DNA of 64,000 bases from an uncultured Maribacter sp. (GTDB lineage Bacteria; Bacteroidota; Bacteroidia; Flavobacteriales; Flavobacteriaceae), in the NCBI GenBank assembly GCA_947493885.1, contig CANLTE010000005.1, positions 124,001-188,000 on the forward strand. The letters run 5' to 3'. Both the position numbers and the translations under genes were made by a program. Each line of letters opens with the position of its first letter. Within the stretch, counting starts at the first letter, position 1. Below are positions 1-64,000 of this stretch, piece after piece. The notes below the pieces were generated by a model. That model was given only the letters and a program-made list of their open reading frames with translations, did not search any database and was not told where the DNA came from.

Positions 1-185
1 AAATTAAAATTAAAACCAATAACTATCAACAATATGGCATGATACATTTGGTATTTTACTCCTGTTTCAAAACTCTTTAGTTGATCGTCACTTAAAACTT
101 TCTTTAGTGCATGCGCTCCAAAGGCTCCGAATATCACGGCAAAAAACCCTAAAAGTGCTCCAACAAATTGTGCTATTAAAACCAT
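1..185 (-). CDS. DUF423 family small membrane protein (partial, C-terminus off the window)
   Basis: Reading the reverse complement from the ATG at 185 gives 61 residues starting MVLIAQFVGALLGFFAVIF, then GAFGAHALKK and SFETGVKYQMYHAILL. This is the conserved N-terminal half of the DUF423 (YgdD-like) inner-membrane family: a first hydrophobic helix, the GAFGAH motif, and the YQMYHA motif opening the second helix. The family has about 120-130 residues, so roughly half is missing beyond the left edge. Its function is not established. The next gene upstream, ending at 218, is on the same strand 32 bp away, so co-transcription is possible. Confidence 0.85.
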   Translation of the reverse strand, partial: MVLIAQFVGALLGFFAVIFGAFGAHALKKVLSDDQLKSFETGVKYQMYHAILLIVIGFNFN

Positions 186-217
186 ATTTCAAATTTAAAT
201 AGAAAAATAGGTTATAA

Positions 218-652
218 CTAATCACTATTTAATTCAAGCTTACTTTTAAAAAGTTGAAATAGTTCTACCGTTTCTAAACTGTCTTTATAATTAATAAAAA
301 GTTTTAGAGAGTCTTTGTATACAACCCTTATTTTTTGCTGTTCAAAATTATCTACAAAAACATGTACCTTTTTATCGGTAAGCGAATCCTTAAACTCTCT
401 ATATAGCCCTTTTCCTTTTTCTAAAGCCGAAAAACCATTTAAACGCTCCATGGGTGGTATTCTATCTACCATTGTAATAGAATCTAATTCGGAAAACTTT
501 AACTCCTTGTAATAAATTCCAGATACCATTTTAATACCTTCAGAATCTAATTTTGTCCAATTTTTATAATGTACAGCAAAAGCTACTAAGCAAACAATAA
601 GCGTAACTATTAGAAGAAAGTTCCATAACCAATGTCTTTTTTTTGCCGCCAT
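218..652 (-). CDS. Hypothetical single-pass membrane protein, 144 aa
   Basis: The product starts with a basic stretch (MAAKKRHWLW) and one hydrophobic helix at about residues 10-28 (NFLLIVTLIVCLVAFAV). A soluble domain of about 115 residues follows, rich in short beta-type segments and charged residues. I do not recognise a family. The shape, one anchor plus a compact domain, recalls membrane-anchored PH-like domains, but that is only a resemblance. It starts 5 bp after the S9 peptidase stop on the same strand, so the two are very probably co-transcribed. It has no cysteine-rich or catalytic motif. Confidence 0.6.
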   Translation of the reverse strand: MAAKKRHWLWNFLLIVTLIVCLVAFAVHYKNWTKLDSEGIKMVSGIYYKELKFSELDSITMVDRIPPMERLNGFSALEKGKGLYREFKDSLTDKKVHVFVDNFEQQKIRVVYKDSLKLFINYKDSLETVELFQLFKSKLELNSD

Positions 653-657
653 ACTAT

Positions 658-2694
658 TTAGTCTTTTACTTTACTATATTTATTTAACCAAGATAAGGTA
701 TGCGCCACTTTAGCAATTAAATTGCTAGGTTTTTTTGCAATACCATGCCCCGCTCCAGGGATTTCAACCAAAACAGTTTCTACCTTTCTTAATTTTAAAG
801 CATGATATAATTGTTTTGCCTCGCTGGGTGGAGTTCGTAAATCGTTCATACCTACCATTACCATAGTTGGTGTTTTAATATTACCAACGAGAGAAAGTGG
901 TGAAAATTTCCAATATCCTTCAAAATTTTCCCATGGTTGACCTGGGTAACGAGAATTTGCGTATCCAAAATAATTATCCGCTACCAGAGTTTTACTAATC
1001 CAATTCATAACTGGTTTTGCAACTACAGCCGCCTCAAACCTATCATTTTTACCAATCATCCAAGCAGACATAATACCTCCAGCGCTACCTCCAGTTACAT
1101 AAAGCTTATCCTCGTGTGCAATTCCTTTTTGAATGCAAAAATCAACCCCATCCATAACATCGTTATAATCTTCTCCTGGATAATTATTGTAAAGCAGATT
1201 CCCAAATTCTTCTCCATAACTAGTACTCCCTCTTGGATTTGGGTAAAAAACAATATAGCCAGCAGCTGCATACAACTGTATTTCTGCTGAAAAACGGTCT
1301 CCATAATTAAGAATTGGCCCTCCGTGGTTCTCAACCAAAAAAGGATATTTTTTAGAAGAGTTATAGTTTGGGGGATACACTATCCACCCTTGAATATCTC
1401 TTTGGTCTACAGATGATTTATACCACACTTCTTCCACCTTTCCTAAGTTTCTATACTTAAATAATGGGTTGTTTAATGAAGTGATTTTAATTAGGTTTTT
1501 CGCTTTTGGTTTTATTACAGCCAACTCTGAAGGGAATTCTGGTCTTGTATTTGTATATGCGATGATTCCCGAATTTGAAACTGTAAAAGAGCCTCCAGAA
1601 TAAGGTCTACCAATAGAAGTTCCTCCCTTATCGTGAGCTAGTGTTGTAACAGTACCATTTAAAGTAACATGTCCAATTTTTCCATTTCCTTTATCATCAT
1701 AAGCAAAATAAAGTCCATTACTTTTTGCATTCCAAATAATATTAGTAACACTTCTATCCAACTTTTCAGTAATTACCTTAGCATTGGAACCATCAGCACT
1801 CATAACATAAAGTTTGCGAACCTGATAAGCCTGAACCTTATCTTCAAACCCAATATAGGCAATATACTTTCCGTCAGGAGATACCACTGGGTTGGTATCT
1901 GGTCCTTTTCTATGGGTTAATGCTTTTATATTACCAGAGGAAATATTAACCGAATACACTTCACTATTTCTAAAACCATACTCCCAATCCTTATTTCGAT
2001 TTCCAGAAAAGTATATCTGTGCACCATTTTTTCCCCAGTGCAAATTTCCGCGATGATGAAAATCTCCAGAGGTTACTTGTCTAACCGCTCCTCCAATTGC
2101 AGGAATTACAAATATGTGATTAAAACCAGGTTTTATATATCCTTTACCATCCGCCTCATGATACAATCTATCAGTAATTCTTGGTGTAGCAGCCCACTTT
2201 GCTCCCTTAGGTTTTTTAGGCATTTTAACCAAAACAGGAGGTGCTTTAGGTACATGCATTGAAAATGCTAACTGATCTCCTTGCGGCGACCATGTTAAGG
2301 CACTAGGACTATAAGGTAACTGAGAAATTTTCGCCATTTTACCTGTAGAAAGCCAATATATATAAATTTCAACACCTTCTTTTGTTGTGCTCGTAAAAGC
2401 TATTCTATTCCCTGTGGGCGACCATCTGGCATTTGACTCAGCACTTTCTCCAGAAGTTAATTTTTGATGTTTTGACCCATCCGTTTTAATCATCCAAAGC
2501 TGGCCTACGGCTTTATCTTCCATAATATCAAACCCCATTCTCCGATAAACTATCCATTCTCCATTCGGTGAAATTTGAGGGTCTAATACATATTCTAAAT
2601 CATAAATATCTAAATATGAAAATGCTGTTTTTTGGGCAATAATAGTGTTCAAAAAAACACTCGAAAACGCAATTATAAATACAATCTTACGCAT
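658..2694 (-). CDS. S9-family serine peptidase (prolyl oligopeptidase / acylaminoacyl-peptidase type)
   Basis: This is a 678-residue exported peptidase. A signal peptide (residues 1-20, ending IIAQ) leads into a beta-propeller with repeated PD40/WD40-like blades (residues about 35-400: SPNGEWIVY, WSPTGNRIAF, WSPQGDQLAFS, SPDGKYIAYIG). A C-terminal alpha/beta-hydrolase domain follows. The catalytic triad is visible: Ser537 in GGSAGG, Asp618 in GMNDLRTPP and His650 in GAGHGI. S9 enzymes cleave short peptides in the periplasm and are common in protein-eating Bacteroidota. The gene follows the Pel-like operon with a 65-bp gap and precedes a small membrane-protein gene. A near-consensus promoter (TTG, 20 bp, TAagTTTa) lies just upstream, so it probably has its own transcript. 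Confidence 0.9.
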   Translation of the reverse strand: MRKIVFIIAFSSVFLNTIIAQKTAFSYLDIYDLEYVLDPQISPNGEWIVYRRMGFDIMEDKAVGQLWMIKTDGSKHQKLTSGESAESNARWSPTGNRIAFTSTTKEGVEIYIYWLSTGKMAKISQLPYSPSALTWSPQGDQLAFSMHVPKAPPVLVKMPKKPKGAKWAATPRITDRLYHEADGKGYIKPGFNHIFVIPAIGGAVRQVTSGDFHHRGNLHWGKNGAQIYFSGNRNKDWEYGFRNSEVYSVNISSGNIKALTHRKGPDTNPVVSPDGKYIAYIGFEDKVQAYQVRKLYVMSADGSNAKVITEKLDRSVTNIIWNAKSNGLYFAYDDKGNGKIGHVTLNGTVTTLAHDKGGTSIGRPYSGGSFTVSNSGIIAYTNTRPEFPSELAVIKPKAKNLIKITSLNNPLFKYRNLGKVEEVWYKSSVDQRDIQGWIVYPPNYNSSKKYPFLVENHGGPILNYGDRFSAEIQLYAAAGYIVFYPNPRGSTSYGEEFGNLLYNNYPGEDYNDVMDGVDFCIQKGIAHEDKLYVTGGSAGGIMSAWMIGKNDRFEAAVVAKPVMNWISKTLVADNYFGYANSRYPGQPWENFEGYWKFSPLSLVGNIKTPTMVMVGMNDLRTPPSEAKQLYHALKLRKVETVLVEIPGAGHGIAKKPSNLIAKVAHTLSWLNKYSKVKD

Positions 2695-2759
2695 TTGGTT
2701 TTGTTTTAATTAGTCCCTTAAACTTAACCAATAGTAAAGAGTATTACAAGTATAAATTG

Positions 2760-5700
2760 TTATTCAAAATTATGAGTGATTCCAAACAAAAACACATTGG
2801 AGAAAAAATTCTCTATTGTGTATATTTCATACCCCGCAGTTAGTTTGGTAAAATCTTTAATTCTGTAGAAAATGTTACCTGTATAGCGTTCAAAGCTTGG
2901 CTCATCTTGCTCCGCGAATATCCCAAAATCCGCATTTAAACTAAACTTGCTTTTTTCTGTTCCTATGTTTAAAACAACACCTCCACCACCGTAAAGTCTA
3001 TTATCATCCATCCAATACGGATATCCACCTCTACGGTCAATGCTTCCCTTACCATAAATACCTTCAACTAATGGAGACAGTTTAAACCTTTTATTCTTAA
3101 TTAACGCGAACTCCGTTCTACCTAATAAAATAGCCTCATATTCACCATCGGTATAGTAGTTAGTTTCTAGTGCAATTATTTGATTGAACCTTTTATAGAA
3201 TGGCATTTCTTTATAGACCGTAAGTCTAGTTCTATACAAATCTAAAGAATGTCCTGGTCCAGATTTTACAGGAAACAAGTCCAACTCATATGCTGTAAAC
3301 TTTTTCTTTTTGGTTTGACTATATGTTGCCCCTCCCTGAAAAAACAATCCACTTACGTTGTCTTTCTCAATACGCCCACGTAGTGTATATTGAAATTTTG
3401 GATTGGTTTTTTTAGTATACATGTATTGAATACCTAACAAATCATGATCAATATTATTGTCATCTTCAATATCAACATTCAAAGCGTACATTATACTTTG
3501 TGTTAAAGACAGCGTATGCATATCTCCCTTTTTATTATGAAAGTTGTAGCTAACAATGTTTTCTAAAGTAATAGGCTTAAAAGCATCACTAATATTATAT
3601 GTATTAAACCCAATGGAATTTCCATATTCTTGACGTTGAATTTTAGCAATTATTTCGCCTATTTCGGGATCTAACAAATCGGCATATAATTTATATATCT
3701 GAATTTGTTCTTTAACACTCATTCCCAGAACCTCCTTATTTAATGCTTTTTTAAAAGATTTATCAATTTTATGATTCGGAACACTTAATGCTATTTTAGC
3801 TGCTTCATTTACATTACTCTTATATAACATTAATGTTGCCATAAGCATTTTAACATCATAATCTTTTGGATGCTTAGATATGTAATTTTTATACGTCTTT
3901 TTTAAATTATCAATTTCATTTAGCTCATAATACCATTGTAATTTACTTTTGATAGGAATGTCTTTAGCACAAACCGACCATTGGACTGCTTTTTTAAAGT
4001 TTCCGTGATCTCCAAACGCTGTAGCAATTTTTTTAGAAAGATGTGCTAACTCTTGTTGACAAGACTTTGTTTTCTTTAGCTCGTATAAAGCTCTTTGAGT
4101 GTCATTTGCTAATAAAAGAGCTATGTAGTATGGAAAGTTAGTTTCTTTAACCCTATCAAATGATTTAGAATTTAAAAGCCAATATTCAATAGTCGCCTCA
4201 TCAATACCACTAGTACAATCTTTCCACAATAATGCTTTATCAAACCTTAAATTATCAGCAAAAGCCCAAGCAACAGTATTGGCAATATCTTTATAATTTA
4301 TATCACATGGTGCAATTTTTTCCAAAGTGGGAATTAAATCATCGTCTTTATAATTTATCAGATGGTCTATATATGTTTTATTGTATGCTGGTTTATCAGT
4401 TATATTTATTAACGTGTTTAGCACTTTTTTAACCGTGGCTTGCCGATCTGAAGTGTTGAAATGTTCTATGTATTCTAACAAAACGCTTTCATTAGTAGTA
4501 CCCCACTCCAACTGCCTATTTAACCATTTTTCGTGAATAAAAATATCCGTATAGTCTGCTACTTCACTTACGATTCTAGATAAATCAGCATTGTTTTTTG
4601 ATTTATTTTTAAGATAAAAGTTATCTAGATTATTCCATAATTCCTTTTCCCTTTTTTGCCAAACCATATAGGTGGCATACTCTTTCCAAATAGCTTGCGT
4701 TCCTATTTTTGGATTAAGTCTCATTTTAAGCTCAATAAGGTCTGTTGCCTTTTTTAATTCTCCATCCGCTACATACCTTTTTAAGCGTTCATTCAGTGGA
4801 GTTAAATAATCTTTATTTTCCAAAAACGCTTGGTATTCCTTTTTTACTTCAGAAATCACTGTACTGTTAGATAATCCACTTTTAAGATAATGGCTATACA
4901 AATCTGGTAATGCAATTTCTGCATCTTGTGTTTTTATGGAAAATAAATTTCCGCCTAAAAATGGCACTTTTTTAAAAGTTGCAGCTTCTTGGTTTAAATG
5001 TTCTTCAATGCTTTTAGTATTTTCTTTTTTTACGTAAAGTAGCCAATAGTTATCTCCTTTCTTAGTTTTTGCATTTCTACTTTCTACATTATACATTCCA
5101 TCAATATTAAAATGATTGTAGTAAGCATATCTCCAGTTCTGTGTAATCACGGAAGCATCAGTAGCGTTTAAAAAACGTGTAAAAGGATGTCTTTTTTTAT
5201 AATCTGTTATATGCCCTTTAAAAATATCGAACATCCCTTTTTTTCCATTTTTTGAATACCAATTATATCCATGTTTATTGCGATATGAAAAGTGCCCGCT
5301 GGTTTTAGCATTAGATTCATCCGGAATTTGATATACATCATCTGGGTGTACAAAATGCGTCCAAGCACCAGTACCTATGTAAAGAGATTCTATCTCCCAT
5401 GTATTTTCTGCCTCTAAAAAATACCCGCTACTTATTCTTGGAAAGTCAAAAAATTTCGAATTATAAGGGTCTGGGTCAAATTCTCTGTCCCCACCATCTT
5501 CCAAATGCCCTTGAAACGTACTTTGCATAAAGCGAAGTGTAGGCATCCCCTTGTTTAATTTGGCAAGCCCAATACTATCTATATAATTTGAAGGTGGAAC
5601 ATATGAAATGGGCAACCTTTTAAAATCTAATACTTTCCATTTTTTTACTGCCGCATTTAAAGAGGTAACAATGTATTCTGGGTTTTTCCACTCATCTTTT

Positions 5701-6767
5701 AGTAACGAGACATGATTATACCCATGAAAACCTAACTCGTGTCCGCTATTAATAACGTCTTTACCAATCCAAGTACTTTGTTTTTCAAGCCCTCCATTTA
5801 CGGTAAATGTATTTTTATTCCATTCTTCAAAATTAAACGGAGGAACTACCTGTACGTTATAGTCAAATGTAACATACGCCGTATATTTTATATTTTCCTC
5901 AATAGCATATTTTTTCATATCGGGCCACCAAACGTCCTTTACATAATCTGATACTGTAATGTTTAGCTCAGACTTTATAGGTTCTTTATATATATCATAA
6001 GTTGGAGAAGGAAAATCATCTAAAAAAATTGTGGCTACATTGGCTACAGGATATGGAACCCCCTCTAACCCATTTAAAACGCCAGCAAATAAAAATCCTC
6101 TTAAGTTTTTACTAAAAAAACTTCCTGAATTAAAGAATAACACCTTGCCTTTTCCTACTTGATTTTCAACTAAAACAGGATAATCATTGTTGTTAATAGC
6201 GCTTACTAAAACATTAATATCATCTAAAAAATTTGACCTAGAAAACCCTAAATGTGGACTTTTATCATCATATGAAAAATCTTTTTTACCTGGAAACATT
6301 GGTACATTAAAATAAAACCCCGTTGCTTCTTTATTCTGCTCCCAATTTGCATCTGGTTTAAGTCCTTGTAAAAAAGCTATACGGGGATCCCTAATCGCTT
6401 TTGTTATATACAGTGTTCCTCCTTTAGCTACAAAATTCATTAACGAATCTATAGCGACATCATTTAGCGCATTGGCGTTATGTAAACATATGACTCTTGC
6501 AGTAGGAGCAATCTCTTGATTTTCGTTAAAAGTTTTTAAATCAATATTTTGATATGGTATTTTAGTATAATCCAGTACTTTATTTAAGTTCTTACTTTCC
6601 AATACATTACTGTATTCCTTTTTATCTACAATAAATTGTAGCAAGGCTGGTTCTTTACTTTTACCTGGAATGCTAAATTCATGGTTAATTCGGTAGATTT
6701 CTCTCTGACAACCCGAAAAAATAAGCAACATAATTAGTGCAGTTCCTAATTGATTAAATTGCTTCAT
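2760..6767 (-). CDS. Lipoprotein joining a PelA-like deacetylase (DUF2194-like) to a PelB-like helical repeat and outer-membrane beta-barrel
   Basis: The product has 1335 residues. A lipoprotein signal peptide ends in LIFSGC with acylated Cys20. Residues about 40-240 look like a Rossmann/GATase-type domain. Residues about 245-480 carry polysaccharide-deacetylase signatures: FLDDFPSP (Asp250, Asp251), GFHGYNH (His348, His352, an HxxxH metal motif), YVPPSNYID, and HFVHPDD near 471-477. Residues about 620-1035 are helical repeats resembling TPR. Residues about 1040-1335 alternate polar and aromatic beta-strands and end in a terminal aromatic (THNFE), as outer-membrane barrels do. In the Pel system of Pseudomonas, PelA deacetylates the polymer and PelB (TPR plus porin) exports it, as two proteins. 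Here both appear in one chain. It overlaps the upstream membrane gene by 4 bp (ATGA) and is the last gene of the operon. The domain assignment is by eye; the deacetylase and barrel calls are firmer than the repeat call. Confidence 0.8.
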   Translation of the reverse strand: MKQFNQLGTALIMLLIFSGCQREIYRINHEFSIPGKSKEPALLQFIVDKKEYSNVLESKNLNKVLDYTKIPYQNIDLKTFNENQEIAPTARVICLHNANALNDVAIDSLMNFVAKGGTLYITKAIRDPRIAFLQGLKPDANWEQNKEATGFYFNVPMFPGKKDFSYDDKSPHLGFSRSNFLDDINVLVSAINNNDYPVLVENQVGKGKVLFFNSGSFFSKNLRGFLFAGVLNGLEGVPYPVANVATIFLDDFPSPTYDIYKEPIKSELNITVSDYVKDVWWPDMKKYAIEENIKYTAYVTFDYNVQVVPPFNFEEWNKNTFTVNGGLEKQSTWIGKDVINSGHELGFHGYNHVSLLKDEWKNPEYIVTSLNAAVKKWKVLDFKRLPISYVPPSNYIDSIGLAKLNKGMPTLRFMQSTFQGHLEDGGDREFDPDPYNSKFFDFPRISSGYFLEAENTWEIESLYIGTGAWTHFVHPDDVYQIPDESNAKTSGHFSYRNKHGYNWYSKNGKKGMFDIFKGHITDYKKRHPFTRFLNATDASVITQNWRYAYYNHFNIDGMYNVESRNAKTKKGDNYWLLYVKKENTKSIEEHLNQEAATFKKVPFLGGNLFSIKTQDAEIALPDLYSHYLKSGLSNSTVISEVKKEYQAFLENKDYLTPLNERLKRYVADGELKKATDLIELKMRLNPKIGTQAIWKEYATYMVWQKREKELWNNLDNFYLKNKSKNNADLSRIVSEVADYTDIFIHEKWLNRQLEWGTTNESVLLEYIEHFNTSDRQATVKKVLNTLINITDKPAYNKTYIDHLINYKDDDLIPTLEKIAPCDINYKDIANTVAWAFADNLRFDKALLWKDCTSGIDEATIEYWLLNSKSFDRVKETNFPYYIALLLANDTQRALYELKKTKSCQQELAHLSKKIATAFGDHGNFKKAVQWSVCAKDIPIKSKLQWYYELNEIDNLKKTYKNYISKHPKDYDVKMLMATLMLYKSNVNEAAKIALSVPNHKIDKSFKKALNKEVLGMSVKEQIQIYKLYADLLDPEIGEIIAKIQRQEYGNSIGFNTYNISDAFKPITLENIVSYNFHNKKGDMHTLSLTQSIMYALNVDIEDDNNIDHDLLGIQYMYTKKTNPKFQYTLRGRIEKDNVSGLFFQGGATYSQTKKKKFTAYELDLFPVKSGPGHSLDLYRTRLTVYKEMPFYKRFNQIIALETNYYTDGEYEAILLGRTEFALIKNKRFKLSPLVEGIYGKGSIDRRGGYPYWMDDNRLYGGGGVVLNIGTEKSKFSLNADFGIFAEQDEPSFERYTGNIFYRIKDFTKLTAGYEIYTIENFFSNVFLFGITHNFE

Positions 6768-8743
6768 AGTTCAAATATTAGTTTATCCAATTTGGATGAA
6801 TTGGGTTTGTTTACAATTTCGTAAACCGTTAAATCTTTGTTTTCGTAATATATATTTACTTCTCGCCCTCTTACTTTTAAAATGCTAATCTGAGCTTTTA
6901 CATCATCAACAATTTCTTGGGGAGTCACTAATGCGTTCAAACTACCTGCATTTGTTTTTTTTGCGACAAAAACAAATACGCTATGCGGCAAAATTACCGA
7001 CGGATTATTTTTAAGAAAGGCCTTATCATCCTTTACAACATGAAAAATGGAATCACGCTTAGCATAACCATTTACAAAATCTAAATAGTTCACAAAATAA
7101 TGTTCACTTTCGCTTATATTTTGACCGTAGGAAGCATTAACAACAGCATATGAAAAAGGCATATAATTACTTGAAAGGTCATCATATACTAACAAAATAT
7201 CTGTTTTAAGTTGGTCTTTTTTTACATAGTCAAACTTAAAAAACCCATTAGTAAAAAAAGAAACCATAATTAACCCTAAAAACAAAACACTTAAACTAAT
7301 GCTTCTTGTCAACGGCTTTTTAGGTATTGAAATCTTAAAATAATAAACAATGATTCCTGAAGTTATTCCAACTAAAAGCACCAAAAATGCAGATAAGGCC
7401 TGAAAATATAGATCCATATCAATCCACTCCCAGGGAACCCATTTCAATAAGACTACAGCGTTAAAAAACAGGATAAATGCTAGCATCGGCGTCCACTTTT
7501 TTCTTTTCTTAATAGTCATAAGTATCACAAACACTGTTGCCGCGCATCCAACTCCTAGGTAAATAAGAACTAAATCGTCGGTACTAGCAATTAGCTGTGG
7601 AAAATATGCGTACGCATCTACCAAAATCATGTTCTCCCTTAGAAAACCTAAAAAAGACGCATGATTAATCCAACATACAAAAGCATGTAAAATCAGTATT
7701 AGCGCCGTTGCTAAAACATAACTTAATATACTTCTACCAACATATGGTCTTGTTTTTTTTGTAGATAATATTAATGAAATCAGCAAAAAGAGAGGAACAA
7801 TTAATAGCGCTACAAATAAATTGGTGAGCGACAATGCTGTATAGATGATAAAAAGCATCCAAAAGTATCGTTTTTTATTAGGGGATAGTAGTTTAGGTAT
7901 TACCGAATAAAGCATTGCCGGTAAGGCAAACCAAAGTGCAATATATAATGGGTTATGCTCTAATAAAAAGTTGATATTAATTGGCATATACCTATAAAAA
8001 AATGCAAAAAACATAACCCCTACCATTGGCGCAGTAAACTTAGATTTGGTGATTTTTACCAAAATCCAATATAGCACAATACTGAGACCAAAAACCTCTA
8101 ACAACCCAAAGGAATGCACGGCCATTTCCTCACTTATCCCTGTTATTTTACTATAAAAACTTATTAATGCATTTTCTCCAAGAAGCGTAATACTATCTGA
8201 AAACCAGTTATTAACATTAAACTTTTTAACCGACTCTAAATTTCTTATCCATAAACCAGATAAGGTATACAGATCATTTTTTAAGAATAAATACCTTGAA
8301 ACCAAAGCTGCAAATGATACAAAAAATGCCACAATGAGCATTATATTGTACTTTTTGGGTAATTTAAAATTTAATCCTTTTGAAAGTTGATTTTGGATAC
8401 TTAGGTTATTCTCCATGAATTTGAAAAACCCCAATAAAAACGACTTTCTTTTTTTACCTGTTGTTTTAGGAAAATCAATGGCTTTTCCAAAGGCTAAATA
8501 CTGTCCTATCAGTAGTAAAAAGAAAATAGATATCAGGGTAAAAACATCATACATTTTTAACTGTACCAGTACAAATATTAGCAACAATATAGCGCTACCA
8601 TAAATTGTTGTTCTTTTTAAAATGTAATCTAAATCATAATTCTTAACAGACTGTTTTGTCACAATTTGATGCACCAATATTGTTGCAAAAAACAACACAA
8701 AAATCCTAAAGGGTCCAATAAGAACATTATCTATATAAAACAT
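6764..8743 (-). CDS. Large polytopic membrane protein of the Pel-like operon (unknown role)
   Basis: The 659-residue product has roughly 13 hydrophobic helices spread over residues 1-510. A soluble C-terminal domain of about 140 residues follows (from about FDYVKKDQLKTDILLVYDD to the end), presumably on the periplasmic side. I see no GAF, GGDEF or TPR domain, so it is not an evident PelD or PelE. The overall layout, many helices plus a soluble tail, resembles GT-C-type glycosyltransferases, but I see no diagnostic acidic loop motif that would prove this. It overlaps the gene before it by one base (TAATG) and the gene after it by four (ATGA), so translation is tightly coupled to a GH114 protein and the export fusion. 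Its place suggests it fills the inner-membrane role otherwise taken by PelD/PelE. Confidence 0.75.
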   Translation of the reverse strand: MFYIDNVLIGPFRIFVLFFATILVHQIVTKQSVKNYDLDYILKRTTIYGSAILLLIFVLVQLKMYDVFTLISIFFLLLIGQYLAFGKAIDFPKTTGKKRKSFLLGFFKFMENNLSIQNQLSKGLNFKLPKKYNIMLIVAFFVSFAALVSRYLFLKNDLYTLSGLWIRNLESVKKFNVNNWFSDSITLLGENALISFYSKITGISEEMAVHSFGLLEVFGLSIVLYWILVKITKSKFTAPMVGVMFFAFFYRYMPININFLLEHNPLYIALWFALPAMLYSVIPKLLSPNKKRYFWMLFIIYTALSLTNLFVALLIVPLFLLISLILSTKKTRPYVGRSILSYVLATALILILHAFVCWINHASFLGFLRENMILVDAYAYFPQLIASTDDLVLIYLGVGCAATVFVILMTIKKRKKWTPMLAFILFFNAVVLLKWVPWEWIDMDLYFQALSAFLVLLVGITSGIIVYYFKISIPKKPLTRSISLSVLFLGLIMVSFFTNGFFKFDYVKKDQLKTDILLVYDDLSSNYMPFSYAVVNASYGQNISESEHYFVNYLDFVNGYAKRDSIFHVVKDDKAFLKNNPSVILPHSVFVFVAKKTNAGSLNALVTPQEIVDDVKAQISILKVRGREVNIYYENKDLTVYEIVNKPNSSKLDKLIFEL

Positions 8744-9552
8744 TATTCTTCCGAATTAAATTGAGGTGGTGATTGCAAGTTTATTTGAGTTATAAAAAAT
8801 GGAAAACCAAGACTTGATAGCTCTTTAGATACCTTGTTTTTCATACCAATGGTATCTGCATATTCCAATATATATATTGGTTTTTTAATTTGGCGTTTTA
8901 CTTTTTTTATGGCTTTATGAAGTTGATTTTTGCTATTATCATCTCTAAAGGTGTATTGCTGATTTTTAAAATTGTAATTCGTAATAACAGATTCTACCAA
9001 CACTGCATCAGTAATTTTATTCAATTCTTTTCCTAAAAACAGCCCCGAATTTTGAACTAGAAAAAGGTTTTTAGTTCTAATCTGTTTTATAAAATCCACA
9101 AGGTGTTTTTTATATGCTTTTAGCTCTCCCCATGGAGATACATTATCTATATTATCCAGAAATAAACCATCGAACCCTTTTTGCTTTAATAAGGCTATAT
9201 TTTCAAGAATAATTTGTTGTGCAGGTTTTAACGAAACATCAATAAACCAACTATTCCAAATCCCGTTTTTACCTAGCGTGTATGGTTTAATATCTTCGAA
9301 AAATTGTGCAGCTTCGTTAACCTCTGTTAAACTTATATATGCAACAACCCTATTGTTATTTTCTTTAAAAATTATGACTTCTTCAACATTGTAATGGGCT
9401 GCTTCTAAAATTACCAAGTCATAACCTTTTACCAATTTTGGATTTGTTTTTCCATAACAAACAAATAAACCTTTGTTCATTTGAACAGGGTTTTCCTTTT
9501 GAGCTCCTGTTATAAAAGGAAGTAGAAAGTATATTAAATTAATAGGCCGCAT
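8743..9552 (-). CDS. GH114/TM1410-type glycosidase, canonical domain order (PelA hydrolase-like)
   Basis: The 269-residue product starts with a signal peptide (IYFLLPFITGAQ) and is otherwise a TIM-barrel of the GH114 / TM1410 type, the family of endo-alpha-1,4-polygalactosaminidases and of the PelA hydrolase domain. Visible motifs in order: YDLVILEA (strand 1-2), VVAYISLTEVNEA (acidic loop), WFIDVS, the signature GFDGLFLDNIDNV, LFLVQNSG and DAVLVESV. In Pel systems such a domain cuts partly de-N-acetylated galactosamine-rich polymer in the periplasm. Here it is encoded apart from the deacetylase. It overlaps pelG by 14 bp and the next membrane gene by 1 bp. The length is that of a bare single domain. 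The family call is firm; the substrate is inferred from the operon. Confidence 0.85.
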   Translation of the reverse strand: MRPINLIYFLLPFITGAQKENPVQMNKGLFVCYGKTNPKLVKGYDLVILEAAHYNVEEVIIFKENNNRVVAYISLTEVNEAAQFFEDIKPYTLGKNGIWNSWFIDVSLKPAQQIILENIALLKQKGFDGLFLDNIDNVSPWGELKAYKKHLVDFIKQIRTKNLFLVQNSGLFLGKELNKITDAVLVESVITNYNFKNQQYTFRDDNSKNQLHKAIKKVKRQIKKPIYILEYADTIGMKNKVSKELSSLGFPFFITQINLQSPPQFNSEE

Positions 9553-11146
9553 AGTAATTATAGTCTAATTTTTTAAAGAATCTTATGACCTCTTTTAATG
9601 TCAACATCATAAAAACAATGGCTCCAATAAGCATTCCTACAACGCTGTATTCGTAACTAACGGTTCTGCATAACACATATCCAATTACAAAATTTACTAT
9701 ACACGCATACCCAAGTGCTGTTAAAGCTCCTTTTGGTCTGTCCAATGTAAAAAGGTACAAGGTGTTTAACATTCCCCATGTTAAAAACAAATACCCAACA
9801 CTACCAATTATACATACTTTTATACTTACCCACTCTAATGCTTCACCAAAATTAGCCTCGTATCCCCAAGGTTGGGTCACCACCAAATAAATAAATGAAG
9901 TTGATATAATTGCCGTCAAAAACAACAATGCAATATGTCCCTTATACATGTTGAACAAATTTTGATTGAATTCTTTTTTGTCTTTAAAAAGAATATGTTT
10001 TTGTCTAACATCCATAAACTTGCTAAATGAAGCTATGGAGTACTCCAAAACACCTGCCAACATAAAGAAAATAAGAATTGCTAGATCCATTCCTATTTCA
10101 TAATTTTTCTCATATAACAGTGCAAAGTGCTTTGTTAATTCTGAATCAGCAGACCATGCCAAAATTCTATCTAAAAAAACAAATACATAAATTAAAACTC
10201 CATAAAAGAAGTATCTGTAATTTTTATAGATAACCACCAATTTTTTAGGCTTAATCAATGTTTTATCTACATTGGCTTTATATTTTTTATAAAAATATTT
10301 TAAAAACACCTGAGCTATTACAATAGCCAATGCAATTCCAATCCAATGTGTAAAATAAATATGTATGCTGGTGTATTCTTTTAAACCCAAAGCAACTGCT
10401 GTGGCTACAGATATGGATAAGGTAATCACCCATCGCTGCCTCATGGTATGAAAAGGAGCAATCGTCAACAATAAAACTCCAATTAATAAAGCATATGAGC
10501 ATGTAATTAAAACCAGGTAAAATGGATATATATTGAAAAGCGAATTAACAATCGCTACCATAATAAAAATTATACCCATACCTCTAATCCCCGATTGAAT
10601 GAGTTTATCTATTACAATTTTAGCTTTCCCATATTCTTTATGATGCCAGTAAAACGAAGCTTGCCTACCTAAAACCTGTACATAGCCTCCAGAGACTATT
10701 AAACCTAACATTACACCCAACACCACCGCCGTTGATTGTACTACATTAAAACCTAAATATGTCCAAAGCGAATATCCAAACAAAATGATGGATACTATTT
10801 GTAAAAAAATAGGTAGCAAGTGAAAAATTCCTAATGGATAAAATTGAAGTAAAAGCCTTGCCTTCATCCAAAGGTAACCTGATACCGGAATCGTTCCATT
10901 TTTCTTTTTATTGTTTTTAAGTTCGTTTTCATTTTTAAGCTCATCTCTATCTCTACTTTTTAAATCATGATAAATATGATTTGCCAAATCTGGAAGTGTA
11001 ACAAAGCCAAAATCGTTGAAAACATCCTTTTCGCGTATTCCAAAAGACTCTAATGTTGCTAAAACAACCATCCTACTTACCGGGTTGCCTATTTTATGAA
11101 TCACGGCTTCAGTAGCCTCATCTATATTATTTTGAATTATGCTCAT
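9539..11146 (-). CDS. pelG: PelG-like polysaccharide exporter (MATE/MOP-type membrane protein)
   Basis: The 535-residue product begins with an unusual soluble stretch of about 110 residues (SRMVVLATLESFGIREKDVF). Some twelve transmembrane helices follow from about residue 95 onward. The internal pattern around SGGYVQVLGRQASFYWHHKEY and the helix pairs match PelG, the Wzx-like flippase/exporter of the Pel system, which carries the nascent polymer across the inner membrane. The gene directly follows pelF (25-bp gap) and overlaps the GH114 gene, the same pelF-pelG adjacency seen in characterised Pel operons. The N-terminal soluble extension is longer than I expect for Pseudomonas PelG. Confidence in the family is high; polymer identity is unknown. 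Confidence 0.85.
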   Translation of the reverse strand: MSIIQNNIDEATEAVIHKIGNPVSRMVVLATLESFGIREKDVFNDFGFVTLPDLANHIYHDLKSRDRDELKNENELKNNKKKNGTIPVSGYLWMKARLLLQFYPLGIFHLLPIFLQIVSIILFGYSLWTYLGFNVVQSTAVVLGVMLGLIVSGGYVQVLGRQASFYWHHKEYGKAKIVIDKLIQSGIRGMGIIFIMVAIVNSLFNIYPFYLVLITCSYALLIGVLLLTIAPFHTMRQRWVITLSISVATAVALGLKEYTSIHIYFTHWIGIALAIVIAQVFLKYFYKKYKANVDKTLIKPKKLVVIYKNYRYFFYGVLIYVFVFLDRILAWSADSELTKHFALLYEKNYEIGMDLAILIFFMLAGVLEYSIASFSKFMDVRQKHILFKDKKEFNQNLFNMYKGHIALLFLTAIISTSFIYLVVTQPWGYEANFGEALEWVSIKVCIIGSVGYLFLTWGMLNTLYLFTLDRPKGALTALGYACIVNFVIGYVLCRTVSYEYSVVGMLIGAIVFMMLTLKEVIRFFKKLDYNYYAAY

Positions 11147-11170
11147 TGGGGGAAGTCTAATACTCTAATA

Positions 11171-12685
11171 TTATTTAGTATTACTGACCAAACTGTGTTT
11201 TGTATTAGCTAAAGAGTCATACGTTTTTTCATACGCTTTTATAAAAGTTTCGATAGTGAAATTATTTTGAACTTTGGTTCTTGAATTTTCTCCCATCCAG
11301 CCCCTTAGTTGCTCGTTTTCAAGCAGCCTTACAACCTTTTTGGCAATTTCTTTATAGTCTTTTGGTTTACATATAAAACCGCAGGTTTCATCCAATGCTT
11401 CTGACACCCCTCCAACATCTGTAGCAACTACTGGAACACCTGAACTCATTGATTCTATAACGGTATACGGAAAACCTTCAGATATTGAGGTTAAAATAGA
11501 AATATCACCTTCGGAATAAATTAATTCCGGACTATTGTGAAATCCTTTCAGAAAAAAATTATCCTGCACCTGAAGTTCATCAATTAAAGCTTCGCACTCT
11601 TCTGTATATTCCGGAACAGCATCCTTATTACCATAAATTAAAAACTGAACTTCTGGAATTTTTTTCCTAACCTCATCACAGGTTCTAATCATGGTTAAAA
11701 TATCCTTTAAATCAAAAATTCGTGCTGCGGCAACCACAGTGGGAACATTTTCTAAATGTTCAGGCTTAGACCTAGGCTTAAAAATGGTATCATCAACACC
11801 ATTATAGATTACATCAATTTTTGACTCATCGGCTCCGTAAAATTTCTCCCACGTAATATTAAACTTGTTTACTGTGGTAATTTTAGAAGCATGGTGATAT
11901 ACTAGTTTTGTAATACTTTCAGAAAAGCTAATCAACATTTTCTTTAAAAAATAGGAGTAATCGGCAGAACTAATAGCAATAAGTCTTTCTCTAATAAAAA
12001 CACCATGTTCTGTTACCAATATTGGTGTATTATGTCTGTACTTTAATGCCAAAGCAGGAATCACAGCAATACCAGAAATGGTAACATGTGAAACATCTAC
12101 TTTAGGAACTTTTATTGCCATTGGAATTAAAAAACGATATATCCAGCGCATTGCGGTAGTCATATCATCTAAACTCACATGATTTAATTCTTCTTTAGGT
12201 AGCGTTTTTTTAACCACGTTACAAAAAGTGTCCCAAGCTAGCTCACTTCTCATAGTGGTTTTATAATCGTAATCTTGAAAAAACAGCCACATATTATAAA
12301 AGCTATCGTCTACTTTTTTTATCGATGCTTGTTCTGAAAAAACTTCCTTGATAAAGTCACTAAAAAAAGGAATAAACAACGCTTTGATTGATGGGTTTGA
12401 TGTATTCTCTTTTGCCTCTAAAATTTTGGAATATTTTACATCATAATCAATACAATCTAAAGGTTCTTCTGAAGACCATAAGGGTACTTGTATCACCTTT
12501 TTAACATTGCTACTAAGCTTAAACTTTGATTCTTTTTCAACCTCGGCATTTATAGAGTATAAAACGAAGTCCACATTTTTTACCTTATTACATAAATCGT
12601 GAGCCCAAGTTGAAACTCCACCAAAGTTGAAAGGATAAGTTCCTTCTGAAATCAGAAGTACTTTTGTATTATTTTGTAATGCCAC
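11171..12685 (-). CDS. pelF: PelF-like GT4 glycosyltransferase
   Basis: This is a 504-residue cytoplasmic GT-B enzyme of glycosyltransferase family 4. The N-terminal Rossmann half opens LLISEGTYPFNFGGVSTWAHDL, the glycine-rich acceptor loop typical of PelF. An insert at about residues 60-175 is also typical. The C-terminal half has VVAAARIFDLKDILTMIR, the EX7E donor motif in SEGFPYTVIESMSSGVPVVA, and TDVGGVSEAL. PelF is the only soluble glycosyltransferase of Pel systems and polymerises UDP-activated N-acetylhexosamine in complex with inner-membrane partners. The gene lies 25 bp before pelG. The 136 bp upstream, up to the GH114 lipoprotein gene, hold no clear terminator, so all six genes could be one transcript. 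A one-mismatch promoter element (TTtaTTTG on the minus strand, near 12720) might add internal initiation. Confidence 0.92.
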   Translation of the reverse strand: MALQNNTKVLLISEGTYPFNFGGVSTWAHDLCNKVKNVDFVLYSINAEVEKESKFKLSSNVKKVIQVPLWSSEEPLDCIDYDVKYSKILEAKENTSNPSIKALFIPFFSDFIKEVFSEQASIKKVDDSFYNMWLFFQDYDYKTTMRSELAWDTFCNVVKKTLPKEELNHVSLDDMTTAMRWIYRFLIPMAIKVPKVDVSHVTISGIAVIPALALKYRHNTPILVTEHGVFIRERLIAISSADYSYFLKKMLISFSESITKLVYHHASKITTVNKFNITWEKFYGADESKIDVIYNGVDDTIFKPRSKPEHLENVPTVVAAARIFDLKDILTMIRTCDEVRKKIPEVQFLIYGNKDAVPEYTEECEALIDELQVQDNFFLKGFHNSPELIYSEGDISILTSISEGFPYTVIESMSSGVPVVATDVGGVSEALDETCGFICKPKDYKEIAKKVVRLLENEQLRGWMGENSRTKVQNNFTIETFIKAYEKTYDSLANTKHSLVSNTK

Positions 12686-12821
12686 GTAGGTATTCTAATT
12701 ATTGGTTAGTTTAATGAGCGCAAATAAAATTGATATAGAAGAGATTCTCATTTATTTTAGTTGAGTTGTGAATTTAATCTATAAAGCGCACCAATATTAC
12801 CAACTAACAGATAGCATATGA

Positions 12822-13844
12822 TTATTTATTTTCGAAGTACTCAAAAGCATCTATGATATCTAAGTAAACTCCGTCGTAACCCGTCACAATAATTTTATCA
12901 AGATATGATTCTGGTAATCCAAAAATAATAGTTTGCCAATCTTTATTCCAATACTTCACTTTATAGTTTCCTGGCCAATTTTTATTTTCTTTATCTAACC
13001 AGTCCAAGTTTTTAGGATTCCATTCCTCATTCCAATAAAACCTATAATCTTCTGCCTCTCCTATAGACATATAACAATATACCAATCGTTTTTCTCCATT
13101 AGGCTTTGTTTTCATTTTGGCTATGTCCAAATTAGAAAACTGTGTTCCATCATTATAAAACAAATCAATTAACACTAAATCGTAGTAGGAATTAGCAACA
13201 TCTTCAACTACATTATTTTTGCTGGAATAGTTCTCATAATTTAGAAAGAAAAGAAAGTTTTGAGCGTCATCTAAAGATACAATATTATTGTTGTTTTTAT
13301 TTTGATAAACAGTTGGCACAATAGTTAAATCTCTTTCCGTAGCCTGATAGGACGTAAAACCTAAATTAGAATTATTGATATAAGACTGATTTATTTTCTC
13401 TTTGGAAGAGCAATAATCTGTTACAAAAATGGCTTTACCATGCTGTTGAGAAATTTTTAGATAATCTATTAAATATTGGTTTGCGTCAGAGGGCGTTTTT
13501 TTGTTATCGCTGCTGTAACCATAAAACAGGCTTTCTTGTCCATGAGCATCAATTGCATTTAAATACGATTCGCTAGGTTTCCCATTTGCATTGTCACTTA
13601 ATGTCACAAGCTCAATTCCATTTTGTGGTATAACTCCAAAATTGGGGTTCTTTGCCTTGGCATAGCCGCTTAAATTAACTACAAAAGAACGCATATCATC
13701 GCGATAGTTTCTTTTCTCCTCTTGATTTTTTCCTTCAGCAACAGGAATATTTGCTGTTTTACAGCTAGAAAAAAAAGAAATTATAATACTTAAAATAATA
13801 TAAGCGTTGTGCTTTTTATTATTCTTTAAAAATTGCACTACCAT
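12822..13844 (-). CDS. Lipoprotein GH114/TM1410 glycosidase with apparently circularly permuted barrel
   Basis: The 340-residue product has a lipoprotein signal peptide with lipobox FFSSC (Cys28). The family blocks are present but in swapped order. Residues about 48-175 carry the blocks normally C-terminal in TM1410-like proteins (YAKAKNPNF, IPQNGIEL at 72-79, YLNAIDAHGQESLFYG, AIFVTDYCS). Residues about 218-335 carry the blocks normally N-terminal (YDLVLIDLF, YCYMSIGEAEDYRFYW, the Trp-rich WPGNYKVKYW, and GYDGVYLDIIDAFEY at the very end). A linker at about 176-215 joins the halves. All catalytic-face acids of the family are therefore present. It is the first gene of the Pel-like operon, with a perfect TAnnTTTG element 24 bp upstream. 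The likely role is trimming the exported galactosaminan at the cell envelope; this is inferred. Confidence 0.85.
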   Translation of the reverse strand: MVVQFLKNNKKHNAYIILSIIISFFSSCKTANIPVAEGKNQEEKRNYRDDMRSFVVNLSGYAKAKNPNFGVIPQNGIELVTLSDNANGKPSESYLNAIDAHGQESLFYGYSSDNKKTPSDANQYLIDYLKISQQHGKAIFVTDYCSSKEKINQSYINNSNLGFTSYQATERDLTIVPTVYQNKNNNNIVSLDDAQNFLFFLNYENYSSKNNVVEDVANSYYDLVLIDLFYNDGTQFSNLDIAKMKTKPNGEKRLVYCYMSIGEAEDYRFYWNEEWNPKNLDWLDKENKNWPGNYKVKYWNKDWQTIIFGLPESYLDKIIVTGYDGVYLDIIDAFEYFENK

Positions 13845-13867
13845 AATACGTGTTCTTAAATTGGGCG

Positions 13868-13875
13868 CAAATATA
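13868..13875 (-). promoter_or_regulatory. -7 promoter element of the Pel-like operon
   Basis: On the minus strand this reads TATATTTG, a perfect match to the Bacteroidota consensus TAnnTTTG. Transcription would start near 13862, leaving a leader of about 18 nt before the ATG at 13844. No TTG is found at the ideal -33 spacing, so the promoter may be weak or activator-dependent. Confidence 0.5.
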
Positions 13876-13918
13876 ATCCTTTAAAAAACTTATAATTATT
13901 GCTGACAATTATTTAATG

Positions 13919-14740
13919 CTAACCTAAACCAACATCTAAGGTCATCATTACTATAAAACCTGCTATAAAGCCCATAGCAGCTATATCAGTATATTTATCG
14001 CGCTGCGTTTCTGGAATAACCTCCTCTACAACAACAAAAATCATAGCTCCAGCGGCAAACGATAATGCATAAGGTAAAATAGGCTGAAAAGTAAGTACTG
14101 CCCACGCGCCAAGTACGGCTGCAAATGGCTCAACAATAGCAGAAGCTTGCCCAAACATAAAACTTTTTCTACGGCTTATGCCTTGTCGTCTAAGTGGCAT
14201 TGCCACCGCAAAACCTTCAGGAAAATTTTGTAACCCAATTCCTAATGCAAGTGCAACTGCACCTCCAATACTTGCACCATCAAAACCAGCTGCAACTCCA
14301 CCAAAAAGGACACCTACAGCCAAACCTTCAGGAATATTATGTAATGTTATTGCTAGCGTAAGTAATGTAGTTCTATGCCAAGGCGTTTTTATACCCTCCT
14401 TTTCGTCATCTTTAAAATTAATATGGATATGCGGCAAAACCTTATCCAAACCAAAAATAAAAGCTGCTCCCAAGAGAAATCCAACCGCAGCAGGAATTAC
14501 TTTAACAAAGCCTTCTCCTGGGCTCATTTCTATTCCTGGAGCTAATAAACTCCAGAAACTAGCCGCAACCATTACTCCTCCAGTAAAACCAAGCATTCCA
14601 TCTAAAACTGCTCTGTTCATTGATTTAAAAAAGAATACCAATGCTGCTCCCGCTGCCGTTAACCCCCAGGTAAATAAAGTAGCGTAAAGTGCTGCTAAAA
14701 CTGGGTCTATACTCTCAAAATAACTAACTATTGCCTCCAT
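13919..14740 (-). CDS. ZIP-family divalent metal transporter
   Basis: The 273-residue product has about eight transmembrane helices. The two ZIP signature helices are clear: LAITLHNIPEGLAVGVLFGG (HNxPEG, metal-binding His, Pro, Glu) and LGIGLQNFPEGFAVAMPLRR (the second helix with QNFPEG). A short loop between them and the preceding helix includes HIHINFKDDEKEG, a histidine- and acid-rich stretch typical of ZIP loops. ZIP proteins import zinc, iron or manganese into the cytoplasm. The gene starts 5 bp after the stop of a DtxR/MntR-type regulator, so repressor and transporter form one operon. That suggests Mn or Fe as the physiological substrate, though ZIP specificity cannot be read from sequence. 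Confidence 0.9.
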   Translation of the reverse strand: MEAIVSYFESIDPVLAALYATLFTWGLTAAGAALVFFFKSMNRAVLDGMLGFTGGVMVAASFWSLLAPGIEMSPGEGFVKVIPAAVGFLLGAAFIFGLDKVLPHIHINFKDDEKEGIKTPWHRTTLLTLAITLHNIPEGLAVGVLFGGVAAGFDGASIGGAVALALGIGLQNFPEGFAVAMPLRRQGISRRKSFMFGQASAIVEPFAAVLGAWAVLTFQPILPYALSFAAGAMIFVVVEEVIPETQRDKYTDIAAMGFIAGFIVMMTLDVGLG

Positions 14741-14745
14741 ATTGT

Positions 14746-15399
14746 TTAGCTTATCTGAATAAATAAATTTGAAGCTATTTGTTGCGAAATTCTAAACTGT
14801 CTTTCGTTAATTTCTATTAATAATGAATCATCAAACTCCTCCTTGTCAATCACCTTTATGGTATCTCCTAAAGCAATTCTATTCTTGTCAAGAAACTTTA
14901 AAAAAGGAGCAGAAGAATCTTTCACCCCAATGCACAAACCAGATGTTCCTAAACTTACCTCATTCAATAAATGTTTTGATGCTTTGTTAAACAAACCTTC
15001 TTTTGAGGGTATTGGATCACCATGTGGATCAACCTTTGGAAAACCTAATAATTGATCTAGTTTATCTATTAATTTCTCACTTTTTATATGCTCTAACTGT
15101 TCAGCAACATCATGAACCTCGTCCCATGAAAAATCTAACTTGTCCACCAAAAAAACTTCCCACAATCTATGTTTTCTCACTATAGACAGGGCGGTTCTTT
15201 CTCCACTTTCACTTAATCTAACTCCTTGATATTTTTTATAGTTAACCAACCCTTTTTCCGATAATTTCTTAATCATATCAGTTACAGATGAGGGCTTTGT
15301 TTTCATTTGCTCCGCAACTGCATTGGTGGAAACCGATGTGTTTTTTCCTTTACCAAGATGGTATATTGTCTTTATGTAATCTTCTTCTGAAAGTGTCAT
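14746..15399 (-). CDS. DtxR/MntR-family metal-dependent transcriptional repressor
   Basis: The 217-residue product has the three-part DtxR layout. A winged-helix DNA-binding domain spans residues 1-70 (LSEEDYIKTIYHLGK, then TNAVAEQMKTKPSSVTDMIKKLSEKGLV). A dimerisation domain with metal-ligand positions follows (RKHRLWEVFLVDKLDF, DEVHDVAEQLEHIKSEKLIDKL, including the conserved His/Glu pairs and the GxPxxDPHGDPIP motif). A C-terminal FeoA/SH3-like domain covers about residues 145-217. These proteins bind Fe(II) or Mn(II) and repress metal import. It is co-transcribed with the ZIP gene and faces a TonB receptor across an 81-bp spacer that holds a 19-bp palindrome. It very likely autoregulates and controls both sides. 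Confidence 0.92.
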   Translation of the reverse strand: MTLSEEDYIKTIYHLGKGKNTSVSTNAVAEQMKTKPSSVTDMIKKLSEKGLVNYKKYQGVRLSESGERTALSIVRKHRLWEVFLVDKLDFSWDEVHDVAEQLEHIKSEKLIDKLDQLLGFPKVDPHGDPIPSKEGLFNKASKHLLNEVSLGTSGLCIGVKDSSAPFLKFLDKNRIALGDTIKVIDKEEFDDSLLIEINERQFRISQQIASNLFIQIS

Positions 15400-15417
15400 G
15401 TAAATATTACTATTTTA

Positions 15418-15425
15418 CAAATATA
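15418..15425 (-). promoter_or_regulatory. -7 promoter element of the regulator-ZIP operon
   Basis: The minus strand reads TATATTTG, a perfect TAnnTTTG element 19 bp before the regulator ATG. The upstream (-33) zone of this promoter falls within the neighbouring palindrome, which fits repression by occlusion. Confidence 0.5.
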
Positions 15426-15439
15426 TATTTTTATATCTA

Positions 15440-15458
15440 AAAACTAATATTTAGTTTT
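15440..15458. promoter_or_regulatory. Candidate DtxR/MntR operator, 19-bp perfect palindrome
   Basis: AAAACTAA-TAT-TTAGTTTT: 8-bp perfect arms around a 3-bp centre, 19 bp in total, the length of classical DtxR-family operators. It lies midway between the divergent repressor and TonB-receptor starts. An overlapping second inverted repeat (TTTAG, 6 bp, CTAAA at 15450-15465) extends it toward the receptor gene. No direct proof of binding exists. Confidence 0.6.
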
Positions 15459-15480
15459 GTCTAAAATTTTATTTACTACA

Positions 15481-17829
15481 ATGACAAAATTAATTAAGGA
15501 TAGCCGTAATGCTATTCTATTTAGTATAGTTCTTTTTTTATTTAGCTTCTTTACTAATGCCCAAAACAATACGTTAAAAGGCATTACTTTAGAAAAAAAT
15601 AGCCCAATTCCCTTTGTAAACATTTATATAAAAGGAACCTCAATTGGCACCTCCAGTGATGAAAATGGAAAGTTTGAACTGCAAAACATTCCTTCTGGTG
15701 AATACCGAATAGTAGCTTCTATGATAGGCTTTGAACCATTTCAAACAAAATTAAAATTTGGCAAAAACGAACAAAAAAATATTACCATTCAGCTACAAGA
15801 GGCAACTGAGCAATTGGATGAAACAGTTATTACGGGAACATTAAAATCTGTAAATAGACTAGATAGTCCTGTTCCTGTGGAAGTTTATAGCCCTACTTTT
15901 TTAAGGAAAAATCCAACAGCAAGTATTTTTGAAGCTTTGCAGAATGTAAATGGTGTGCGTCCTCAAATAAACTGTAATGTATGTAATACAGGAGACATCC
16001 ATATTAATGGTCTTGAAGGGCCTTATACGTTGGTGCTTATTGATGGAATGCCAATTGTAAGTGGCTTAGGAACCGTTTACGGACTTTCAGGAATACCGAA
16101 TTCTTTAATTGAACAAATTGAAATTGTAAAAGGACCTGCCTCCAGTTTATACGGCAGTGAAGCAGTTGGTGGCTTAATTAACATAATTACAAAACATACA
16201 CTGAACGCTCCAACATTTTTTGCTGACACTTTTTTAACTGATTGGGGAGAATATAATCTTGATATCGGCACAAAATTTCCATTAGGAAAATCTGCTGATG
16301 TCCTTCTTGGTGCTAACTATTTTAATTATGACAACCCCATTGACAATAATGGTGATAATTTTACGGATTTAACCCTACAACATCGTATATCGGTTTTCGC
16401 CAAAGCAAATATTAAAAGGCAAAGCACCAAAATATTTTCTTTAGCAGGACGCTTTTTTTATGAGGATAGATGGGGAGGCGAAATGCAATGGACTCCAGAA
16501 TTTAGAGGAGGTGACGAAATTTATGGGGAAAGTATTTATACTAAAAGATGGGAGGTACTTGGAAAATATGAACTGCCCTTTAAAGAAAAAATGTTATTCT
16601 CTTTTTCATACAATGACCATCACCAAAACTCTGTATACGGAAATGTTCCTTATTTAGCTGATCAGCGAATTGGATTTGCACAATTAACATGGGACAAATC
16701 TGTTGACAAACATGATTTTTTAGTTGGATCTGCCCTTCGTTATAATTTCTATGATGATGATACCCCCGCAACCACAAACGGTTCTGAAAATAATCCGGAT
16801 GAAATTGTTATTCCCAGTTTATTTTTACAAGATGAAATAAATTTGGCCGATAAGCATTCCCTTTTATTAGGTGCTAGGTATGATTATGATAAACGCCATG
16901 GTTCAATTTTTACTCCACGAATAGCGTACAAATGGAAAGCAGGTGAAAACGATATACTAAGACTAAACGCTGGTACTGGTTTTAGGGTAGTAAATCTTTT
17001 TACCGAAGAACATGCAGCCCTAACTGGTGCAAGAGAAGTGGTTGTGGAGGAAGAGCTAAAACCAGAACGCTCGTATAATATCAATTTAAATTATTTGAAA
17101 AAAATATACGCTACCAATGGTACTTTTGCTAGTATAGATCTTTCTGCATTCTACACGCATTTTAATAATATTATTCTACCAGATTACGACACAGACCCAA
17201 ATAAAATTATCTACGATAATTTAGATGGAAAATCGGTTTCTAAAGGTGTAAGTGCAAATATTGATGTGGTTTTTCCATCTGGAATAAAAATGCTTGTTGG
17301 AGCTACTTTTATGGATGTTAGAAGTACTGAAAACGGAGTTACAAAAAGACAAATTTTAACTGAGAGTTATTCAGGTACATGGGGTGCTTCTTATACCATT
17401 AGACCATGGAATTTAAGTATAGATTATACGGGAAATCTATATGGACCCATGCGCTTACCTCTCGCCGGTGATTTAGACCCAAGAAATGAATTTTCCCCAG
17501 TATGGAGTATTCAAAATATTCAATTCACTTACAAAGGACTAAAGAACTTTGAATTTTATGCGGGTGTTAAGAACTTACTTGATTGGACTCCAAATAAAGG
17601 TAACCCATTTATCATCGCCAGAGCTAATGATCCTTTTGATAAAGGTATAACAAGTAATGAAACCAATAATCCACAACCAGATAATCAAATTCCAGGAAGG
17701 ATTGTACAACCTGGTGGTGTTTTCAGTACCAACGATAATCCATATGCGTTAACTTTTGACCCTACTTATGTTTATGGCCCCAACCAAGGTATTCGCACTT
17801 TTTTTGGACTTAGATATCGGATAGACTAA
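15481..17829 (+). CDS. TonB-dependent outer-membrane receptor, probably for a metal or metal chelate
   Basis: I chose the ATG at 15481 because it begins a good signal peptide (MTKLIKDSRNAILFSIVLFL, cleaved after TNAQ). A TTG further upstream lies within the operator region. Next come a carboxypeptidase-regulatory-like domain (about residues 20-105: GTSIGTSSDENGKFEL), the plug (about 110-230: HINGLEGPYTLVLIDGMPIV, SGIPNSLIEQIEIVKGPASSLYG), and a barrel of about 550 residues ending in the aromatic-rich FFGLRYRID. The plug carries a CNVC pair before the TGDIHINGLEG motif, an uncommon cysteine pair. The length (782 residues) is normal. Its divergence from a DtxR-type repressor across a shared palindrome suggests metal-repressed expression and uptake of a metal complex feeding the ZIP protein. 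Confidence 0.88.
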   Translation: MTKLIKDSRNAILFSIVLFLFSFFTNAQNNTLKGITLEKNSPIPFVNIYIKGTSIGTSSDENGKFELQNIPSGEYRIVASMIGFEPFQTKLKFGKNEQKNITIQLQEATEQLDETVITGTLKSVNRLDSPVPVEVYSPTFLRKNPTASIFEALQNVNGVRPQINCNVCNTGDIHINGLEGPYTLVLIDGMPIVSGLGTVYGLSGIPNSLIEQIEIVKGPASSLYGSEAVGGLINIITKHTLNAPTFFADTFLTDWGEYNLDIGTKFPLGKSADVLLGANYFNYDNPIDNNGDNFTDLTLQHRISVFAKANIKRQSTKIFSLAGRFFYEDRWGGEMQWTPEFRGGDEIYGESIYTKRWEVLGKYELPFKEKMLFSFSYNDHHQNSVYGNVPYLADQRIGFAQLTWDKSVDKHDFLVGSALRYNFYDDDTPATTNGSENNPDEIVIPSLFLQDEINLADKHSLLLGARYDYDKRHGSIFTPRIAYKWKAGENDILRLNAGTGFRVVNLFTEEHAALTGAREVVVEEELKPERSYNINLNYLKKIYATNGTFASIDLSAFYTHFNNIILPDYDTDPNKIIYDNLDGKSVSKGVSANIDVVFPSGIKMLVGATFMDVRSTENGVTKRQILTESYSGTWGASYTIRPWNLSIDYTGNLYGPMRLPLAGDLDPRNEFSPVWSIQNIQFTYKGLKNFEFYAGVKNLLDWTPNKGNPFIIARANDPFDKGITSNETNNPQPDNQIPGRIVQPGGVFSTNDNPYALTFDPTYVYGPNQGIRTFFGLRYRID

Positions 17830-17831
17830 AC

Positions 17832-17850
17832 CCAAAGTAATTATCTTTGG
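17832..17850. terminator. Short hairpin after the TonB receptor gene
   Basis: CCAAAG-TAATTAT-CTTTGG is a 6-bp perfect stem with a 7-nt loop, starting 2 bp after the receptor stop. No T-run follows, so it is a weak terminator at best and may only stabilise the mRNA end. Confidence 0.35.
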
Positions 17851-17906
17851 AGTAAAGCGACGAACTACTCCCTAAGTGTCCTCGTTAAATTTCTAGATTA
17901 ATTATC

Positions 17907-18989
17907 ATGAAAAAGTCTTTACTTTTTATTCCAGATATTTCGGGCTTTACCAAGTTTGTGCAAAATACAGAGGTGGAACATAGCCAACATGTTATAGCTG
18001 AATTATTAGAAGTATTAATAAAATCAAATACTGAAGACTTAAAATTAGCAGAAGTTGAAGGTGATGCGTTATTTTTTTACAAAGAAAAAGACATTCCTTC
18101 TCAAGAAAAATTATTGGCGCAAATTGAAGCAATGTTTACTGCGTTTTACAGTCATCTTAAAATACTTAAGGAAAATAGAATTTGCCCTTGTACGGCTTGT
18201 GCCACTGCACCAGAATTACAGCTAAAAATTGTGGCGCACTGTGGAGAACTTCAATTCATAGAAGTTCAGGGAAACAGAAAACCCTTTGGACAACAAGTTA
18301 TAGAAGCACACCGCCTTCTTAAAAATTCTATAAATAGCGACAACTATGCACTAATTAGTAAAGACCTTGTAAACGAAATTGGCTTAGCTCCAGATTATAC
18401 TAGTAAACTATACAAATTTAACTCTGGAACAGATTTTTATGATGGCTTAAATACTGAATACATTTTTTCAATTATTAAAAAAGAAGAACTTTCTTTAAGA
18501 CCCTTTTTAGAATCAAAAACAGTTTCTTTAAGTGGCTCCCCTAATCTTTTTTTTAAAAATACATTTAATGTTTCAGCAGAAACGTTGTTAGAATACATTT
18601 CCAACTTAAAGTACAGACATAGCTGGACGGATAATGTTACCAAAATAGAATATAATGAGAATGAAGTCACAAAAAAAGGAAGCCAACATACCTGCGTAAT
18701 TAGCGAAAAGCATTTTAACTTTACCAGCGTTGTTAAAGAAGCACAAAAAGGGCAATTGGTATATGGAGAATATAGTACCAGTCCTCCTCCAGTTGATGAA
18801 ATATATCAATTTTATATTATTGAACCTATTTCAGATAAAAAGTGCATTTTATTGGTAGAAATATATTGGAAAATCAAATCGCCCTTAAAAAAACTGGTTA
18901 TGGCTTTTGTTGTGAAAAGGTTTTTTAAAAAAGCAATTAAAAATACTCTTCAAAACTTATTTGAATTCTCAGAAAAACAAAAAAAATAA
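17907..18989 (+). CDS. DUF2652 protein with C-terminal SRPBCC-like domain
   Basis: The 360-residue product starts MKKSLLFIPDISGFTKFVQ, a motif shared by class III nucleotide-cyclase-like folds and DUF2652. HVIAELLEVLIKS and LKLAEVEGDALFFY follow, again as in cyclase-related domains. The conserved cysteine pair FCPCTAC-like stretch (ICPCTACATA) is also present. Residues about 210-355 look like a START/SRPBCC ligand-binding domain (LLEYISNLKYRHSWTDNVTKIEY). Full cyclase catalytic residues cannot be confirmed, so it is more likely a degenerate or non-cyclase member. It has no signal peptide and is probably cytoplasmic. It ends 2 bp before the convergent polyprenyl synthase gene. Confidence 0.75.
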   Translation: MKKSLLFIPDISGFTKFVQNTEVEHSQHVIAELLEVLIKSNTEDLKLAEVEGDALFFYKEKDIPSQEKLLAQIEAMFTAFYSHLKILKENRICPCTACATAPELQLKIVAHCGELQFIEVQGNRKPFGQQVIEAHRLLKNSINSDNYALISKDLVNEIGLAPDYTSKLYKFNSGTDFYDGLNTEYIFSIIKKEELSLRPFLESKTVSLSGSPNLFFKNTFNVSAETLLEYISNLKYRHSWTDNVTKIEYNENEVTKKGSQHTCVISEKHFNFTSVVKEAQKGQLVYGEYSTSPPPVDEIYQFYIIEPISDKKCILLVEIYWKIKSPLKKLVMAFVVKRFFKKAIKNTLQNLFEFSEKQKK

Positions 18990-18991
18990 AG

Positions 18992-19966
18992 CTATACTTT
19001 ACGTCTCATTAAATTTTTGCCAAACTGCTTTAGCATGATTTTTTTTTCGCTTGAAATATTCATTTGCTCAAGAATATTAAAAGCCTTTATGGTATAATTC
19101 TCCATTTCTTTTTTAGTAACATCCGCTGCACCAGTTTTTCTAAAAATCTGAGTAACTTCTTGTACCTTACCATCTACATCACTCACTTTATGAACATATA
19201 AGTTATGTAATCTCTTCTTATCATCATTACTAGAAAGTGCTAAAGCCTTTAAATAAATGAAAGTTTTTTTATTCTCAATAATGTCGCCTCCAACTTGTTT
19301 TCCAAACGTTTTAGGGTCTCCAAATACGTCTAAATAATCATCTTGTAATTGAAAAGCTATTCCTAAATTTTTTCCAAATTCGTAAATAGCATTCTGAGCT
19401 TCTGAAGAAGCTCCTGCAACTATAGCTCCCATTTTCATTGCTGCTGCAACTAAAACAGCAGTCTTATAAGTAATCATGGTTAAGTATTCCGACTCAGAAA
19501 CATAATCACGTGTCTCAAAATCAATATCATACTGCTGACCTTCACAAACTTCCAGTGCGGTTTTTCCAAAAAGTTTTGCTAATGACTTAAAAATATTTGG
19601 TTCATAATTTTCGAACAATTGATATGCCATTATCATCATGGCATCACCAGATAAAATTCCAGTATTAATATCCCACTTTTCATGAACTGTAGTTTTTCCT
19701 CTTCGTAAAGGCGCATCATCCATAATATCGTCATGTACAAGAGAAAAATTATGAAATACTTCAACCGCTAAAGCGGCATCAAGTGCTTGTCTATAGTCTG
19801 TTTCAAAAATTTCCGCAGTCATTAATGTCAGAACGGGACGAAGCCTTTTTCCTCCTAAATCCAATATATAAAGTATTGGAGCATACAAACTATGAGGTTC
19901 TTTAGATTTTATTTTTGCTTTTAAATATGTAACAAACTCATCTCTATACGCGTCTATTGAGTGCAT
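18992..19966 (-). CDS. Polyprenyl diphosphate synthase (trans-isoprenyl synthase family)
   Basis: The 324-residue product carries both aspartate-rich motifs: first DDIMDDAPLRRGKTTVH (FARM) and second LQDDYLDVFGDPKTFGKQVGGD (SARM). It also has the GGKRLRP substrate motif near residue 34. Such enzymes condense isopentenyl diphosphate with an allylic diphosphate to give C15-C40 prenyl chains for quinones, carotenoids or cell-wall carriers. The residues before the first Asp motif (VFHNFSLVHDD) do not let me decide chain length. Its minus-strand -7 element TATTTTTG lies at 19981-19988, just before the ATG. It pairs functionally with dxs (35515) but is not near it. Confidence 0.93.
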   Translation of the reverse strand: MHSIDAYRDEFVTYLKAKIKSKEPHSLYAPILYILDLGGKRLRPVLTLMTAEIFETDYRQALDAALAVEVFHNFSLVHDDIMDDAPLRRGKTTVHEKWDINTGILSGDAMMIMAYQLFENYEPNIFKSLAKLFGKTALEVCEGQQYDIDFETRDYVSESEYLTMITYKTAVLVAAAMKMGAIVAGASSEAQNAIYEFGKNLGIAFQLQDDYLDVFGDPKTFGKQVGGDIIENKKTFIYLKALALSSNDDKKRLHNLYVHKVSDVDGKVQEVTQIFRKTGAADVTKKEMENYTIKAFNILEQMNISSEKKIMLKQFGKNLMRRKV

Positions 19967-19980
19967 TGAATAATTTTTTT

Positions 19981-19988
19981 CAAAAATA
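19981..19988 (-). promoter_or_regulatory. -7 promoter element of the polyprenyl synthase gene
   Basis: Reads TATTTTTG on the minus strand, matching TAnnTTTG, 14 bp before the start codon. No TTG stands at the proper -33 distance. Confidence 0.4.
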
Positions 19989-20112
19989 CATCCATTTTAC
20001 GAAACCACTTTAATACTAAAAAGTTTCTCTACTTTTAAATTATTCAAAAAAAAATGCAATAGTTATAAAATGCTTCGTCTTTCTAATTGTACGACGTGCA
20101 AAAAAAGAATGA

Positions 20113-20655
20113 ATGATTTCTGACCAAGAAAACCACAACGACCTTCGAACGTTTTTTAATGATGAGTATCATTCATTAAAAGCGTACGCAAAATCGCGTA
20201 TAAAGGATGCTGCGGACAGAGATGCTGAAGATATTGTTCAAGATGTAGCTTTAAAAATATTTTCAAGATCAGAAAACGCTTCCGCAATAAACAATATTGC
20301 TGGTTTTGTATACAACTCTTTACGAAATAGAATAGTTGATATTATGCGAACTAGGAAAGAAGTGCTCTCTATTGAAGATAAAGCGGAAGCTAAACTTACA
20401 GAGTTTATTGAGCTTTTTTACGGAAACTCAGACAATTTATATTCTAATGAAATGAAAAAGGAACTTAAAAAGGCAATTTTTAAACTAAAACCGCACTACC
20501 AAAGTATAATCATCGCGGTTGATTTTGAAGGCTATACTTATAAAGAAATTTCAGAAGAAACTGGTATTGCCGAAGGAACTTTAATGTCTAGAAGACATAG
20601 GGCGCTATCTATTTTATCAAAAAAACTAGAACTTAAAAAACAATCTTTTAATTAA
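20113..20655 (+). CDS. ECF-type RNA polymerase sigma factor
   Basis: The 180-residue product has sigma region 2 (residues about 15-85: FNDEYHSLKAYAKSRIKDAADRD, EDIVQDVALKIFSR, NIAGFVYNSLRNRIVDIMR). It also has region 4 (about 110-170: ELKKAIFKLKPHYQSIIIAVDFEGYTYKEISEETG, then GIAEGTLMSRRHRALSIL), the helix-turn-helix that reads the -35 zone. It lacks the extra domains of primary sigma factors. The preceding ATG at 20109 is out of frame and ends after four codons. The gene is followed after 11 bp by a small membrane-protein gene rather than a classical FecR-type anti-sigma gene. Confidence 0.92.
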   Translation: MISDQENHNDLRTFFNDEYHSLKAYAKSRIKDAADRDAEDIVQDVALKIFSRSENASAINNIAGFVYNSLRNRIVDIMRTRKEVLSIEDKAEAKLTEFIELFYGNSDNLYSNEMKKELKKAIFKLKPHYQSIIIAVDFEGYTYKEISEETGIAEGTLMSRRHRALSILSKKLELKKQSFN

Positions 20656-20666
20656 TATAAAAAATT

Positions 20667-21062
20667 ATGGAACAATATTTTAAACATAAGATAAGAACCA
20701 AAAGTGTTGGTGAAATTATAGGATGGGTCATATTTGGAATAATATGCGCCATTGCTTTAGGCCTTTTATTAGGTTTTGGAATTATGTGGTTATGGAACTG
20801 GCTCATGCCAGAACTATTTGGGCTAGCAACAATAACGTACTGGCAGGCCATTGGGATGTTTGTTTTGGCAAAAATTTTATTTTCAAGCTTTGGAGGAGGA
20901 GGCTCAAACAGCAAAGACAAATGGAAAAGTAAAAAACAAAGAAATCAAGACGAATGCAGAGACGATTTCTCTAAATGGAAACTCTATGATAAGTTTTGGC
21001 AAGAAGAAGGTGAAAAAGCCTACAACGATTACGTAAATAAAAAGTTGACCGAAGAAGAATAA
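20667..21062 (+). CDS. Small two-helix membrane protein paired with the ECF sigma factor
   Basis: The 131-residue product has two hydrophobic helices (about residues 17-42, IIGWVIFGIICAIALGLLLG, and about 57-75, WQAIGMFVLAKILFSSF). A glycine run (GGGGS) and a highly charged cytoplasmic tail of about 50 residues follow (KSKKQRNQDECRDDFSKWKLYD). I do not recognise a named family. Its position 11 bp after the sigma gene suggests joint expression, and it could sequester or modulate the sigma factor, but it lacks a zinc-finger or FecR-type domain. No terminator is apparent before the tetR promoter. Confidence 0.7.
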   Translation: MEQYFKHKIRTKSVGEIIGWVIFGIICAIALGLLLGFGIMWLWNWLMPELFGLATITYWQAIGMFVLAKILFSSFGGGGSNSKDKWKSKKQRNQDECRDDFSKWKLYDKFWQEEGEKAYNDYVNKKLTEEE

Positions 21063-21105
21063 ACACCCCTTAAGTGGTTTCATTGTTAAAAAAAAGTAAA
21101 ACCTA

Positions 21106-21133
21106 GGAAACTTTTATTGTTTCTAAAGTTTCC
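21106..21133. promoter_or_regulatory. Candidate TetR operator over the efflux-operon promoter
   Basis: GGAAACTTT at 21106-21114 and AAAGTTTCC at 21125-21133 form a perfect inverted repeat with 9-bp arms and a 10-bp spacer (28 bp overall). It covers the -33 TTG of the promoter preceding a tetR gene. The size and symmetry are those of TetR-family operators, and the position favours autorepression of the whole operon. Confidence 0.65.
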
Positions 21134-21145
21134 ATTGTATATTTA
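21117..21145 (+). promoter_or_regulatory. Promoter of the tetR-tolC-adaptor-RND operon
   Basis: TTG at 21117-21119, an 18-bp spacer, then TATATTTA at 21138-21145, one base off TAnnTTTG. The start site would be near 21151, a few bases before the ATG at 21156, so the tetR leader would be almost absent. This also rules out the TTG at 21117 as translation start. Confidence 0.55.
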
Positions 21146-21155
21146 CCTCCAATTT

Positions 21156-21761
21156 ATGAAGGAAAAAATATTAGAGACGGCGGCGAATTTATTTATAGAC
21201 CTTGGTTTTAAGAGTGTTACCATGGACGACTTGGCAAATCATATGGGGATATCTAAAAAAACAATTTATACCCATTTTGCAAATAAAACTAAACTGGTAG
21301 AAGAATCTACCTTATATCTATTCAACTATATATCTAATGGAATAAACAATATTCGGGCTCTTGAAAAAGACCCAATAGAAGAACTCGTAGAAATAAAAAA
21401 ATTTGTGATGCAGCATTTAAAAAATGATAAATCTTCCCCCCAATATCAGCTGCAGAAATATTATCCTAAGATATATATGGACATAAGACAAAAACAATAC
21501 AATGTCATGGAGGAATGTGTTATTCAAAACTTAAAAAGGGGGTTAAAAAAAGGGATTTACCGAGAGAATTTAAATATTGATTTTATTGCTAGGATTTACT
21601 TTTCTGGTATTATTAATATTAAGGACGAAGACCTGTTTCCTGCAAATTTATTTTCCAAAACAGCTTTAATGGATGACTATTTAGAATATCACATTAGAGG
21701 AATATCCACCTCCGCTGGAGAAAAAAAACTTAATTCAATCATCAATTCAAATCAAAACTAA
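21156..21761 (+). CDS. TetR-family transcriptional repressor of an RND efflux operon
   Basis: The product has 201 residues from the ATG at 21156 (MKEKILETAANLF). I rejected the in-frame TTG at 21117 because it lies inside the promoter. The N-terminal helix-turn-helix is typical: AANLFIDLGFKSVTMDDLANHMGISKKTIYTHFANKTKLVEE (given here in outline only: ILETAANLF, TMDDLANHMGISK, TIYTHFANK). The C-terminal ligand domain is not diagnostic. Its stop codon directly abuts the tolC ATG, so repressor and pump are one operon, with a likely operator over its own promoter. The inducer is unknown. Confidence 0.92.
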   Translation: MKEKILETAANLFIDLGFKSVTMDDLANHMGISKKTIYTHFANKTKLVEESTLYLFNYISNGINNIRALEKDPIEELVEIKKFVMQHLKNDKSSPQYQLQKYYPKIYMDIRQKQYNVMEECVIQNLKRGLKKGIYRENLNIDFIARIYFSGIINIKDEDLFPANLFSKTALMDDYLEYHIRGISTSAGEKKLNSIINSNQN

Positions 21762-23162
21762 ATGCGAACATTATTTATACTACTTGTAGTATTAATTGGA
21801 AGTTTTATGGGTTTTAGCCAGGAGCAGAGCCATAACTATTCATTAGACGAAGCCATTGAATATGCCCTTAAAAACAACTATAAGGCAATCAACGCGGAGC
21901 GTGATATTGCTGATGCCAAAAAACAAAAATGGGAAACTATTGCCAGTGGGTTACCTCAAATTAATGGTAGTGTTAGTTATCAAAACCAAATAGAGCAGCC
22001 AGTATCTTTATTACCCGCTGCGGCTTTTGATAATACACAAAGCACCATTGATATTGTAAACGATTTTTTTGATGCAAATCAAACAAACTTTGATGTAAAT
22101 GCACCTGAAGGTTTTATACCGCTACGTTTTGGCACAAAACAATCAGTTAATGCGGCGGCAACACTTTCGCAACAAATTTTTGACGGTTCTTATATTGTCG
22201 GAGTTCAGGCAACCAAAGCATTTTTAAGCTATAGTGCCAACAATAAAGAAAAAACGGACCTTGAAGTTCGTAAGTCTGTAGTTGAGGCATATGGAAATGT
22301 TTTACTTGCCCAAGAAAGTGTTTCTATTTTAAGGAAAAACAAAGCTACTTTAGAAAAAACACTTTTGGAAACTACAAAAATTTATGAAAATGGCTTAGGC
22401 GATGAAGAAAGTGTAGAGCAATTACAAATTACACTTTCATCCATAGACAATCAACTTAAAAATGCTGTTCGCTTAAAAGGTATAACACTACAAATGCTCA
22501 ACTTAGTAATGGGTTTACCTATTGAAAATCCAACAACACTAAAAGATAATTTAGATATACTTACCGCAAATAACATTGATGTAAGCTTAACCGATGCCAG
22601 CTTTGATCTTGAAAAAAATGTGGATTACAAAATTGCCATTAACTTAAATGAACAACGTTATTTTGAATGGAAACTGGCAAAAAGTAGAGCGTTACCTACC
22701 TTAAATGCATTTATTAATTACGGTACTTCGGGCTTTAACGATAAGTTTAAATTTTTAGATAGTGAACAACAATGGTTTACATCATCTATTTTAGGTGTAG
22801 ATTTAAATATTCCAATTTTTAGCTCATTTAGACGAAATGCAAGTACACAACGTGCAAAAATTGCTTTAGAAAAAGCGAAAACGCAACTTTTTGAAGCTGA
22901 ACAACAAATTCGCCTTCAGCTAGAAAATGCTAAAAGCAACTATATATTAGCCGTAGAGCAATATCAAACCGCAAAGGATAATTTAAATCTTGCTGAGCGT
23001 ATTGAAAATAAAAATCAAATTAAGTATTTCGAAGGTTTGGCTACCAGTTTTGAACTAAGACAAGCGCAAACACAATTATATGACTCGCAACAAACTTTTT
23101 TACAATCCATGGTGGAAGTAATCAACAAGAAAACCGAATTAGAAACAATATTAAATAACTAA
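21762..23162 (+). CDS. TolC-family outer-membrane efflux protein
   Basis: The 466-residue product has a signal peptide (FILLVVLIGSFMGFSQ) and two OEP repeats rich in long helices. Segments such as YSLDEAIEYALKNNYKAINAERDI and the second-half counterpart (LNLAERIENKNQIKYFEGLATSFE, ELRQAQTQLYDSQQTF) are the paired helical hairpins that form the periplasmic tunnel of a trimeric channel. It provides the outer-membrane exit for the RND pump encoded just downstream. The start abuts the tetR stop, and 45 bp separate it from the adaptor gene. Confidence 0.93.
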   Translation: MRTLFILLVVLIGSFMGFSQEQSHNYSLDEAIEYALKNNYKAINAERDIADAKKQKWETIASGLPQINGSVSYQNQIEQPVSLLPAAAFDNTQSTIDIVNDFFDANQTNFDVNAPEGFIPLRFGTKQSVNAAATLSQQIFDGSYIVGVQATKAFLSYSANNKEKTDLEVRKSVVEAYGNVLLAQESVSILRKNKATLEKTLLETTKIYENGLGDEESVEQLQITLSSIDNQLKNAVRLKGITLQMLNLVMGLPIENPTTLKDNLDILTANNIDVSLTDASFDLEKNVDYKIAINLNEQRYFEWKLAKSRALPTLNAFINYGTSGFNDKFKFLDSEQQWFTSSILGVDLNIPIFSSFRRNASTQRAKIALEKAKTQLFEAEQQIRLQLENAKSNYILAVEQYQTAKDNLNLAERIENKNQIKYFEGLATSFELRQAQTQLYDSQQTFLQSMVEVINKKTELETILNN

Positions 23163-23207
23163 TACTAGAGGTACTATTAGGACTTCTAACCTTATAAAAA
23201 CAAAACA

Positions 23208-24374
23208 ATGAAAAACGCACTTTACCTAATCGTTGCATCTTTTATTCTTGCTTCATGCGGAGGCAGTCCAGAACAGTCTGTAGCAGACGTTATTTCTGAA
23301 GGAAATTTGGAAAAAATAAGAGCTAAAAAAAATACTATTACCGAAAAGCTAAGTGTTTTAGATATTGAAGCTAAGCAATTAGATTCCGTTATTGCAATGC
23401 TTAGTGACAATGAAAGATTACCTTTAGTTACTACAATCAAAATAGCCCCTCAAAGTTTTAATCACTTTTTAGAGCTTCAAGGAAATGTAAAAACAAAACA
23501 AAATGTTTTAATATATCCTGAAATGGCGGGGACGTTACAAAGAGTTTATGTAAAAGAAGGGCAGCGTGTAAGCAAAGGGCAATTATTAGCGTCTATAGAT
23601 GACGGTGGAATGGGAAGTCAATTAGAACAGCTAAAAACGCAAGCTGAACTTGCCAAGACAACTTTTGAACGTCAAGAAAGGTTATGGGAACAAAAAATTG
23701 GTTCTGAAATACAATATTTACAGGCTAAAACCAATTATATAGCTACTGAAAATGCTGTAAAACAGGCTCAAAGTCAATTAGGGAAATCCACAATTAGAGC
23801 TCCTTTTTCTGGAATAATTGATGATGTTATTAAAGATCAAGGAACTGTGGTAGCACCAGGTCCAGGGTCAGAAGTCTTTAGAATTGTAAACCTATCTAAT
23901 ATGTATATTGAAGTGAATATACCTGAGAGTTATATAGATGGTATTACAAAAGGTAAACAGGCTAAAGTATACTTCCCAATTTTAGGTGATACCATTGATA
24001 CCAAAATAAGGCAAACGGGAAACTTTATTAGTCCAGGTAATCGATCATTTACAGCTGAAATTCCTGTACCCAATAAAAAAGGAAATATTAAGCCAAACCT
24101 TACCGCTAAAGTTCAACTTAACGACTATTCAAAAGAAGACGCTATTTTGATTCCGCAAAGTATAATTTCTGAAAATTCAGAAGGACAGCAATATGTGTAT
24201 ACTGCAAATCCTGATGGAGAAAAAACTTCTGTAGTAAAACAAATTATTACTACGGGAAAAACACAAGGAAGCATCGTTGAAGTAATTTCTGGTTTATCAC
24301 CTGGTGATGAATTAATTAAAGAAGGAGCTAGAAGCGTAAAAGATGGTCAAAACGTTCAAATTTTAAAAGACTAA
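23208..24374 (+). CDS. RND efflux periplasmic adaptor lipoprotein (membrane fusion protein)
   Basis: The 388-residue product carries a lipoprotein signal (FILASCGG, acylated Cys at about residue 17). A coiled-coil follows (about residues 30-65), then the barrel-sandwich/lipoyl halves: GTLQRVYVKEGQRVSKGQLLASIDDG and KSTIRAPFSGIIDDVIKDQGTVV. The alpha-hairpin between them includes QLEQLKTQAELAKTTFERQERLWEQ. Beta-barrel and membrane-proximal domains complete it. It links the inner-membrane RND pump to TolC. It lies 1 bp before the pump gene. An extra N-terminal coiled stretch ahead of the first lipoyl half is a common Bacteroidota variant. Confidence 0.93.
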   Translation: MKNALYLIVASFILASCGGSPEQSVADVISEGNLEKIRAKKNTITEKLSVLDIEAKQLDSVIAMLSDNERLPLVTTIKIAPQSFNHFLELQGNVKTKQNVLIYPEMAGTLQRVYVKEGQRVSKGQLLASIDDGGMGSQLEQLKTQAELAKTTFERQERLWEQKIGSEIQYLQAKTNYIATENAVKQAQSQLGKSTIRAPFSGIIDDVIKDQGTVVAPGPGSEVFRIVNLSNMYIEVNIPESYIDGITKGKQAKVYFPILGDTIDTKIRQTGNFISPGNRSFTAEIPVPNKKGNIKPNLTAKVQLNDYSKEDAILIPQSIISENSEGQQYVYTANPDGEKTSVVKQIITTGKTQGSIVEVISGLSPGDELIKEGARSVKDGQNVQILKD

Positions 24375-24375
24375 C

Positions 24376-27300
24376 ATGAGTAAGCAGAAAAAAAACGCAA
24401 ATAAAGAGTTTCGGCTATCCTCCTGGGCCATAGATAACCCATCCGTTATCTATGTTATGATAGCAATTTTCTTGTGGGTGGGATTAAAATCCTATTTTGC
24501 TATGCCCAGAGAAGATTTTCCAGAGATTGTAGAAACTAAAATATATGTAAGTACGCCATACCCTGGAAATACTGCAGAGGACATTGAACGTCTTATTACA
24601 GACCCTCTTGAAGACAAATTAAAAAACCTTAGCAATGTTGTAAAAGTTACCTCAACCTCTCAAGAAGATTATGCAATTATAACTGTTGAGTTTGATGAAG
24701 AACTTACTGTTGAGCAAGCGAAACAAAAGGTTAAAGATGAAGTTGATGGAGAAAAAGCTGGCGAAGACTGGCCAACATTTAATGGTGCAAAGGTTGAACC
24801 TAATGTTTTTGATTTAAACCTATCAGAGTCTTTCCCCATTATGAATGTTAATTTCACCGGTGATTATCCTGTGGAAAAATTAAAAGAATTTGCTGAATAT
24901 CTAGAAGATAAAATTGAAAATCTCCCTGAGGTTAAGCAGGTAGATATTCGTGGTGCGCAAGAGAGAGAAGTAGAGGTTGCTGTAGATGTTCATAAAATGA
25001 TGGCTGCTAAAGTTAGCTTTCAAGATGTTCTTGGAGCAATCAGCAATGGTAATATGACCATGTCTGCGGGAAACATTAAAACTAAGGAACAACGTAGAAC
25101 CATTAGAATTTTAGGTGAAATTAATGATCCAAAAGAACTAAACGAGTTTGTTGTAAAGTCCGAAAGCGGTGCGGTATACCTTAGAGATATTGCTGAAGTT
25201 ACTTTCGGGGAGGAAGACAAAACAACTTTTGCTAGAGAATATGGAGAAAATGTTGTGATGCTTGACGTTAAAAAACGCTCAGGTAAAAACATGATTGAGG
25301 CTACAACCAAGATTAGAGAACTGGTGAAAATAGCCGAAAAAAATTATTATCCAGCAGATTTAAACATATCAATAGTTAACGATTCTTCTAGTAGAACATT
25401 AAATCAGGTTGATGATTTAGTAAACAATATCATCTTTGGAATTATACTGGTAGTAACTGTTTTAATGTTTTTCTTAGGGTTCCGTAATGCCCTATTTGTT
25501 GGGTTTGCCATTCCAATGTCAATGTTTATGTCATTCATGATTTTATCGTTGATGGGATATACTTTAAACACCATGATTCTTTTTGGAATGATTATGGGAC
25601 TTGGAATGTTAGTAGATAATGGTATTGTGGTTGTAGAAAACGTTTACCGTTTAATGTCAGAAGGTATGTCTCGTACCGAAGCCGCAAAAAAAGGTATTGG
25701 TGAAATAGCTTTTCCAATTATAATTTCTACACTTACTACCGTAGCTGCCTTTGTTCCATTGGGTCTTTGGCCTGGTATTATGGGGCAATTCATGAAGTTT
25801 TTCCCAATTACATTATCTGTAGTACTTGGCTCATCTCTCTTTGTGGCAATTTTCATGAACTCTATGTTAGTATCCCAGTTTATGGAAGTTGGTGAAAAAG
25901 TACTTACCAAAAAACAACTCATTCGTTTAAGTATAATATTGGGTGGATTTGGTGCTTTTATACTAATTATAGGAGGTCAAATGCGCGGTTTAGGTACTGT
26001 AATGATTGTTACAGCAATAATGTTCTGGATATACAAATATGCCCTTAAAAGATGGGCATTACACTTTCAAAAAAATACCATGGTTCGTCTTGAAAATTGG
26101 TATGAAAGAAGAATACAACATGCCTTAAGAGGTAAAAATGTTTATTGGTATTTTGGTATTACAGTGTTTACCTTAATAGTTGTTTTTATGTTATTTGGAA
26201 TGTCTATGGGAAGTGGTAGAACAAAAATTGAATTCTTCCCAGACAACACCCCTAACGAAATATATGCATATATAGAATATCCACAAGGGACATCTATTGA
26301 AAAAACAAATCAAATAACAAAGGCCATTGAGCAACGTGTTTATGATGTAATTAATCAAGATAAATATGTAAATGGCAAGGAAAATTATTTGGTTGAATCA
26401 GCAATATCAATGGTTGGTGAAGGTGCTGGAAATCCATTTACCGATAGTGGGTCAGCAGCAGAACTACCCCACAGAGGTAAAGTAACCATTTCTATGAGAG
26501 AATATAAATATAGAAATGGATTAGATACCGAAGAATTACGTGGTGAAATTCAAAAAACACTAACCGGAATTTACCCTGGTGTTGCTATATCCGTGGAGAA
26601 GGATGCTAATGGTCCACCAGCCGGATACCCTATTAACATAGAGCTAGAAGGCAGTGATTATAATGAACTTATTAACTCGGCAGAGAATCTACGAAATTTC
26701 ATCAATACCAAAAACATTCCTGGTATTGAAGAGTTAAAAATTGATGTAAATAAGAGCAAACCTTCCATGCAAGTAGTTGTAGACCGCGAAAAATCTGGTG
26801 AGTTAGGTGTAGGAGTTGGTCAAGTTGGTCAACAGCTACGAAGATCTTTGTTTGGAGAAAAAGCTGGCGTTTACAAAAAGGATGGAGAAGATTATGATAT
26901 TAATGTTCGTTTTAATGCTGAAAAACGATATGACATAAATGCACTATTTGACCAAAATATTATTTTTAGAGATCCTGCAAATGGGCAAATAAAAGAAATT
27001 CCTGTTTCAGCTGTCGCTTCTCAGAGAAATTCTTCTGGATTTAGTGCTATTAAACACAAAAACAACAAACGAATAGTTACCGTATATTCTGGTCTTACCC
27101 CTGGTTTTACTGATGCTACTGCAATTGTTGCTCAAATTCAGAAAGAAATGAAAGGATATAAAGGTATTGCTGATGATATTGCTATTGATTACACTGGGCA
27201 AATTGAAGAACAAAACAAGCAAATGGCATTTTTGGTTGGAGCATTTTTCTCTGGTCTTGGTTTAATTATGCTCATTTTAATATTTCAATTTGGCGGTATT

Positions 27301-27870
27301 TCAAAACCCTTAATCATTATGATTGCCATCTTCCTGAGTTTTATTGGTGTATTTGGAGGACTTATGGTTACTGGATGGCCCTTTGTTATTATGATGACCA
27401 TGATGGGAATTATATCTCTTGCTGGTATTGTTGTTAACAACGGAGTGGTGCTACTTGATTATACCCAAATATTAATAGATCGTAAAAAGGTTAAACTGGA
27501 TTTAGAAGACAAGGATCTTTTAACTAGAGATCAGATTACTAAAATTTTGGTAAAAGGTGGTAAAGCAAGGTTGCGTCCAGTATTACTAACCGCTATTACA
27601 ACAGTACTTGGTTTAATTCCACTGGCAATTGGATTAAATATAGATTTCTTCTCGCTATTTAGTGAGTTTAATCCAAAAATATATATGGGTGGTGATAATG
27701 TTATTTTCTGGGGGCCATTGGCGTGGACAGTTATTTTTGGATTAATTGTAGCCACATTCTTAACATTAATTATTGTTCCGGTATTATTTAATATTACCTA
27801 CAGAATAAAAATTTGGTTACGAGGAAAAAGAAAACCTGAACAGGTAGAAATATTAAAGCCCGCTGCATAA
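24376..27870 (+). CDS. RND-type multidrug efflux permease (AcrB/HAE1-like)
   Basis: The 1164-residue product has the RND layout: first helix (NPSVIYVMIAIFLWVG), large porter loop (PYPGNTAEDIERLITDPLE), helices 2-6, a second loop, helices 8-12. Helix 4 carries the proton-relay aspartate as GMLVDNGIVVVENVYR, with Asp-Asn where AcrB has Asp-Asp. The matching second-half helix reads AGIVVNNGVVLLDY. It is about 110 residues longer than AcrB, with an insertion around the first-half helix 6-7 region (residues about 500-600, TKKQLIRLSIILGGFGAF), which includes extra hydrophobic segments. Together with TolC and adaptor it forms a tripartite exporter of hydrophobic toxic compounds; the substrate is not predictable. 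Confidence 0.92.
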   Translation: MSKQKKNANKEFRLSSWAIDNPSVIYVMIAIFLWVGLKSYFAMPREDFPEIVETKIYVSTPYPGNTAEDIERLITDPLEDKLKNLSNVVKVTSTSQEDYAIITVEFDEELTVEQAKQKVKDEVDGEKAGEDWPTFNGAKVEPNVFDLNLSESFPIMNVNFTGDYPVEKLKEFAEYLEDKIENLPEVKQVDIRGAQEREVEVAVDVHKMMAAKVSFQDVLGAISNGNMTMSAGNIKTKEQRRTIRILGEINDPKELNEFVVKSESGAVYLRDIAEVTFGEEDKTTFAREYGENVVMLDVKKRSGKNMIEATTKIRELVKIAEKNYYPADLNISIVNDSSSRTLNQVDDLVNNIIFGIILVVTVLMFFLGFRNALFVGFAIPMSMFMSFMILSLMGYTLNTMILFGMIMGLGMLVDNGIVVVENVYRLMSEGMSRTEAAKKGIGEIAFPIIISTLTTVAAFVPLGLWPGIMGQFMKFFPITLSVVLGSSLFVAIFMNSMLVSQFMEVGEKVLTKKQLIRLSIILGGFGAFILIIGGQMRGLGTVMIVTAIMFWIYKYALKRWALHFQKNTMVRLENWYERRIQHALRGKNVYWYFGITVFTLIVVFMLFGMSMGSGRTKIEFFPDNTPNEIYAYIEYPQGTSIEKTNQITKAIEQRVYDVINQDKYVNGKENYLVESAISMVGEGAGNPFTDSGSAAELPHRGKVTISMREYKYRNGLDTEELRGEIQKTLTGIYPGVAISVEKDANGPPAGYPINIELEGSDYNELINSAENLRNFINTKNIPGIEELKIDVNKSKPSMQVVVDREKSGELGVGVGQVGQQLRRSLFGEKAGVYKKDGEDYDINVRFNAEKRYDINALFDQNIIFRDPANGQIKEIPVSAVASQRNSSGFSAIKHKNNKRIVTVYSGLTPGFTDATAIVAQIQKEMKGYKGIADDIAIDYTGQIEEQNKQMAFLVGAFFSGLGLIMLILIFQFGGISKPLIIMIAIFLSFIGVFGGLMVTGWPFVIMMTMMGIISLAGIVVNNGVVLLDYTQILIDRKKVKLDLEDKDLLTRDQITKILVKGGKARLRPVLLTAITTVLGLIPLAIGLNIDFFSLFSEFNPKIYMGGDNVIFWGPLAWTVIFGLIVATFLTLIIVPVLFNITYRIKIWLRGKRKPEQVEILKPAA

Positions 27871-27893
27871 TTGCTTTTTTTGTAGTGCTTTCA

Positions 27894-27936
27894 AAACAAA
27901 GCGAGCTAGATTATTATAATCTAGCTCGCTTTGTTT
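27894..27936. terminator. Long perfect hairpin terminating the efflux operon
   Basis: Arms of 20 bp (AAACAAAGCGAGCTAGATTA and its exact complement) close on the 3-nt loop TTA. The stem starts 23 bp after the pump stop and the last bases of the 3' arm form a TTTGTTT tract. It is a strong rho-independent terminator, near symmetric, so it could stop both strands. Confidence 0.9.
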
Positions 27937-28052
27937 ATAAAAATCCTTTTCTCACTCATATATTAACTTTATATGTATATATCATAATAAAGGTTAAAAT
28001 TTAGTGGTATTGCGTAAGTTGAGTTAAGAATCTCCGATTAAGTAATTATAAA

Positions 28053-28844
28053 ATGTACTCCTTTATAATGAAAAAAATAATGACATCCGCTTTTCTATTG
28101 TTGAGTTATGTTGCTTTGGTTTCATATGCTCACAACGCTACCAATTCGGAAGTTAAATCTGAAAATATCAGCGTAGAAAAATATCCTTCAGTCGTCGTAC
28201 TAGAATTGTTTACCTCACAAGGTTGCTCCAGCTGCCCTGCCGCTGATGTTTTATTAGAGGCCGCTAAAAACGAATATAAAAAGGAAGTTTTTGCATTATC
28301 ATATCATGTTGATTATTGGAATTATATTGGCTGGAAAGATCCATTTAGTAAAACGATCTATGCGCAAAAACAACGAGCTTATAACCAAAAATTTAAATAT
28401 AGAGGCAATTATACGCCAGAATTAGTGGTTAACGGAAAGGAACATTTGGTTGGTTCACATAAAAATAAAGTATATAATATAATCGCCAAGTACCAAAACA
28501 AAGTAAGTCCTAACAGCTTGTATATAGAAGATGTTACTGCCAAAGGAGAAAAAATAGAATTTACATATGTCGTTAAAGGACCTGTGGCGAACAAAAAACT
28601 AAAAGCTGTTTTGGTACTAGATAAACGAATAACAAAAGTAAATAAAGGTGAAAATAAAAATAGAGTGCTTAACAATAGTAATATCGTAATTGCCGAAAAA
28701 TACATTGTTAATCAAATAAAAAAAGGAAAAAGTAGTATTAAAATACCAAGCTTAGTAGAACCAAACGAAAAAATACAGCTAATGCTATTTGTCCAAACAG
28801 ATAATTATGACATTACGGCTGCGGATAAGAAAAGTATAAAATAA
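28053..28844 (+). CDS. DUF1223 family secreted thioredoxin-fold protein
   Basis: The 263-residue product has an N-terminal signal peptide (MTSAFLLLSYVALVSYAHN). The DUF1223 core follows: VVVLELFTSQGCSSCPAADVLL (a CSSC redox-type motif in a thioredoxin-like strand-turn), ALSYHVDYWNYIGWKDPF and GNYTPELVVNGKEHLVGS. DUF1223 proteins are predicted periplasmic thioredoxin-fold proteins of unknown substrate. ATG codons at 28053 and 28068 are both possible starts; the second (MKKIM) gives a more standard signal peptide. It is a single-gene unit flanked by strong terminators on both sides. Confidence 0.88.
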   Translation: MYSFIMKKIMTSAFLLLSYVALVSYAHNATNSEVKSENISVEKYPSVVVLELFTSQGCSSCPAADVLLEAAKNEYKKEVFALSYHVDYWNYIGWKDPFSKTIYAQKQRAYNQKFKYRGNYTPELVVNGKEHLVGSHKNKVYNIIAKYQNKVSPNSLYIEDVTAKGEKIEFTYVVKGPVANKKLKAVLVLDKRITKVNKGENKNRVLNNSNIVIAEKYIVNQIKKGKSSIKIPSLVEPNEKIQLMLFVQTDNYDITAADKKSIK

Positions 28845-28888
28845 ATAAACCCCGAACCTGTCATAGGTTCGGGGTTTATTTATTTTAT
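28836..28888. terminator. Bidirectional terminator between convergent genes
   Basis: A perfect 24-bp stem with the core AAACCCCGAACCT / AGGTTCGGGGTTT, a 5-nt loop (GTCAT) and AT-rich ends giving T tracts on both strands. It overlaps the stop codon of the DUF1223 gene and lies just before the convergent MORN gene end, so it serves both. Confidence 0.92.
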
Positions 28889-28900
28889 ATCGTATTTCAA

Positions 28901-29251
28901 CTATTTATTCAAAACCACTGCTTCTGAATTATTCCATTGAATTACGTTAGCAATTTCGTTATCATAAAAATCCACTTCTTTAAGGCTATTTTCTTCCCAA
29001 AAGAACCACTTACCAGTTTTTACACCATTAACATATGACCCCATTGCTATTTTCTTTCCAACCTCATTATACATTTTCCATTCTCCCTCAAGCTTTTGAT
29101 TTAAGAAATGACCAACCTGAGCTACTTCACCATTTTCATGAAAATAGGTAGCTTTTACCATTTCTCCGTCTTTTTCAAATTTTGGATTTATATCTTGAGC
29201 AAACACTCCAAACGAAAATGCAAGTGCTATAATTAGTATTATATTTTTCAT
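28901..29251 (-). CDS. Secreted MORN-repeat (YwqK-like) protein
   Basis: The 116-residue product has a signal peptide (MKNIILIIALAFSFGVFAQ). At least three MORN-type repeats of about 22 residues follow: ATYFHENGEVAQVGHF, GEWKMYNEVGKKIAMGSYVNG and GKWFFWEENSLKEVDFY. These are YwqK-like repeats. In Bacteroidota they are common in small exported proteins with no defined function; the antitoxin label attached to YwqK need not apply to an exported protein. No partner gene is adjacent, so it looks like a single-gene transcript. Confidence 0.82.
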   Translation of the reverse strand: MKNIILIIALAFSFGVFAQDINPKFEKDGEMVKATYFHENGEVAQVGHFLNQKLEGEWKMYNEVGKKIAMGSYVNGVKTGKWFFWEENSLKEVDFYDNEIANVIQWNNSEAVVLNK

Positions 29252-29566
29252 AATATGTTTGTTTTAAATTAAACTTTTCATAACATTAACGATGCTAAGT
29301 TACAAAATATTGTCATCTAAACCATATTAAATTAACTATTAGTTTACATTAAATTAACATTGACTGCGTAACCTACTGATAATAAATTACTTAGCTCTCC
29401 TTAAAAAATTAACATTGAAAACAAATGAATTCTCCACATCTATTTATTTTGCTTTTCATCCTTTTTAAAAACTTCTTTTTTTAAAGACAAATGCATAGAG
29501 ATTAATTGCAGCAATACTTTAAGCTTATCATGATACTTCTTACATTTGCCATTTAAATTAAATTAG
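29252..29566. other. Intergenic region between MORN gene and aspS
   Basis: This is a 315-bp AT-rich divergent spacer with no convincing small ORF or hairpin. It holds the aspS promoter element at 29541-29548 and presumably the minus-strand promoter of the MORN gene. The sequence TTAAATTAAC occurs in several variants around 29327-29360, without clear periodicity. Confidence 0.5.
29541..29548 (+). promoter_or_regulatory. -7 promoter element of aspS
   Basis: TACATTTG matches TAnnTTTG exactly and ends 18 bp before the aspS ATG, giving a leader of about 12 nt. A properly spaced TTG is not obvious. Confidence 0.5.
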
Positions 29567-31315
29567 ATGTATAGAAGTCATACCTGTGGTGAAATAAGAA
29601 TGTCCCATGTAGATCAAAAAGTAACGCTTTCTGGCTGGGTTCATAAAACTAGAGACAAAGGTTTTGTTGTTTGGGTAGATCTTCGAGATCGTTACGGAAT
29701 TACGCAACTGGTATTTGATGAGGAGCGCACCGACAAATCTCTTTTGGAAAAAGCAAGAAGCTTAGGGCGTGAATTTGTAGTTCAGGTAAAAGGATCTGTA
29801 ATTGAACGTGCTTCTAAAAACAGCAATATTCCAACTGGTGACATTGAAGTTTTGGTTACCGAACTTACCATATTAAATATCTCTCAGACTCCTCCTTTTA
29901 CTATCGAAGATAATACCGATGGTGGAGAGGATTTACGAATGAAGTACCGTTATATTGACATTCGCAGAAATCCAGTTAAAGAAAATCTCATATTTAGAAG
30001 TAAAGTAGCCATTGAGGTAAGAAAATATTTAGCAGAAAAAGGGTTTATTGAAGTTGAAACTCCATATTTAATTAAATCTACTCCTGAAGGCGCTAGAGAC
30101 TTTGTTGTTCCAAGTAGAATGAATGAAGGACAATTTTATGCACTTCCACAATCTCCACAAACCTTTAAACAATTACTTATGGTTGGAGGTATAGATAAAT
30201 ACTTTCAAATTGTAAAGTGTTTCAGAGATGAAGATTTAAGAGCCGATAGACAACCTGAATTTACTCAGATTGATTGTGAAATGGCCTTTGTTGAGCAAGA
30301 AGATATATTAAGTGCTTTTGAAGGTTTAACACGTCACCTTTTAAAAGAAATTAAAGGCATTGATACTGGAGATTTTCCAAGAATGACTTTTGACGATGCC
30401 ATGAAAAAATATGGTAACGACAAACCTGATATTCGTTTTGGGATGGAGTTTGGCGAATTAAACGAAGTTGCACAGCATAAAGATTTTAACGTATTTAATA
30501 GTTCCGAGTTAGTAGTTGGCATTGCTGTGCCAGGCGCTTCATCATATACCAGAAAACAAATTGACGCTTTAATTGATTGGGTTAAGAGACCTCAAGTTGG
30601 AGCAAAAGGAATGGTATACGTAAAATGCAATGAAGACGGTACTTATAAATCATCTGTTGACAAATTTTACGACCAAGAAGACTTAGCCAAATGGGCAGAA
30701 AAAACTGGAGCAAAAGCAGGTGACTTAATCTGTGTACTTTCTGGTAAAACAAATCATACTAGAGCACAATTAAGTGCCTTGCGTATGGAATTAGCTGAAC
30801 GTTTAGAATTACGTAATCCTAATGAATTTGCTCCACTATGGATAATAGACTTTCCGCTCTTAGAGTTAGATGAAGAAACTGGACATTACCATGCAATGCA
30901 CCACCCTTTTACTTCTCCAAAACCAGGACAATTAGAATTATTAGACACAGACCCAGGAGCTGTAAAAGCAAATGCATACGATTTAGTTTTAAACGGAAAC
31001 GAAATTGGAGGTGGCTCTATTCGTATTCATGATAAAGAAATACAGTCAATAATGTTTAAACACCTTGGGTTTACTCCAGAGGAAGCAAAAGCCCAGTTTG
31101 GCTTTTTAATGGATGCTTTTGAGTATGGAGCACCCCCACATGGTGGTATTGCCTTTGGTTTAGACAGGTTAGTTTCCATTCTAGGTGGTCAGGAAACCAT
31201 TCGAGATTTTATTGCATTCCCTAAAAATAATAGTGGAAGAGATGTAATGATTGATGCTCCTGCAACGATTGACGAAGAACAGTTAAAAGAATTAAATCTT
31301 AAATTGGATTTATAA
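29567..31315 (+). CDS. aspS: Aspartyl-tRNA synthetase
   Basis: This is the 582-residue class II synthetase of the bacterial type. The N-terminal OB-fold anticodon domain comes first (residues 1-105: [26 protein letters not shown]). The catalytic core has motif 1 ([30 protein letters not shown]), motif 2 ([24 protein letters not shown], split here) and motif 3 ([10 protein letters not shown]). A GAD insertion domain sits at about residues 285-420, as in bacterial enzymes. It charges tRNA-Asp with aspartate. The length is normal. A terminator follows 23 bp after the stop. Confidence 0.97.
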
Positions 31316-31338
31316 ATTCAGACTCTATAGTATTATTT

Positions 31339-31369
31339 AAAAAATCCCGCTTGTTAAGTGGGATTTTTT
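31339..31369 (+). terminator. Rho-independent terminator after aspS
   Basis: AAAAAATCCCGCTT, loop GTT, AAGTGGGATTTTTT with one G-T pair, ending in six T. It stands between the aspS stop and the ClC gene, 15 bp before the latter, so the ClC gene must use a promoter overlapping it or depend on read-through. Confidence 0.85.
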
Positions 31370-31384
31370 AATACTTTTATATAA

Positions 31385-33169
31385 ATGCCCGCACAAAAAA
31401 AAAGTCTTTTTAAACGAGTTCTTATATGGAGATACAAACATATTTCCAATAAAACTTTTGTGTACTACTTAAGCATTATTGTTGGTTTTCTTGCAGGTCT
31501 CGCGGCCGTTACATTAAAGAACATTACATATTTTATTGAAGCTTCTTTAGAACAAGGAATCATAATTTCCAGAAACCAACTTTATTTTATACTTCCTATC
31601 GTCGGCTTAACACTTGTTTTTTTCTACGTAAAATACGTTCATAAAGAAAAGCTTCAGCATGCAATTTCATACATATTGTTTTCCTTATCCAAAAACAAAG
31701 GATTAATTCCCTCAAAGCAAATATATACTTCATTAATAACCGCCCCTTTAACCGTTGGTTTTGGAGGTTCTGTTGGATTACTTGGCCCTGCCGTAGCCTC
31801 AGGAGCTGCCATAAGCTCTAACCTTGGAAAACTATTTCATGTAAATGCAAAAACCCGTTCGCTACTCATAGCTTGTGCCTCGGCTGGTGCAATAGCTTCG
31901 GTTTTTCAATCTCCGATTGCAGCTATCATTTTCGCTGTGGAGGTTTTTAGTATGGATTTAACCATGCTCTCAATGCTTCCATTACTACTAGCCTCCATAT
32001 CTGGAGTGCTTACCTCCTATTTTTTTCTTGGGAACGAGGTACTTTTTAATTTTACCATTTCAGAGGATTTTGCTGTAAAAGACACGCTCTTCTATATTAT
32101 TTTAGGTGTAGGTACAGCTTTTGCCTCTATTTATTTTACAAAAATGTACTTTAGAATTATTAAGCTTTTTAAACCCTTAAAAAGCCCAAAATATAGATTG
32201 TTAGTAGGCGGTATTTTTATAGGAGGAATGCTATATCTAATACCCCCTTTATACGGTGAAGGCTTTGGATTTATAAATCATTTGTTAGAGGGCAACCACA
32301 CCGACGCTATTGGTAAAAATCCATTTGACAATTATATGAATAACATTTGGGTGGTAATAGCACTTCTTTTTGGTATTACCATTTTTAAAGCTGTTGCAAT
32401 GACAACTACACTTGCTGCTGGTGGCGCTGGCGGAATTTTTATTCCAACTATGGTAATGGGTAGTGCCTTAGGAAACGTAGTAGCAAAGATTATCAACAAT
32501 ATTGGTTTAGGTTTCTCCGTGTCCGAAAGTAATTTTACACTAATTGGGATGGCTGGACTTATTGCTGGAGTGCTTCATGCTCCACTTACTGCTATATTTT
32601 TAATTGCTGAAATCACCGGTGGATATGGGCTTTTTGTTCCTCTAATGATAACCGCTTCTATATCCTATTTAATTACAAAAAATACCATTAACCATACTAT
32701 TTATACAAGAGAATTAGCACAAAGTGGTGCTTTATTAACCCATGATAAAGACCAAACTGTATTAACATTAATGCAACTTGATGATGTAATCGAAGACAAT
32801 TTTAAGCAAATTCACCCTGAAATGACTCTTGGTAATATGTTGCATGAATCCGTTGCAAAGTCTACCCGAAACATTTTTCCTGTAGTAGATGATGCGCAAG
32901 TTCTTGTGGGCATAGTTCTGCTAGATGATATACGAGAATTTATGTTTGATACTAAATTATACAAAAAAACTACGGTAGAAACCTATATGCATCGTCCTCC
33001 GGACCAAATAATTTACGAAAAGGACAATATGCAAACGGTAATGCAAAAATTTCAGGATAGTGGTGCTTGGAATTTACCCGTTATAAAACATGGAAAATAT
33101 TTAGGATTTGTATCAAAATCTAAACTTTTAACAGCGTATAGAAGAGAACTTATTAATTTTACCAAATGA
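31385..33169 (+). CDS. ClC-family chloride channel/transporter with CBS domains, lacking the gating glutamate
   Basis: The 594-residue product has the ClC membrane core (residues about 25-440) and a cytoplasmic tail with two CBS domains (about 455-590: FKQIHPEMTLGNMLHES, and YMHRPPDQIIYEKDNMQTVMQKF). At the position of the conserved GxEGP motif the sequence is GSVGLLGPAVASGAA, so the gating glutamate (E148 in E. coli ClC) is Leu133. The internal proton-glutamate position reads FAVEVFS (Glu186-Val187), so E203 is replaced by valine. In the family, loss of these residues uncouples proton exchange, so a passive anion channel is inferred. It overlaps the next small gene by 4 bp. Confidence 0.88.
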   Translation: MPAQKKSLFKRVLIWRYKHISNKTFVYYLSIIVGFLAGLAAVTLKNITYFIEASLEQGIIISRNQLYFILPIVGLTLVFFYVKYVHKEKLQHAISYILFSLSKNKGLIPSKQIYTSLITAPLTVGFGGSVGLLGPAVASGAAISSNLGKLFHVNAKTRSLLIACASAGAIASVFQSPIAAIIFAVEVFSMDLTMLSMLPLLLASISGVLTSYFFLGNEVLFNFTISEDFAVKDTLFYIILGVGTAFASIYFTKMYFRIIKLFKPLKSPKYRLLVGGIFIGGMLYLIPPLYGEGFGFINHLLEGNHTDAIGKNPFDNYMNNIWVVIALLFGITIFKAVAMTTTLAAGGAGGIFIPTMVMGSALGNVVAKIINNIGLGFSVSESNFTLIGMAGLIAGVLHAPLTAIFLIAEITGGYGLFVPLMITASISYLITKNTINHTIYTRELAQSGALLTHDKDQTVLTLMQLDDVIEDNFKQIHPEMTLGNMLHESVAKSTRNIFPVVDDAQVLVGIVLLDDIREFMFDTKLYKKTTVETYMHRPPDQIIYEKDNMQTVMQKFQDSGAWNLPVIKHGKYLGFVSKSKLLTAYRRELINFTK

Positions 33170-33417
33170 AATACCTAATCACCATAGTACTCTTATTATC
33201 AATAGGTTCTATACTATATGGTTTTTCTATTTTAGAAGAACAAACTTCACTTGGTCATAAATTTATAGGTTCTGGAACCGTTGGTATTTTTTTGGTAGCT
33301 ATGCCTCTTTTTTTAATCATGGCTAGTAAAGGAAAAAAAATGAAAGACTACATGCTTACTAATGAAAAAATACGAGAAATGCAGGAAAAAGAAACCAGGA
33401 ATACTGATAACCAATGA
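33166..33417 (+). CDS. Small two-helix membrane protein coupled to the ClC gene
   Basis: The 83-residue product has two hydrophobic helices (residues 3-19, YLITIVLLLSIGSILYGF, and about 38-54, GTVGIFLVAMPLFLIMAS). A charged C-terminal tail rich in Lys and Glu follows. It overlaps the ClC stop with an ATGA, implying translational coupling. I know no function. Proteins of this shape next to channels could be accessory subunits, but that is speculation. Confidence 0.75.
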   Translation: MKYLITIVLLLSIGSILYGFSILEEQTSLGHKFIGSGTVGIFLVAMPLFLIMASKGKKMKDYMLTNEKIREMQEKETRNTDNQ

Positions 33418-33502
33418 TTTCTATTTTAATTTTTCAAAGTAATACACTTTAGAAATGCTTAAAAATTTATAAATTAGAGCATAAACTATAATATTTATTT
33501 TG

Positions 33503-33697
33503 ATGACCGGTACAGTAAAATTCTTTAATGGATCCAAAGGATATGGATTTATTACCAACGATGACACAGGAAAAGACATCTTTGTTCATGCAACCGCTTT
33601 AAACGGCATTGAGCTTAATGAAGGCGATAAAGTAAGCTATGTTGAAGAAGAAGGAAGAAAAGGCATGGTTGCAGGACAAGTCGAAATTATAGAGTAA
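33503..33697 (+). CDS. Cold-shock domain protein (CspA-like)
   Basis: The 64-residue product (MTGTVKFFNGSKGYGFITND) is a single cold-shock domain with both RNA-binding motifs, KGYGFI (RNP1) and DIFVHATAL (RNP2). It ends GMVAGQVEIIE. I start at the ATG at 33503 rather than the TTG immediately before it. Such proteins bind single-stranded RNA and act as RNA chaperones. The 85-bp upstream region is AT-rich. A terminator hairpin follows at 33721. Confidence 0.95.
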   Translation: MTGTVKFFNGSKGYGFITNDDTGKDIFVHATALNGIELNEGDKVSYVEEEGRKGMVAGQVEIIE

Positions 33698-33720
33698 TCT
33701 CAGTTATTTTATGCGACATC

Positions 33721-33747
33721 ACACCACCTAATACGTGGTGTTTTTTT
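33721..33747 (+). terminator. Rho-independent terminator of the cold-shock gene
   Basis: ACACCAC, 7-nt loop, GTGGTGT, followed by a run of six further T. It also overlaps the last codon of the convergent tadA gene. Confidence 0.85.
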
Positions 33748-34189
33748 AATCTCTTTTTTTCGAAAAAAACGCTCTCAGCAAATCTCCACATTCGTTTTCC
33801 ATAACACCACCTTCAATTTTAGTTTTTGGATGTAGTTTAGTTCCCAAGGCTCCACAACCTCTTTCAGGGTCTTTTGCTCCATAAACAATTCTCGAAATTT
33901 GGCTCCAATACAAAGCCCCTGCGCACATTTGGCAAGGCTCCAAAGTAACATACAATGTGCAATCTTTTAAATATTTGCCTCCTAAAAAGTTAGCTGCAGA
34001 TGTTATCGCCTGCATTTCGGCATGGGCCGTAACATCATTCAATTGCTCTGTTAAATTATGTGTTCTAGCAATTATTCGGTCTTTTATCACAATTACAGCA
34101 CCTACTGGAATTTCACCATCATCAAAAGCATATTGCGCTTCCTGCAAAGCTTTTTTCATAAAGTAAGAATCGTCAAAAGGTTGTATCAT
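33746..34189 (-). CDS. tadA: tRNA-specific adenosine deaminase
   Basis: The product has 147 residues from MIQPFDDSYFMKKALQEA. I rejected the upstream in-frame ATG at 34249 because the promoter element at 34214-34221 lies between the two. The zinc-dependent deaminase motifs are present: HAEMQ (metal His and catalytic Glu) and PCQMC (two metal cysteines), plus GEIPVGAVIV. TadA converts adenosine-34 to inosine in the tRNA-Arg wobble position. The protein ends LLRAFFSKKRD, as in close homologues. Confidence 0.94.
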   Translation of the reverse strand: MIQPFDDSYFMKKALQEAQYAFDDGEIPVGAVIVIKDRIIARTHNLTEQLNDVTAHAEMQAITSAANFLGGKYLKDCTLYVTLEPCQMCAGALYWSQISRIVYGAKDPERGCGALGTKLHPKTKIEGGVMENECGDLLRAFFSKKRD

Positions 34190-34213
34190 GTTATATTTTA
34201 AATGGCAATCGCA

Positions 34214-34221
34214 CAAATTTA
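34214..34221 (-). promoter_or_regulatory. -7 promoter element of tadA
   Basis: Reads TAAATTTG on the minus strand, an exact TAnnTTTG. The start site would be near 34207, about 18 nt before the chosen tadA ATG, which supports that start. Confidence 0.5.
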
Positions 34222-34233
34222 AAGATTTCAAGC

Positions 34234-34263
34234 ATAAAAAAACCCTCAACGAAAAGTTGAGGG
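34234..34263 (-). terminator. Terminator of the lipoprotein gene at 34289-35377
   Basis: CCCTCAAC / GTTGAGGG, an 8-bp perfect stem with a 5-nt loop; on the minus strand it is followed by a run of seven T. It lies 26 bp downstream of the lipoprotein stop. Confidence 0.88.
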
Positions 34264-34288
34264 CTTAATTAAGTTATAAGCTTAACTA

Positions 34289-35377
34289 TTATTTTGTAAA
34301 ATAGTATTTTGCAGTTTCATCACCGAAAGTTTCTATAATGATTAAGGAATTTCCGTCTAATTCCGCTTTACCGTCAAAAATTAATTCTCCTTGCCCTGCT
34401 TCATTAACATCTTCTTCGGTTTCTCCTTCAAACAACTCCTTATACTTATATTCAACTAAAGTCAACCTTTTTGTTTCAGCTACATATGCCCAGTTTCCTT
34501 CAGATTCATATCTATAATCATATTTTAAGTACTTAGGTTCACATGATTCTTCAAAAGCTTCTTCATCTAGAGTTTCATCTTCACCCTTTTGATCTATATA
34601 AAAAGTGCCATCGGCATTCAAATTTAAATAAGTATATTCATAAGTTTCACATTCAGTAACTTCAACATACATACCCGTTTGTGAACAATACTCTTGGTAA
34701 TCGTCACAATCTTTTTCTCCGATAACATCAGTATATATCTCCATTCCGTAAAAATCTTCAATTTTTGACATACTCCACTTAGCAACTACATCGTTATTTC
34801 CTCCCCAACTCTCTACAGTAACACAAACCTCTTGCGGATTACTAATGTTTCCTTGTTCATCATAAACACAAATTTCATAACAAAAAGTTCCTGGTTCAAT
34901 ATTAACATCAAAATCAACGTCTAAAGTAACATCGCTATCTTCCTTAGATTTACTTAACTTATTATGTTTTTTACTATCGGATTTTATCGCTTTTTTTCCA
35001 GAATAATTAGATGCAACATTTACATCATAATAGCTATCAGATACTGTTCCGTCGTTTTCTTTGAAACGAATGTATGCTCCGGTTACATTTGCATCTGAAT
35101 CAATAGAAATATTAAATCCTTCACCCAGTAAAGCCGTTTTTGAAGTATTTGATATATCTAACGATATTGCCCCATTTGGTGTAGGTGGTTCTCCGTTTTC
35201 TTTAGTAGCTCCTTTAATAACTACGTTATCAGAAACAACATTGGCTTCAAGAGGTCTACTTTCTAATTCTTCAGCTTGTTGCTCAAGCTCTTCGGCAATA
35301 TTATTTGCTTCATCTTTTCCACATGCAGCAACAATTAACAAAGCTGCCATTACAGCACTTCTTAAAATAATTTTCAT
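34289..35377 (-). CDS. Hypothetical acidic lipoprotein, 362 aa
   Basis: The product has a lipoprotein signal (MKIILRSAVMAALLIVAACG, Cys19) and a Glu-rich coil (NNIAEELEQQAEELESR). Next is a beta-rich domain (about residues 60-200) that ends in a paired-cysteine strand region, FCYEICVYDEQGNISNPQEVCV, here read as separate strands. The C-terminal part (about 200-362) resembles the lipocalin-like domains common in Bacteroidota lipoproteins (WSMSKIEDFYG, LNLNADGTFYIDQKG). It is very acidic throughout. I do not recognise a named family. It is a single-gene unit with a terminator directly downstream. Confidence 0.7.
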   Translation of the reverse strand: MKIILRSAVMAALLIVAACGKDEANNIAEELEQQAEELESRPLEANVVSDNVVIKGATKENGEPPTPNGAISLDISNTSKTALLGEGFNISIDSDANVTGAYIRFKENDGTVSDSYYDVNVASNYSGKKAIKSDSKKHNKLSKSKEDSDVTLDVDFDVNIEPGTFCYEICVYDEQGNISNPQEVCVTVESWGGNNDVVAKWSMSKIEDFYGMEIYTDVIGEKDCDDYQEYCSQTGMYVEVTECETYEYTYLNLNADGTFYIDQKGEDETLDEEAFEESCEPKYLKYDYRYESEGNWAYVAETKRLTLVEYKYKELFEGETEEDVNEAGQGELIFDGKAELDGNSLIIIETFGDETAKYYFTK

Positions 35378-35514
35378 GATTTTTGGTGGTTTATTTAATT
35401 ATGTATTAGGTACTTTAACGATTAGAATTATCGAATATTGTCTCCGACTATTATTTGTGGAAAAATTCTCATGACAACTAAAAAACGTAGCTTTGCTATT
35501 CCTTAGGTTTAACT

Positions 35515-37293
35515 ATGTATAAAAGCATTCTTTCCAATATTAATTTCCCTGAAGATCTTCGAAAAATAAAGAAGGAGAAATTGCCTTTTCTTGCTAAAGA
35601 GTTACGAGAATTTATTATTGATATTGTCGCTACAAAAGAAGGGCACTTAGGTGCAAGTTTAGGGGTTGTTGAATTAACTATAGCCATACATTATATTTTT
35701 AACACTCCAGTTGACAAACTAATTTGGGATGTGGGGCACCAAGCATATGGGCATAAAATACTCACGGGAAGAAAGAGTGTTTTTAAAACAAACAGACAAC
35801 TTGGTGGCATAAGTGGTTTTCCGAAAATTGAAGAAAGTGAATATGACGCCTTTGGTACCGGGCATAGTTCTACCTCAATATCTGCTATTTTAGGTATGGC
35901 CGTTGCATCAAAACTTAAAGGAGAAACAAACAAACATCATATTGCTGTAATTGGTGATGCCTCAATTGCAAGTGGAATGGCCTTTGAAGGATTAAATCAT
36001 GCTGGAGTTACTGATGCCAATGTGCTAATAATATTAAATGATAATGCAATAGGGATTGATCCCAGTGTTGGTGCATTAAAAAAGTATCTTACCAATGTAA
36101 AAAAAGGAACCGCTAAAGATGAAAATATTTTTGAATGTTTAAATTTTGAATATTCAGGTCCAATTGATGGGCACAACATCTTTGCGATTATGGAGGAGTT
36201 AAACCGACTAAAATCCATTCAGGGGCCAAAACTTTTACATGTTATAACCACTAAGGGAAAAGGACTTAAACAAGCAGAAGAAAATCAGGTTACATATCAT
36301 GCCCCAGGGAAATTTGATAAAACTACTGGTGATTTAGTCAAAACAAAAAACGATAATCTTTCTCCAAAATACCAAGATGTGTTTGGTTTTACCATTTTAG
36401 AACTTGCTAAAAAAAATCAAAAAATTATTGGAATTACTCCTGCAATGCCTACAGGTAGTTCTTTAAAATATATGATGCAAGAAATACCCGAAAGAGCTTT
36501 TGATGTTGGTATTGCTGAACAGCATGCGGTGACTATGGCATCGGCAATGGCAAAAGAAGGTCTTATTCCATTTTGTAATGTTTATTCCACCTTTTTACAA
36601 CGTGCGTATGACCAAGTAATTCATGATGTTGCGCTACAAAATTTACCAGTAATATTTTGCTTAGATAGAGCTGGTTTGGTTGGTCAGGATGGGGCAACTC
36701 ATCATGGTGTTTACGATATTGCTTATTTAAGATGCATTCCAAACCTTATTATTTTTGCTCCAATGAATGCTATTGAGCTCAGAAATATACTTTACACGGC
36801 ACAATTAGGGTTACCACATCCTATTGCAATACGCTACCCTAGAGGAAGAGCTCCTGAAAAAGTGTGGAAAAAACCTTTTAAGAAAATTATTGTTGGAAAA
36901 AGTCAAAAACTAAAAAAAGGCACAAAAATTGCTATGCTTTCTGTGGGTCATTTAGGAAATAGAATACAATCTATCTTAAATGATTTAAACCAACCAAAGG
37001 AGATAGGACACTACAATATGCGATTCATAAAACCGCTTGACTTTAAAGAACTTTCGTCAATATTTATGGAATATGAAACCATTATAACCTTAGAAGACGG
37101 TTGTATAAATGGTGGTTTTGGTAGTGCAATTCTAGAATTCGCCAATAAAAATGGGTTTAAAAATCCTGTTAAAATTTTTGGTGTCCCAGATGCTTTCCTT
37201 GAACACGGTACTGTAGATGAGTTACACAAATTGTCCAAAATAGATTCTCAATCACTAAAAGAATATTTAAATGCATTACTTTACAAAGCTTAA
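35515..37293 (+). CDS. dxs: 1-deoxy-D-xylulose-5-phosphate synthase
   Basis: This 592-residue thiamine-diphosphate enzyme makes DXP from pyruvate and glyceraldehyde-3-phosphate, the first step of the MEP isoprenoid pathway. Visible motifs: GHLGASLGVVELT, the substrate motif DVGHQAYGHKILTGR, and the ThDP/Mg site GDASIASGMAFEGLNHAG followed by LNDNAIGID. The transketolase domain 2 has VGIAEQHAVTMASAMA with the catalytic Glu, and AGLVGQDGATHHGVYD. The enzyme is slightly shorter than E. coli DXS (620), as usual in Flavobacteriaceae. The DUF3078 gene starts 7 bp downstream if its second ATG is used. Confidence 0.96.
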   Translation: MYKSILSNINFPEDLRKIKKEKLPFLAKELREFIIDIVATKEGHLGASLGVVELTIAIHYIFNTPVDKLIWDVGHQAYGHKILTGRKSVFKTNRQLGGISGFPKIEESEYDAFGTGHSSTSISAILGMAVASKLKGETNKHHIAVIGDASIASGMAFEGLNHAGVTDANVLIILNDNAIGIDPSVGALKKYLTNVKKGTAKDENIFECLNFEYSGPIDGHNIFAIMEELNRLKSIQGPKLLHVITTKGKGLKQAEENQVTYHAPGKFDKTTGDLVKTKNDNLSPKYQDVFGFTILELAKKNQKIIGITPAMPTGSSLKYMMQEIPERAFDVGIAEQHAVTMASAMAKEGLIPFCNVYSTFLQRAYDQVIHDVALQNLPVIFCLDRAGLVGQDGATHHGVYDIAYLRCIPNLIIFAPMNAIELRNILYTAQLGLPHPIAIRYPRGRAPEKVWKKPFKKIIVGKSQKLKKGTKIAMLSVGHLGNRIQSILNDLNQPKEIGHYNMRFIKPLDFKELSSIFMEYETIITLEDGCINGGFGSAILEFANKNGFKNPVKIFGVPDAFLEHGTVDELHKLSKIDSQSLKEYLNALLYKA

Positions 37294-37300
37294 ATCGCTT

Positions 37301-38398
37301 ATGAAAGTTGTTACTCTTTTGAGCTTTTTTCTATTATCTAGTTTTTCAATAATCTATGCGCAAGATAGTATTCCACGTAATACAGCAATTGATACAACCG
37401 TTATTGACACTATTGTAATAAGAAAAACTCATGAAAAAATAAAATATATACCAAGAGGCACAAAACTTACAAACCCCTATATTTCCTTTAAAAAGACCAA
37501 ACCACTAAATAAGAAATACAAAAAGTTTAGAGTTCCTTCGTTTTGGGAAAAAATAAATCATTTAGGTGTTGATTTAAGCGAGGCTGCTTTTGTGAATTGG
37601 AACGCAGGTGGAAATAATTCTATTACGGCATTGGGTAATCTTAAATTTGAACGGAACTATAAATTTAGATATGTTCAATGGGACAACATCATGATTATAA
37701 GATACGGACTAAATGCCCAAGAAGATCGTAAGCTTAGAAAAACAACTGACCAGTTCAGAGTTGCATCCACTTTTGGATATCGAAGAGACACCATTAGTAA
37801 TTGGTACTATTCTGTAAAAGCAAATTTTAATACTCAATTCTCTAACGGTTACAAATATCCGGATAGAACAACACCCATTTCAAGATTTATGTCTCCTGGA
37901 TACTTTTTTCTAGGTGCGGGAACATCTTACATCTCTCAAAATCAAAAATTTAATCTTTACATTTCACCAATCACAGCAAAATCAACATTTGTACTAGACC
38001 AGCGCCTGGCTGACAAGGGAGCTTTTGGTGTAAAAAAAGCAGTTTTAGATACGGACGGAACTGTTCTTGAACAAGGTGAAAACCTTTTCATGGAACTTGG
38101 GTTTTTAATCACTAATAATTGGAAAGCGATTGTCGCAAAAAATGTCAACTTAGATAGTAGGGTAAGTCTTTACACAGATTATTTAGCTAGTTTTGGTAAT
38201 GTAGATTTAGACTGGGAGCTTAATTTAAAACTCAAGGTGAATAAACATATTTTAACCTCTGTTGGAACTCATGTAATCTTTGACGACGACATTCTATTTA
38301 ACGAAATAAAAGATGCTTCAGGAGCAATAACCTATCCGGGAGAGCCAAAAATCCAATTTAAACAAGTTTTAGGTGTAGGTGTTATTTACGACTTTTAA
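37301..38398 (+). CDS. DUF3078 family protein, probable outer-membrane beta-barrel
   Basis: I chose the ATG at 37301 (MKVVTLLSFFLLSSFSIIYAQ), which gives a clean signal peptide and does not overlap dxs. The first ATG at 37271 lies inside dxs. The mature protein of about 345 residues has the DUF3078 signature near LGVDLSEAAFVNWNAGGNNSI, followed by strand-like alternating segments and a terminal aromatic (GVGVIYDF), as in outer-membrane barrels. DUF3078 occurs mainly in Bacteroidota and has no known function. It ends 3 bp before the convergent dGTPase gene, leaving no room for a terminator between the two. Confidence 0.85.
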   Translation: MKVVTLLSFFLLSSFSIIYAQDSIPRNTAIDTTVIDTIVIRKTHEKIKYIPRGTKLTNPYISFKKTKPLNKKYKKFRVPSFWEKINHLGVDLSEAAFVNWNAGGNNSITALGNLKFERNYKFRYVQWDNIMIIRYGLNAQEDRKLRKTTDQFRVASTFGYRRDTISNWYYSVKANFNTQFSNGYKYPDRTTPISRFMSPGYFFLGAGTSYISQNQKFNLYISPITAKSTFVLDQRLADKGAFGVKKAVLDTDGTVLEQGENLFMELGFLITNNWKAIVAKNVNLDSRVSLYTDYLASFGNVDLDWELNLKLKVNKHILTSVGTHVIFDDDILFNEIKDASGAITYPGEPKIQFKQVLGVGVIYDF

Positions 38399-38401
38399 AA
38401 C

Positions 38402-39745
38402 CTAAAGTTGCTTTCCTTTAATTTTATTGTGAATATGTACGGCAGCACTATCTGATAAGCTGGCTACATAGCAACAAGTGTTCAACAATATTTCATAGAG
38501 CGATTTGTCTACACTTTGATAAAACTCAGGAAGTGTTTTAAGCATTAAATTATCATAATTTGAAGCTTCATCATTCTTTTTTCTTGCCAAAGCGGTACAA
38601 TACACGTCTAGAATATCAGAAATAATTTTATATCCAGCGATTTCTTTTTCTATTACTTCAGGTGACTCGTATACTTTTTTAACGCTTATTGCAATAATAT
38701 CAGAGATTTGAGCTTTAAAACTACTTTTATCCATTAAGGCAACATCAAAACTTCCGTTTAAAATGGCTTCCTCATTATCAATAAAAATTTCCACAGCATC
38801 ACTAATAAGTGTGTTTATAGCAAGTGCCCTTAGGTAGCTCAACCTGTCTTCCCGAAACTCCAGAGAATTATACTTTTTGGTATTAATCGTATTTTTTACC
38901 AATTTTATTAAATACTCTAATGCATACTCCTCAGAAATGAGTCCTAAATTAATTCCATCTTCAAAATCAATAATAGTATAACATATATCATCGGCCGCCT
39001 CTACTAAAAAGGTAAGAGGGTGTCTTGAAAAAGAAACATCCTTGCCACTTCTAGTTTGCGGCAATCCTAAATCTTCCGCAATAGGTAAAAACGTATTTTT
39101 ATCATTCTGAAAAAAACCGAATTTTTTATCAGAAACGTGTACGGAAGGTTTTTTAGGTAAAGACTCCTTAGGATACTTCATGAAAGTACCAAGGGTAGCA
39201 TAACTTAATCTTAAGCCACCTACTACTCCCTTTTTATCCTCAGTAAGCAGCTTAAAACCATTGGCATTGCCCTCAAAGTCGATTAAATCTTGATACTGTT
39301 TGGTATTTAATTCAGGTTGGTATTTTTTCCCTCTCCCCGTTTTAAAGTACTCTCCAATAGATTTTTCTCCACTATGACCAAACGGAGGATTTCCAATATC
39401 ATGAGCTAAACACGCAGCAGCGACAATAGCTCCAAAGTCATTAAAACGATACCCATACTCTTCTTTTAACTGTGGGTGCCTTTCTAAAATTTTCTTTCCT
39501 GCAATACGTCCTAAACTTCTCCCAACAACCGAAACCTCTAAGCTATGTGTAAGTCGCGTATGTACAAAGTCGGTTTTTGACAAGGGAATTACTTGCGTTT
39601 TATCTTGTAAACTTCTAAAAGCGGCTGAAAATATAATACGGTCATAATCCACCTCAAAACCAAGTCGGGTCTCGTCTTGCTCCTTACGAAGTCTTTTATG
39701 AGTATCTCCATGACGTTTTAACGAAAGTAATTGCTCCCAATTCAT
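38402..39745 (-). CDS. dgt: dGTPase-type deoxynucleotide triphosphohydrolase
   Basis: The product has 447 residues from MNWEQLLSLKRHGDTHKRL. An in-frame ATG 51 bp upstream would add residues foreign to the family. HD-domain metal residues are visible: CLAHDIGNPPFGHSGE, a preceding SRLTHSLEVS-type motif (THSLEVSVVGRSLGR) and VEAADDICYTIID. The N-terminal TRLGFEVDYDRIIFSAAFRSLQDKTQV segment (given in parts) is typical of type 1 dGTPases. They hydrolyse dGTP to deoxyguanosine and triphosphate and help balance dNTP pools. It is convergent with the DUF3078 gene, 3 bp away. Confidence 0.92.
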   Translation of the reverse strand: MNWEQLLSLKRHGDTHKRLRKEQDETRLGFEVDYDRIIFSAAFRSLQDKTQVIPLSKTDFVHTRLTHSLEVSVVGRSLGRIAGKKILERHPQLKEEYGYRFNDFGAIVAAACLAHDIGNPPFGHSGEKSIGEYFKTGRGKKYQPELNTKQYQDLIDFEGNANGFKLLTEDKKGVVGGLRLSYATLGTFMKYPKESLPKKPSVHVSDKKFGFFQNDKNTFLPIAEDLGLPQTRSGKDVSFSRHPLTFLVEAADDICYTIIDFEDGINLGLISEEYALEYLIKLVKNTINTKKYNSLEFREDRLSYLRALAINTLISDAVEIFIDNEEAILNGSFDVALMDKSSFKAQISDIIAISVKKVYESPEVIEKEIAGYKIISDILDVYCTALARKKNDEASNYDNLMLKTLPEFYQSVDKSLYEILLNTCCYVASLSDSAAVHIHNKIKGKQL

Positions 39746-40173
39746 GTTTCTTATTTTGCTGCAAGATACACTATCATAAAAAAATTTCAGCTTCAAAAAA
39801 CACCAAAACTTTAATAATTACTTAATAATAACATTACTTTAAATTAGCTTTTATACCCGAATTTCGTAACCTCGTTACAGTAAAACATAACATTTCATTA
39901 CTCCTATTTGTTCATCGACGAATTGTATTGAAATAGACTAGCTATCTTTTAATTAAGGTAGCTTTTCTTTTTTTAATAAAAACACTTTGTTTATCTAGGT
40001 TTTAACTATATTGAATGACTAAATATTTTAGCCTATAATTGAAGTAAATATCAATTATGACTTAAAAATTTAAAAAAGTGTATTTATCTATATGTTTTAG
40101 CTCAAAACATAACCTTTAGATAACACAACAAATAAACTGGTTATGGATATTTGTCAACTATTTTAATTACCTG
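39746..40173. other. Intergenic region between dgt and the phosphate transporter gene
   Basis: This is 428 bp without a coding frame I trust. It holds a plus-strand terminator (39940-39974) with no protein gene upstream on that strand, a small hairpin GTAAC-CTC-GTTAC at 39866-39878, and an inverted repeat TAATTGA / TCAATTA near 40035-40057. A near-consensus element GATATTTG lies at about 40147. A small RNA ending at about 39974 is a possibility. I recognise no riboswitch. Confidence 0.45.
39940..39974 (+). terminator. Orphan plus-strand terminator hairpin
   Basis: AGCTATCTT, 6-nt loop TTAATT, AAGGTAGCT (9 bp with one T-G pair), then TTTCTTTTTTT. It has the form of a rho-independent terminator, yet the gene upstream (dgt) is on the other strand. 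Either it ends a small RNA or it attenuates the phosphate transporter leader. Confidence 0.6.
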
Positions 40174-42456
40174 ATGGGAGAGAACATTTACGTGTATATG
40201 ATTGCTGCATTAGCAATCTTGGCTATTACAGATTTAATAGTGGGTGTTAGTAATGATGCTGTTAATTTTTTAAATTCTGCGATAGGTTCTAAGGCGGTTT
40301 CCTTTAAAACTATAATGATTGTTGCCAGTGTTGGTATTGCGTTCGGTGCAATGTCTTCCAGTGGTATGATGGAGGTTGCTAGAAAAGGTATTTTTAATCC
40401 AGAGAACTTTGTTTTTTCTGAAATCATGATCATTTTTATGGCGGTTATGATAACCGACATTATGTTACTCGATTTTTTCAATACATTGGGTATGCCTACT
40501 TCTACAACAGTTTCTATTGTTTTTGAATTACTTGGCGCTGCAGTTGCTATAGCAATTATTAAAATATTTACGCTTGAAGATAGTCTTTCTTCTTTATCAG
40601 ATTATATAAATACTGATAAGGCCACTCAGATAATAGTTGGTATATTACTTTCTGTGTTAATTGCTTTTTCCATTGGAGCACTCGTTCAATATATTTCAAG
40701 AGTTTTAATATCATTTAAATTTGATAAAAAGCCTAAATGGGTTAGCGCATTATTTGGTGGCTTTGCGATTACAGCCATCATATATTTTATTATCGTAAAA
40801 GGGTTAAAAAGTGCATCAATACTTGATGGTTCTATTTCTGATTTCATTTACGAACAAACTAACCTTTTTATTGCATTAAACTTTATTTTTTGGACAACAG
40901 TATCTTTCTTTTTAAGTGTGTTTTTTAAAACAAACATTTACAAACTTATCATCCTTTTAGGAACCTTTGCATTGGCCATGGCTTTTGCGGGAAATGATTT
41001 GGTAAACTTTATTGGACCCCTAATTACAGCAATTCAATCTTTTCAAGACTGGAGTGCATCTGGTGTGCTTTCAACAGAGTATAACATGTCTGGTTTATCA
41101 AGAGCCGTTAAAACTCCAACACTCCTACTATTAGCTGCTGGAATAATCATGGTTTTAACCATTTGGTTTTCCACAAAAGCTAGAAACGTACTAAAAACTA
41201 GTGTTGATTTATCAAGACAAGATGAAGGTGAAGAGCGTTTTAAAGCTAATTATCTTTCCAGGTTAATTGTTAAGTATTCTTTGAAACTGTCGGAAACCAT
41301 GGACAACATAATGCCTACGGCGATTCAAAGTAAAATAAATAAACAATTTGAAAAAGCAGATGCTCCGTCTATTGTTCTTAAAGAACAAGACAGACCTGCT
41401 TTTGATATGGTAAGGGCTGCCGTAAATCTGATGGTGGCAAGTGTACTTATTTCTTTAGCAACTTCAATGAAACTCCCACTATCAACTACCTATGTGACTT
41501 TTATGGTTGCTATGGGATCATCTTTAGCCGATAGAGCTTGGGGGGTTGAAAGTGCGGTGTATAGAGTTGCCGGTGTACTCAATGTAATTGGCGGATGGTT
41601 TTTTACTGCAATTATAGCTTTTATTGCTGCTGCCATTATAGCTTCGTGTATTCATTTTGGAGGTACAATTGCGTTAGTGGTATTATTAGTTTTTGCATTT
41701 TATTTAATCTTTAGAAATTATCAAAAGCAAAGCAAAAAGTCTAAAGAAATTAAGGCAGAAGACACGCTAAGAAAAGCCGAAAGTAGCTCAATACAAGGTG
41801 TAATAGAGGAAAGTGCCAATAACATTGCTCAGGTAGTTAAAAGAAGTAATATTATCTACTCAAATAGTATTAACGGTTTGGCTAAACAAGAAATTCAGCT
41901 TCTTAAAAAGAACAAAAAAGGTGTTGTAAAGTTATCTGAAGAAATAGATCAATTAAGAGATCATATATTTTACTTCATCAAAAATTTAGATGAAGCTAGT
42001 GTTGGCGCCAGTAATTTTTATATTAATATTCTAGAGTATTTACAAGACATTGTTCAGTCCTTAGAATATATTGCTAAAATTACCCATAAGCATATAAATA
42101 ATAACCACAAAAAGCTTAAGTACAACCAGATTAAGGAGTTAAAAGAGTTAGACATTGAGTTGGAAAAGCTATTATCAGATACTCAAAAAGCTTTTGAAAA
42201 TAGATCGTTTGAAGAAATTGGTGCACTCCTAAATGATAAACAAAAATTGTTTGATCTTGTCACCGAAAAAATTCAAAAACAAGTTACAAGAACCAGAACG
42301 GAGGAATCTAGTCCAAAAAATACTACCTTATACTTTTCATTATTATCTGAAAGTAAAGATTTAATAATTGCAACCATTAATCTACTCGAACTGTACTACA
42401 AAGAGCATGATAGCTCTGTTAAACCAGCGAAAATAGAATCCTCTGTAGCAGAATAA
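40174..42456 (+). CDS. PiT-family inorganic phosphate transporter with C-terminal PhoU-like domain
   Basis: The 760-residue product has two PiT repeats. The N-terminal signature is GVSNDAVNFLNSAIGSKAVS and the second is AFAGNDLVNFIGPLITAI. About twelve transmembrane helices are spread over residues 5-520. From about residue 545 the chain is soluble and strongly helical (RKAESSSIQGVIEESANNIAQ, IYFIKNLDEASVGASNFYI-like helices), resembling a PhoU four-helix domain. Ordinary PiT proteins have about 400-500 residues and often a separate PhoU-like protein, so the tail is a fusion. It probably imports phosphate with H+ or Na+. The tail may gate or sense phosphate status. It is a single-gene unit, 40 bp before the DUF6503 gene. 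Confidence 0.88.
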   Translation: MGENIYVYMIAALAILAITDLIVGVSNDAVNFLNSAIGSKAVSFKTIMIVASVGIAFGAMSSSGMMEVARKGIFNPENFVFSEIMIIFMAVMITDIMLLDFFNTLGMPTSTTVSIVFELLGAAVAIAIIKIFTLEDSLSSLSDYINTDKATQIIVGILLSVLIAFSIGALVQYISRVLISFKFDKKPKWVSALFGGFAITAIIYFIIVKGLKSASILDGSISDFIYEQTNLFIALNFIFWTTVSFFLSVFFKTNIYKLIILLGTFALAMAFAGNDLVNFIGPLITAIQSFQDWSASGVLSTEYNMSGLSRAVKTPTLLLLAAGIIMVLTIWFSTKARNVLKTSVDLSRQDEGEERFKANYLSRLIVKYSLKLSETMDNIMPTAIQSKINKQFEKADAPSIVLKEQDRPAFDMVRAAVNLMVASVLISLATSMKLPLSTTYVTFMVAMGSSLADRAWGVESAVYRVAGVLNVIGGWFFTAIIAFIAAAIIASCIHFGGTIALVVLLVFAFYLIFRNYQKQSKKSKEIKAEDTLRKAESSSIQGVIEESANNIAQVVKRSNIIYSNSINGLAKQEIQLLKKNKKGVVKLSEEIDQLRDHIFYFIKNLDEASVGASNFYINILEYLQDIVQSLEYIAKITHKHINNNHKKLKYNQIKELKELDIELEKLLSDTQKAFENRSFEEIGALLNDKQKLFDLVTEKIQKQVTRTRTEESSPKNTTLYFSLLSESKDLIIATINLLELYYKEHDSSVKPAKIESSVAE

Positions 42457-42496
42457 CTTTTGTTTTTTTTGAATAAAATTAAGTATCTTAACCATC

Positions 42497-43213
42497 ATGA
42501 TAAAACACTTAATTTTATTCATTACATTTCTCGTATCCGTTACTGTTTTTGGCCAAGAGCTTACAGGTGAACAGCTACTAGATAAAGCTATTGCTTATCA
42601 TGACCCAAATGATGCTTGGAAAACATTTAATGGTGAATTACATATCACCATGCTTACACCTAATAAAAATAAGCGCACTAGTATAATAACCTTAAACCTT
42701 CCAAAGGAGTATTATAAATCTGAAGTTACCAAAGGAGAGAACACCGTTACTTCTATAATTGAAAAAGACAAATGTTCGCTCAAACTAAATGGTAATTCTA
42801 ACATATCAAAATAACAAAAAGATAGCCTACGAATTACCTGTGAACGAGCACATTTTATGAAAAACTACTATTCATATTTATATGGGCTTCCTATGAAATT
42901 AAAAGACCCTGGAACCATTATTTTCCCCAAAACTGAGCGAAAGTCTTTTAAGGGAAAAGAATACTTAGTTTTAAAAGTAACTTACAAAAAAGACGTTGGT
43001 AAAGACACTTGGTATTTTTATTTTAATCCAGAAACATATGCTCTGGAAGTTTACCAATTTTATCATGATGAAACCAAAAATGATGGAGAGTACATTCTAC
43101 TTACCGATGAATCTGAAATAAACGGTATTAAAATGCCAAAAAACAGGGCATGGTACTACAATCTAGATGATAAATATTTAGGAACGGATATGTTAATCAA
43201 CACCACTAACTAA
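42497..43213 (+). pseudogene. DUF6503 family secreted protein interrupted by an in-frame stop
   Basis: Two open segments lie in the same frame: 42497-42814 (signal peptide LILFITFLVSVTVFGQ, then LTGEQLLDKAIAYHDPN) and 42815-43213. The second begins directly after the TAA at 42812-42814 (QKDSLRITCERAHFMKNYYS) and continues YLYGLPMKLKDPGTIIFPK, DTWYFYFNPETYALEVYQF and the closing RAWYYNLDDKYLGTDML. Together they make one full DUF6503-like protein of about 238 residues, a Bacteroidota family of exported proteins of unknown function. A single substitution of one sense codon (AAA, GAA or CAA) to TAA explains the break. The downstream part has kept its frame and family motifs, so the lesion is recent, or it is a sequencing error. 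Confidence 0.82.
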
Positions 43214-44659
43214 CCGCAAAGTGGTTGTGTACAAACCTGTATTTTCTATTTTAGATTTTAACCAAGCATAAAAGCTCATAACATAAATATCCTCCTTTTT
43301 ATTTTCTTTCCAATCAAAAGCTAACTCCACCTTATCCTTAAACTTCTGTGACGTTACCAGCTCCGGGTTATTATAATAATCTAAAACCAAGTTAATAAAG
43401 GTAAGTACTCTGGTTTCGTCAATATCTTTTAATTTTTTTGTAAACCTTTGCTTAAAACTATTAACCCTAGCCAAAACTAGCTCCAAATAATCTAATTCAA
43501 TCAATAACAAAATTTCAATAATGCTCTTTTTTAATACCCAAATCCACCCCATTTTCTTTTCATACCAAACATCACTATGATTCATTTTTTTAAGAACTGC
43601 ATAAGCTTCTTTAAACTTGTTTTGTTGAAACAAGCACATTATTTGTATTAAATTAATATTTAATGACGTGCTTGGTTTTTCTAATAATCTTAAAGCACTT
43701 TCATAATCACCACTATAATTATAATTAAGTACTTTTAACATTAGTAAATCATCTGTAAATCGTTTGTAATAGCGTCTATTATCTTCCAACATTTCCGTTT
43801 CCATTTTTTTGACAAATTTCATAGAAACCGCAAATTTTTTATTTCGAAAATGCATCATTGCCATTATATGAAGAATACCTATGTGATAAAACAAATGTTT
43901 ATGTTTTATTATTTTTCGCGAATTTACAATGGTATATATTTTTTGAATAAAAGGTGTTATCTCATAATAATTACGCTGTAATTTGGCTGATATTGACGTA
44001 ACACTCATTAATTGATAAAGGGATTTATATGACAATGATGTATCAATAGAAACCTCATATTTTTCAAACGCTTTTTCAACAATCGCATCAATAACCCCAA
44101 TGAACTCTGTTTTCTTCATTTTTTCTCTTATCTCAGCATAAGCCATATTCAGTTTAAAATCTCTATTGAACTTTTCCATATTAAGATTAGACTTCTCAAG
44201 TACCGCTTTCAAATTCATAGACGGTAAGCGATGCGCATACTGAATTTGTGTATGGTAAATTTCATTTAACAATGAATAATGATCTATAAATAAGGCTATT
44301 TTTTCAGCTCTTTTTAATGTTTTATATCCCAGCTTATAATTTTCTTGTTCGTAAAATATTCTGCCAACAACAATTAATTTAAGTACTCCTATTTCTTCAG
44401 AGGTTTCACCTGAAAAGCTTTTTGAAGCAATAAAGTCCAATAGATTATCCTGAAGTCTTTTACACAAAGCGTGAAAAGCATTTCTAGCAGGTTTACCATA
44501 AAGCTTTACATCTAAATAAGCTGTTATACCTTCCTTTAAATATTTAAATAAACTTAAATTTTTAGCGTCTCCACGTCTATTCTTTTGTTTCATCCATTGC
44601 ACAAAAGCTCTTTTTGACTCTTCATCAAGTGAATTAATTATTTTGATAATTGAATACAT
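43193..44659 (-). CDS. Hypothetical alpha-helical repeat protein, 488 aa
   Basis: The product is almost entirely helical with no signal peptide or membrane segment. The N-terminus (IIKIINSLDEESKRAFVQWMK) recalls small helical bundles. The rest looks like a degenerate TPR-type solenoid (FYEQENYKLGYKTLKRAEKI, GDYESALRLLEKP, FQQNKFKEAYAVLKKM). It is rich in Lys, Leu and Ile. I know of no function. Its 3' end overlaps the 3' end of the interrupted DUF6503 gene by 21 bp on the opposite strand. The 153-bp spacer upstream, toward the YiaA-like gene, is very AT-rich. Confidence 0.65.
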   Translation of the reverse strand: MYSIIKIINSLDEESKRAFVQWMKQKNRRGDAKNLSLFKYLKEGITAYLDVKLYGKPARNAFHALCKRLQDNLLDFIASKSFSGETSEEIGVLKLIVVGRIFYEQENYKLGYKTLKRAEKIALFIDHYSLLNEIYHTQIQYAHRLPSMNLKAVLEKSNLNMEKFNRDFKLNMAYAEIREKMKKTEFIGVIDAIVEKAFEKYEVSIDTSLSYKSLYQLMSVTSISAKLQRNYYEITPFIQKIYTIVNSRKIIKHKHLFYHIGILHIMAMMHFRNKKFAVSMKFVKKMETEMLEDNRRYYKRFTDDLLMLKVLNYNYSGDYESALRLLEKPSTSLNINLIQIMCLFQQNKFKEAYAVLKKMNHSDVWYEKKMGWIWVLKKSIIEILLLIELDYLELVLARVNSFKQRFTKKLKDIDETRVLTFINLVLDYYNNPELVTSQKFKDKVELAFDWKENKKEDIYVMSFYAWLKSKIENTGLYTTTLRLVSGVD

Positions 44660-44756
44660 TTAATCATAAGTTTAGTTATACATAAATATATCATTTTAAA
44701 TCATTTATATACTATATAATAATTTTTAAATAATAAGTTTAATATGAAAATGAGGT

Positions 44757-44786
44757 TTGTAAAATTCTTGAAGTGCCACACCTTTG
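44757..44786 (+). promoter_or_regulatory. Probable promoter of the YiaA-like gene
   Basis: TTG at 44757-44759, 19-bp spacer, CACCTTTG at 44779-44786 (one base off TAnnTTTG). The start site near 44792 lies after the first in-frame ATG (44744) and before the second (44813), which favours the latter as translation start. Confidence 0.4.
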
Positions 44787-44812
44787 TCAACATAAACATC
44801 AAAAAACATATT

Positions 44813-45283
44813 ATGGAAAATCAAATGTTTTCAGAGACTAAAAAGTCTTCAAACGCAAAAAAAGAAAAGCAGTTTTCTGACATAAGTTTAAAACCAACGC
44901 CGGCTTTTATATCCGCTTCATGGAGCGCATTATTAATTGGTATGGTAGCATACTGTATTGGTTTATGGAATGCAGACATGCTGCTGAACGAAAAAGGGTA
45001 TTATTTTACCATTTTATTATTTGGTTTGTTTTCGGTTGTATCCGTTCAAAAGAGTGTACGAGACAAAAAAGAAGGATTACCGGTAACAGATGCTTATTAT
45101 GGTATTAGCTGGTTTACCACAATAGCATCAATTGTACTATTGGTTATAGGCTTATGGAATGCTGATTTAGAATTGAGTGAAAAAGGATTTTACGGAATGT
45201 CTTTTACACTTAGTTTGTTTGCCTCAGTAGCAGTGCAAAAAAACACTCGAGATATTAAATATATAGAGGAGTCCGAAGTCTAA
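44813..45283 (+). CDS. YiaA/YiaB-type inner membrane protein
   Basis: The product has 156 residues from [13 protein letters not shown]. It contains two copies of the YiaA/B two-helix unit: [22 protein letters not shown] followed by [24 protein letters not shown], and [23 protein letters not shown] followed by a like partner ending VAVQKNTRD (given in parts). The duplicated GLWNAD and VQK-x-RD motifs are the family hallmark. The function is unknown. The in-frame ATG at 44744 would add a basic stretch without family support. A terminator follows at 45339. Confidence 0.85.
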
Positions 45284-45338
45284 TTTAACAATATCGTATT
45301 AAAGCGTAGTTATGCACGAATTGCGCTTTGATGTTTGT

Positions 45339-45364
45339 AAAAGCGGCCATTATTGGTCGCTTTT
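45339..45364. terminator. Terminator between the YiaA-like gene and nadD
   Basis: AAAAGCGGCCA, loop TTAT, TGGTCGCTTTT, an 11-bp stem with one G-T pair. It ends at the nadD stop codon, so it can act for both convergent genes. A second, looser repeat AAAGCG / CGCTTT sits at 45301-45329. Confidence 0.8.
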
Positions 45365-45947
45365 ATCTATAAAAATTCATTTCATCCATATATTTCCAAA
45401 CAGAATCGGGAAGTAGAGTTCTAACATTTCTGCCCATTTTATGATTATTTCGAATAAAGGTGGATGAAATTTCCATAATTGGGGCATCAACTTTGGTAAC
45501 TTTAGGATGATTTTTAAACTGATTATCAATTACTCCATTTGATATTCTTGGGTAAACAAAAAGTTCGTAATCTTCTAAAATCAGTTCATAATTTTTCCAC
45601 TTATGAAAACCTTTAAGATTATCCTCTCCCATTATCAAACAAAATTGATAATCATCAGGATATTTTTCTTTTAAATAGGTTAGTGTATTAATTGTATAAT
45701 TTGGCTGAGGCAAATCAAATTCGATCGTGCTAGGTTTAAGCTTTGGATAGTGTTGTGTAGCTTCAAATACCATTTGGTATCTATGGTTATTGTCAAGCAA
45801 CGTTTTTTTTGTTTTAAAGGGACTTTGAGGAGTAACTACGAACCAAACCTCATCTAATTCTGAATGTTCTACCATATGATTTGCTATAATCATATGACCT
45901 ATATGAATTGGGTTAAACGTTCCAAAGTATAAACCAACTTTTTTCAT
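45363..45947 (-). CDS. nadD: Nicotinate-nucleotide adenylyltransferase
   Basis: The product has 194 residues from MKKVGLYFGTFNPIHIGHM. A GTG two codons upstream is possible but adds nothing typical. The nucleotidyltransferase motifs are GTFNPIHIGH (HxGH-type) and the C-terminal ISSTFIRNN (SSTxIR motif, which binds ATP phosphates). MGEDNLKGFHKW is the NadD loop. It makes deamido-NAD from nicotinate mononucleotide and ATP. It follows gmk after 5 bp in the yicC-gmk-nadD operon, an arrangement common in Flavobacteriaceae. Confidence 0.95.
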   Translation of the reverse strand: MKKVGLYFGTFNPIHIGHMIIANHMVEHSELDEVWFVVTPQSPFKTKKTLLDNNHRYQMVFEATQHYPKLKPSTIEFDLPQPNYTINTLTYLKEKYPDDYQFCLIMGEDNLKGFHKWKNYELILEDYELFVYPRISNGVIDNQFKNHPKVTKVDAPIMEISSTFIRNNHKMGRNVRTLLPDSVWKYMDEMNFYR

Positions 45948-45952
45948 GAGCA

Positions 45953-46537
45953 CTATTTATCTTCAGAATTCACAAAATCGTTCACCAGTTCGTAAGCTTC
46001 CTTTAATGCAACGTCCAAATCATAATTCTTAATAATCTTATCAAACTGTGGAGCTGTGGCTAATTCTACAGATGCTTTAGCTATTCGCATATTAATTTTG
46101 TCTTCACTTTCGGTACTTCGTTTTTTCAACCGAATTTTAAGCTCATCAACACTAGGTGGTTTCACAAAAACCGCCAGGGTTTCTTTTGGAAATTTTTTCT
46201 TTATACGTAATCCCCCAGCGACATCAATATCAAAAATTACATTTTTACCTTCCGCCCATAATCGCTCAACTTCGGACTTTAAAGTTCCATAAAAATTATC
46301 TCTATAAACCTCTTCCCATTCTAAAAAATCATCATTTCTAATATGTTGTTTAAACTCAGAAACAGTTTTAAAATAATAATCTATTCCATTTTTTTCTTTG
46401 CCTCTTCTGGGCCTAGAAGCTGCTGAAACTGAAAAAGCAAGATTTAATTCTGGTTGTTTTAGAAGATGACGTACAATAGTAGTTTTTCCACTTCCGGATG
46501 GCGCAGAAAATATAAGCAATTTACCTCCTTTCATCAC
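45953..46537 (-). CDS. gmk: Guanylate kinase
   Basis: This is a 194-residue P-loop kinase, LLIFSAPSGSGKTTIVRHLL. The GMP-binding segment is SVSAASRPRRGKEKNGIDYYF, and EWEEVYRDNFYGTLKSEVERL carries the GMP-contacting Glu-Tyr. It phosphorylates GMP to GDP. The start (MMKGGKLL) overlaps the yicC stop by 4 bp, so translation is coupled. The length is normal. Confidence 0.97.
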   Translation of the reverse strand: MMKGGKLLIFSAPSGSGKTTIVRHLLKQPELNLAFSVSAASRPRRGKEKNGIDYYFKTVSEFKQHIRNDDFLEWEEVYRDNFYGTLKSEVERLWAEGKNVIFDIDVAGGLRIKKKFPKETLAVFVKPPSVDELKIRLKKRSTESEDKINMRIAKASVELATAPQFDKIIKNYDLDVALKEAYELVNDFVNSEDK

Positions 46538-47391
46538 AAAACATTAAGCATTTGTTCTTTAATTTTTTCTAGTTCGTCCTTCATTTGAACCACTAACTGC
46601 TGCATTGGAGCAAAATTAGCTTTAGAGCCTATTGTGTTTATTTCTCTACCTATTTCTTGACATATAAAACCTAGTTTTTTACCATTACTATCATCAGATC
46701 TTAAAGTACTCGTAAAATAATCTAAGTGATTTGCAAGTCTTACCTTTTCCTCGGTAATATCATATTTCTCTAAGTAATAAATTAATTCTTGTTCAAACCT
46801 ATTAGCATCTACCTCTTCTTTAACATCGGCAACTGCTTTTTCCAAACGTTCACGAATAGTACCTTGGCGCTCTGGGTCTATATCTATAACTTTATTTAAA
46901 AGATTATGCAGAATTTTAATTCGTTCTTTAAAATCTTCTTCAAGAACTTTACCCTCTTCAGACCTAAACTCATTAATTTTTAGTAGCGCTTGTTTTAAAG
47001 TATCTTTTATATGTTGATATTCACTTTCATCAATATCTTCTTTGTCCGTCTTTAAAACATCGGGCATACGAAGTGCCATCTCCAATAGTCGCAATTCATC
47101 ACCATCGGCAACCCCTTTTAGCTGCTTCATATATTGACGTACAACAGTCTCGTTCACTTGAACAGTAGTTTCATCACCGGTAAGTTCTACATAAAGTCCA
47201 AAATCAACTTTACCTCGCATTAGCGAGCTTGCAATAATTTTACGTAGTTCTAGCTCTTTTTCTCTATATGCTTGTGGCATTCTAGCATTTAAATCAAGGC
47301 TCTTACTATTTAAAGATTTAATTTCTACTGTTATTTTTTTTGTAGAAAGCTGAAGTACATGCTTTCCAAATCCTGTCATGGATTGAATCAT
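46534..47391 (-). CDS. yicC: YicC-family protein (YicC/RapT-like ribonuclease)
   Basis: The 285-residue product opens MIQSMTGFGKHVLQLSTKKI (the family MTGFG motif). It continues VEIKSLNSKSLDLNARMPQAYREKELELR and ends with the DUF1732 domain (NTIGSKANFAPMQQLVVQMKDELEKIKEQ, in parts). YicC proteins are now regarded as an endoribonuclease family acting on small RNAs in E. coli. The gene heads the yicC-gmk-nadD operon. A minus-strand TAnnTTTG element stands at 47412-47419. Confidence 0.92.
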   Translation of the reverse strand: MIQSMTGFGKHVLQLSTKKITVEIKSLNSKSLDLNARMPQAYREKELELRKIIASSLMRGKVDFGLYVELTGDETTVQVNETVVRQYMKQLKGVADGDELRLLEMALRMPDVLKTDKEDIDESEYQHIKDTLKQALLKINEFRSEEGKVLEEDFKERIKILHNLLNKVIDIDPERQGTIRERLEKAVADVKEEVDANRFEQELIYYLEKYDITEEKVRLANHLDYFTSTLRSDDSNGKKLGFICQEIGREINTIGSKANFAPMQQLVVQMKDELEKIKEQMLNVL

Positions 47392-47411
47392 AGTGCAATT
47401 TTAATTGAGCA

Positions 47412-47419
47412 CAAAGGTA
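47412..47419 (-). promoter_or_regulatory. -7 promoter element of the yicC-gmk-nadD operon
   Basis: Reads TACCTTTG on the minus strand, exact TAnnTTTG; start site near 47406, about 15 nt before the yicC ATG. No TTG at proper -33 distance. Confidence 0.5.
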
Positions 47420-47443
47420 ACTAATTTGCCTTTATTTAAGCTT

Positions 47444-48253
47444 TTATAGCTCTCTTACCCATATGTTTCTGTAACTCACTCGACTATTATCACCATGATC
47501 CTGCAAACGTAATGGTCCTTTACCATGTGGTGGATTTTTTGGCCACCCTATGTATGGTGTTGTTCCTTTTATTTCTACATGGTCCTGAACTAATATTCCA
47601 TTATGTATTACCGTCAATGTTCCCGACTTTATTTTTTGCCCTTTAGCATTAAATTCAGGAGCATGATAAACAATATCATAAGTATTCCATTCACCACTAG
47701 GTACAGAAGCCATCGCTAAGGGAGTATGTTGTTTATAAATTGACGCAACTTGCCCGTTAACATAAGTAGTATTATCATTATTATCTAATACTTGAACTTC
47801 ATAAATTCCAGAAAGAAAAACACCGCTATTAGCTCTATTTTGACCATCTCTTTGGACTTCAGCTGGTGAACGCCACTCAATATGCAGTTGCACATTGCCA
47901 AAATTTTGTTTGGTTTGTATGTCTCCAAATCTGTCTTTAACAGTCATACTACCATCATTATTTAAATGCCACTTGGCCTCTGTACTATCTTTAGCACTAA
48001 TCCAATTATCCAAATTTGAACCATTAAACAACACAATTGCATCACTAGGTACCCCATTCTCGTTTTTTGGATTTACTTTTGGTACAACAGGTTCATAAAA
48101 TTCAGTTGCCTCGGGTTTGGTTGGCTCAACTCCAGAATATTCGTCATGAACAACCACATTACTTTTCGCTTCTTTCTCAGTTTCTGAATTTGTGTTTTGT
48201 CCTTGACATGAAGTAGCTAAAACAGCAAAAATAATAAACAACACTTTTTTCAT
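47444..48253 (-). CDS. DUF1080 (3-keto-disaccharide hydrolase-type) lipoprotein
   Basis: The 269-residue product has a lipoprotein signal (FIIFAVLATSCQG, Cys16). A linker rich in Glu and Pro follows (residues about 20-75). The DUF1080 / PF06439 domain starts at about residue 80: AIVLFNGSNLDNWIS, WRSPAEVQRDGQNRANSGVFLSG (in parts), EWNTYDIVYHAPEF and GTLTVIHNGILVQDHVEIKG. It ends in RNIWVREL. This fold is a laminin-G/concanavalin-like jelly roll. Known members act on 3-keto-glycosides. It is the last gene downstream of a sugar isomerase (10-bp gap), which fits an oxidative sugar-breakdown locus. Confidence 0.88.
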   Translation of the reverse strand: MKKVLFIIFAVLATSCQGQNTNSETEKEAKSNVVVHDEYSGVEPTKPEATEFYEPVVPKVNPKNENGVPSDAIVLFNGSNLDNWISAKDSTEAKWHLNNDGSMTVKDRFGDIQTKQNFGNVQLHIEWRSPAEVQRDGQNRANSGVFLSGIYEVQVLDNNDNTTYVNGQVASIYKQHTPLAMASVPSGEWNTYDIVYHAPEFNAKGQKIKSGTLTVIHNGILVQDHVEIKGTTPYIGWPKNPPHGKGPLRLQDHGDNSRVSYRNIWVREL

Positions 48254-48263
48254 TCCTATACTT

Positions 48264-49316
48264 TTAAATTCCTAATATTTTTTTCAGCATTTCTTCATCT
48301 GAACCTCCACCAGCAAAATCGTCAAAAGTTTTTTGAGTAGCTTCTATAATATGTTTCTGTATAAAAGGAGCTCCCTCACGCGCGCCTTGTTCTGGACTCT
48401 TCATACAACACTCCCATTCCATAACCGCCCAAACATCACAGCCATATTGAGTGAGCTTAGAAAAAATACCCCCAAAATCCACTTGACCATCACCCGGTGA
48501 TCTAAACCTTCCTGCTCTATCAATCCAATCAGAATATCCACCATAAACTCCTTGTTTACCTGTTGGGTTAAATTCAGCATCCTTTACATGAAAGGCTTTA
48601 ATAAACTCATGGTAATGATCAATAAAAGTTAGATAGTCTAAGTTTTGAAGTACATAATGACTAGGGTCATAAAGCATATTAACCCGCTTATGGTTATTTG
48701 TTGCTTTCAAAAAACGCTCAAAAGAAACTCCATCGTGTAAGTCTTCACCCGGATGAATTTCGTAACAGACATCTACTCCTTCTTCATCAAAATGATTTAA
48801 AATAGGTAACCATCTTTTAGCCAATTCTTCAAAACCCATTTCAACCAAACCAGGAGGTCTTTGCGGCCAGGGATACATAGCATGCCAAAGTAATGCTCCA
48901 GAAAATGTCGCATGCGATGAAATACCTAATCTTCTACTTGCAGTTGCAGCTTTTTTTACCACATCAACAGCCCATTCAGTTCTGGCTTTTGGATTATTCT
49001 TTACAGCGTCAGGAGCAAAACCATCAAACATTATATCATATGCAGGGTGCACCGCAACCAATTGACCTTGTAAATGCGTTGATAGCTCTGTAATCTGAAG
49101 CCCATAAGAATTTACTTTGCCCTTAAGCTCGTCACAATAAGTTTGGCTTTCTGCGGCTTTGTCAAGATCTATTAAAAAACTCTCCCAAGTAGGTATTTGT
49201 ATTCCTTTATACCCAAGGTCTGAAGCCCATTTACACAATCCGTCTAAGCTATTAAATGGCGCTTTACCATCAACAAATTGAGCAAGAAAAACAGCAGGTC
49301 CTTTAATTGTTTTCAT
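48264..49316 (-). CDS. Sugar phosphate isomerase/epimerase-type TIM barrel (cytoplasmic)
   Basis: The 350-residue product belongs to the xylose-isomerase-like TIM-barrel family (AP_endonuc_2). Metal and substrate residues fit the pattern: VCYEIHPGEDLHDG (Glu and His), NMLYDPSHYVLQ (Asp, His), AFHVKDAEFNP (HVKD) and WAVMEWECCMK (final Glu). It has no signal peptide. Such enzymes interconvert keto-sugars or epimers. It lies 10 bp upstream of the DUF1080 gene, and related enzymes recur in 3-keto-sugar pathways. The 326-bp space before it holds its promoter. Confidence 0.88.
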   Translation of the reverse strand: MKTIKGPAVFLAQFVDGKAPFNSLDGLCKWASDLGYKGIQIPTWESFLIDLDKAAESQTYCDELKGKVNSYGLQITELSTHLQGQLVAVHPAYDIMFDGFAPDAVKNNPKARTEWAVDVVKKAATASRRLGISSHATFSGALLWHAMYPWPQRPPGLVEMGFEELAKRWLPILNHFDEEGVDVCYEIHPGEDLHDGVSFERFLKATNNHKRVNMLYDPSHYVLQNLDYLTFIDHYHEFIKAFHVKDAEFNPTGKQGVYGGYSDWIDRAGRFRSPGDGQVDFGGIFSKLTQYGCDVWAVMEWECCMKSPEQGAREGAPFIQKHIIEATQKTFDDFAGGGSDEEMLKKILGI

Positions 49317-49642
49317 TTATTTTTTATTTTTTGATTTCACAAATACATCTATACTCAAACCAACATGAGGATAACAATAAATAATTTAAGTTTTCCTAGC
49401 AGATGATATTCATTACAGACAAGTTATAAATATAGGAATATCAAAAGAATAATTATGATAAATGTGCATTGAAAAAATCATACAAAAGTGATAGTCTTAT
49501 TTATACCACAAAAAATAAATATATTTAGAAGTCTAAATACAAAAAGCGATTTGTAATCGTTATATTTAGTACTATATTAATAAACCAAACTTCTAATTTT
49601 TAAATACTATACTTTTATAGTGTAGTTAAAAAATAAACAATT
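49317..49642. other. Divergent intergenic region with palindromes
   Basis: This 326-bp AT-rich spacer separates the isomerase (minus) and the ASCH gene (plus). Two short perfect inverted repeats stand close together: TATTTAGA-AG-TCTAAATA at 49522-49539 and CGATT-TGT-AATCG at 49547-49559. Either could be a regulator site for the sugar locus. I see no ORF and no exact TAnnTTTG element. Confidence 0.45.
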
Positions 49643-50104
49643 ATGGAAAATGCTTCGGCAAGAAACATGTGGGGTGACTATTTAGATAAGCATCTTGAAG
49701 ATGCTTTTGTTGAAGCCCCTAAAACAATTCATTTTTGTGATAATGAAAAAGATGCAAATGAATGTGCAACTTTGGTTAAAAAAGGCATCAAAAAAGCAAC
49801 ATCGCACTCTTTACTAGGAATACAATGTAGGAAAGAAAATTTACCTAAAATTGGTGATTTTAAAGTAATTACAGACTGGTCTGGAAAAGCACAGTGTATT
49901 GTAAAGACTACCTCTATTAAATTTAAGCCCTATTTCTCAATAGATGAAGCGTATGCCCAATTAGAAGGCGAAGGAGATAAGTCTCTTAATCATTGGAAAA
50001 AAACGCATTGGGAGTATTACTCTAGAGAGCTATCTTCATATAATAGAGTTCCGAGAGAAAGTATGATTATTGTATGCGAAACCTTTGAAAAAGTTTTCGG
50101 ATAA
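49643..50104 (+). CDS. ASCH-domain protein
   Basis: The 153-residue product is a single ASCH domain of the bacterial type: ARNMWGDYLDKHLEDAFVEAPK, GIKKATSHSLLGIQCRKENLPKIGDF, VKTTSIKFKPYFSIDEAYAQLEGEGDKSLNHWKK (in parts), ending SMIIVCETFEKVF. The family has a PUA-like fold and is thought to bind RNA or nucleotides; some members are ribonucleases or amidohydrolases. It lies opposite to and between sugar-locus genes, with its own terminator, so its role there is unclear. Confidence 0.88.
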   Translation: MENASARNMWGDYLDKHLEDAFVEAPKTIHFCDNEKDANECATLVKKGIKKATSHSLLGIQCRKENLPKIGDFKVITDWSGKAQCIVKTTSIKFKPYFSIDEAYAQLEGEGDKSLNHWKKTHWEYYSRELSSYNRVPRESMIIVCETFEKVFG

Positions 50105-50124
50105 CGCAGAATTAATACCAAATA

Positions 50125-50149
50125 AAAAGGCTGCAGTATGCAGCCTTTT
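50125..50149. terminator. Bidirectional terminator after the ASCH gene
   Basis: AAAAGGCTGCA, loop GTA, TGCAGCCTTTT: an 11-bp perfect stem with A and T ends, placed between the convergent ASCH and Gfo/Idh/MocA genes. Confidence 0.9.
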
Positions 50150-50167
50150 GTTATAAATGCATTTTTC

Positions 50168-51307
50168 TTAAGGTTCTAAACTCACCCATAAGTTACCTTC
50201 TTTATGAGAAGCAACTGTAGCTTCAATAAAGTTCATTCCGCGAACACCATCCTTCATAGTAGGAAACTCTCCATCATTATATTCTTCTCCTCGTATTGCT
50301 TTTGCAGCGCCTAAATAAATATTTGCCATAGAATCAAATATTCCTTCAGGGTGTCCAGGTGGCAATTTTGTTCCGTTTAAAGACAAATCTGAGTTATAAG
50401 CATGTCCAGGTTTATAAATTTGCGTAGGCTCACTATCGCTCATCTTATACAAAAAGTTAGGTCTTTCTTGTTCCCAACGAAAAGAAGCCTTTTCTCCATA
50501 AATAGTTATTGCTAAACCATTTTCCTCACCTGTAGCAACCTGGCTACTACGAATAACACCTTTAGTATGTTCTCCAAGGCGAATTAAAACTGTACCATCA
50601 ACATCCATTTTATTATCTTCATACAAATAATTAAAATCACACAATAGGGACTCTACTTGTAATCCGGTAACATACTCTACCATATTAAACGCATGTACAC
50701 CAATATCACCCATGCAAGAACTTATTCCTGCCTTTTTAGGATCTAAACGCCAAACCGAAGAGCGTTTTTCCTTATCATGAATTATAGTATTTATCCATCC
50801 TTGGTAATACCTTGCATCAACTTTATGTATTTTACCTAAAGCCCCTGCTTTTATCATTTCGCGCATTTGACGTACCATTGGGTAGCCAGTATAAGTATGC
50901 GTTAAAGCAAATACAGTTCCTGCTTTTTTATGAGTTTCTTCTAAAATTTTTGCTTCCTCCAAACTCGTAGTCATTGGTTTTTCACATATTACATGAAAAC
51001 CATTTTCTAATAGCTTTTTAGCCATTGGAAAGTGTAAAAAATTTGGTGTAAGCACTGAACAAACTTCAATACGCTCCTCCTTTGGAAGCTTCATTTCTTC
51101 TTCAATAAATGTATCGAAATCTTTATAAATTCGGTTAGTAGGTACATCAATCTCCTTTGCGAAAGCCATATTGGCCTCAAAATCAGGATTAAAAACCGCC
51201 CCAGTAATTTGATAATTATCATTAATATGCGAAGCTACTCTATGCAATACTCCAATAAGTGAATCTCCACCTCCACCTAGGATACCTAATCTTATTTTTT
51301 TACTCAT
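50168..51307 (-). CDS. Gfo/Idh/MocA-family NAD(P)-dependent sugar oxidoreductase
   Basis: This 379-residue enzyme has a Rossmann opening (IRLGILGGGGDSLIGVLHRV), the family EKP motif as HVICEKPMTTSLEEAKIL, and the C-terminal alpha/beta substrate domain with YYQGWINT, and ISSCMGDIGVHAFNMVEYVTG carrying the conserved catalytic HAF. These enzymes oxidise or reduce sugars at C1-C5, often via 3-keto intermediates. It is probably cytoplasmic. It lies 43 bp downstream of the MFS transporter gene and in the same direction as the isomerase, so transporter, oxidoreductase and isomerase look like one functional unit. Confidence 0.92.
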   Translation of the reverse strand: MSKKIRLGILGGGGDSLIGVLHRVASHINDNYQITGAVFNPDFEANMAFAKEIDVPTNRIYKDFDTFIEEEMKLPKEERIEVCSVLTPNFLHFPMAKKLLENGFHVICEKPMTTSLEEAKILEETHKKAGTVFALTHTYTGYPMVRQMREMIKAGALGKIHKVDARYYQGWINTIIHDKEKRSSVWRLDPKKAGISSCMGDIGVHAFNMVEYVTGLQVESLLCDFNYLYEDNKMDVDGTVLIRLGEHTKGVIRSSQVATGEENGLAITIYGEKASFRWEQERPNFLYKMSDSEPTQIYKPGHAYNSDLSLNGTKLPPGHPEGIFDSMANIYLGAAKAIRGEEYNDGEFPTMKDGVRGMNFIEATVASHKEGNLWVSLEP

Positions 51308-51350
51308 TAATCTCTTTTTAATTTCTTTTGCTAAATTTTTCTATACTTGT

Positions 51351-52583
51351 TTATGCAGGGACTTCTTCCCCATGCCCAATTCTATTTTTTTCAATTTTAT
51401 TTCGCATAAAAAATAAAATTCCAAACAAAGCCACTAATGCTAGAGGGAAATAAACCACGATTCCTAAAACCGCTTTTCCGGCTGCAATTTCGGCCAATGC
51501 ACCAGATAAACCAGATGCTAGTGCAGTTTCTTTTTCTGCATCTAACCATGAACCTATTACAGGATTCCACATAGAGGTAGCAAACATTCCTGCTCCACCT
51601 ACTAAAGACATTCCTAATGCCCCTGTTTTTGGTAAATATTCCGATACAAAGCCAATCATAGTTGGCCAAAAATAGCATACTCCTAAAGCAAACAAAGCAG
51701 CTGCTACATATATCATTGATCCATCAACAATACTCATTAGGTAAATAGCAACACTAGTTATTATTGCTGACATCCAAAGAACTCCTGTAGGGTTTAATTT
51801 ATGCACAATTGGGCCAGCAAAAAACCTACCTAATGCCATTATACCTGTAACCAATGCTAGAACCAACATAGGACTAGCTCCAGAGCTACCTAATATAGTT
51901 TCTATCCATTGTTGTGGTATAAATTCAGAAACCGCAGTTAAAGTCATACAAACAGCTATAAATATAAATAATGGGTTTGCTAAAGCTTTAATATTGTTGG
52001 AGGTATTAGATTCTATATTCTTATTCTCTGGAAATTTTTGAGTGAATATTAAATATCCATAAATTAGTGTCGGAATTAACATTGTTGCTATTAAAGTCTG
52101 CCATCCCATTCCTGCATCTGTCAAAAATTTAGTAACAAGCGCCCCTATTACAAGACCTCCAGGAAACCAAACATGAAATTTATTTAACATTGCTGTTCTA
52201 TTGTTGGTATACATTTCAGCAATCATTGGATTACACGCAGCTTCTACAGAACCATTAGCAAAACCAATAAAGAAGGTTGATATAATTAACGTCCAAAAAC
52301 CACCAGCAAAAATGGTCAACAACAAACCTAGCATATGACATACAAAAGCAACAATCATAAGTTTTTTAGCTCCAATTGAGTTATAAAGTAATCCTCCTAA
52401 AATCATTGCAAGAGGAAATCCTAGAAATGCCATACTGTTAATCCAACCTAATTCTTTATTAGAGATTTCAAAATCTACCCCTAATTGAGTTAGAATACCA
52501 GCTCTAATAGCAAATGTCATTGAAGTTACGATTAGCGAAATACAGGCCGCTAAAAAAATCTGATTTTTGTTTACACTCTCCAT
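51351..52583 (-). CDS. MFS transporter, sugar/nucleoside permease type
   Basis: The 410-residue product has twelve predicted helices. A central hydrophilic loop of about 25 residues (TQKFPENKNIESNTSNNIKAL) separates two six-helix halves. The motif NSIGAKKLMIVAFVCHMLG matches the loop 2-3 signature region. The pattern is that of the fucose/nucleoside-type MFS subgroup common in Bacteroidota sugar loci. It probably brings the sugar or keto-sugar across the inner membrane. It lies between a lipoprotein isomerase (38-bp gap) and the Gfo/Idh/MocA gene, in one apparent operon. Confidence 0.88.
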   Translation of the reverse strand: MESVNKNQIFLAACISLIVTSMTFAIRAGILTQLGVDFEISNKELGWINSMAFLGFPLAMILGGLLYNSIGAKKLMIVAFVCHMLGLLLTIFAGGFWTLIISTFFIGFANGSVEAACNPMIAEMYTNNRTAMLNKFHVWFPGGLVIGALVTKFLTDAGMGWQTLIATMLIPTLIYGYLIFTQKFPENKNIESNTSNNIKALANPLFIFIAVCMTLTAVSEFIPQQWIETILGSSGASPMLVLALVTGIMALGRFFAGPIVHKLNPTGVLWMSAIITSVAIYLMSIVDGSMIYVAAALFALGVCYFWPTMIGFVSEYLPKTGALGMSLVGGAGMFATSMWNPVIGSWLDAEKETALASGLSGALAEIAAGKAVLGIVVYFPLALVALFGILFFMRNKIEKNRIGHGEEVPA

Positions 52584-52621
52584 TTAATCAAGTTTTGGTT
52601 GTTTGTTTTATTTGTAAAATT

Positions 52622-53632
52622 TTATTCTAAATTTTTAGATGCAGCAAGTAATAGGTTTTTTGTTGCAAGTATGCCTTCCTCTTCTCCTAATTTTCTTCCT
52701 TCATATTCAACACCAATATATCCGTTGTATCCCGCATTTTTCACTATTTGAAGCATTTTTTTATAGTCTATTGTTGTCTCTTTTCCATCTGCATCAAAAT
52801 CATAAGACTTAGCGCTAACTGCTTTTGCATGAGGCATTAACTCCTCTACACCTTTATAGTTATCATAACTTTCGGCACAACCCTTAGCATAATCTTTAGG
52901 GTCATTTCTAACAATGCAAAAATTTCCAAAATCTGGCAAAGTACCACAATTGCTCATATTAACCATAGTCATAACTTCAGCTAACAATGCGCCGTTAGAT
53001 GATAACCCTCCGTGATTTTCGACTACAATATTAATATTTTTATCCTTAGCGTAAGTTGCCAATTGCTTTAAACCGTCAGCAGCATTCTTTTTCCATTCAT
53101 CTGGATTACTACTACCATTCAAATTAACTCTTATAGAATGACAATTCATGTCGGCAGCAGCATTTACCCATTTATAATGATTTTCAACAGCTTTTTTTCT
53201 TTCGTCTGGATTACTTAGTGCCAAATCCCCTTGACCGTCAACCATTATCAGCACATTTTTAAGTCCATGTTTTTCAGCTTCAGCATTAGACTTTTTTACA
53301 AAATTTTCCATCGCCTCATGTGAAAAATCAGACTTTTTTAATTCGTTATAATATAATCCACTTACATATTCAAGCCCTTCAAAACCCCATGACTTTGCCT
53401 TTTCCGCAAAAGAATATGGATCAACACCATCATTAAAAATCATGTTGTGCATAGACCATTGTGCTAATGATAGTTTGAAAAAAGAATCTTCAACTTCTGT
53501 GGTTTCGACAACTTCTACGGCTTCAGCTTTTTCGACTTTATCCGCTTTTTTTTCTTTACATGAATAACTCCCAAATAAGGAAATTGCCATAAGCGCAAAA
53601 GCTCCTCTTTTCATAAATTTTATTCTTTCCAT
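52622..53632 (-). CDS. Periplasmic lipoprotein sugar isomerase/epimerase-type TIM barrel
   Basis: I start at the ATG at 53632 (MERIKFMKRGAFALMAISLF), which gives a lipoprotein signal with lipobox FGSYSC. The longer frame upstream has no support. The linker is acidic (KAEAVEVVETTEVED). The TIM barrel follows from about residue 48 with family residues: GLEYVSGLYYNEL, SIRVNLNGSSNPDEW, IVVENHGGLSSNG (catalytic-type Glu-Asn-His), PDFGNFCI (Asp) and IGVEYEGRKLGEE. Export as a lipoprotein places an isomerase-like domain in the periplasm, unlike the cytoplasmic paralogue at 48264. It heads the minus-strand operon with the MFS and Gfo/Idh/MocA genes. Confidence 0.88.
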   Translation of the reverse strand: MERIKFMKRGAFALMAISLFGSYSCKEKKADKVEKAEAVEVVETTEVEDSFFKLSLAQWSMHNMIFNDGVDPYSFAEKAKSWGFEGLEYVSGLYYNELKKSDFSHEAMENFVKKSNAEAEKHGLKNVLIMVDGQGDLALSNPDERKKAVENHYKWVNAAADMNCHSIRVNLNGSSNPDEWKKNAADGLKQLATYAKDKNINIVVENHGGLSSNGALLAEVMTMVNMSNCGTLPDFGNFCIVRNDPKDYAKGCAESYDNYKGVEELMPHAKAVSAKSYDFDADGKETTIDYKKMLQIVKNAGYNGYIGVEYEGRKLGEEEGILATKNLLLAASKNLE

Positions 53633-53706
53633 TTTAAATTGATTTTTAGTTCTACAACTTGGTATTGATAAGTGTCTTAAATATTGATTTTGCTTTTTTC
53701 GCAATA

Positions 53707-53725
53707 TGTAAACGTAATATTTACA
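53707..53725. promoter_or_regulatory. Candidate operator in the divergent sugar-locus region
   Basis: TGTAAA-CGTAATA-TTTACA: 6-bp perfect arms around 7 bp (19 bp), between the divergent isomerase and GMC operons. It could serve both directions. No local regulator gene is present to pair it with. Confidence 0.4.
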
Positions 53726-53806
53726 AGTATTCCAACAATATTAAATCATATATATGTAATATTCAATATATAATTGATAAATTTAAGGATTAAACAAACT
53801 AAATAA

Positions 53807-55525
53807 ATGGGCAAATTTTACTACAACGAAGAGCAAGACTCTTACGACGCAATAGTCGTTGGAACTGGAATTAGTGGTGGCTGGGCCGCAAAAGAACTCT
53901 GTGAAAATGGTTTAAAAACTCTGGTATTGGAAAGGGGCAAAATGGTGGAACATATTAAAGATTATACCACCGCTCATAAAGACCCCTGGGATTTTCCAAA
54001 TGGAGGACAACCCACCCAAGAAGACATTAAAAAACAACCTAAACAAAATAGAACAGGCTACACTACAAATGCCGCAAGTTCTATGTGGTTTGTAAATGAC
54101 AATGAACATCCATACAATGAAACAAAACGTTTTGATTGGATGCGTGGTTATCATGTGGGTGGTAGGTCCTTACAATGGGGTCGACATAGCTATCGTTGGA
54201 GTGACTTTGATTTTAAAGCAAATAAAGAAGATGGTCACGGAGTTGATTGGCCAGTACGCTATAAAGATATTGCTCCCTGGTATGATAAAGTAGAATCGTA
54301 TATAGGTGTTACTGGAGAAAAATTAGGGTTACCGCAATTACCTGATGGACAATTTGAGCCAATGATAAATCTCAATTGTGTTGAACAACATGTAAGAGAA
54401 AAAGTTGCTGAAAATTTTGACGGGCGTGTTATGACTTCTGGACGTGTTGCACATATTAATAGCGATAAAAAGTTCGAAGGAGCAGGAAGAACTCGATGTA
54501 AATTCAGAAATCGTTGTATTAGAGGTTGCCCTTTCGGAGCGTATTTTAGCAGTTTATCTTCAACGCTGCCAGCGGCGGAGGCAACAGGGAATATGACCTT
54601 AAGACCTGATTCCATTGTTCATGAAGTAATCTATGACCCAAATACTAAAAAAGCAACAGGAGTTAAAGTAATAGATCGTATTACTAAAGAGACTTTTGAG
54701 TTTAAAGCAAAGGTAATTTTCTTATGTGCTTCAGCAATTGCTTCAACTTCTATTTTAATGCAATCAAAATCTGATCGCTTTCCAAATGGAATGGGAAATG
54801 ATTCTGACCAGTTAGGCAGAAATATTATGGATCACCATTTAGGTGTAGGTGCTTCTGGAAAAATGGATGGATTTGAGGATAAATATTATAAAGGAAGAAA
54901 ACCTGGTGGTATATACCTTCCTCGCTTTAGAAATCTTGGAGGAGACACGAATAGAAAGGATTATGTAAGAGGTTTTGGTTATCAAGGTGGTGCCAGGAGA
55001 GGAAATTGGCAAGATAGTATTTCCGAATTATCTCATGGAAAAGACCTTAAAGAAGCTATTTTAAAACCTGGAGGATGGTCTTTTGGTTTTGGTGGATTTG
55101 GTGAAGTACTCCCGTATCAAGATAATAGATTTACCCTTGATTATGACAAATTAGATCAATGGGGATTGCCAACGGTTACTTTTGATGCTGAGTTCAAAGA
55201 AAATGAATTGAACATGCGTAAAGATATGATGCAATCTGCTGTAGATATGCTTACAAAAGCTGGATTAAGAGATGTTGAACCGTTTGATAAAGAAACAGGG
55301 CTAGGTTTAGGTATCCATGAAATGGGAACAGCACGTATGGGAAGAAATAGAAAAACATCAGTACTAGATGGAAATAATGCCTTACATGATGTTCCAAATG
55401 TATACGTCACAGATGGCTCATTCATGACATCTGCTAGTTGTGTTAACCCTTCATTAACGTACATGGCTTTTTCAGCCAGAGCCGCTAATCATGCCGCACA
55501 AGAACTTAAAAAAGGAAACTTATAA
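53807..55525 (+). CDS. GMC-family FAD oxidoreductase (glucoside/sugar 3-dehydrogenase-type large subunit)
   Basis: The 572-residue product has the FAD-binding start AIVVGTGISGGWAAKELCENGLKTLVLERG (in parts GTGISGGWAA, LKTLVLERG). Conserved GMC features follow: MRGYHVGGRSLQWGRHSYRW, and the C-terminal pair GIHEMGTARMG (His) and CVNPSLTYMAFSARAA (Asn-Pro). A cysteine-rich stretch, TRCKFRNRCIRGCPFGAY, is typical of the dehydrogenase subgroup with a small subunit, where it may hold an iron-sulfur site. It has no signal peptide of its own. It overlaps the small-subunit gene by one base (TAATG). The pair would oxidise sugars or glycosides to keto-sugars, passing electrons to the envelope. The C3 position is inferred from the neighbouring genes. 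Confidence 0.9.
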   Translation: MGKFYYNEEQDSYDAIVVGTGISGGWAAKELCENGLKTLVLERGKMVEHIKDYTTAHKDPWDFPNGGQPTQEDIKKQPKQNRTGYTTNAASSMWFVNDNEHPYNETKRFDWMRGYHVGGRSLQWGRHSYRWSDFDFKANKEDGHGVDWPVRYKDIAPWYDKVESYIGVTGEKLGLPQLPDGQFEPMINLNCVEQHVREKVAENFDGRVMTSGRVAHINSDKKFEGAGRTRCKFRNRCIRGCPFGAYFSSLSSTLPAAEATGNMTLRPDSIVHEVIYDPNTKKATGVKVIDRITKETFEFKAKVIFLCASAIASTSILMQSKSDRFPNGMGNDSDQLGRNIMDHHLGVGASGKMDGFEDKYYKGRKPGGIYLPRFRNLGGDTNRKDYVRGFGYQGGARRGNWQDSISELSHGKDLKEAILKPGGWSFGFGGFGEVLPYQDNRFTLDYDKLDQWGLPTVTFDAEFKENELNMRKDMMQSAVDMLTKAGLRDVEPFDKETGLGLGIHEMGTARMGRNRKTSVLDGNNALHDVPNVYVTDGSFMTSASCVNPSLTYMAFSARAANHAAQELKKGNL

Positions 55526-56172
55526 TGGACAGAAGAAAAGCTCTCAAAAATATGGGGTTATCTCTAGGCTATGCTGTAGCCACCCCTACGCTAATTAGTA
55601 TTTTTCAAAGTTGTAAAACTGAAACAGCTTTAGAATGGATTCCTGACTTTTTTAGTAAAGAAGAAGGCGTGTTAATTACCAATTTGGTAGACTTAATTTT
55701 ACCAAAAACTGACACACCTTCGGCATCTGAGGTACAAGTTAATATTTTCATTGACCGTTTTGCTAATGAGGTTATGGAGAAAGAACAGCAAGATTTTTTA
55801 AAAATGACAATGAAAAAATTTGCTGATGAAGTATTAAAAAATTCTGGAAAAGAAACAATTAGTGATTTAAATCCTCAAGATATAGAACCTGTTTTGGCTC
55901 AAGCGCTAAAGGTCACTAAAGAAGAAGAGAAAAATTACACGAAAACAATTGTTGACTATAACATAAGTTTAAAAGAAGGTAGCGCACCCCAGCTAGATGA
56001 CAAAACGGCTTTATTTGGTTTTGCAAATAGCCTTAGAGGGCTAACTATTTGGGGTTATAAAACATCTGAATATGTGGGAGAAGAAGTACTAGCGTACTTG
56101 CCTATACCTGGTGAATATAAAGCTTGTGAAGATTTAGAAGAATTAACAGGAGGCAAAGCCTGGTCTCTTTAA
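55525..56172 (+). CDS. Gluconate 2-dehydrogenase subunit 3-type small subunit with Tat-like signal
   Basis: The 215-residue product starts MDRRKALKNMGLSLGYAVAT, a twin-arginine motif (RRKALKN), followed by ISIFQSC, which may be a lipobox. The mature part is the helical gluconate_2-dh3 domain: KEEGVLITNLVDLILPKTDTPSASEV, RFANEVMEKEQQDFLKM, DKTALFGFANSLRGLTIWGYKTSEYVGEEV (in parts) and YLPIPGEYKACEDL. In this family the small subunit carries the export signal, and the folded GMC subunit is taken along through the Tat system. The gene is translationally coupled to the GMC gene. A terminator follows at 56194. Confidence 0.9.
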   Translation: MDRRKALKNMGLSLGYAVATPTLISIFQSCKTETALEWIPDFFSKEEGVLITNLVDLILPKTDTPSASEVQVNIFIDRFANEVMEKEQQDFLKMTMKKFADEVLKNSGKETISDLNPQDIEPVLAQALKVTKEEEKNYTKTIVDYNISLKEGSAPQLDDKTALFGFANSLRGLTIWGYKTSEYVGEEVLAYLPIPGEYKACEDLEELTGGKAWSL

Positions 56173-56193
56173 AATAGTTCTCTTATGATTTTT

Positions 56194-56221
56194 AAGCCTG
56201 GGTACTTTCTCAGGCTTTTTT
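56194..56221 (+). terminator. Terminator of the GMC operon
   Basis: AAGCCTG, 10-nt loop, CAGGCTT followed by T-run (TTTTTT). It starts 21 bp after the small-subunit stop. Confidence 0.85.
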
Positions 56222-56593
56222 ATGTATTTTATCGAATATTTTAATCTTTTCGACGTACAACATCAATTAAATGTAAGAATAGTACTACTTGTTCGTTTTA
56301 AATTTATGGACTCTTACATTAACATTATGATTATTTACATTATCCTTATTCTACTCTCAAGAGTATTATACTATTATTATAAAAAAGTAATCCATAAAAA
56401 CTTATAAACAAGTTTAAAAAATCATGCTATTTATATGTAGTAATTGAACCATAAATAGGTAGTATTTTATTTATAAAATGTAAATAATACGGTTATTTTT
56501 AAAATTTTAACGATTTATATAGCAATATATCTAATATATTTTCGTTTTTTTATTGATATTACAATTGATTCAATATTTTAATTTTTAATTTTT

Positions 56594-56689
56594 ATGGAAA
56601 AACACATTATAATTTTATTCATATACATACTGGCTTTTGCTTGTTCCATACTATTAAAACCATATTTTAAAAAATACATGGAATTATAA
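56594..56689 (+). CDS. Small membrane protein, 31 aa
   Basis: The frame reads MEKHIIILFIYILAFACSIL, then LKPYFKKYMEL: one hydrophobic helix with a basic tail, the form of a typical membrane microprotein. The coding frame is isolated in an AT-rich spacer, but a strong terminator follows 24 bp after its stop, which gives it a plausible transcript end. A run of T and A precedes the ATG with no clear TAnnTTTG element. It is too short for homology by eye, so I keep confidence moderate. Confidence 0.45.
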   Translation: MEKHIIILFIYILAFACSILLKPYFKKYMEL

Positions 56690-56713
56690 ACGTATTGCAA
56701 TTCCTAAAACATA

Positions 56714-56748
56714 AAAAAATCCCGAGTAATAAATACTCGGGATTTTTT
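56714..56748. terminator. Bidirectional terminator for nrdA and the small ORF
   Basis: AAAAAATCCCGAGTA, loop ATAAA, TACTCGGGATTTTTT: a perfect 15-bp stem ending in A/T runs on both strands, 24 bp downstream of the nrdA stop. Confidence 0.93.
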
Positions 56749-56772
56749 GTTTATGTATGACTACTTTTTTTA

Positions 56773-59262
56773 CTAAGACCCACACATTAAACAATCGTCA
56801 TCTCCTTGACCTTCCTTTGCTCTTGCAATCATTTCTTTCATTTCTTCAGGTGTCATAGGCTGTACATCAATTTCTTCGGTTTGAGTAACCGTAGTGGACT
56901 TAACACTAATTTCTTTTGCCTCATCCACAGATGGTGGTGTCGCCGCCACAACCTCAGCTTCCGCAGCAACACTAACTGGAACTTCTTTCTTTTTAGTATT
57001 ATCTAAAGTAAACTTAATAGCATCTACTGCCGCCTTAGTTCTTAAGTAATACATTCCAGTTTTTAAACCACTTTTCCATGCATAAAAATGCATTGAAGTC
57101 AGTTTTGAATAATTTGCATTTTCCATAAACAAATTCAACGACTGGCTTTGATCAATAAAATAACCACGTTGACGGCTCATATCAATAATATCCTTCATAC
57201 TAAGCTCCCAAACGGTTTTATATAAATCTCTAATATCTTGCGGAATCGTCTCAATATGTTGAATAGAGCCATTGGCACGCATTAACTCCTGCTTCATGTT
57301 TTCATTCCACAAACCTAAAGCAACTAAATCTTCTAATAAATGCTTATTTACAACAATAAACTCTCCAGAAAGTACTCTTCTTGTATAAATGTTTGAGGTA
57401 TATGGTTCAAAACACTCATTATTACCTAATATTTGAGATGTTGAAGCTGTTGGCATAGGTGCAACTAAAAGTGAATTACGAACACCATTTTTCTTAACAT
57501 CCTTTCTTAGTTTATCCCAATTCCATCTTCCCGAAAGCTCTTCATCTTTAATTCCCCAAAGATTATATTGAAATTCTCCTTGAGATATTGGTGAACCTTC
57601 ATATGATGAATATGCTCCTTCTTCTTTTGCTAATTCCATAGAAGCTGTTACCGCAGCAAAATATAATGTTTCAAAAATCTCTTGGTTTAATTGCTTAGCC
57701 TCATCACTTGTAAATGGCATGCGTAACAATATAAAAGCATCTGCTAAACCTTGAACACCAAGTCCAATAGGTCTGTGCCTCATGTTTGAGTTTTCCGCCT
57801 CTTTTACAGGATAATAATTTCTGTCAATAACCTTATTCAGGTTCTTCGTTACTCGTTTAGTAACCTTAAACAATTCCTTATGATCAAATGCTCCATTTTT
57901 CACAAACATTGGTAAAGCAATTGAAGCTAAATTACATACTGCAACTTCATCTGGAGAAGTGTACTCCATTATCTCAGTACATAAATTTGAAGAACGTATT
58001 GTTCCTAAATTCTTTTGATTACTCTTACGGTTTGCTGCATCTTTATACAACATATAAGGCGTTCCAGTTTCTATTTGAGATTCTAGTATTTTCTCCCAAA
58101 GTTCACGAGCCTTCACCGTTTTACGCCCTTTACCTTCTTCTTCGTATTTTAAATACAGTGCTTCAAACTCTTCACTATGGTGTGTAAACAATCCTGGGCA
58201 CTCATTTGGACACATTAAAGTCCAATCCGCATTAGCCTCAACTCTTTTCATGAATAAATCCGAAATCCACATGGCATAGAATAAATCTCGAGCGCGCATT
58301 TCTTCTTTCCCATGATTCTTTTTCAAATCTAAAAATTCAAAAATATCAGCATGCCAAGGTTCCATGTATATAGCAAAACTTCCTTTTCGTTTTCCTCCAC
58401 CTTGATCTACATATCTGGCAGTATCGTTAAATACTTGTAGCATTGGAACAATACCATTAGAAGTACCATTTGTACCTGCAATATAAGAACCTGTTGCTCT
58501 TACATTATGTATAGATAAACCAATACCACCAGCAGATTGTGAAATTTTTGCGGTTTGTTTTAAGGTATCATAAATACCATCTATACTATCATCTTTCATA
58601 GCTAATAAAAAGCAAGATGACATTTGTGGTTTTGGTGTTCCTGAATTAAAAAGTGTTGGTGTAGCGTGAGTAAAGTATTTTTTAGACATTAACTCATAGG
58701 TCTCAATTGCAGCATCTAAATCATTTAAATGAATTCCAACTGAAACACGCATTAACATATGCTGAGGGCGTTCTGCTATTGCTCCATTAATTTTTAATAA
58801 ATATGAACGTTCTAATGTTTTAAAACCAAAATAATCGTAGCTAAAATCTCGGTTATAAATTATAGTAGAATCTAATTGTTCAGCATTTTCTGAAATCACC
58901 TTATAAACCTCATCTGATAATAGAGGCGCTTTTTTTTCAGTTCTTGGATTTACATACAAGTATAAATCCTTCATAGTTTCTGAAAATGATTTTTTTGTGT
59001 TTTTATGAAGGTTAGAAACGGATATGCGAGCAGCCAGTTTTGCATAATCTGGATGCATAGTTGTCATGGTTGCCGCTATTTCTGCTGCAAGGTTGTCTAA
59101 CTCAGAAGTTGTAACTCCATCATATAAACCTTCTATAACACGCATTGCAACCTTTAATGGATCTACTAATGGGTTTAATCCATAACATAATTTGCGTACT
59201 CTTGCTGTAATCTTGTCGAACATTACAAGCTCCTTTCTCCCGTCTCTTTTTACTACATACAT
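56773..59262 (-). CDS. nrdA: Ribonucleoside-diphosphate reductase, alpha subunit (class I)
   Basis: The 829-residue product has an N-terminal ATP-cone ([19 protein letters not shown], residues 1-95) for allosteric control. The ten-stranded catalytic barrel follows: [21 protein letters not shown] (redox Cys), [18 protein letters not shown] (radical-site Cys in NLC-E), and [15 protein letters not shown]. The C-terminus has a long Ala/Val/Thr-rich flexible linker (residues about 755-810, [17 protein letters not shown]) leading to DDDCLMCGS, the mobile CxxC that re-reduces the active site. It converts NDPs to dNDPs with NrdB. It lies 131 bp downstream of nrdB in the same direction. Confidence 0.97.
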
Positions 59263-59293
59263 TGCTACAATTGTTTTTTATAAGTGATACGTT

Positions 59294-59322
59294 GACTTGG
59301 TCAAGTCCTCAGCAAACTTGAC
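59294..59322. repeat. Nested inverted/direct repeats between nrdB and nrdA
   Basis: GACTTG-GT-CAAGTC (59294-59307) is a perfect 6-bp palindrome, nested with TTGAC-TTG-GTCAA, and a further half-site CTTGAC follows at 59317-59322. The element is in the nrdB-nrdA spacer and could bind a regulator or form an RNA stem. It does not match the NrdR box I know. Confidence 0.4.
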
Positions 59323-59393
59323 AATTTGATATTAATTTGTAAAAACTATCCTTATTTAGAGTAACCAAAAAGGATAAATAAAATGGTATAATC

Positions 59394-60380
59394 TTAGAAA
59401 TCTGCGTCGAAGCTTATCTTCTGAGCATCTTCATCATTTTCTTTTTTCAAAACACCTGCCTTTTGATATTCAGACACACGTTTTTCAAAGAAATTAGTTT
59501 TCCCTTGTAGAGAAATCATATCCATAAAATCAAACGGATTTGTAGAATTATAAACTTTATCGCACCTTAATTCTACTAATAAACGATCCGTTACAAATTC
59601 AAGATATTGGGTCATTAATTTAGCATTCATTCCTATAAGACTGGCTGGAAGAGATTCCGTTATGAACTCTCTTTCAATGTCCAATGCATCAACTAAAATT
59701 TCAGTAATACGTTCTTTAGGAACTTTATTTATTAAATGATTGTTATGTAGATGTACTGCATAATCGCAATGCATACCTTCATCTCTTGAGATTAACTCAT
59801 TAGAAAAAGTTAAGCCAGGCAAAAGCCCTCTTTTTTTCAACCAAAAAATGGAACAAAACGCTCCAGAAAAAAAGATACCCTCTACCGCTGCAAATGCAAT
59901 TAAACGTTCTGCAAAACTTGGAGATTCTATCCAATTTAAAGCCCAATCTGCTTTCTTTTTAATAGCAGGAAAGTTTTCAATAGCTTTAAATAATGTATTC
60001 TTTTCTTTTTCATCTTTTACGTAGGTGTCAATTAACAATGAATACGTTTCAGAATGAATGTTTTCCATCATTATTTGAAAACCATAAAAGAATTTTGCCT
60101 CAGCATATTGTACTTCGCTAACAAAGTTCTCTGCTAAATTTTCATTTACAATACCATCTGAAGCTGCAAAAAAGGCTAATATGTGTTTTATAAAATAGCG
60201 CTCATCATTGGTTAATTTATTATTCCAATCATTTAAATCCTCATGAAGGTCTATTTCTTCTGCTGTCCAAAAACATGCCTCACACTTTTTATACCACTCC
60301 CACAGGTCATTATGTTTTATTGGAAAAATAACAAAACGGTCTTCGTTTTCTGCTAAAATGGGTTCAATAGCTGTTGACAT
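59394..60380 (-). CDS. nrdB: Ribonucleoside-diphosphate reductase, beta subunit (class I)
   Basis: This is a 328-residue ferritin-like helical protein. The metal ligands are evident: Asp in [13 protein letters not shown], Glu and His in [12 protein letters not shown], and Glu/His in [12 protein letters not shown] tyrosine at the radical position ([10 protein letters not shown]) points to a tyrosyl-radical enzyme. It generates the radical that NrdA uses for ribonucleotide reduction. The order nrdB then nrdA is the reverse of E. coli. An inverted repeat ATAAGGT / ACCTTAT (60411-60431) lies upstream within its leader or promoter. Confidence 0.96.
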
Positions 60381-60839
60381 AATTTTTACTTAGGTATTAA
60401 AATGTTAAAAATAAGGTGACATTTACCTTATCTATGGCATACACAAAGATTCAAAAAATGTTATCAAAAATTGGATGTAGTTTGCTTTTTCCACTTCAAA
60501 GTTTTTAACAAAATGTTGAAATCTATAGCTAAATTCAATGTTTATCAGGACTACGAGAAGATAATTTTATTTGCAAAAAACATCTGTAAAAAGTAAACCG
60601 GAAAGTATACTTTCCGGTTTACTATGATAAACGAATATTTTGAGCATTTAATCGATATTTATTTTAAATTCTGCCAATCCCAACAATCCATCTGATGCTT
60701 AAATTACTCCATCTATATTCCGACTTGGGTAGTTCCCCCGAAACCCTATATCAAAATAACTAAGACTTAGTAACCAACATCAAATCGGTGTTATTTAACA
60801 GTTGCACGTGCATTTATTGTAACGTGGTTCTAGGATTGC
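60381..60839. other. 459-bp region upstream of nrdB with a palindrome and an unexplained GC-richer stretch
   Basis: It holds an inverted repeat ATAAGGT-7-ACCTTAT (60411-60431), the 32-bp palindrome at 60592-60623, and a segment at about 60660-60770 with higher GC and codon-like texture on the minus strand. One minus frame there reads YRVSGELPKSEYRWSN then LSIRWIVGIGRI and stops. It may be a decayed gene or repeat remnant. No other ORF stands out. The nrdB promoter must lie between 60381 and about 60500. Confidence 0.45.
60592..60623. repeat. 32-bp perfect palindrome
   Basis: The left half is AGTAAACCGGAAAGTA and the right half its exact reverse complement, with no spacer. On the minus strand it is followed by TTTTTAC, so it could terminate the minus-strand gene ending at 60840, although that gene ends 217 bp away. 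Alternatively it is a protein-binding palindrome. Confidence 0.6.
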
Positions 60840-61448
60840 TTAATTGGTATTGGCAGTTTTTAAATTTTCCTTTTTATATGCTTGAAATTTTCCTTTTATT
60901 TTAAAATAATGTTTATTCTGGTTTTGCATTTTCACATCAATATAACCTTGAACTTTTTCATTCTCCAGATGATAAATTGTAATTACTCCTTTGTTGGCAA
61001 AAAAAGGTTCTTCTCCTAAAACCTGAACATTTGCAAAACCAAAAACTCCATCAAAACAGTTTATAAATCCGTCAATATTATTTACAACCTTGTATGCTCC
61101 TTTATTAATGTACTTATGCTTGTTAACACTCGAAATTAAAAACTGCATAGAGTGCTTTACTCCATCATCAGAATTTTCTAAATTCAACTGCAATGTTGAA
61201 TACATTTTTCCTTTAACCGATTTTTTATGCGCAATTTCAAATGCTATATCTCCAAAGAGCTCTTTATTTAAATTACCACTAGCCTTTAAATGATACTTCC
61301 CATCTAAATAAAAAACCTTATTGGCATCATTATTATTGACTCCAGAAAAGAAAAGACCAAAAACAAACAACCAAGAAAAAAACCTTACAAATTTATGAGT
61401 TTTTTCTATAGTCTTAGAATATTGTCGCAAAAAAATATGAAGTATCAT
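60840..61448 (-). CDS. Hypothetical exported protein, 202 aa
   Basis: After a basic start (MILHIFLRQYSKTIEKTHKF) comes a hydrophobic segment VRFFSWLFVFGLFFSGV, likely a signal or anchor at about residues 21-37. The rest is a soluble domain of beta-type segments with repeated Gly-Lys turns (KYHLKASGNLNKELFGDIAF, NKGVITIYHLENEKVQGYID). I know no family. Its ATG overlaps the stop of a 49-codon gene by 4 bp, so the two are one operon with coupled translation. Confidence 0.6.
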   Translation of the reverse strand: MILHIFLRQYSKTIEKTHKFVRFFSWLFVFGLFFSGVNNNDANKVFYLDGKYHLKASGNLNKELFGDIAFEIAHKKSVKGKMYSTLQLNLENSDDGVKHSMQFLISSVNKHKYINKGAYKVVNNIDGFINCFDGVFGFANVQVLGEEPFFANKGVITIYHLENEKVQGYIDVKMQNQNKHYFKIKGKFQAYKKENLKTANTN

Positions 61449-61594
61449 TTGGATGTGGTCTTTAATCCAGTTTTAACATCCAATTCGCTTACTATTAGCT
61501 TACCCTCTAATGTATCTTGATTTTTAACATCAGTTAAAACAGCAATCACAAGTACCACAACAAAACAAACAAACATTAAAATACATTTCTTCAT
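61445..61594 (-). CDS. Small membrane/exported protein, 49 aa
   Basis: The frame reads MKKCILMFVCFVVVLVIAVL, then TDVKNQDTLEGKLIVSELDV and a basic end KTGLKTTSK. One helix (residues 4-20) precedes a short polar tail. Its TGA overlaps the ATG of the 202-residue gene (ATGA), the strongest support that it is translated. A very short exported or anchored peptide in front of a hypothetical gene suggests a coupled pair. The function is unknown. Confidence 0.55.
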   Translation of the reverse strand: MKKCILMFVCFVVVLVIAVLTDVKNQDTLEGKLIVSELDVKTGLKTTSK

Positions 61595-61901
61595 AGTGCT
61601 CTCCTTTTAATAAACTATAACTTAGCTTTCCATAAAAGTATCGTATTAAGAGGCTTAGCAAAATTTAACATGTATAAATGGTAAGTTATTTTGTATAATT
61701 GGAATTCTAAAAATGCTGCATTCTGGGAGAGTAAATTTCGTTGTAATATTTTTCTTTCGTTTAAAACATCGGAAAACCAAAATCCAATTTTACCACCTAT
61801 CCTACAGTTTATCATCAAAATTATTCCAACTGCACATCTTTTAAGAATTACATTTTATGAACGCATTTTTTTGATTAATTTTCTAGTTATATTTAAATTC
61901 T
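61595..61901. other. Divergent spacer upstream of the LytTR gene
   Basis: 307 bp of AT-rich sequence between the small-protein operon (minus) and the response regulator gene (plus). I see no ORF of note, no hairpin and no exact TAnnTTTG element, though promoters for both directions must lie here. Confidence 0.5.
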
Positions 61902-62636
61902 ATGTTAGAAGCAGTTATCGTTGACGATGAAATAAAAGCACTACAAAGTTTGTCGTGGGAGTTAACTAATTTCAGTAAAGAAATTAGCATATTAGCTTCC
62001 TTTACAAATCCTTTTGAAGCTTTAGAATATTTGGAAAAAAATACGCCTGACTGTTTATTTCTAGATATTGAAATGCCAACTATGGATGGTTTTCAATTTA
62101 TTCAAAAATTGAGCAATAAAAACTTCCCCGTTGTTATTACAACTGCATATAATCAATACGCAATAAAAGCGATTAAAAATGAGGCCATTGACTATTTACT
62201 AAAGCCCATTGACTCTGATGACTTAAAAGACACTATAACTAAAATTAAAAAATACAATTCCAAACATTTTACTGCTGAAAAACTGGAACGTATATTACTT
62301 AATTTTAACTCCAACTCTACATTTAAAAAAATAACCTTTAATACTGATGGTAAATTACTTTTCCTAGAAAGCGATGAAATTTTGTACGCCGAATCCGATG
62401 GCAACTATAGTACTATTTATTTATCTGATGGTCAAAAAATTGTTTTAACAAAAAAACTAAAAGAGGTTAACGAGTTACTACCACATGATTCCTTTTTTAG
62501 AATACACAATTCGTACATTATAAATCTATCTAAAATAAAAGAATTTATTAAAACTGATGGTTACGTGGTGCTAACATCAAATCACAAAATACCGGTTTCA
62601 AGGCAAAAAAAATCTGATTTTCTGGATATGCTGTAA
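61902..62636 (+). CDS. LytTR-type response regulator
   Basis: The 244-residue product has an N-terminal receiver domain: acidic pair Asp8-Asp9 in IVDDEIKALQSL, phosphorylated Asp55 in CLFLDIEMPTMDGF, Thr in VVITTAYNQYAI and Lys in DYLLKPIDSDD. The C-terminal LytTR DNA-binding domain (about residues 145-244) shows ILYAESDGNYSTIYL, FRIHNSYIINLSKIKE and IPVSRQKKSDF. It is followed after 70 bp by a TPR histidine-kinase gene, its probable partner. In such pairs the kinase senses an unknown cue through its TPR region. Confidence 0.94.
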   Translation: MLEAVIVDDEIKALQSLSWELTNFSKEISILASFTNPFEALEYLEKNTPDCLFLDIEMPTMDGFQFIQKLSNKNFPVVITTAYNQYAIKAIKNEAIDYLLKPIDSDDLKDTITKIKKYNSKHFTAEKLERILLNFNSNSTFKKITFNTDGKLLFLESDEILYAESDGNYSTIYLSDGQKIVLTKKLKEVNELLPHDSFFRIHNSYIINLSKIKEFIKTDGYVVLTSNHKIPVSRQKKSDFLDML

Positions 62637-62640
62637 TTCA

Positions 62641-62684
62641 TTAAATTAGTTATGCAAATACGTTAAATTAGTTATGCAAATACG
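62641..62684 (+). repeat. Perfect tandem 22-bp direct repeat
   Basis: Two identical 22-bp units (62641-62662 and 62663-62684), each beginning TTAAATTAGT and ending AAATACG, stand back to back between the LytTR gene and the kinase gene. LytTR proteins bind direct repeats with centre spacing of about 20-23 bp, so this could be an operator; a slippage duplication is the alternative. Confidence 0.7.
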
Positions 62685-62706
62685 TTTTTCGTTTACGCAA
62701 AATACA

Positions 62707-64000
62707 ATGCTAAAGTTTTCATTAAAATTATTTCTCTTTTTCTTTTGTTTTGGAATGTTATCTATTTCATCTCAAGAAATTCCTTCTAGTTTTAAGGAGT
62801 TAACTATAAATGTAATTACGCTTCAAAAAAAAACTTACAAAGACATTGATGAGCATCTAAACGCCTACAGAAAAGACTCACTCTTAATGCGTTATTTTGC
62901 AAACGAGTGTGTTAAAAAAGAATATTTGTTTGGTGAGGCTTATGCGTTTAACCAGTTAGGTAGAAAATACCGAAATATTTCAGAATTTGCTAAGGCAGCT
63001 GAATTACACAGACAGGCATTACTTGCATCTGAAGAAGCCAAAAGTTTAGAATTTAAGGTGTATAGTTTAAATATGTTGGGAGTAGTATACAGAAGAACCG
63101 ATGCTATTAAAACTGCTTTAGATTACAATCAAGAAGCCTTAGAACTCGCCGAAACCGTAGAAAATCCCTCTGATGGTATAAAAAGAAGTATTAATGTTTC
63201 GCTAAACAGTATCGGAAACATTTACCAATCTCTGGAGCAGTACGATTTAGCCATACAGCAATTTAAAAAATCTCTTAAACTAGAAAAAGTTCTTGGAAAT
63301 AAATTAGGACTAGCAATTAACAATCAAAATATTGGTGAGTGTTTTGAAGAACAAGGTAAACTTGAAGACGCCTTAAAAAGCTACAGAATTTCTCTAGCAT
63401 ATAACAAAGAAATTAATCAAGATATTGGTGTTGTAATATGTAATAATAGTATCGCTCAAGTTTATATCAAACAAAAAAAAACTCAAGACGCTATAAATAT
63501 TCTAGAACCTACCTTAAAAAAGGCTAGGGGTATTGGCGATCAACACGTAACTACTACAGTTTATATAAACTTAGGATGGGCTAAAATGCAGGCAAAAGCC
63601 TTTGAACAAGCCGAAAAAAACATGTTGAAAGGTTTGGATTTAGCCAAAAAATATAATCTACCCAATAGTATTTCAAAATCGAATAATTTTTTATCAGAAC
63701 TACATGCTGAAAAAGGTGATTTTAAAACATCTTTTGAGTATTATAAAAAAGCTCAAGAAGTTAACGACCGCATTTCCAATGATAGAAATTTGCGCTATGT
63801 AAACGATATGATTATTAGGTATGATAGCGAAAAGAAAAATAACCAAATAGAGGTTCTTGCCAAAGAAAATGAAATTGTAAAGCTCAAATTAAGAAAAAAC
63901 CAAACCTCACTCCTAATTGGAACAATTGCGTTAGCGCTCTTAGCAGGAATTTTTTACATTCTATACCGTCAGTATCAACTTAAAAACGAAAAACAACTCC
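62707..64000 (+). CDS. TPR-containing sensor histidine kinase (partial, 3' end beyond the window)
   Basis: The frame runs open to the window edge. From the ATG at 62707 it has a signal peptide (MLKFSLKLFLFFCFGMLSIS). An in-frame ATG at 62674, within the second repeat copy, would add 11 residues. Six or seven TPR repeats follow (residues about 70-360: FKVYSLNMLGVVYRRT, NIYQSLEQYDLAIQQFKKSLKL, NNQNIGECFEEQGKLEDALKSY, in parts). Then a coiled coil and a transmembrane helix near residue 405 (SLLIGTIALALLAGIFYIL). This matches the 7TMR-less, TPR-type LytS-like kinases of Bacteroidota that pair with LytTR regulators. The kinase domain is expected just outside the window. Confidence 0.85.
   Translation, partial: MLKFSLKLFLFFFCFGMLSISSQEIPSSFKELTINVITLQKKTYKDIDEHLNAYRKDSLLMRYFANECVKKEYLFGEAYAFNQLGRKYRNISEFAKAAELHRQALLASEEAKSLEFKVYSLNMLGVVYRRTDAIKTALDYNQEALELAETVENPSDGIKRSINVSLNSIGNIYQSLEQYDLAIQQFKKSLKLEKVLGNKLGLAINNQNIGECFEEQGKLEDALKSYRISLAYNKEINQDIGVVICNNSIAQVYIKQKKTQDAINILEPTLKKARGIGDQHVTTTVYINLGWAKMQAKAFEQAEKNMLKGLDLAKKYNLPNSISKSNNFLSELHAEKGDFKTSFEYYKKAQEVNDRISNDRNLRYVNDMIIRYDSEKKNNQIEVLAKENEIVKLKLRKNQTSLLIGTIALALLAGIFYILYRQYQLKNEKQL

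Follow-up and report, generated by a model that had tools for sequence, protein, structure and literature searches.

A predicted fusion of a Pel-type deacetylase and an export porin in a pel-like operon of an uncultured Maribacter

Gene organization of the pel-like locus

The window (the whole analysed stretch of 64,000 nucleotides from an uncultured Maribacter sp.) carries a pel-like operon on its minus strand, the last gene of which encodes a fused deacetylase-exporter lipoprotein. The relevant genes, from upstream to downstream, are as follows:

12822..13844, minus: second hydrolase of the GH114/TIGR01370 family with a lipoprotein-like N-terminus, 136 bases upstream of pelF
11171..12685, minus: PelF glycosyltransferase (NCBIfam NF038011, 170.7 bits, cut-off 100; DUF3492)
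9539..11146, minus: PelG-like inner-membrane exporter (homologues match PF16933)
8743..9552, minus: PelA-type glycoside hydrolase of 269 aa, separate from the deacetylase (Pfam GH114, E 3e-12)
6764..8743, minus: multi-helix membrane protein of 659 aa with a C-terminal soluble-looking part, directly before the fusion
2760..6767, minus: fused deacetylase-exporter lipoprotein, 1335 aa (coding 2763-6767, stop codon 2760-2762)

The open frame of the fusion is present in one 1335-aa chain, as the earlier note had read it, and its start ATG overlaps the stop of the upstream gene (ATGA), while frame 1 of the plus strand over 2760-6767 is interrupted by stops throughout. The order PelF, PelG, PelA-type hydrolase, 659-aa membrane protein and fusion, all on a single strand, recurred in 61 of the 80 fetched loci; among the remaining 19, ten were cut by a contig end and nine formed an orphan group without the operon. 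Scanning for promoters gave 49 candidates against 58.3 expected from shuffled sequence, i.e., no better than shuffled, and the terminator scan gave 7 against 5.0.

The 269-aa hydrolase matched the profiles of PelA entries 5tcb (278-residue chain, E 4e-28) and 9cgy (residues 3-244 of 900, E 6e-28). PF16933 (PelG) was matched by 10 of 22 homologues scanned (best E 1.6e-9), the window member itself having no Pfam match. The second hydrolase scored 177.8 bits with TIGR01370, slightly below the cut-off of 181.25, and 31 of the 80 loci have a relative of it in their fetched flanks. The family of the 659-aa membrane protein was present in 68 of the 80 loci; its 22 members scanned gave no convincing Pfam match (seven families, each matched by a single member, best E 0.00065), and the window protein matched neither NCBIfam nor PDB profiles. 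Neither PelD nor PelE was recognised in the operon with Pfam; a PelD_GGDEF (PF16963) search of the own genome gave no match, but the control matched nowhere either. No extra gene that might encode PelC fits between the overlapping operon genes. Two or more further lineages carry an extra gene in which an HD-like domain was read by eye.

The operon brings PelF, PelG and PelA-type enzymes together, with the hydrolase and the deacetylase on separate chains. As to the PelA likeness ascribed to the fusion, the hydrolase half of PelA sits in its own neighbouring gene (8743-9552). Judging from the homology of PelF and the hydrolase, the polymer is probably of the galactosamine type.

Predicted domains of the fused chain

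The fused protein was divided into the following parts, in the order of the chain:

6708..6767, minus: signal peptide with lipobox IFSG-Cys20, residues 1-20 (alignment and pattern)
6048..6680, minus: N-terminal domain, residues ~30-240, corresponding by alignment to CBM114 in PelADA (approximate borders)
5088..6047, minus: deacetylase (CE26-like, DUF2194), residues ~241-560 (Pfam and 9zau alignment; borders approximate)
4929..5051, minus: small strand-helix-strand-strand unit between enzyme and repeats, residues 573-613 (AlphaFold2)
3624..4868, minus: helical (TPR-like) repeats, residues 634-1048 (AlphaFold2)
2769..3617, minus: 16-stranded beta barrel, residues 1051-1333 (AlphaFold2, pLDDT 89; Foldseek)

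The lipoprotein signal proposed at Cys20 was confirmed at that very residue, in a lipobox-like IFSGC. Both Cys20 and a lipobox-like pattern near the start were kept in all 78 aligned sequences (the window and 77 loci), and the Cys at that position is missing in the more distant loci L034 and L160. The residue at +2 after Cys20 is Gln, not Asp. The stretch C-Q-R-E-I-Y behind Cys20 presumably resembles surface-export signals; C-Q-[RKQN]-[DE]-[IL]-Y, read by eye, is common in the near relatives and not in the distant ones. Outer-membrane barrels with an N-terminal lipid are known from the OprM/CusC family and NalP-type autotransporters, and therefore the description of a lipid and a barrel on one chain as a rare topology was overstated and has been set aside.

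The enzyme half matched Pfam PF09960 (DUF2194) with E 2e-65 and 221.6 bits against a cut-off of 30.4, and its residues 59-481 aligned to the solved Pel deacetylase PelADA (9zau; phmmer, E 1.3e-46), consistent with the deacetylase fold expected there. The motifs Asp250/251 and His348/His352 were read correctly from the sequence: in the 9zau alignment, D250, D251, H348, H352, H474 and D477 correspond to D262, D263, H350, H354, H488 and D491 of PelADA, whose catalytic base, metal ligands and acid, following the accessible part of the source, are all kept in the window protein. That part describes PelADA as CE26 plus CBM114 (PMC13254593). With the longer structural model, support for a deacetylase fold in the Foldseek comparison came only from the deacetylase HP0310 (3qbu) at rank 42, and 9zau was not among the best 50 matches. 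The domain is thus a Pel deacetylase as had been thought, although of the PelADA kind (DUF2194) and not the CE21 of Pseudomonas PelA; its activity is likely in view of this homology and the catalytic residues.

Structure prediction agreed with the helical-repeat middle and the strand-rich C-terminal region noted from the sequence, and the barrel sought in residues 1040-1335 was predicted as 16 strands over 1051-1333. The best five Foldseek matches in the PDB were all polysaccharide exporters, namely BcsC (three entries), PgaA and PelB (9h80_M, E 7e-7), with E from 2e-10 to 7e-7, and the longer model gave the identical five. Among the sequence-profile matches of this half there were weak TPR/PPR hits, and PelB was absent from the 23 matches at E up to 1. 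The likeness to PelB holds by fold; no sequence-profile link was found and the fold comparison is the sole one. The models point to an exporter of the PelB/BcsC/PgaA type, with TPR-like helices followed by a 16-stranded outer-membrane barrel. Their pTM was 0.52-0.54, and therefore the arrangement of the domains to one another is not fixed by the model. The terminal aromatic claimed for the chain is a penultimate Phe, the chain ending N-F-E; of the 90 relatives (window included), 40 have an aromatic among their three final positions, and 6 end on one.

Conservation of the fusion and the orphan Maribacter lineage

Intact full-length frames of 1289-1372 aa were present in 75 of the 80 fetched relatives. 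The frame was broken by a contig end in four (L088, L098, L104 and L116), and a single relative (L059) had an interrupted frame with two in-frame stops. Another Maribacter assembly (L039) holds a 95%-identical copy of equal length. In a phylum sample of 395 Bacteroidota genomes, all 27 strong DUF2194 proteins were fused, with frames of 1268-1349 aa. In a wide class sample of 295 genomes, the own genome was the only one with DUF2194 above the cut-off, and the system is therefore patchy. Hence, the supposed conservation of the fusion across Bacteroidota is true wherever the family occurs, but the family itself is scattered. Distances in the enzyme part and the barrel part correlated with r 0.91 in a 90-sequence set that includes one duplicate pair (none of 999 permutations was as high), a correlation partly reflecting shared species history, and 7 of 54 well-supported splits of the enzyme half conflicted with the C-terminal half. 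The 27 of 27 fused proteins and the correlated distances speak for inheritance of the two parts as a unit.

The orphan group, 9 of the 80 fetched loci, keeps the fusion without the pel operon. H348 and H352 were lost in 8 of the 78 aligned rows, all from one Maribacter lineage, with H474 also lost in 7 of these 8; the other 70 rows retain H348 and H352. PelF exceeded the cut-off in none of the 10 genome entries of the orphan lineage. With dN/dS medians of 0.03-0.06, its fusion looks conserved by purifying selection despite the lost metal ligands and with no Pel synthase recognised. Its changed active site makes the lineage a natural test for an additional, structural role of the enzyme half.

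Interpretation and comparison with known systems

We consider it likely that the fusion both modifies and exports the polymer, as a single chain, within a pel-like system for a biofilm exopolysaccharide. By homology, PelF would synthesise a galactosamine-type polymer, which PelG and the 659-aa membrane protein would move across the inner membrane. Once in the periplasm, the polymer may be bound and partly deacetylated by the carbohydrate-binding and deacetylase domains of the fusion; the helical repeats could serve as its rail, and the C-terminal 16-strand barrel, predicted by fold, would be the exit through the outer membrane. Through its N-terminal lipid, the enzyme end is most likely kept at a membrane surface next to the polymer path, and that membrane could be either of the two. 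Being fused, the deacetylase would stay permanently 1:1 with the exporter, replacing the contact of the separate PelA and PelB in Pseudomonas, and the PelA-type hydrolase from the neighbouring gene would stay a free enzyme. Coupling of deacetylation to polymer exit is what we infer from this arrangement.

Most Bacteroidota lipoproteins reach the outer membrane, which, together with Gln instead of Asp at +2, argues against the same parts being arranged with the lipid left in the inner membrane and the chain bridging both membranes. That topology, compatible with the main reading, is tentative at best: the 415 residues of helical repeats and the two enzyme domains could form a long rod, but the model does not fix their relative placement. 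A precedent is PelB, which has an N-terminal hydrophobic helix and is proposed to bridge the two membranes in the available part of PMC12141448. It is rather unlikely that a pel-derived operon makes another amino-sugar polymer; the unrecognised PelD/PelE, the membrane protein without a convincing match and the added HD-like genes would fit this, but PelF over its cut-off, the PelA hydrolase domain and the adjoining second galactosaminidase-family gene point to alpha-1,4-galactosamine.

The chain conserved without H348/H352 might also mean that the function lies with the exporter barrel, the deacetylase half serving chiefly as a scaffold whose activity is not needed. We regard this as improbable, given that the lineage concerned lacks the operon and a PelF over the cut-off, and that the other rows keep both histidines. 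An assembly join or a read-through of two genes, a common artefact with such fusions, found no support; the many separate assemblies with intact frames and the wholly fused phylum sample reject a frameshift or join and leave this explanation refuted in practice. The main claim of the earlier note, a Pel-type deacetylase fused to an export porin, hence stands with the corrections given above, and a missing barrel, a missing deacetylase fold or a joined frame, which it had named as refuting, did not appear.

According to the accessible part of a 2025 PelA paper, it is unclear how PelA and PelB coordinate deacetylation with export (PMC12022489). A covalent fusion fixes the stoichiometry and the order along the export path. 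It lends the idea of a PelA-PelB complex independent support from evolution, and it puts the complete outer half on a single polypeptide, open to structure determination and experiment. In addition, it suggests that hydrolase and deacetylase need not share a chain, and that a pel-type exporter may function without the PelC ring. More speculatively, and with some doubt, several Bacteroidota lineages might share a pared-down pel system whose whole outer half (binding, deacetylation, rail and exit) is a single lipidated chain. Such a system would lack the PelC ring, an undescribed membrane-protein family would stand in for PelD/PelE, and one Maribacter lineage would use a catalytically dead exporter for another polymer.

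Among the literature matches listed, titles and beginnings of abstracts held no account of the fusion or of a Bacteroidota pel system, and the term "bacteroid" is absent from the main text of PMC13254593, PMC7112194, PMC12141448, PMC7112168 and PMC12022489. In the parts available, DUF2194 occurs in PMC12828279, and a Fusobacterium nucleatum DUF2194 gene is listed as down-regulated in coculture (PMC9848294). A paper on three bacteria including Sphingobacterium names pel genes once in its available part, in a table (PMC8305213), where names from PelA to PelG and Psl stand next to alginate and PQS genes, which suits the Pseudomonas among the three.

Pseudomonas PelB has the same succession of helical repeats and a 16-stranded export barrel by fold match; it is, however, separate from the deacetylase, without detectable sequence homology to the fusion, and works with PelC, for which the present operon has no gene. 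Pseudomonas PelA (GH166 + CE21) does the same kind of job and the gene at 8743-9552 encodes a homologue of its hydrolase part, but it joins hydrolase and deacetylase, whereas here the hydrolase is separate and the exporter is fused with a deacetylase from a different CE family. The cellulose and PNAG exporters BcsC and PgaA match the C-terminal half best by fold and, to our knowledge, have no deacetylase in the same chain. Cells of Cetobacterium somerae have an outer membrane. In its pel operon (NZ_CP143320.1), DUF2194, PelF, PelG and polygalactosaminidase genes also stand together, yet DUF2194 is an unfused protein of 609 aa. The PelADA of Bacillus cereus (9zau), likewise encoded in a pel operon, is the sequence relative of residues 59-481, in which every metal and catalytic residue is kept; unlike the fusion, its 593-residue PDB chain has no export barrel and, by the available text of PMC13254593, is held in the Gram-positive cell by a transmembrane domain. 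The Zymomonas BcsZ-BcsC fusion, as described in the accessible part of PMC7112194, also joins a periplasmic enzyme to an outer-membrane exopolysaccharide exporter, although with a cellulose hydrolase instead of a deacetylase and in another system and phylum. Overall, deacetylation and outer-membrane export, which belong to separate proteins in the best-studied bacteria, appear here in one chain.

The fused protein and its operon

The fusion is encoded by the final gene of a tightly packed run, transcribed from right to left in the window. Successive genes from PelG to the fusion all overlap, the junction between the 659-aa membrane protein gene and the fusion being ATGA, and PelF and PelG are separated by 24 bases.

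Genes of the pel-like run in the window
12685-11171, minus strand: PelF, first of the run
11146-9539, minus strand: PelG-like, second
9552-8743, minus strand: hydrolase, 269 aa, third
8743-6764, minus strand: membrane protein, 659 aa, fourth, directly before the fusion
2763-6767 (stop 2760-2762), minus strand: fusion frame, 1335 aa

The main claim of the earlier note, a PelA-like deacetylase fused to a PelB-like exporter, was right, as seen from the PelADA match, the predicted barrel and the conserved frames. The enzyme part was recovered by profile search: Pfam DUF2194 matched with E 2.1e-65, and the only match of residues 1-560 to PDB sequences at E 0.001 was 9zau (E 1.3e-46, over residues 59-481), which the accessible text of PMC13254593 gives as the accession for Bacillus cereus PelADA, the founding member of CE26 and CBM114. 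In the numbering of that text (9zau chain numbers + 25), PelADA residues D262, D263, H350, H354, H488 and D491 are all kept, as D250, D251, H348, H352, H474 and D477 of the fusion. The match, the six residues and the CE26/CBM114 assignment together argue, on sequence grounds, for a PelADA-type deacetylase with a binding domain, not the CE21 domain that is the deacetylase of Pseudomonas PelA.

An AlphaFold2 model of residues 560-1335, built with 67 aligned sequences (mean pLDDT 89.1, pTM 0.54), showed a small alpha/beta unit, helices at 634-1048 and 16 strands at 1051-1333, whereby the C-terminal barrel proposed earlier was borne out. The top five of 1119 Foldseek PDB matches (E up to 10) were BcsC (9b8a, 9b8h, 6tzk), PgaA (4y25, target TM 0.71) and PelB (9h80_M); a 16-stranded barrel is common to these three exporters, according to the accessible part of PMC12141448. 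Modelling residues 136-1335 as well (pLDDT 87.0) left the top five unchanged, with the deacetylase 3qbu at rank 42 and 9zau not among the best 50 matches listed. The label PelB-like thus stood by fold but not by sequence, PelB being absent from the 23 sequence-profile matches, which were TPR-like and PPR-like repeats plus a few chance-like ones. The barrel would transport a presumably Pel-like polymer, and the lipid anchor would be held in a membrane, perhaps the outer one.

Conservation and gene neighbourhood

The closest named relatives are from Maribacter, with a copy of the fusion at 95% identity in an uncultured Maribacter assembly; the own genome has one match to the fusion. The fusion was matched in 12 of 199 genomes of the family sample (10, own included, over near-full length) and in 30 of 395 of the phylum sample, 27 of them in 1268-1349 aa frames from five families and the other three weak, partial and in short frames. 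DUF2194 matched 46 of these 395 genomes at E 0.001, and 28 exceeded the cut-off. All 27 strong proteins (193 bits or more) were in 1268-1349 aa frames; the 28th was partial (30.8 bits, 696-aa frame), as were the hits in the 18 genomes under the cut-off (frames of 132-842 aa). In the class-wide sample only the own genome of 295 was over the cut-off, so the system is patchy in distribution.

Relatives are encoded on 190 contig stretches, and among the best 80 of these, 75 loci had intact frames of 1289-1372 aa. A barrel profile from the fetched relatives recognised 13 of 14 phylum-sample proteins tested at E 3.4e-13 or better, with one duplicate pair (L014 and L161 are the same gene). The distant fused relative in locus L160 (8899-12930) reached only E 0.05. 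It has a signal that lacks the lipobox cysteine, its TPR motifs are clearer and its gene order differs; its form may be close to the ancestral one.

Pairwise distances of the enzyme and barrel halves correlated at 0.91 (90 sequences, one duplicate pair), with none of 999 permutations as high. Among 54 well-supported enzyme-tree splits, 42 recurred among well-supported C-terminal-tree splits and seven conflicted with the C-terminal tree. Both results are consistent with a single old fusion transmitted whole; species history in common also contributes.

PelF, PelG, the hydrolase and the 659-aa protein precede the fusion in the same order and strand in 61 of the best 80 loci, the remaining 19 being interrupted by contig ends (10) or belonging to the orphan group without the operon (nine). 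Nine further stretches were taken from the phylum and family samples, and seven (genome handles G506, G260, G209, G462, G550, G450 and G272, which belong to f8, f24 and f13) had the same genes ahead of the fusion, as far as each extends. One (G075) is an orphan; in the other (G431), PelF, PelG and a member of the 659-aa family are present, different genes intervene before the fusion, and the hydrolase was not found in its 18 kb. Of 22 homologues of the PelG-like protein, 10 match the PelG profile, in support of that identity. The hydrolase profile matches PelA (5tcb, E 4e-28; 9cgy, E 6e-28), which places the two predicted PelA activities on separate chains in the window operon.

The 659-aa family stands immediately ahead of the fusion in 68 of 80 loci (the rest are nine orphans and three cut contigs), had no convincing match in Pfam, NCBIfam or PDB, and may be a stand-in for PelD/PelE. 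A GH114-family, lipoprotein-like hydrolase gene lies upstream of pelF (12822-13844). Of the 80 loci, 31 have a relative; those of seven Salegentibacter loci and one Christiangramia locus lie on the opposite strand. G260 and G209, the two examined, carry an extra gene between PelG and the hydrolase with a C-terminal HD-like domain, read by eye. Similar genes of 516-543 aa occur in other families:

Genes in or near pel-like operons with an HD-phosphohydrolase-like C-terminal part (by eye)
L158, 5378-6940
L159, 14687-16318
L160, 6946-8535

A neighbouring gene in L160 resembles a PP2C-type phosphatase; the HD-like and PP2C-type genes are possible regulators.

The orphan Maribacter lineage

Loci of the orphan fusions that have lost metal ligands (fusion at about 9.0-12.9 kb in each)
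L051, L053, L054, L056, L057, L061, L066, L083

In these eight aligned proteins H348 is replaced by Arg and H352 by Asp, and in seven H474 by Asn. No pel genes were found within 9 kb of the orphan fusions, and PelF was over the cut-off in none of 10 handles of orphan genomes (G075 and G583 are apparently one genome). The ninth orphan, L059 (9094-12900), likewise has no pel genes in its 9-kb flanks, and two in-frame stops leave three open pieces. Across the four regions the orphans gave dN/dS medians of 0.03-0.06, calculated from 11-18 of 28 pairs and with synonymous sites near saturation. The medians were 0.08-0.13 for operon-type Maribacter and 0.04-0.07 for another operon-type group, in which each region had only one or two pairs that could be used; all of these values are rough. 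The orphan proteins appear to be retained, though in a role other than deacetylation.

Comparison with known systems

The Cetobacterium pel operon encodes DUF2194 as its own 609-aa protein, whereas in the window it is fused to the exporter. Cetobacterium belongs to the Fusobacteriota and has an outer membrane; the enzyme therefore exists unfused in another phylum. Among the table rows listed in the accessible part of PMC9848294, the strongest down-regulation is that of a DUF2194 gene of Fusobacterium nucleatum grown together with Porphyromonas gingivalis; if that is a pel gene, this would tie the enzyme family to mixed-species biofilms. In Pseudomonas, PelA binding to PelB repeats 9-14 increases deacetylation and decreases hydrolysis (PMC12022489, accessible part). 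In the fusion, the deacetylase would be permanently tied to the rail, while the hydrolase would remain a free enzyme. The analysis establishes the predicted architecture, the catalytic residues, the neighbouring genes and the conservation; enzymatic activity, the identity of the polymer, its transport, the coupling and the membrane that carries the lipid anchor are inferences. Since a periplasmic enzyme is already fused to an exporter in Zymomonas BcsZ-BcsC (PMC7112194, accessible part), the Maribacter fusion is counted as a variant of a known arrangement.
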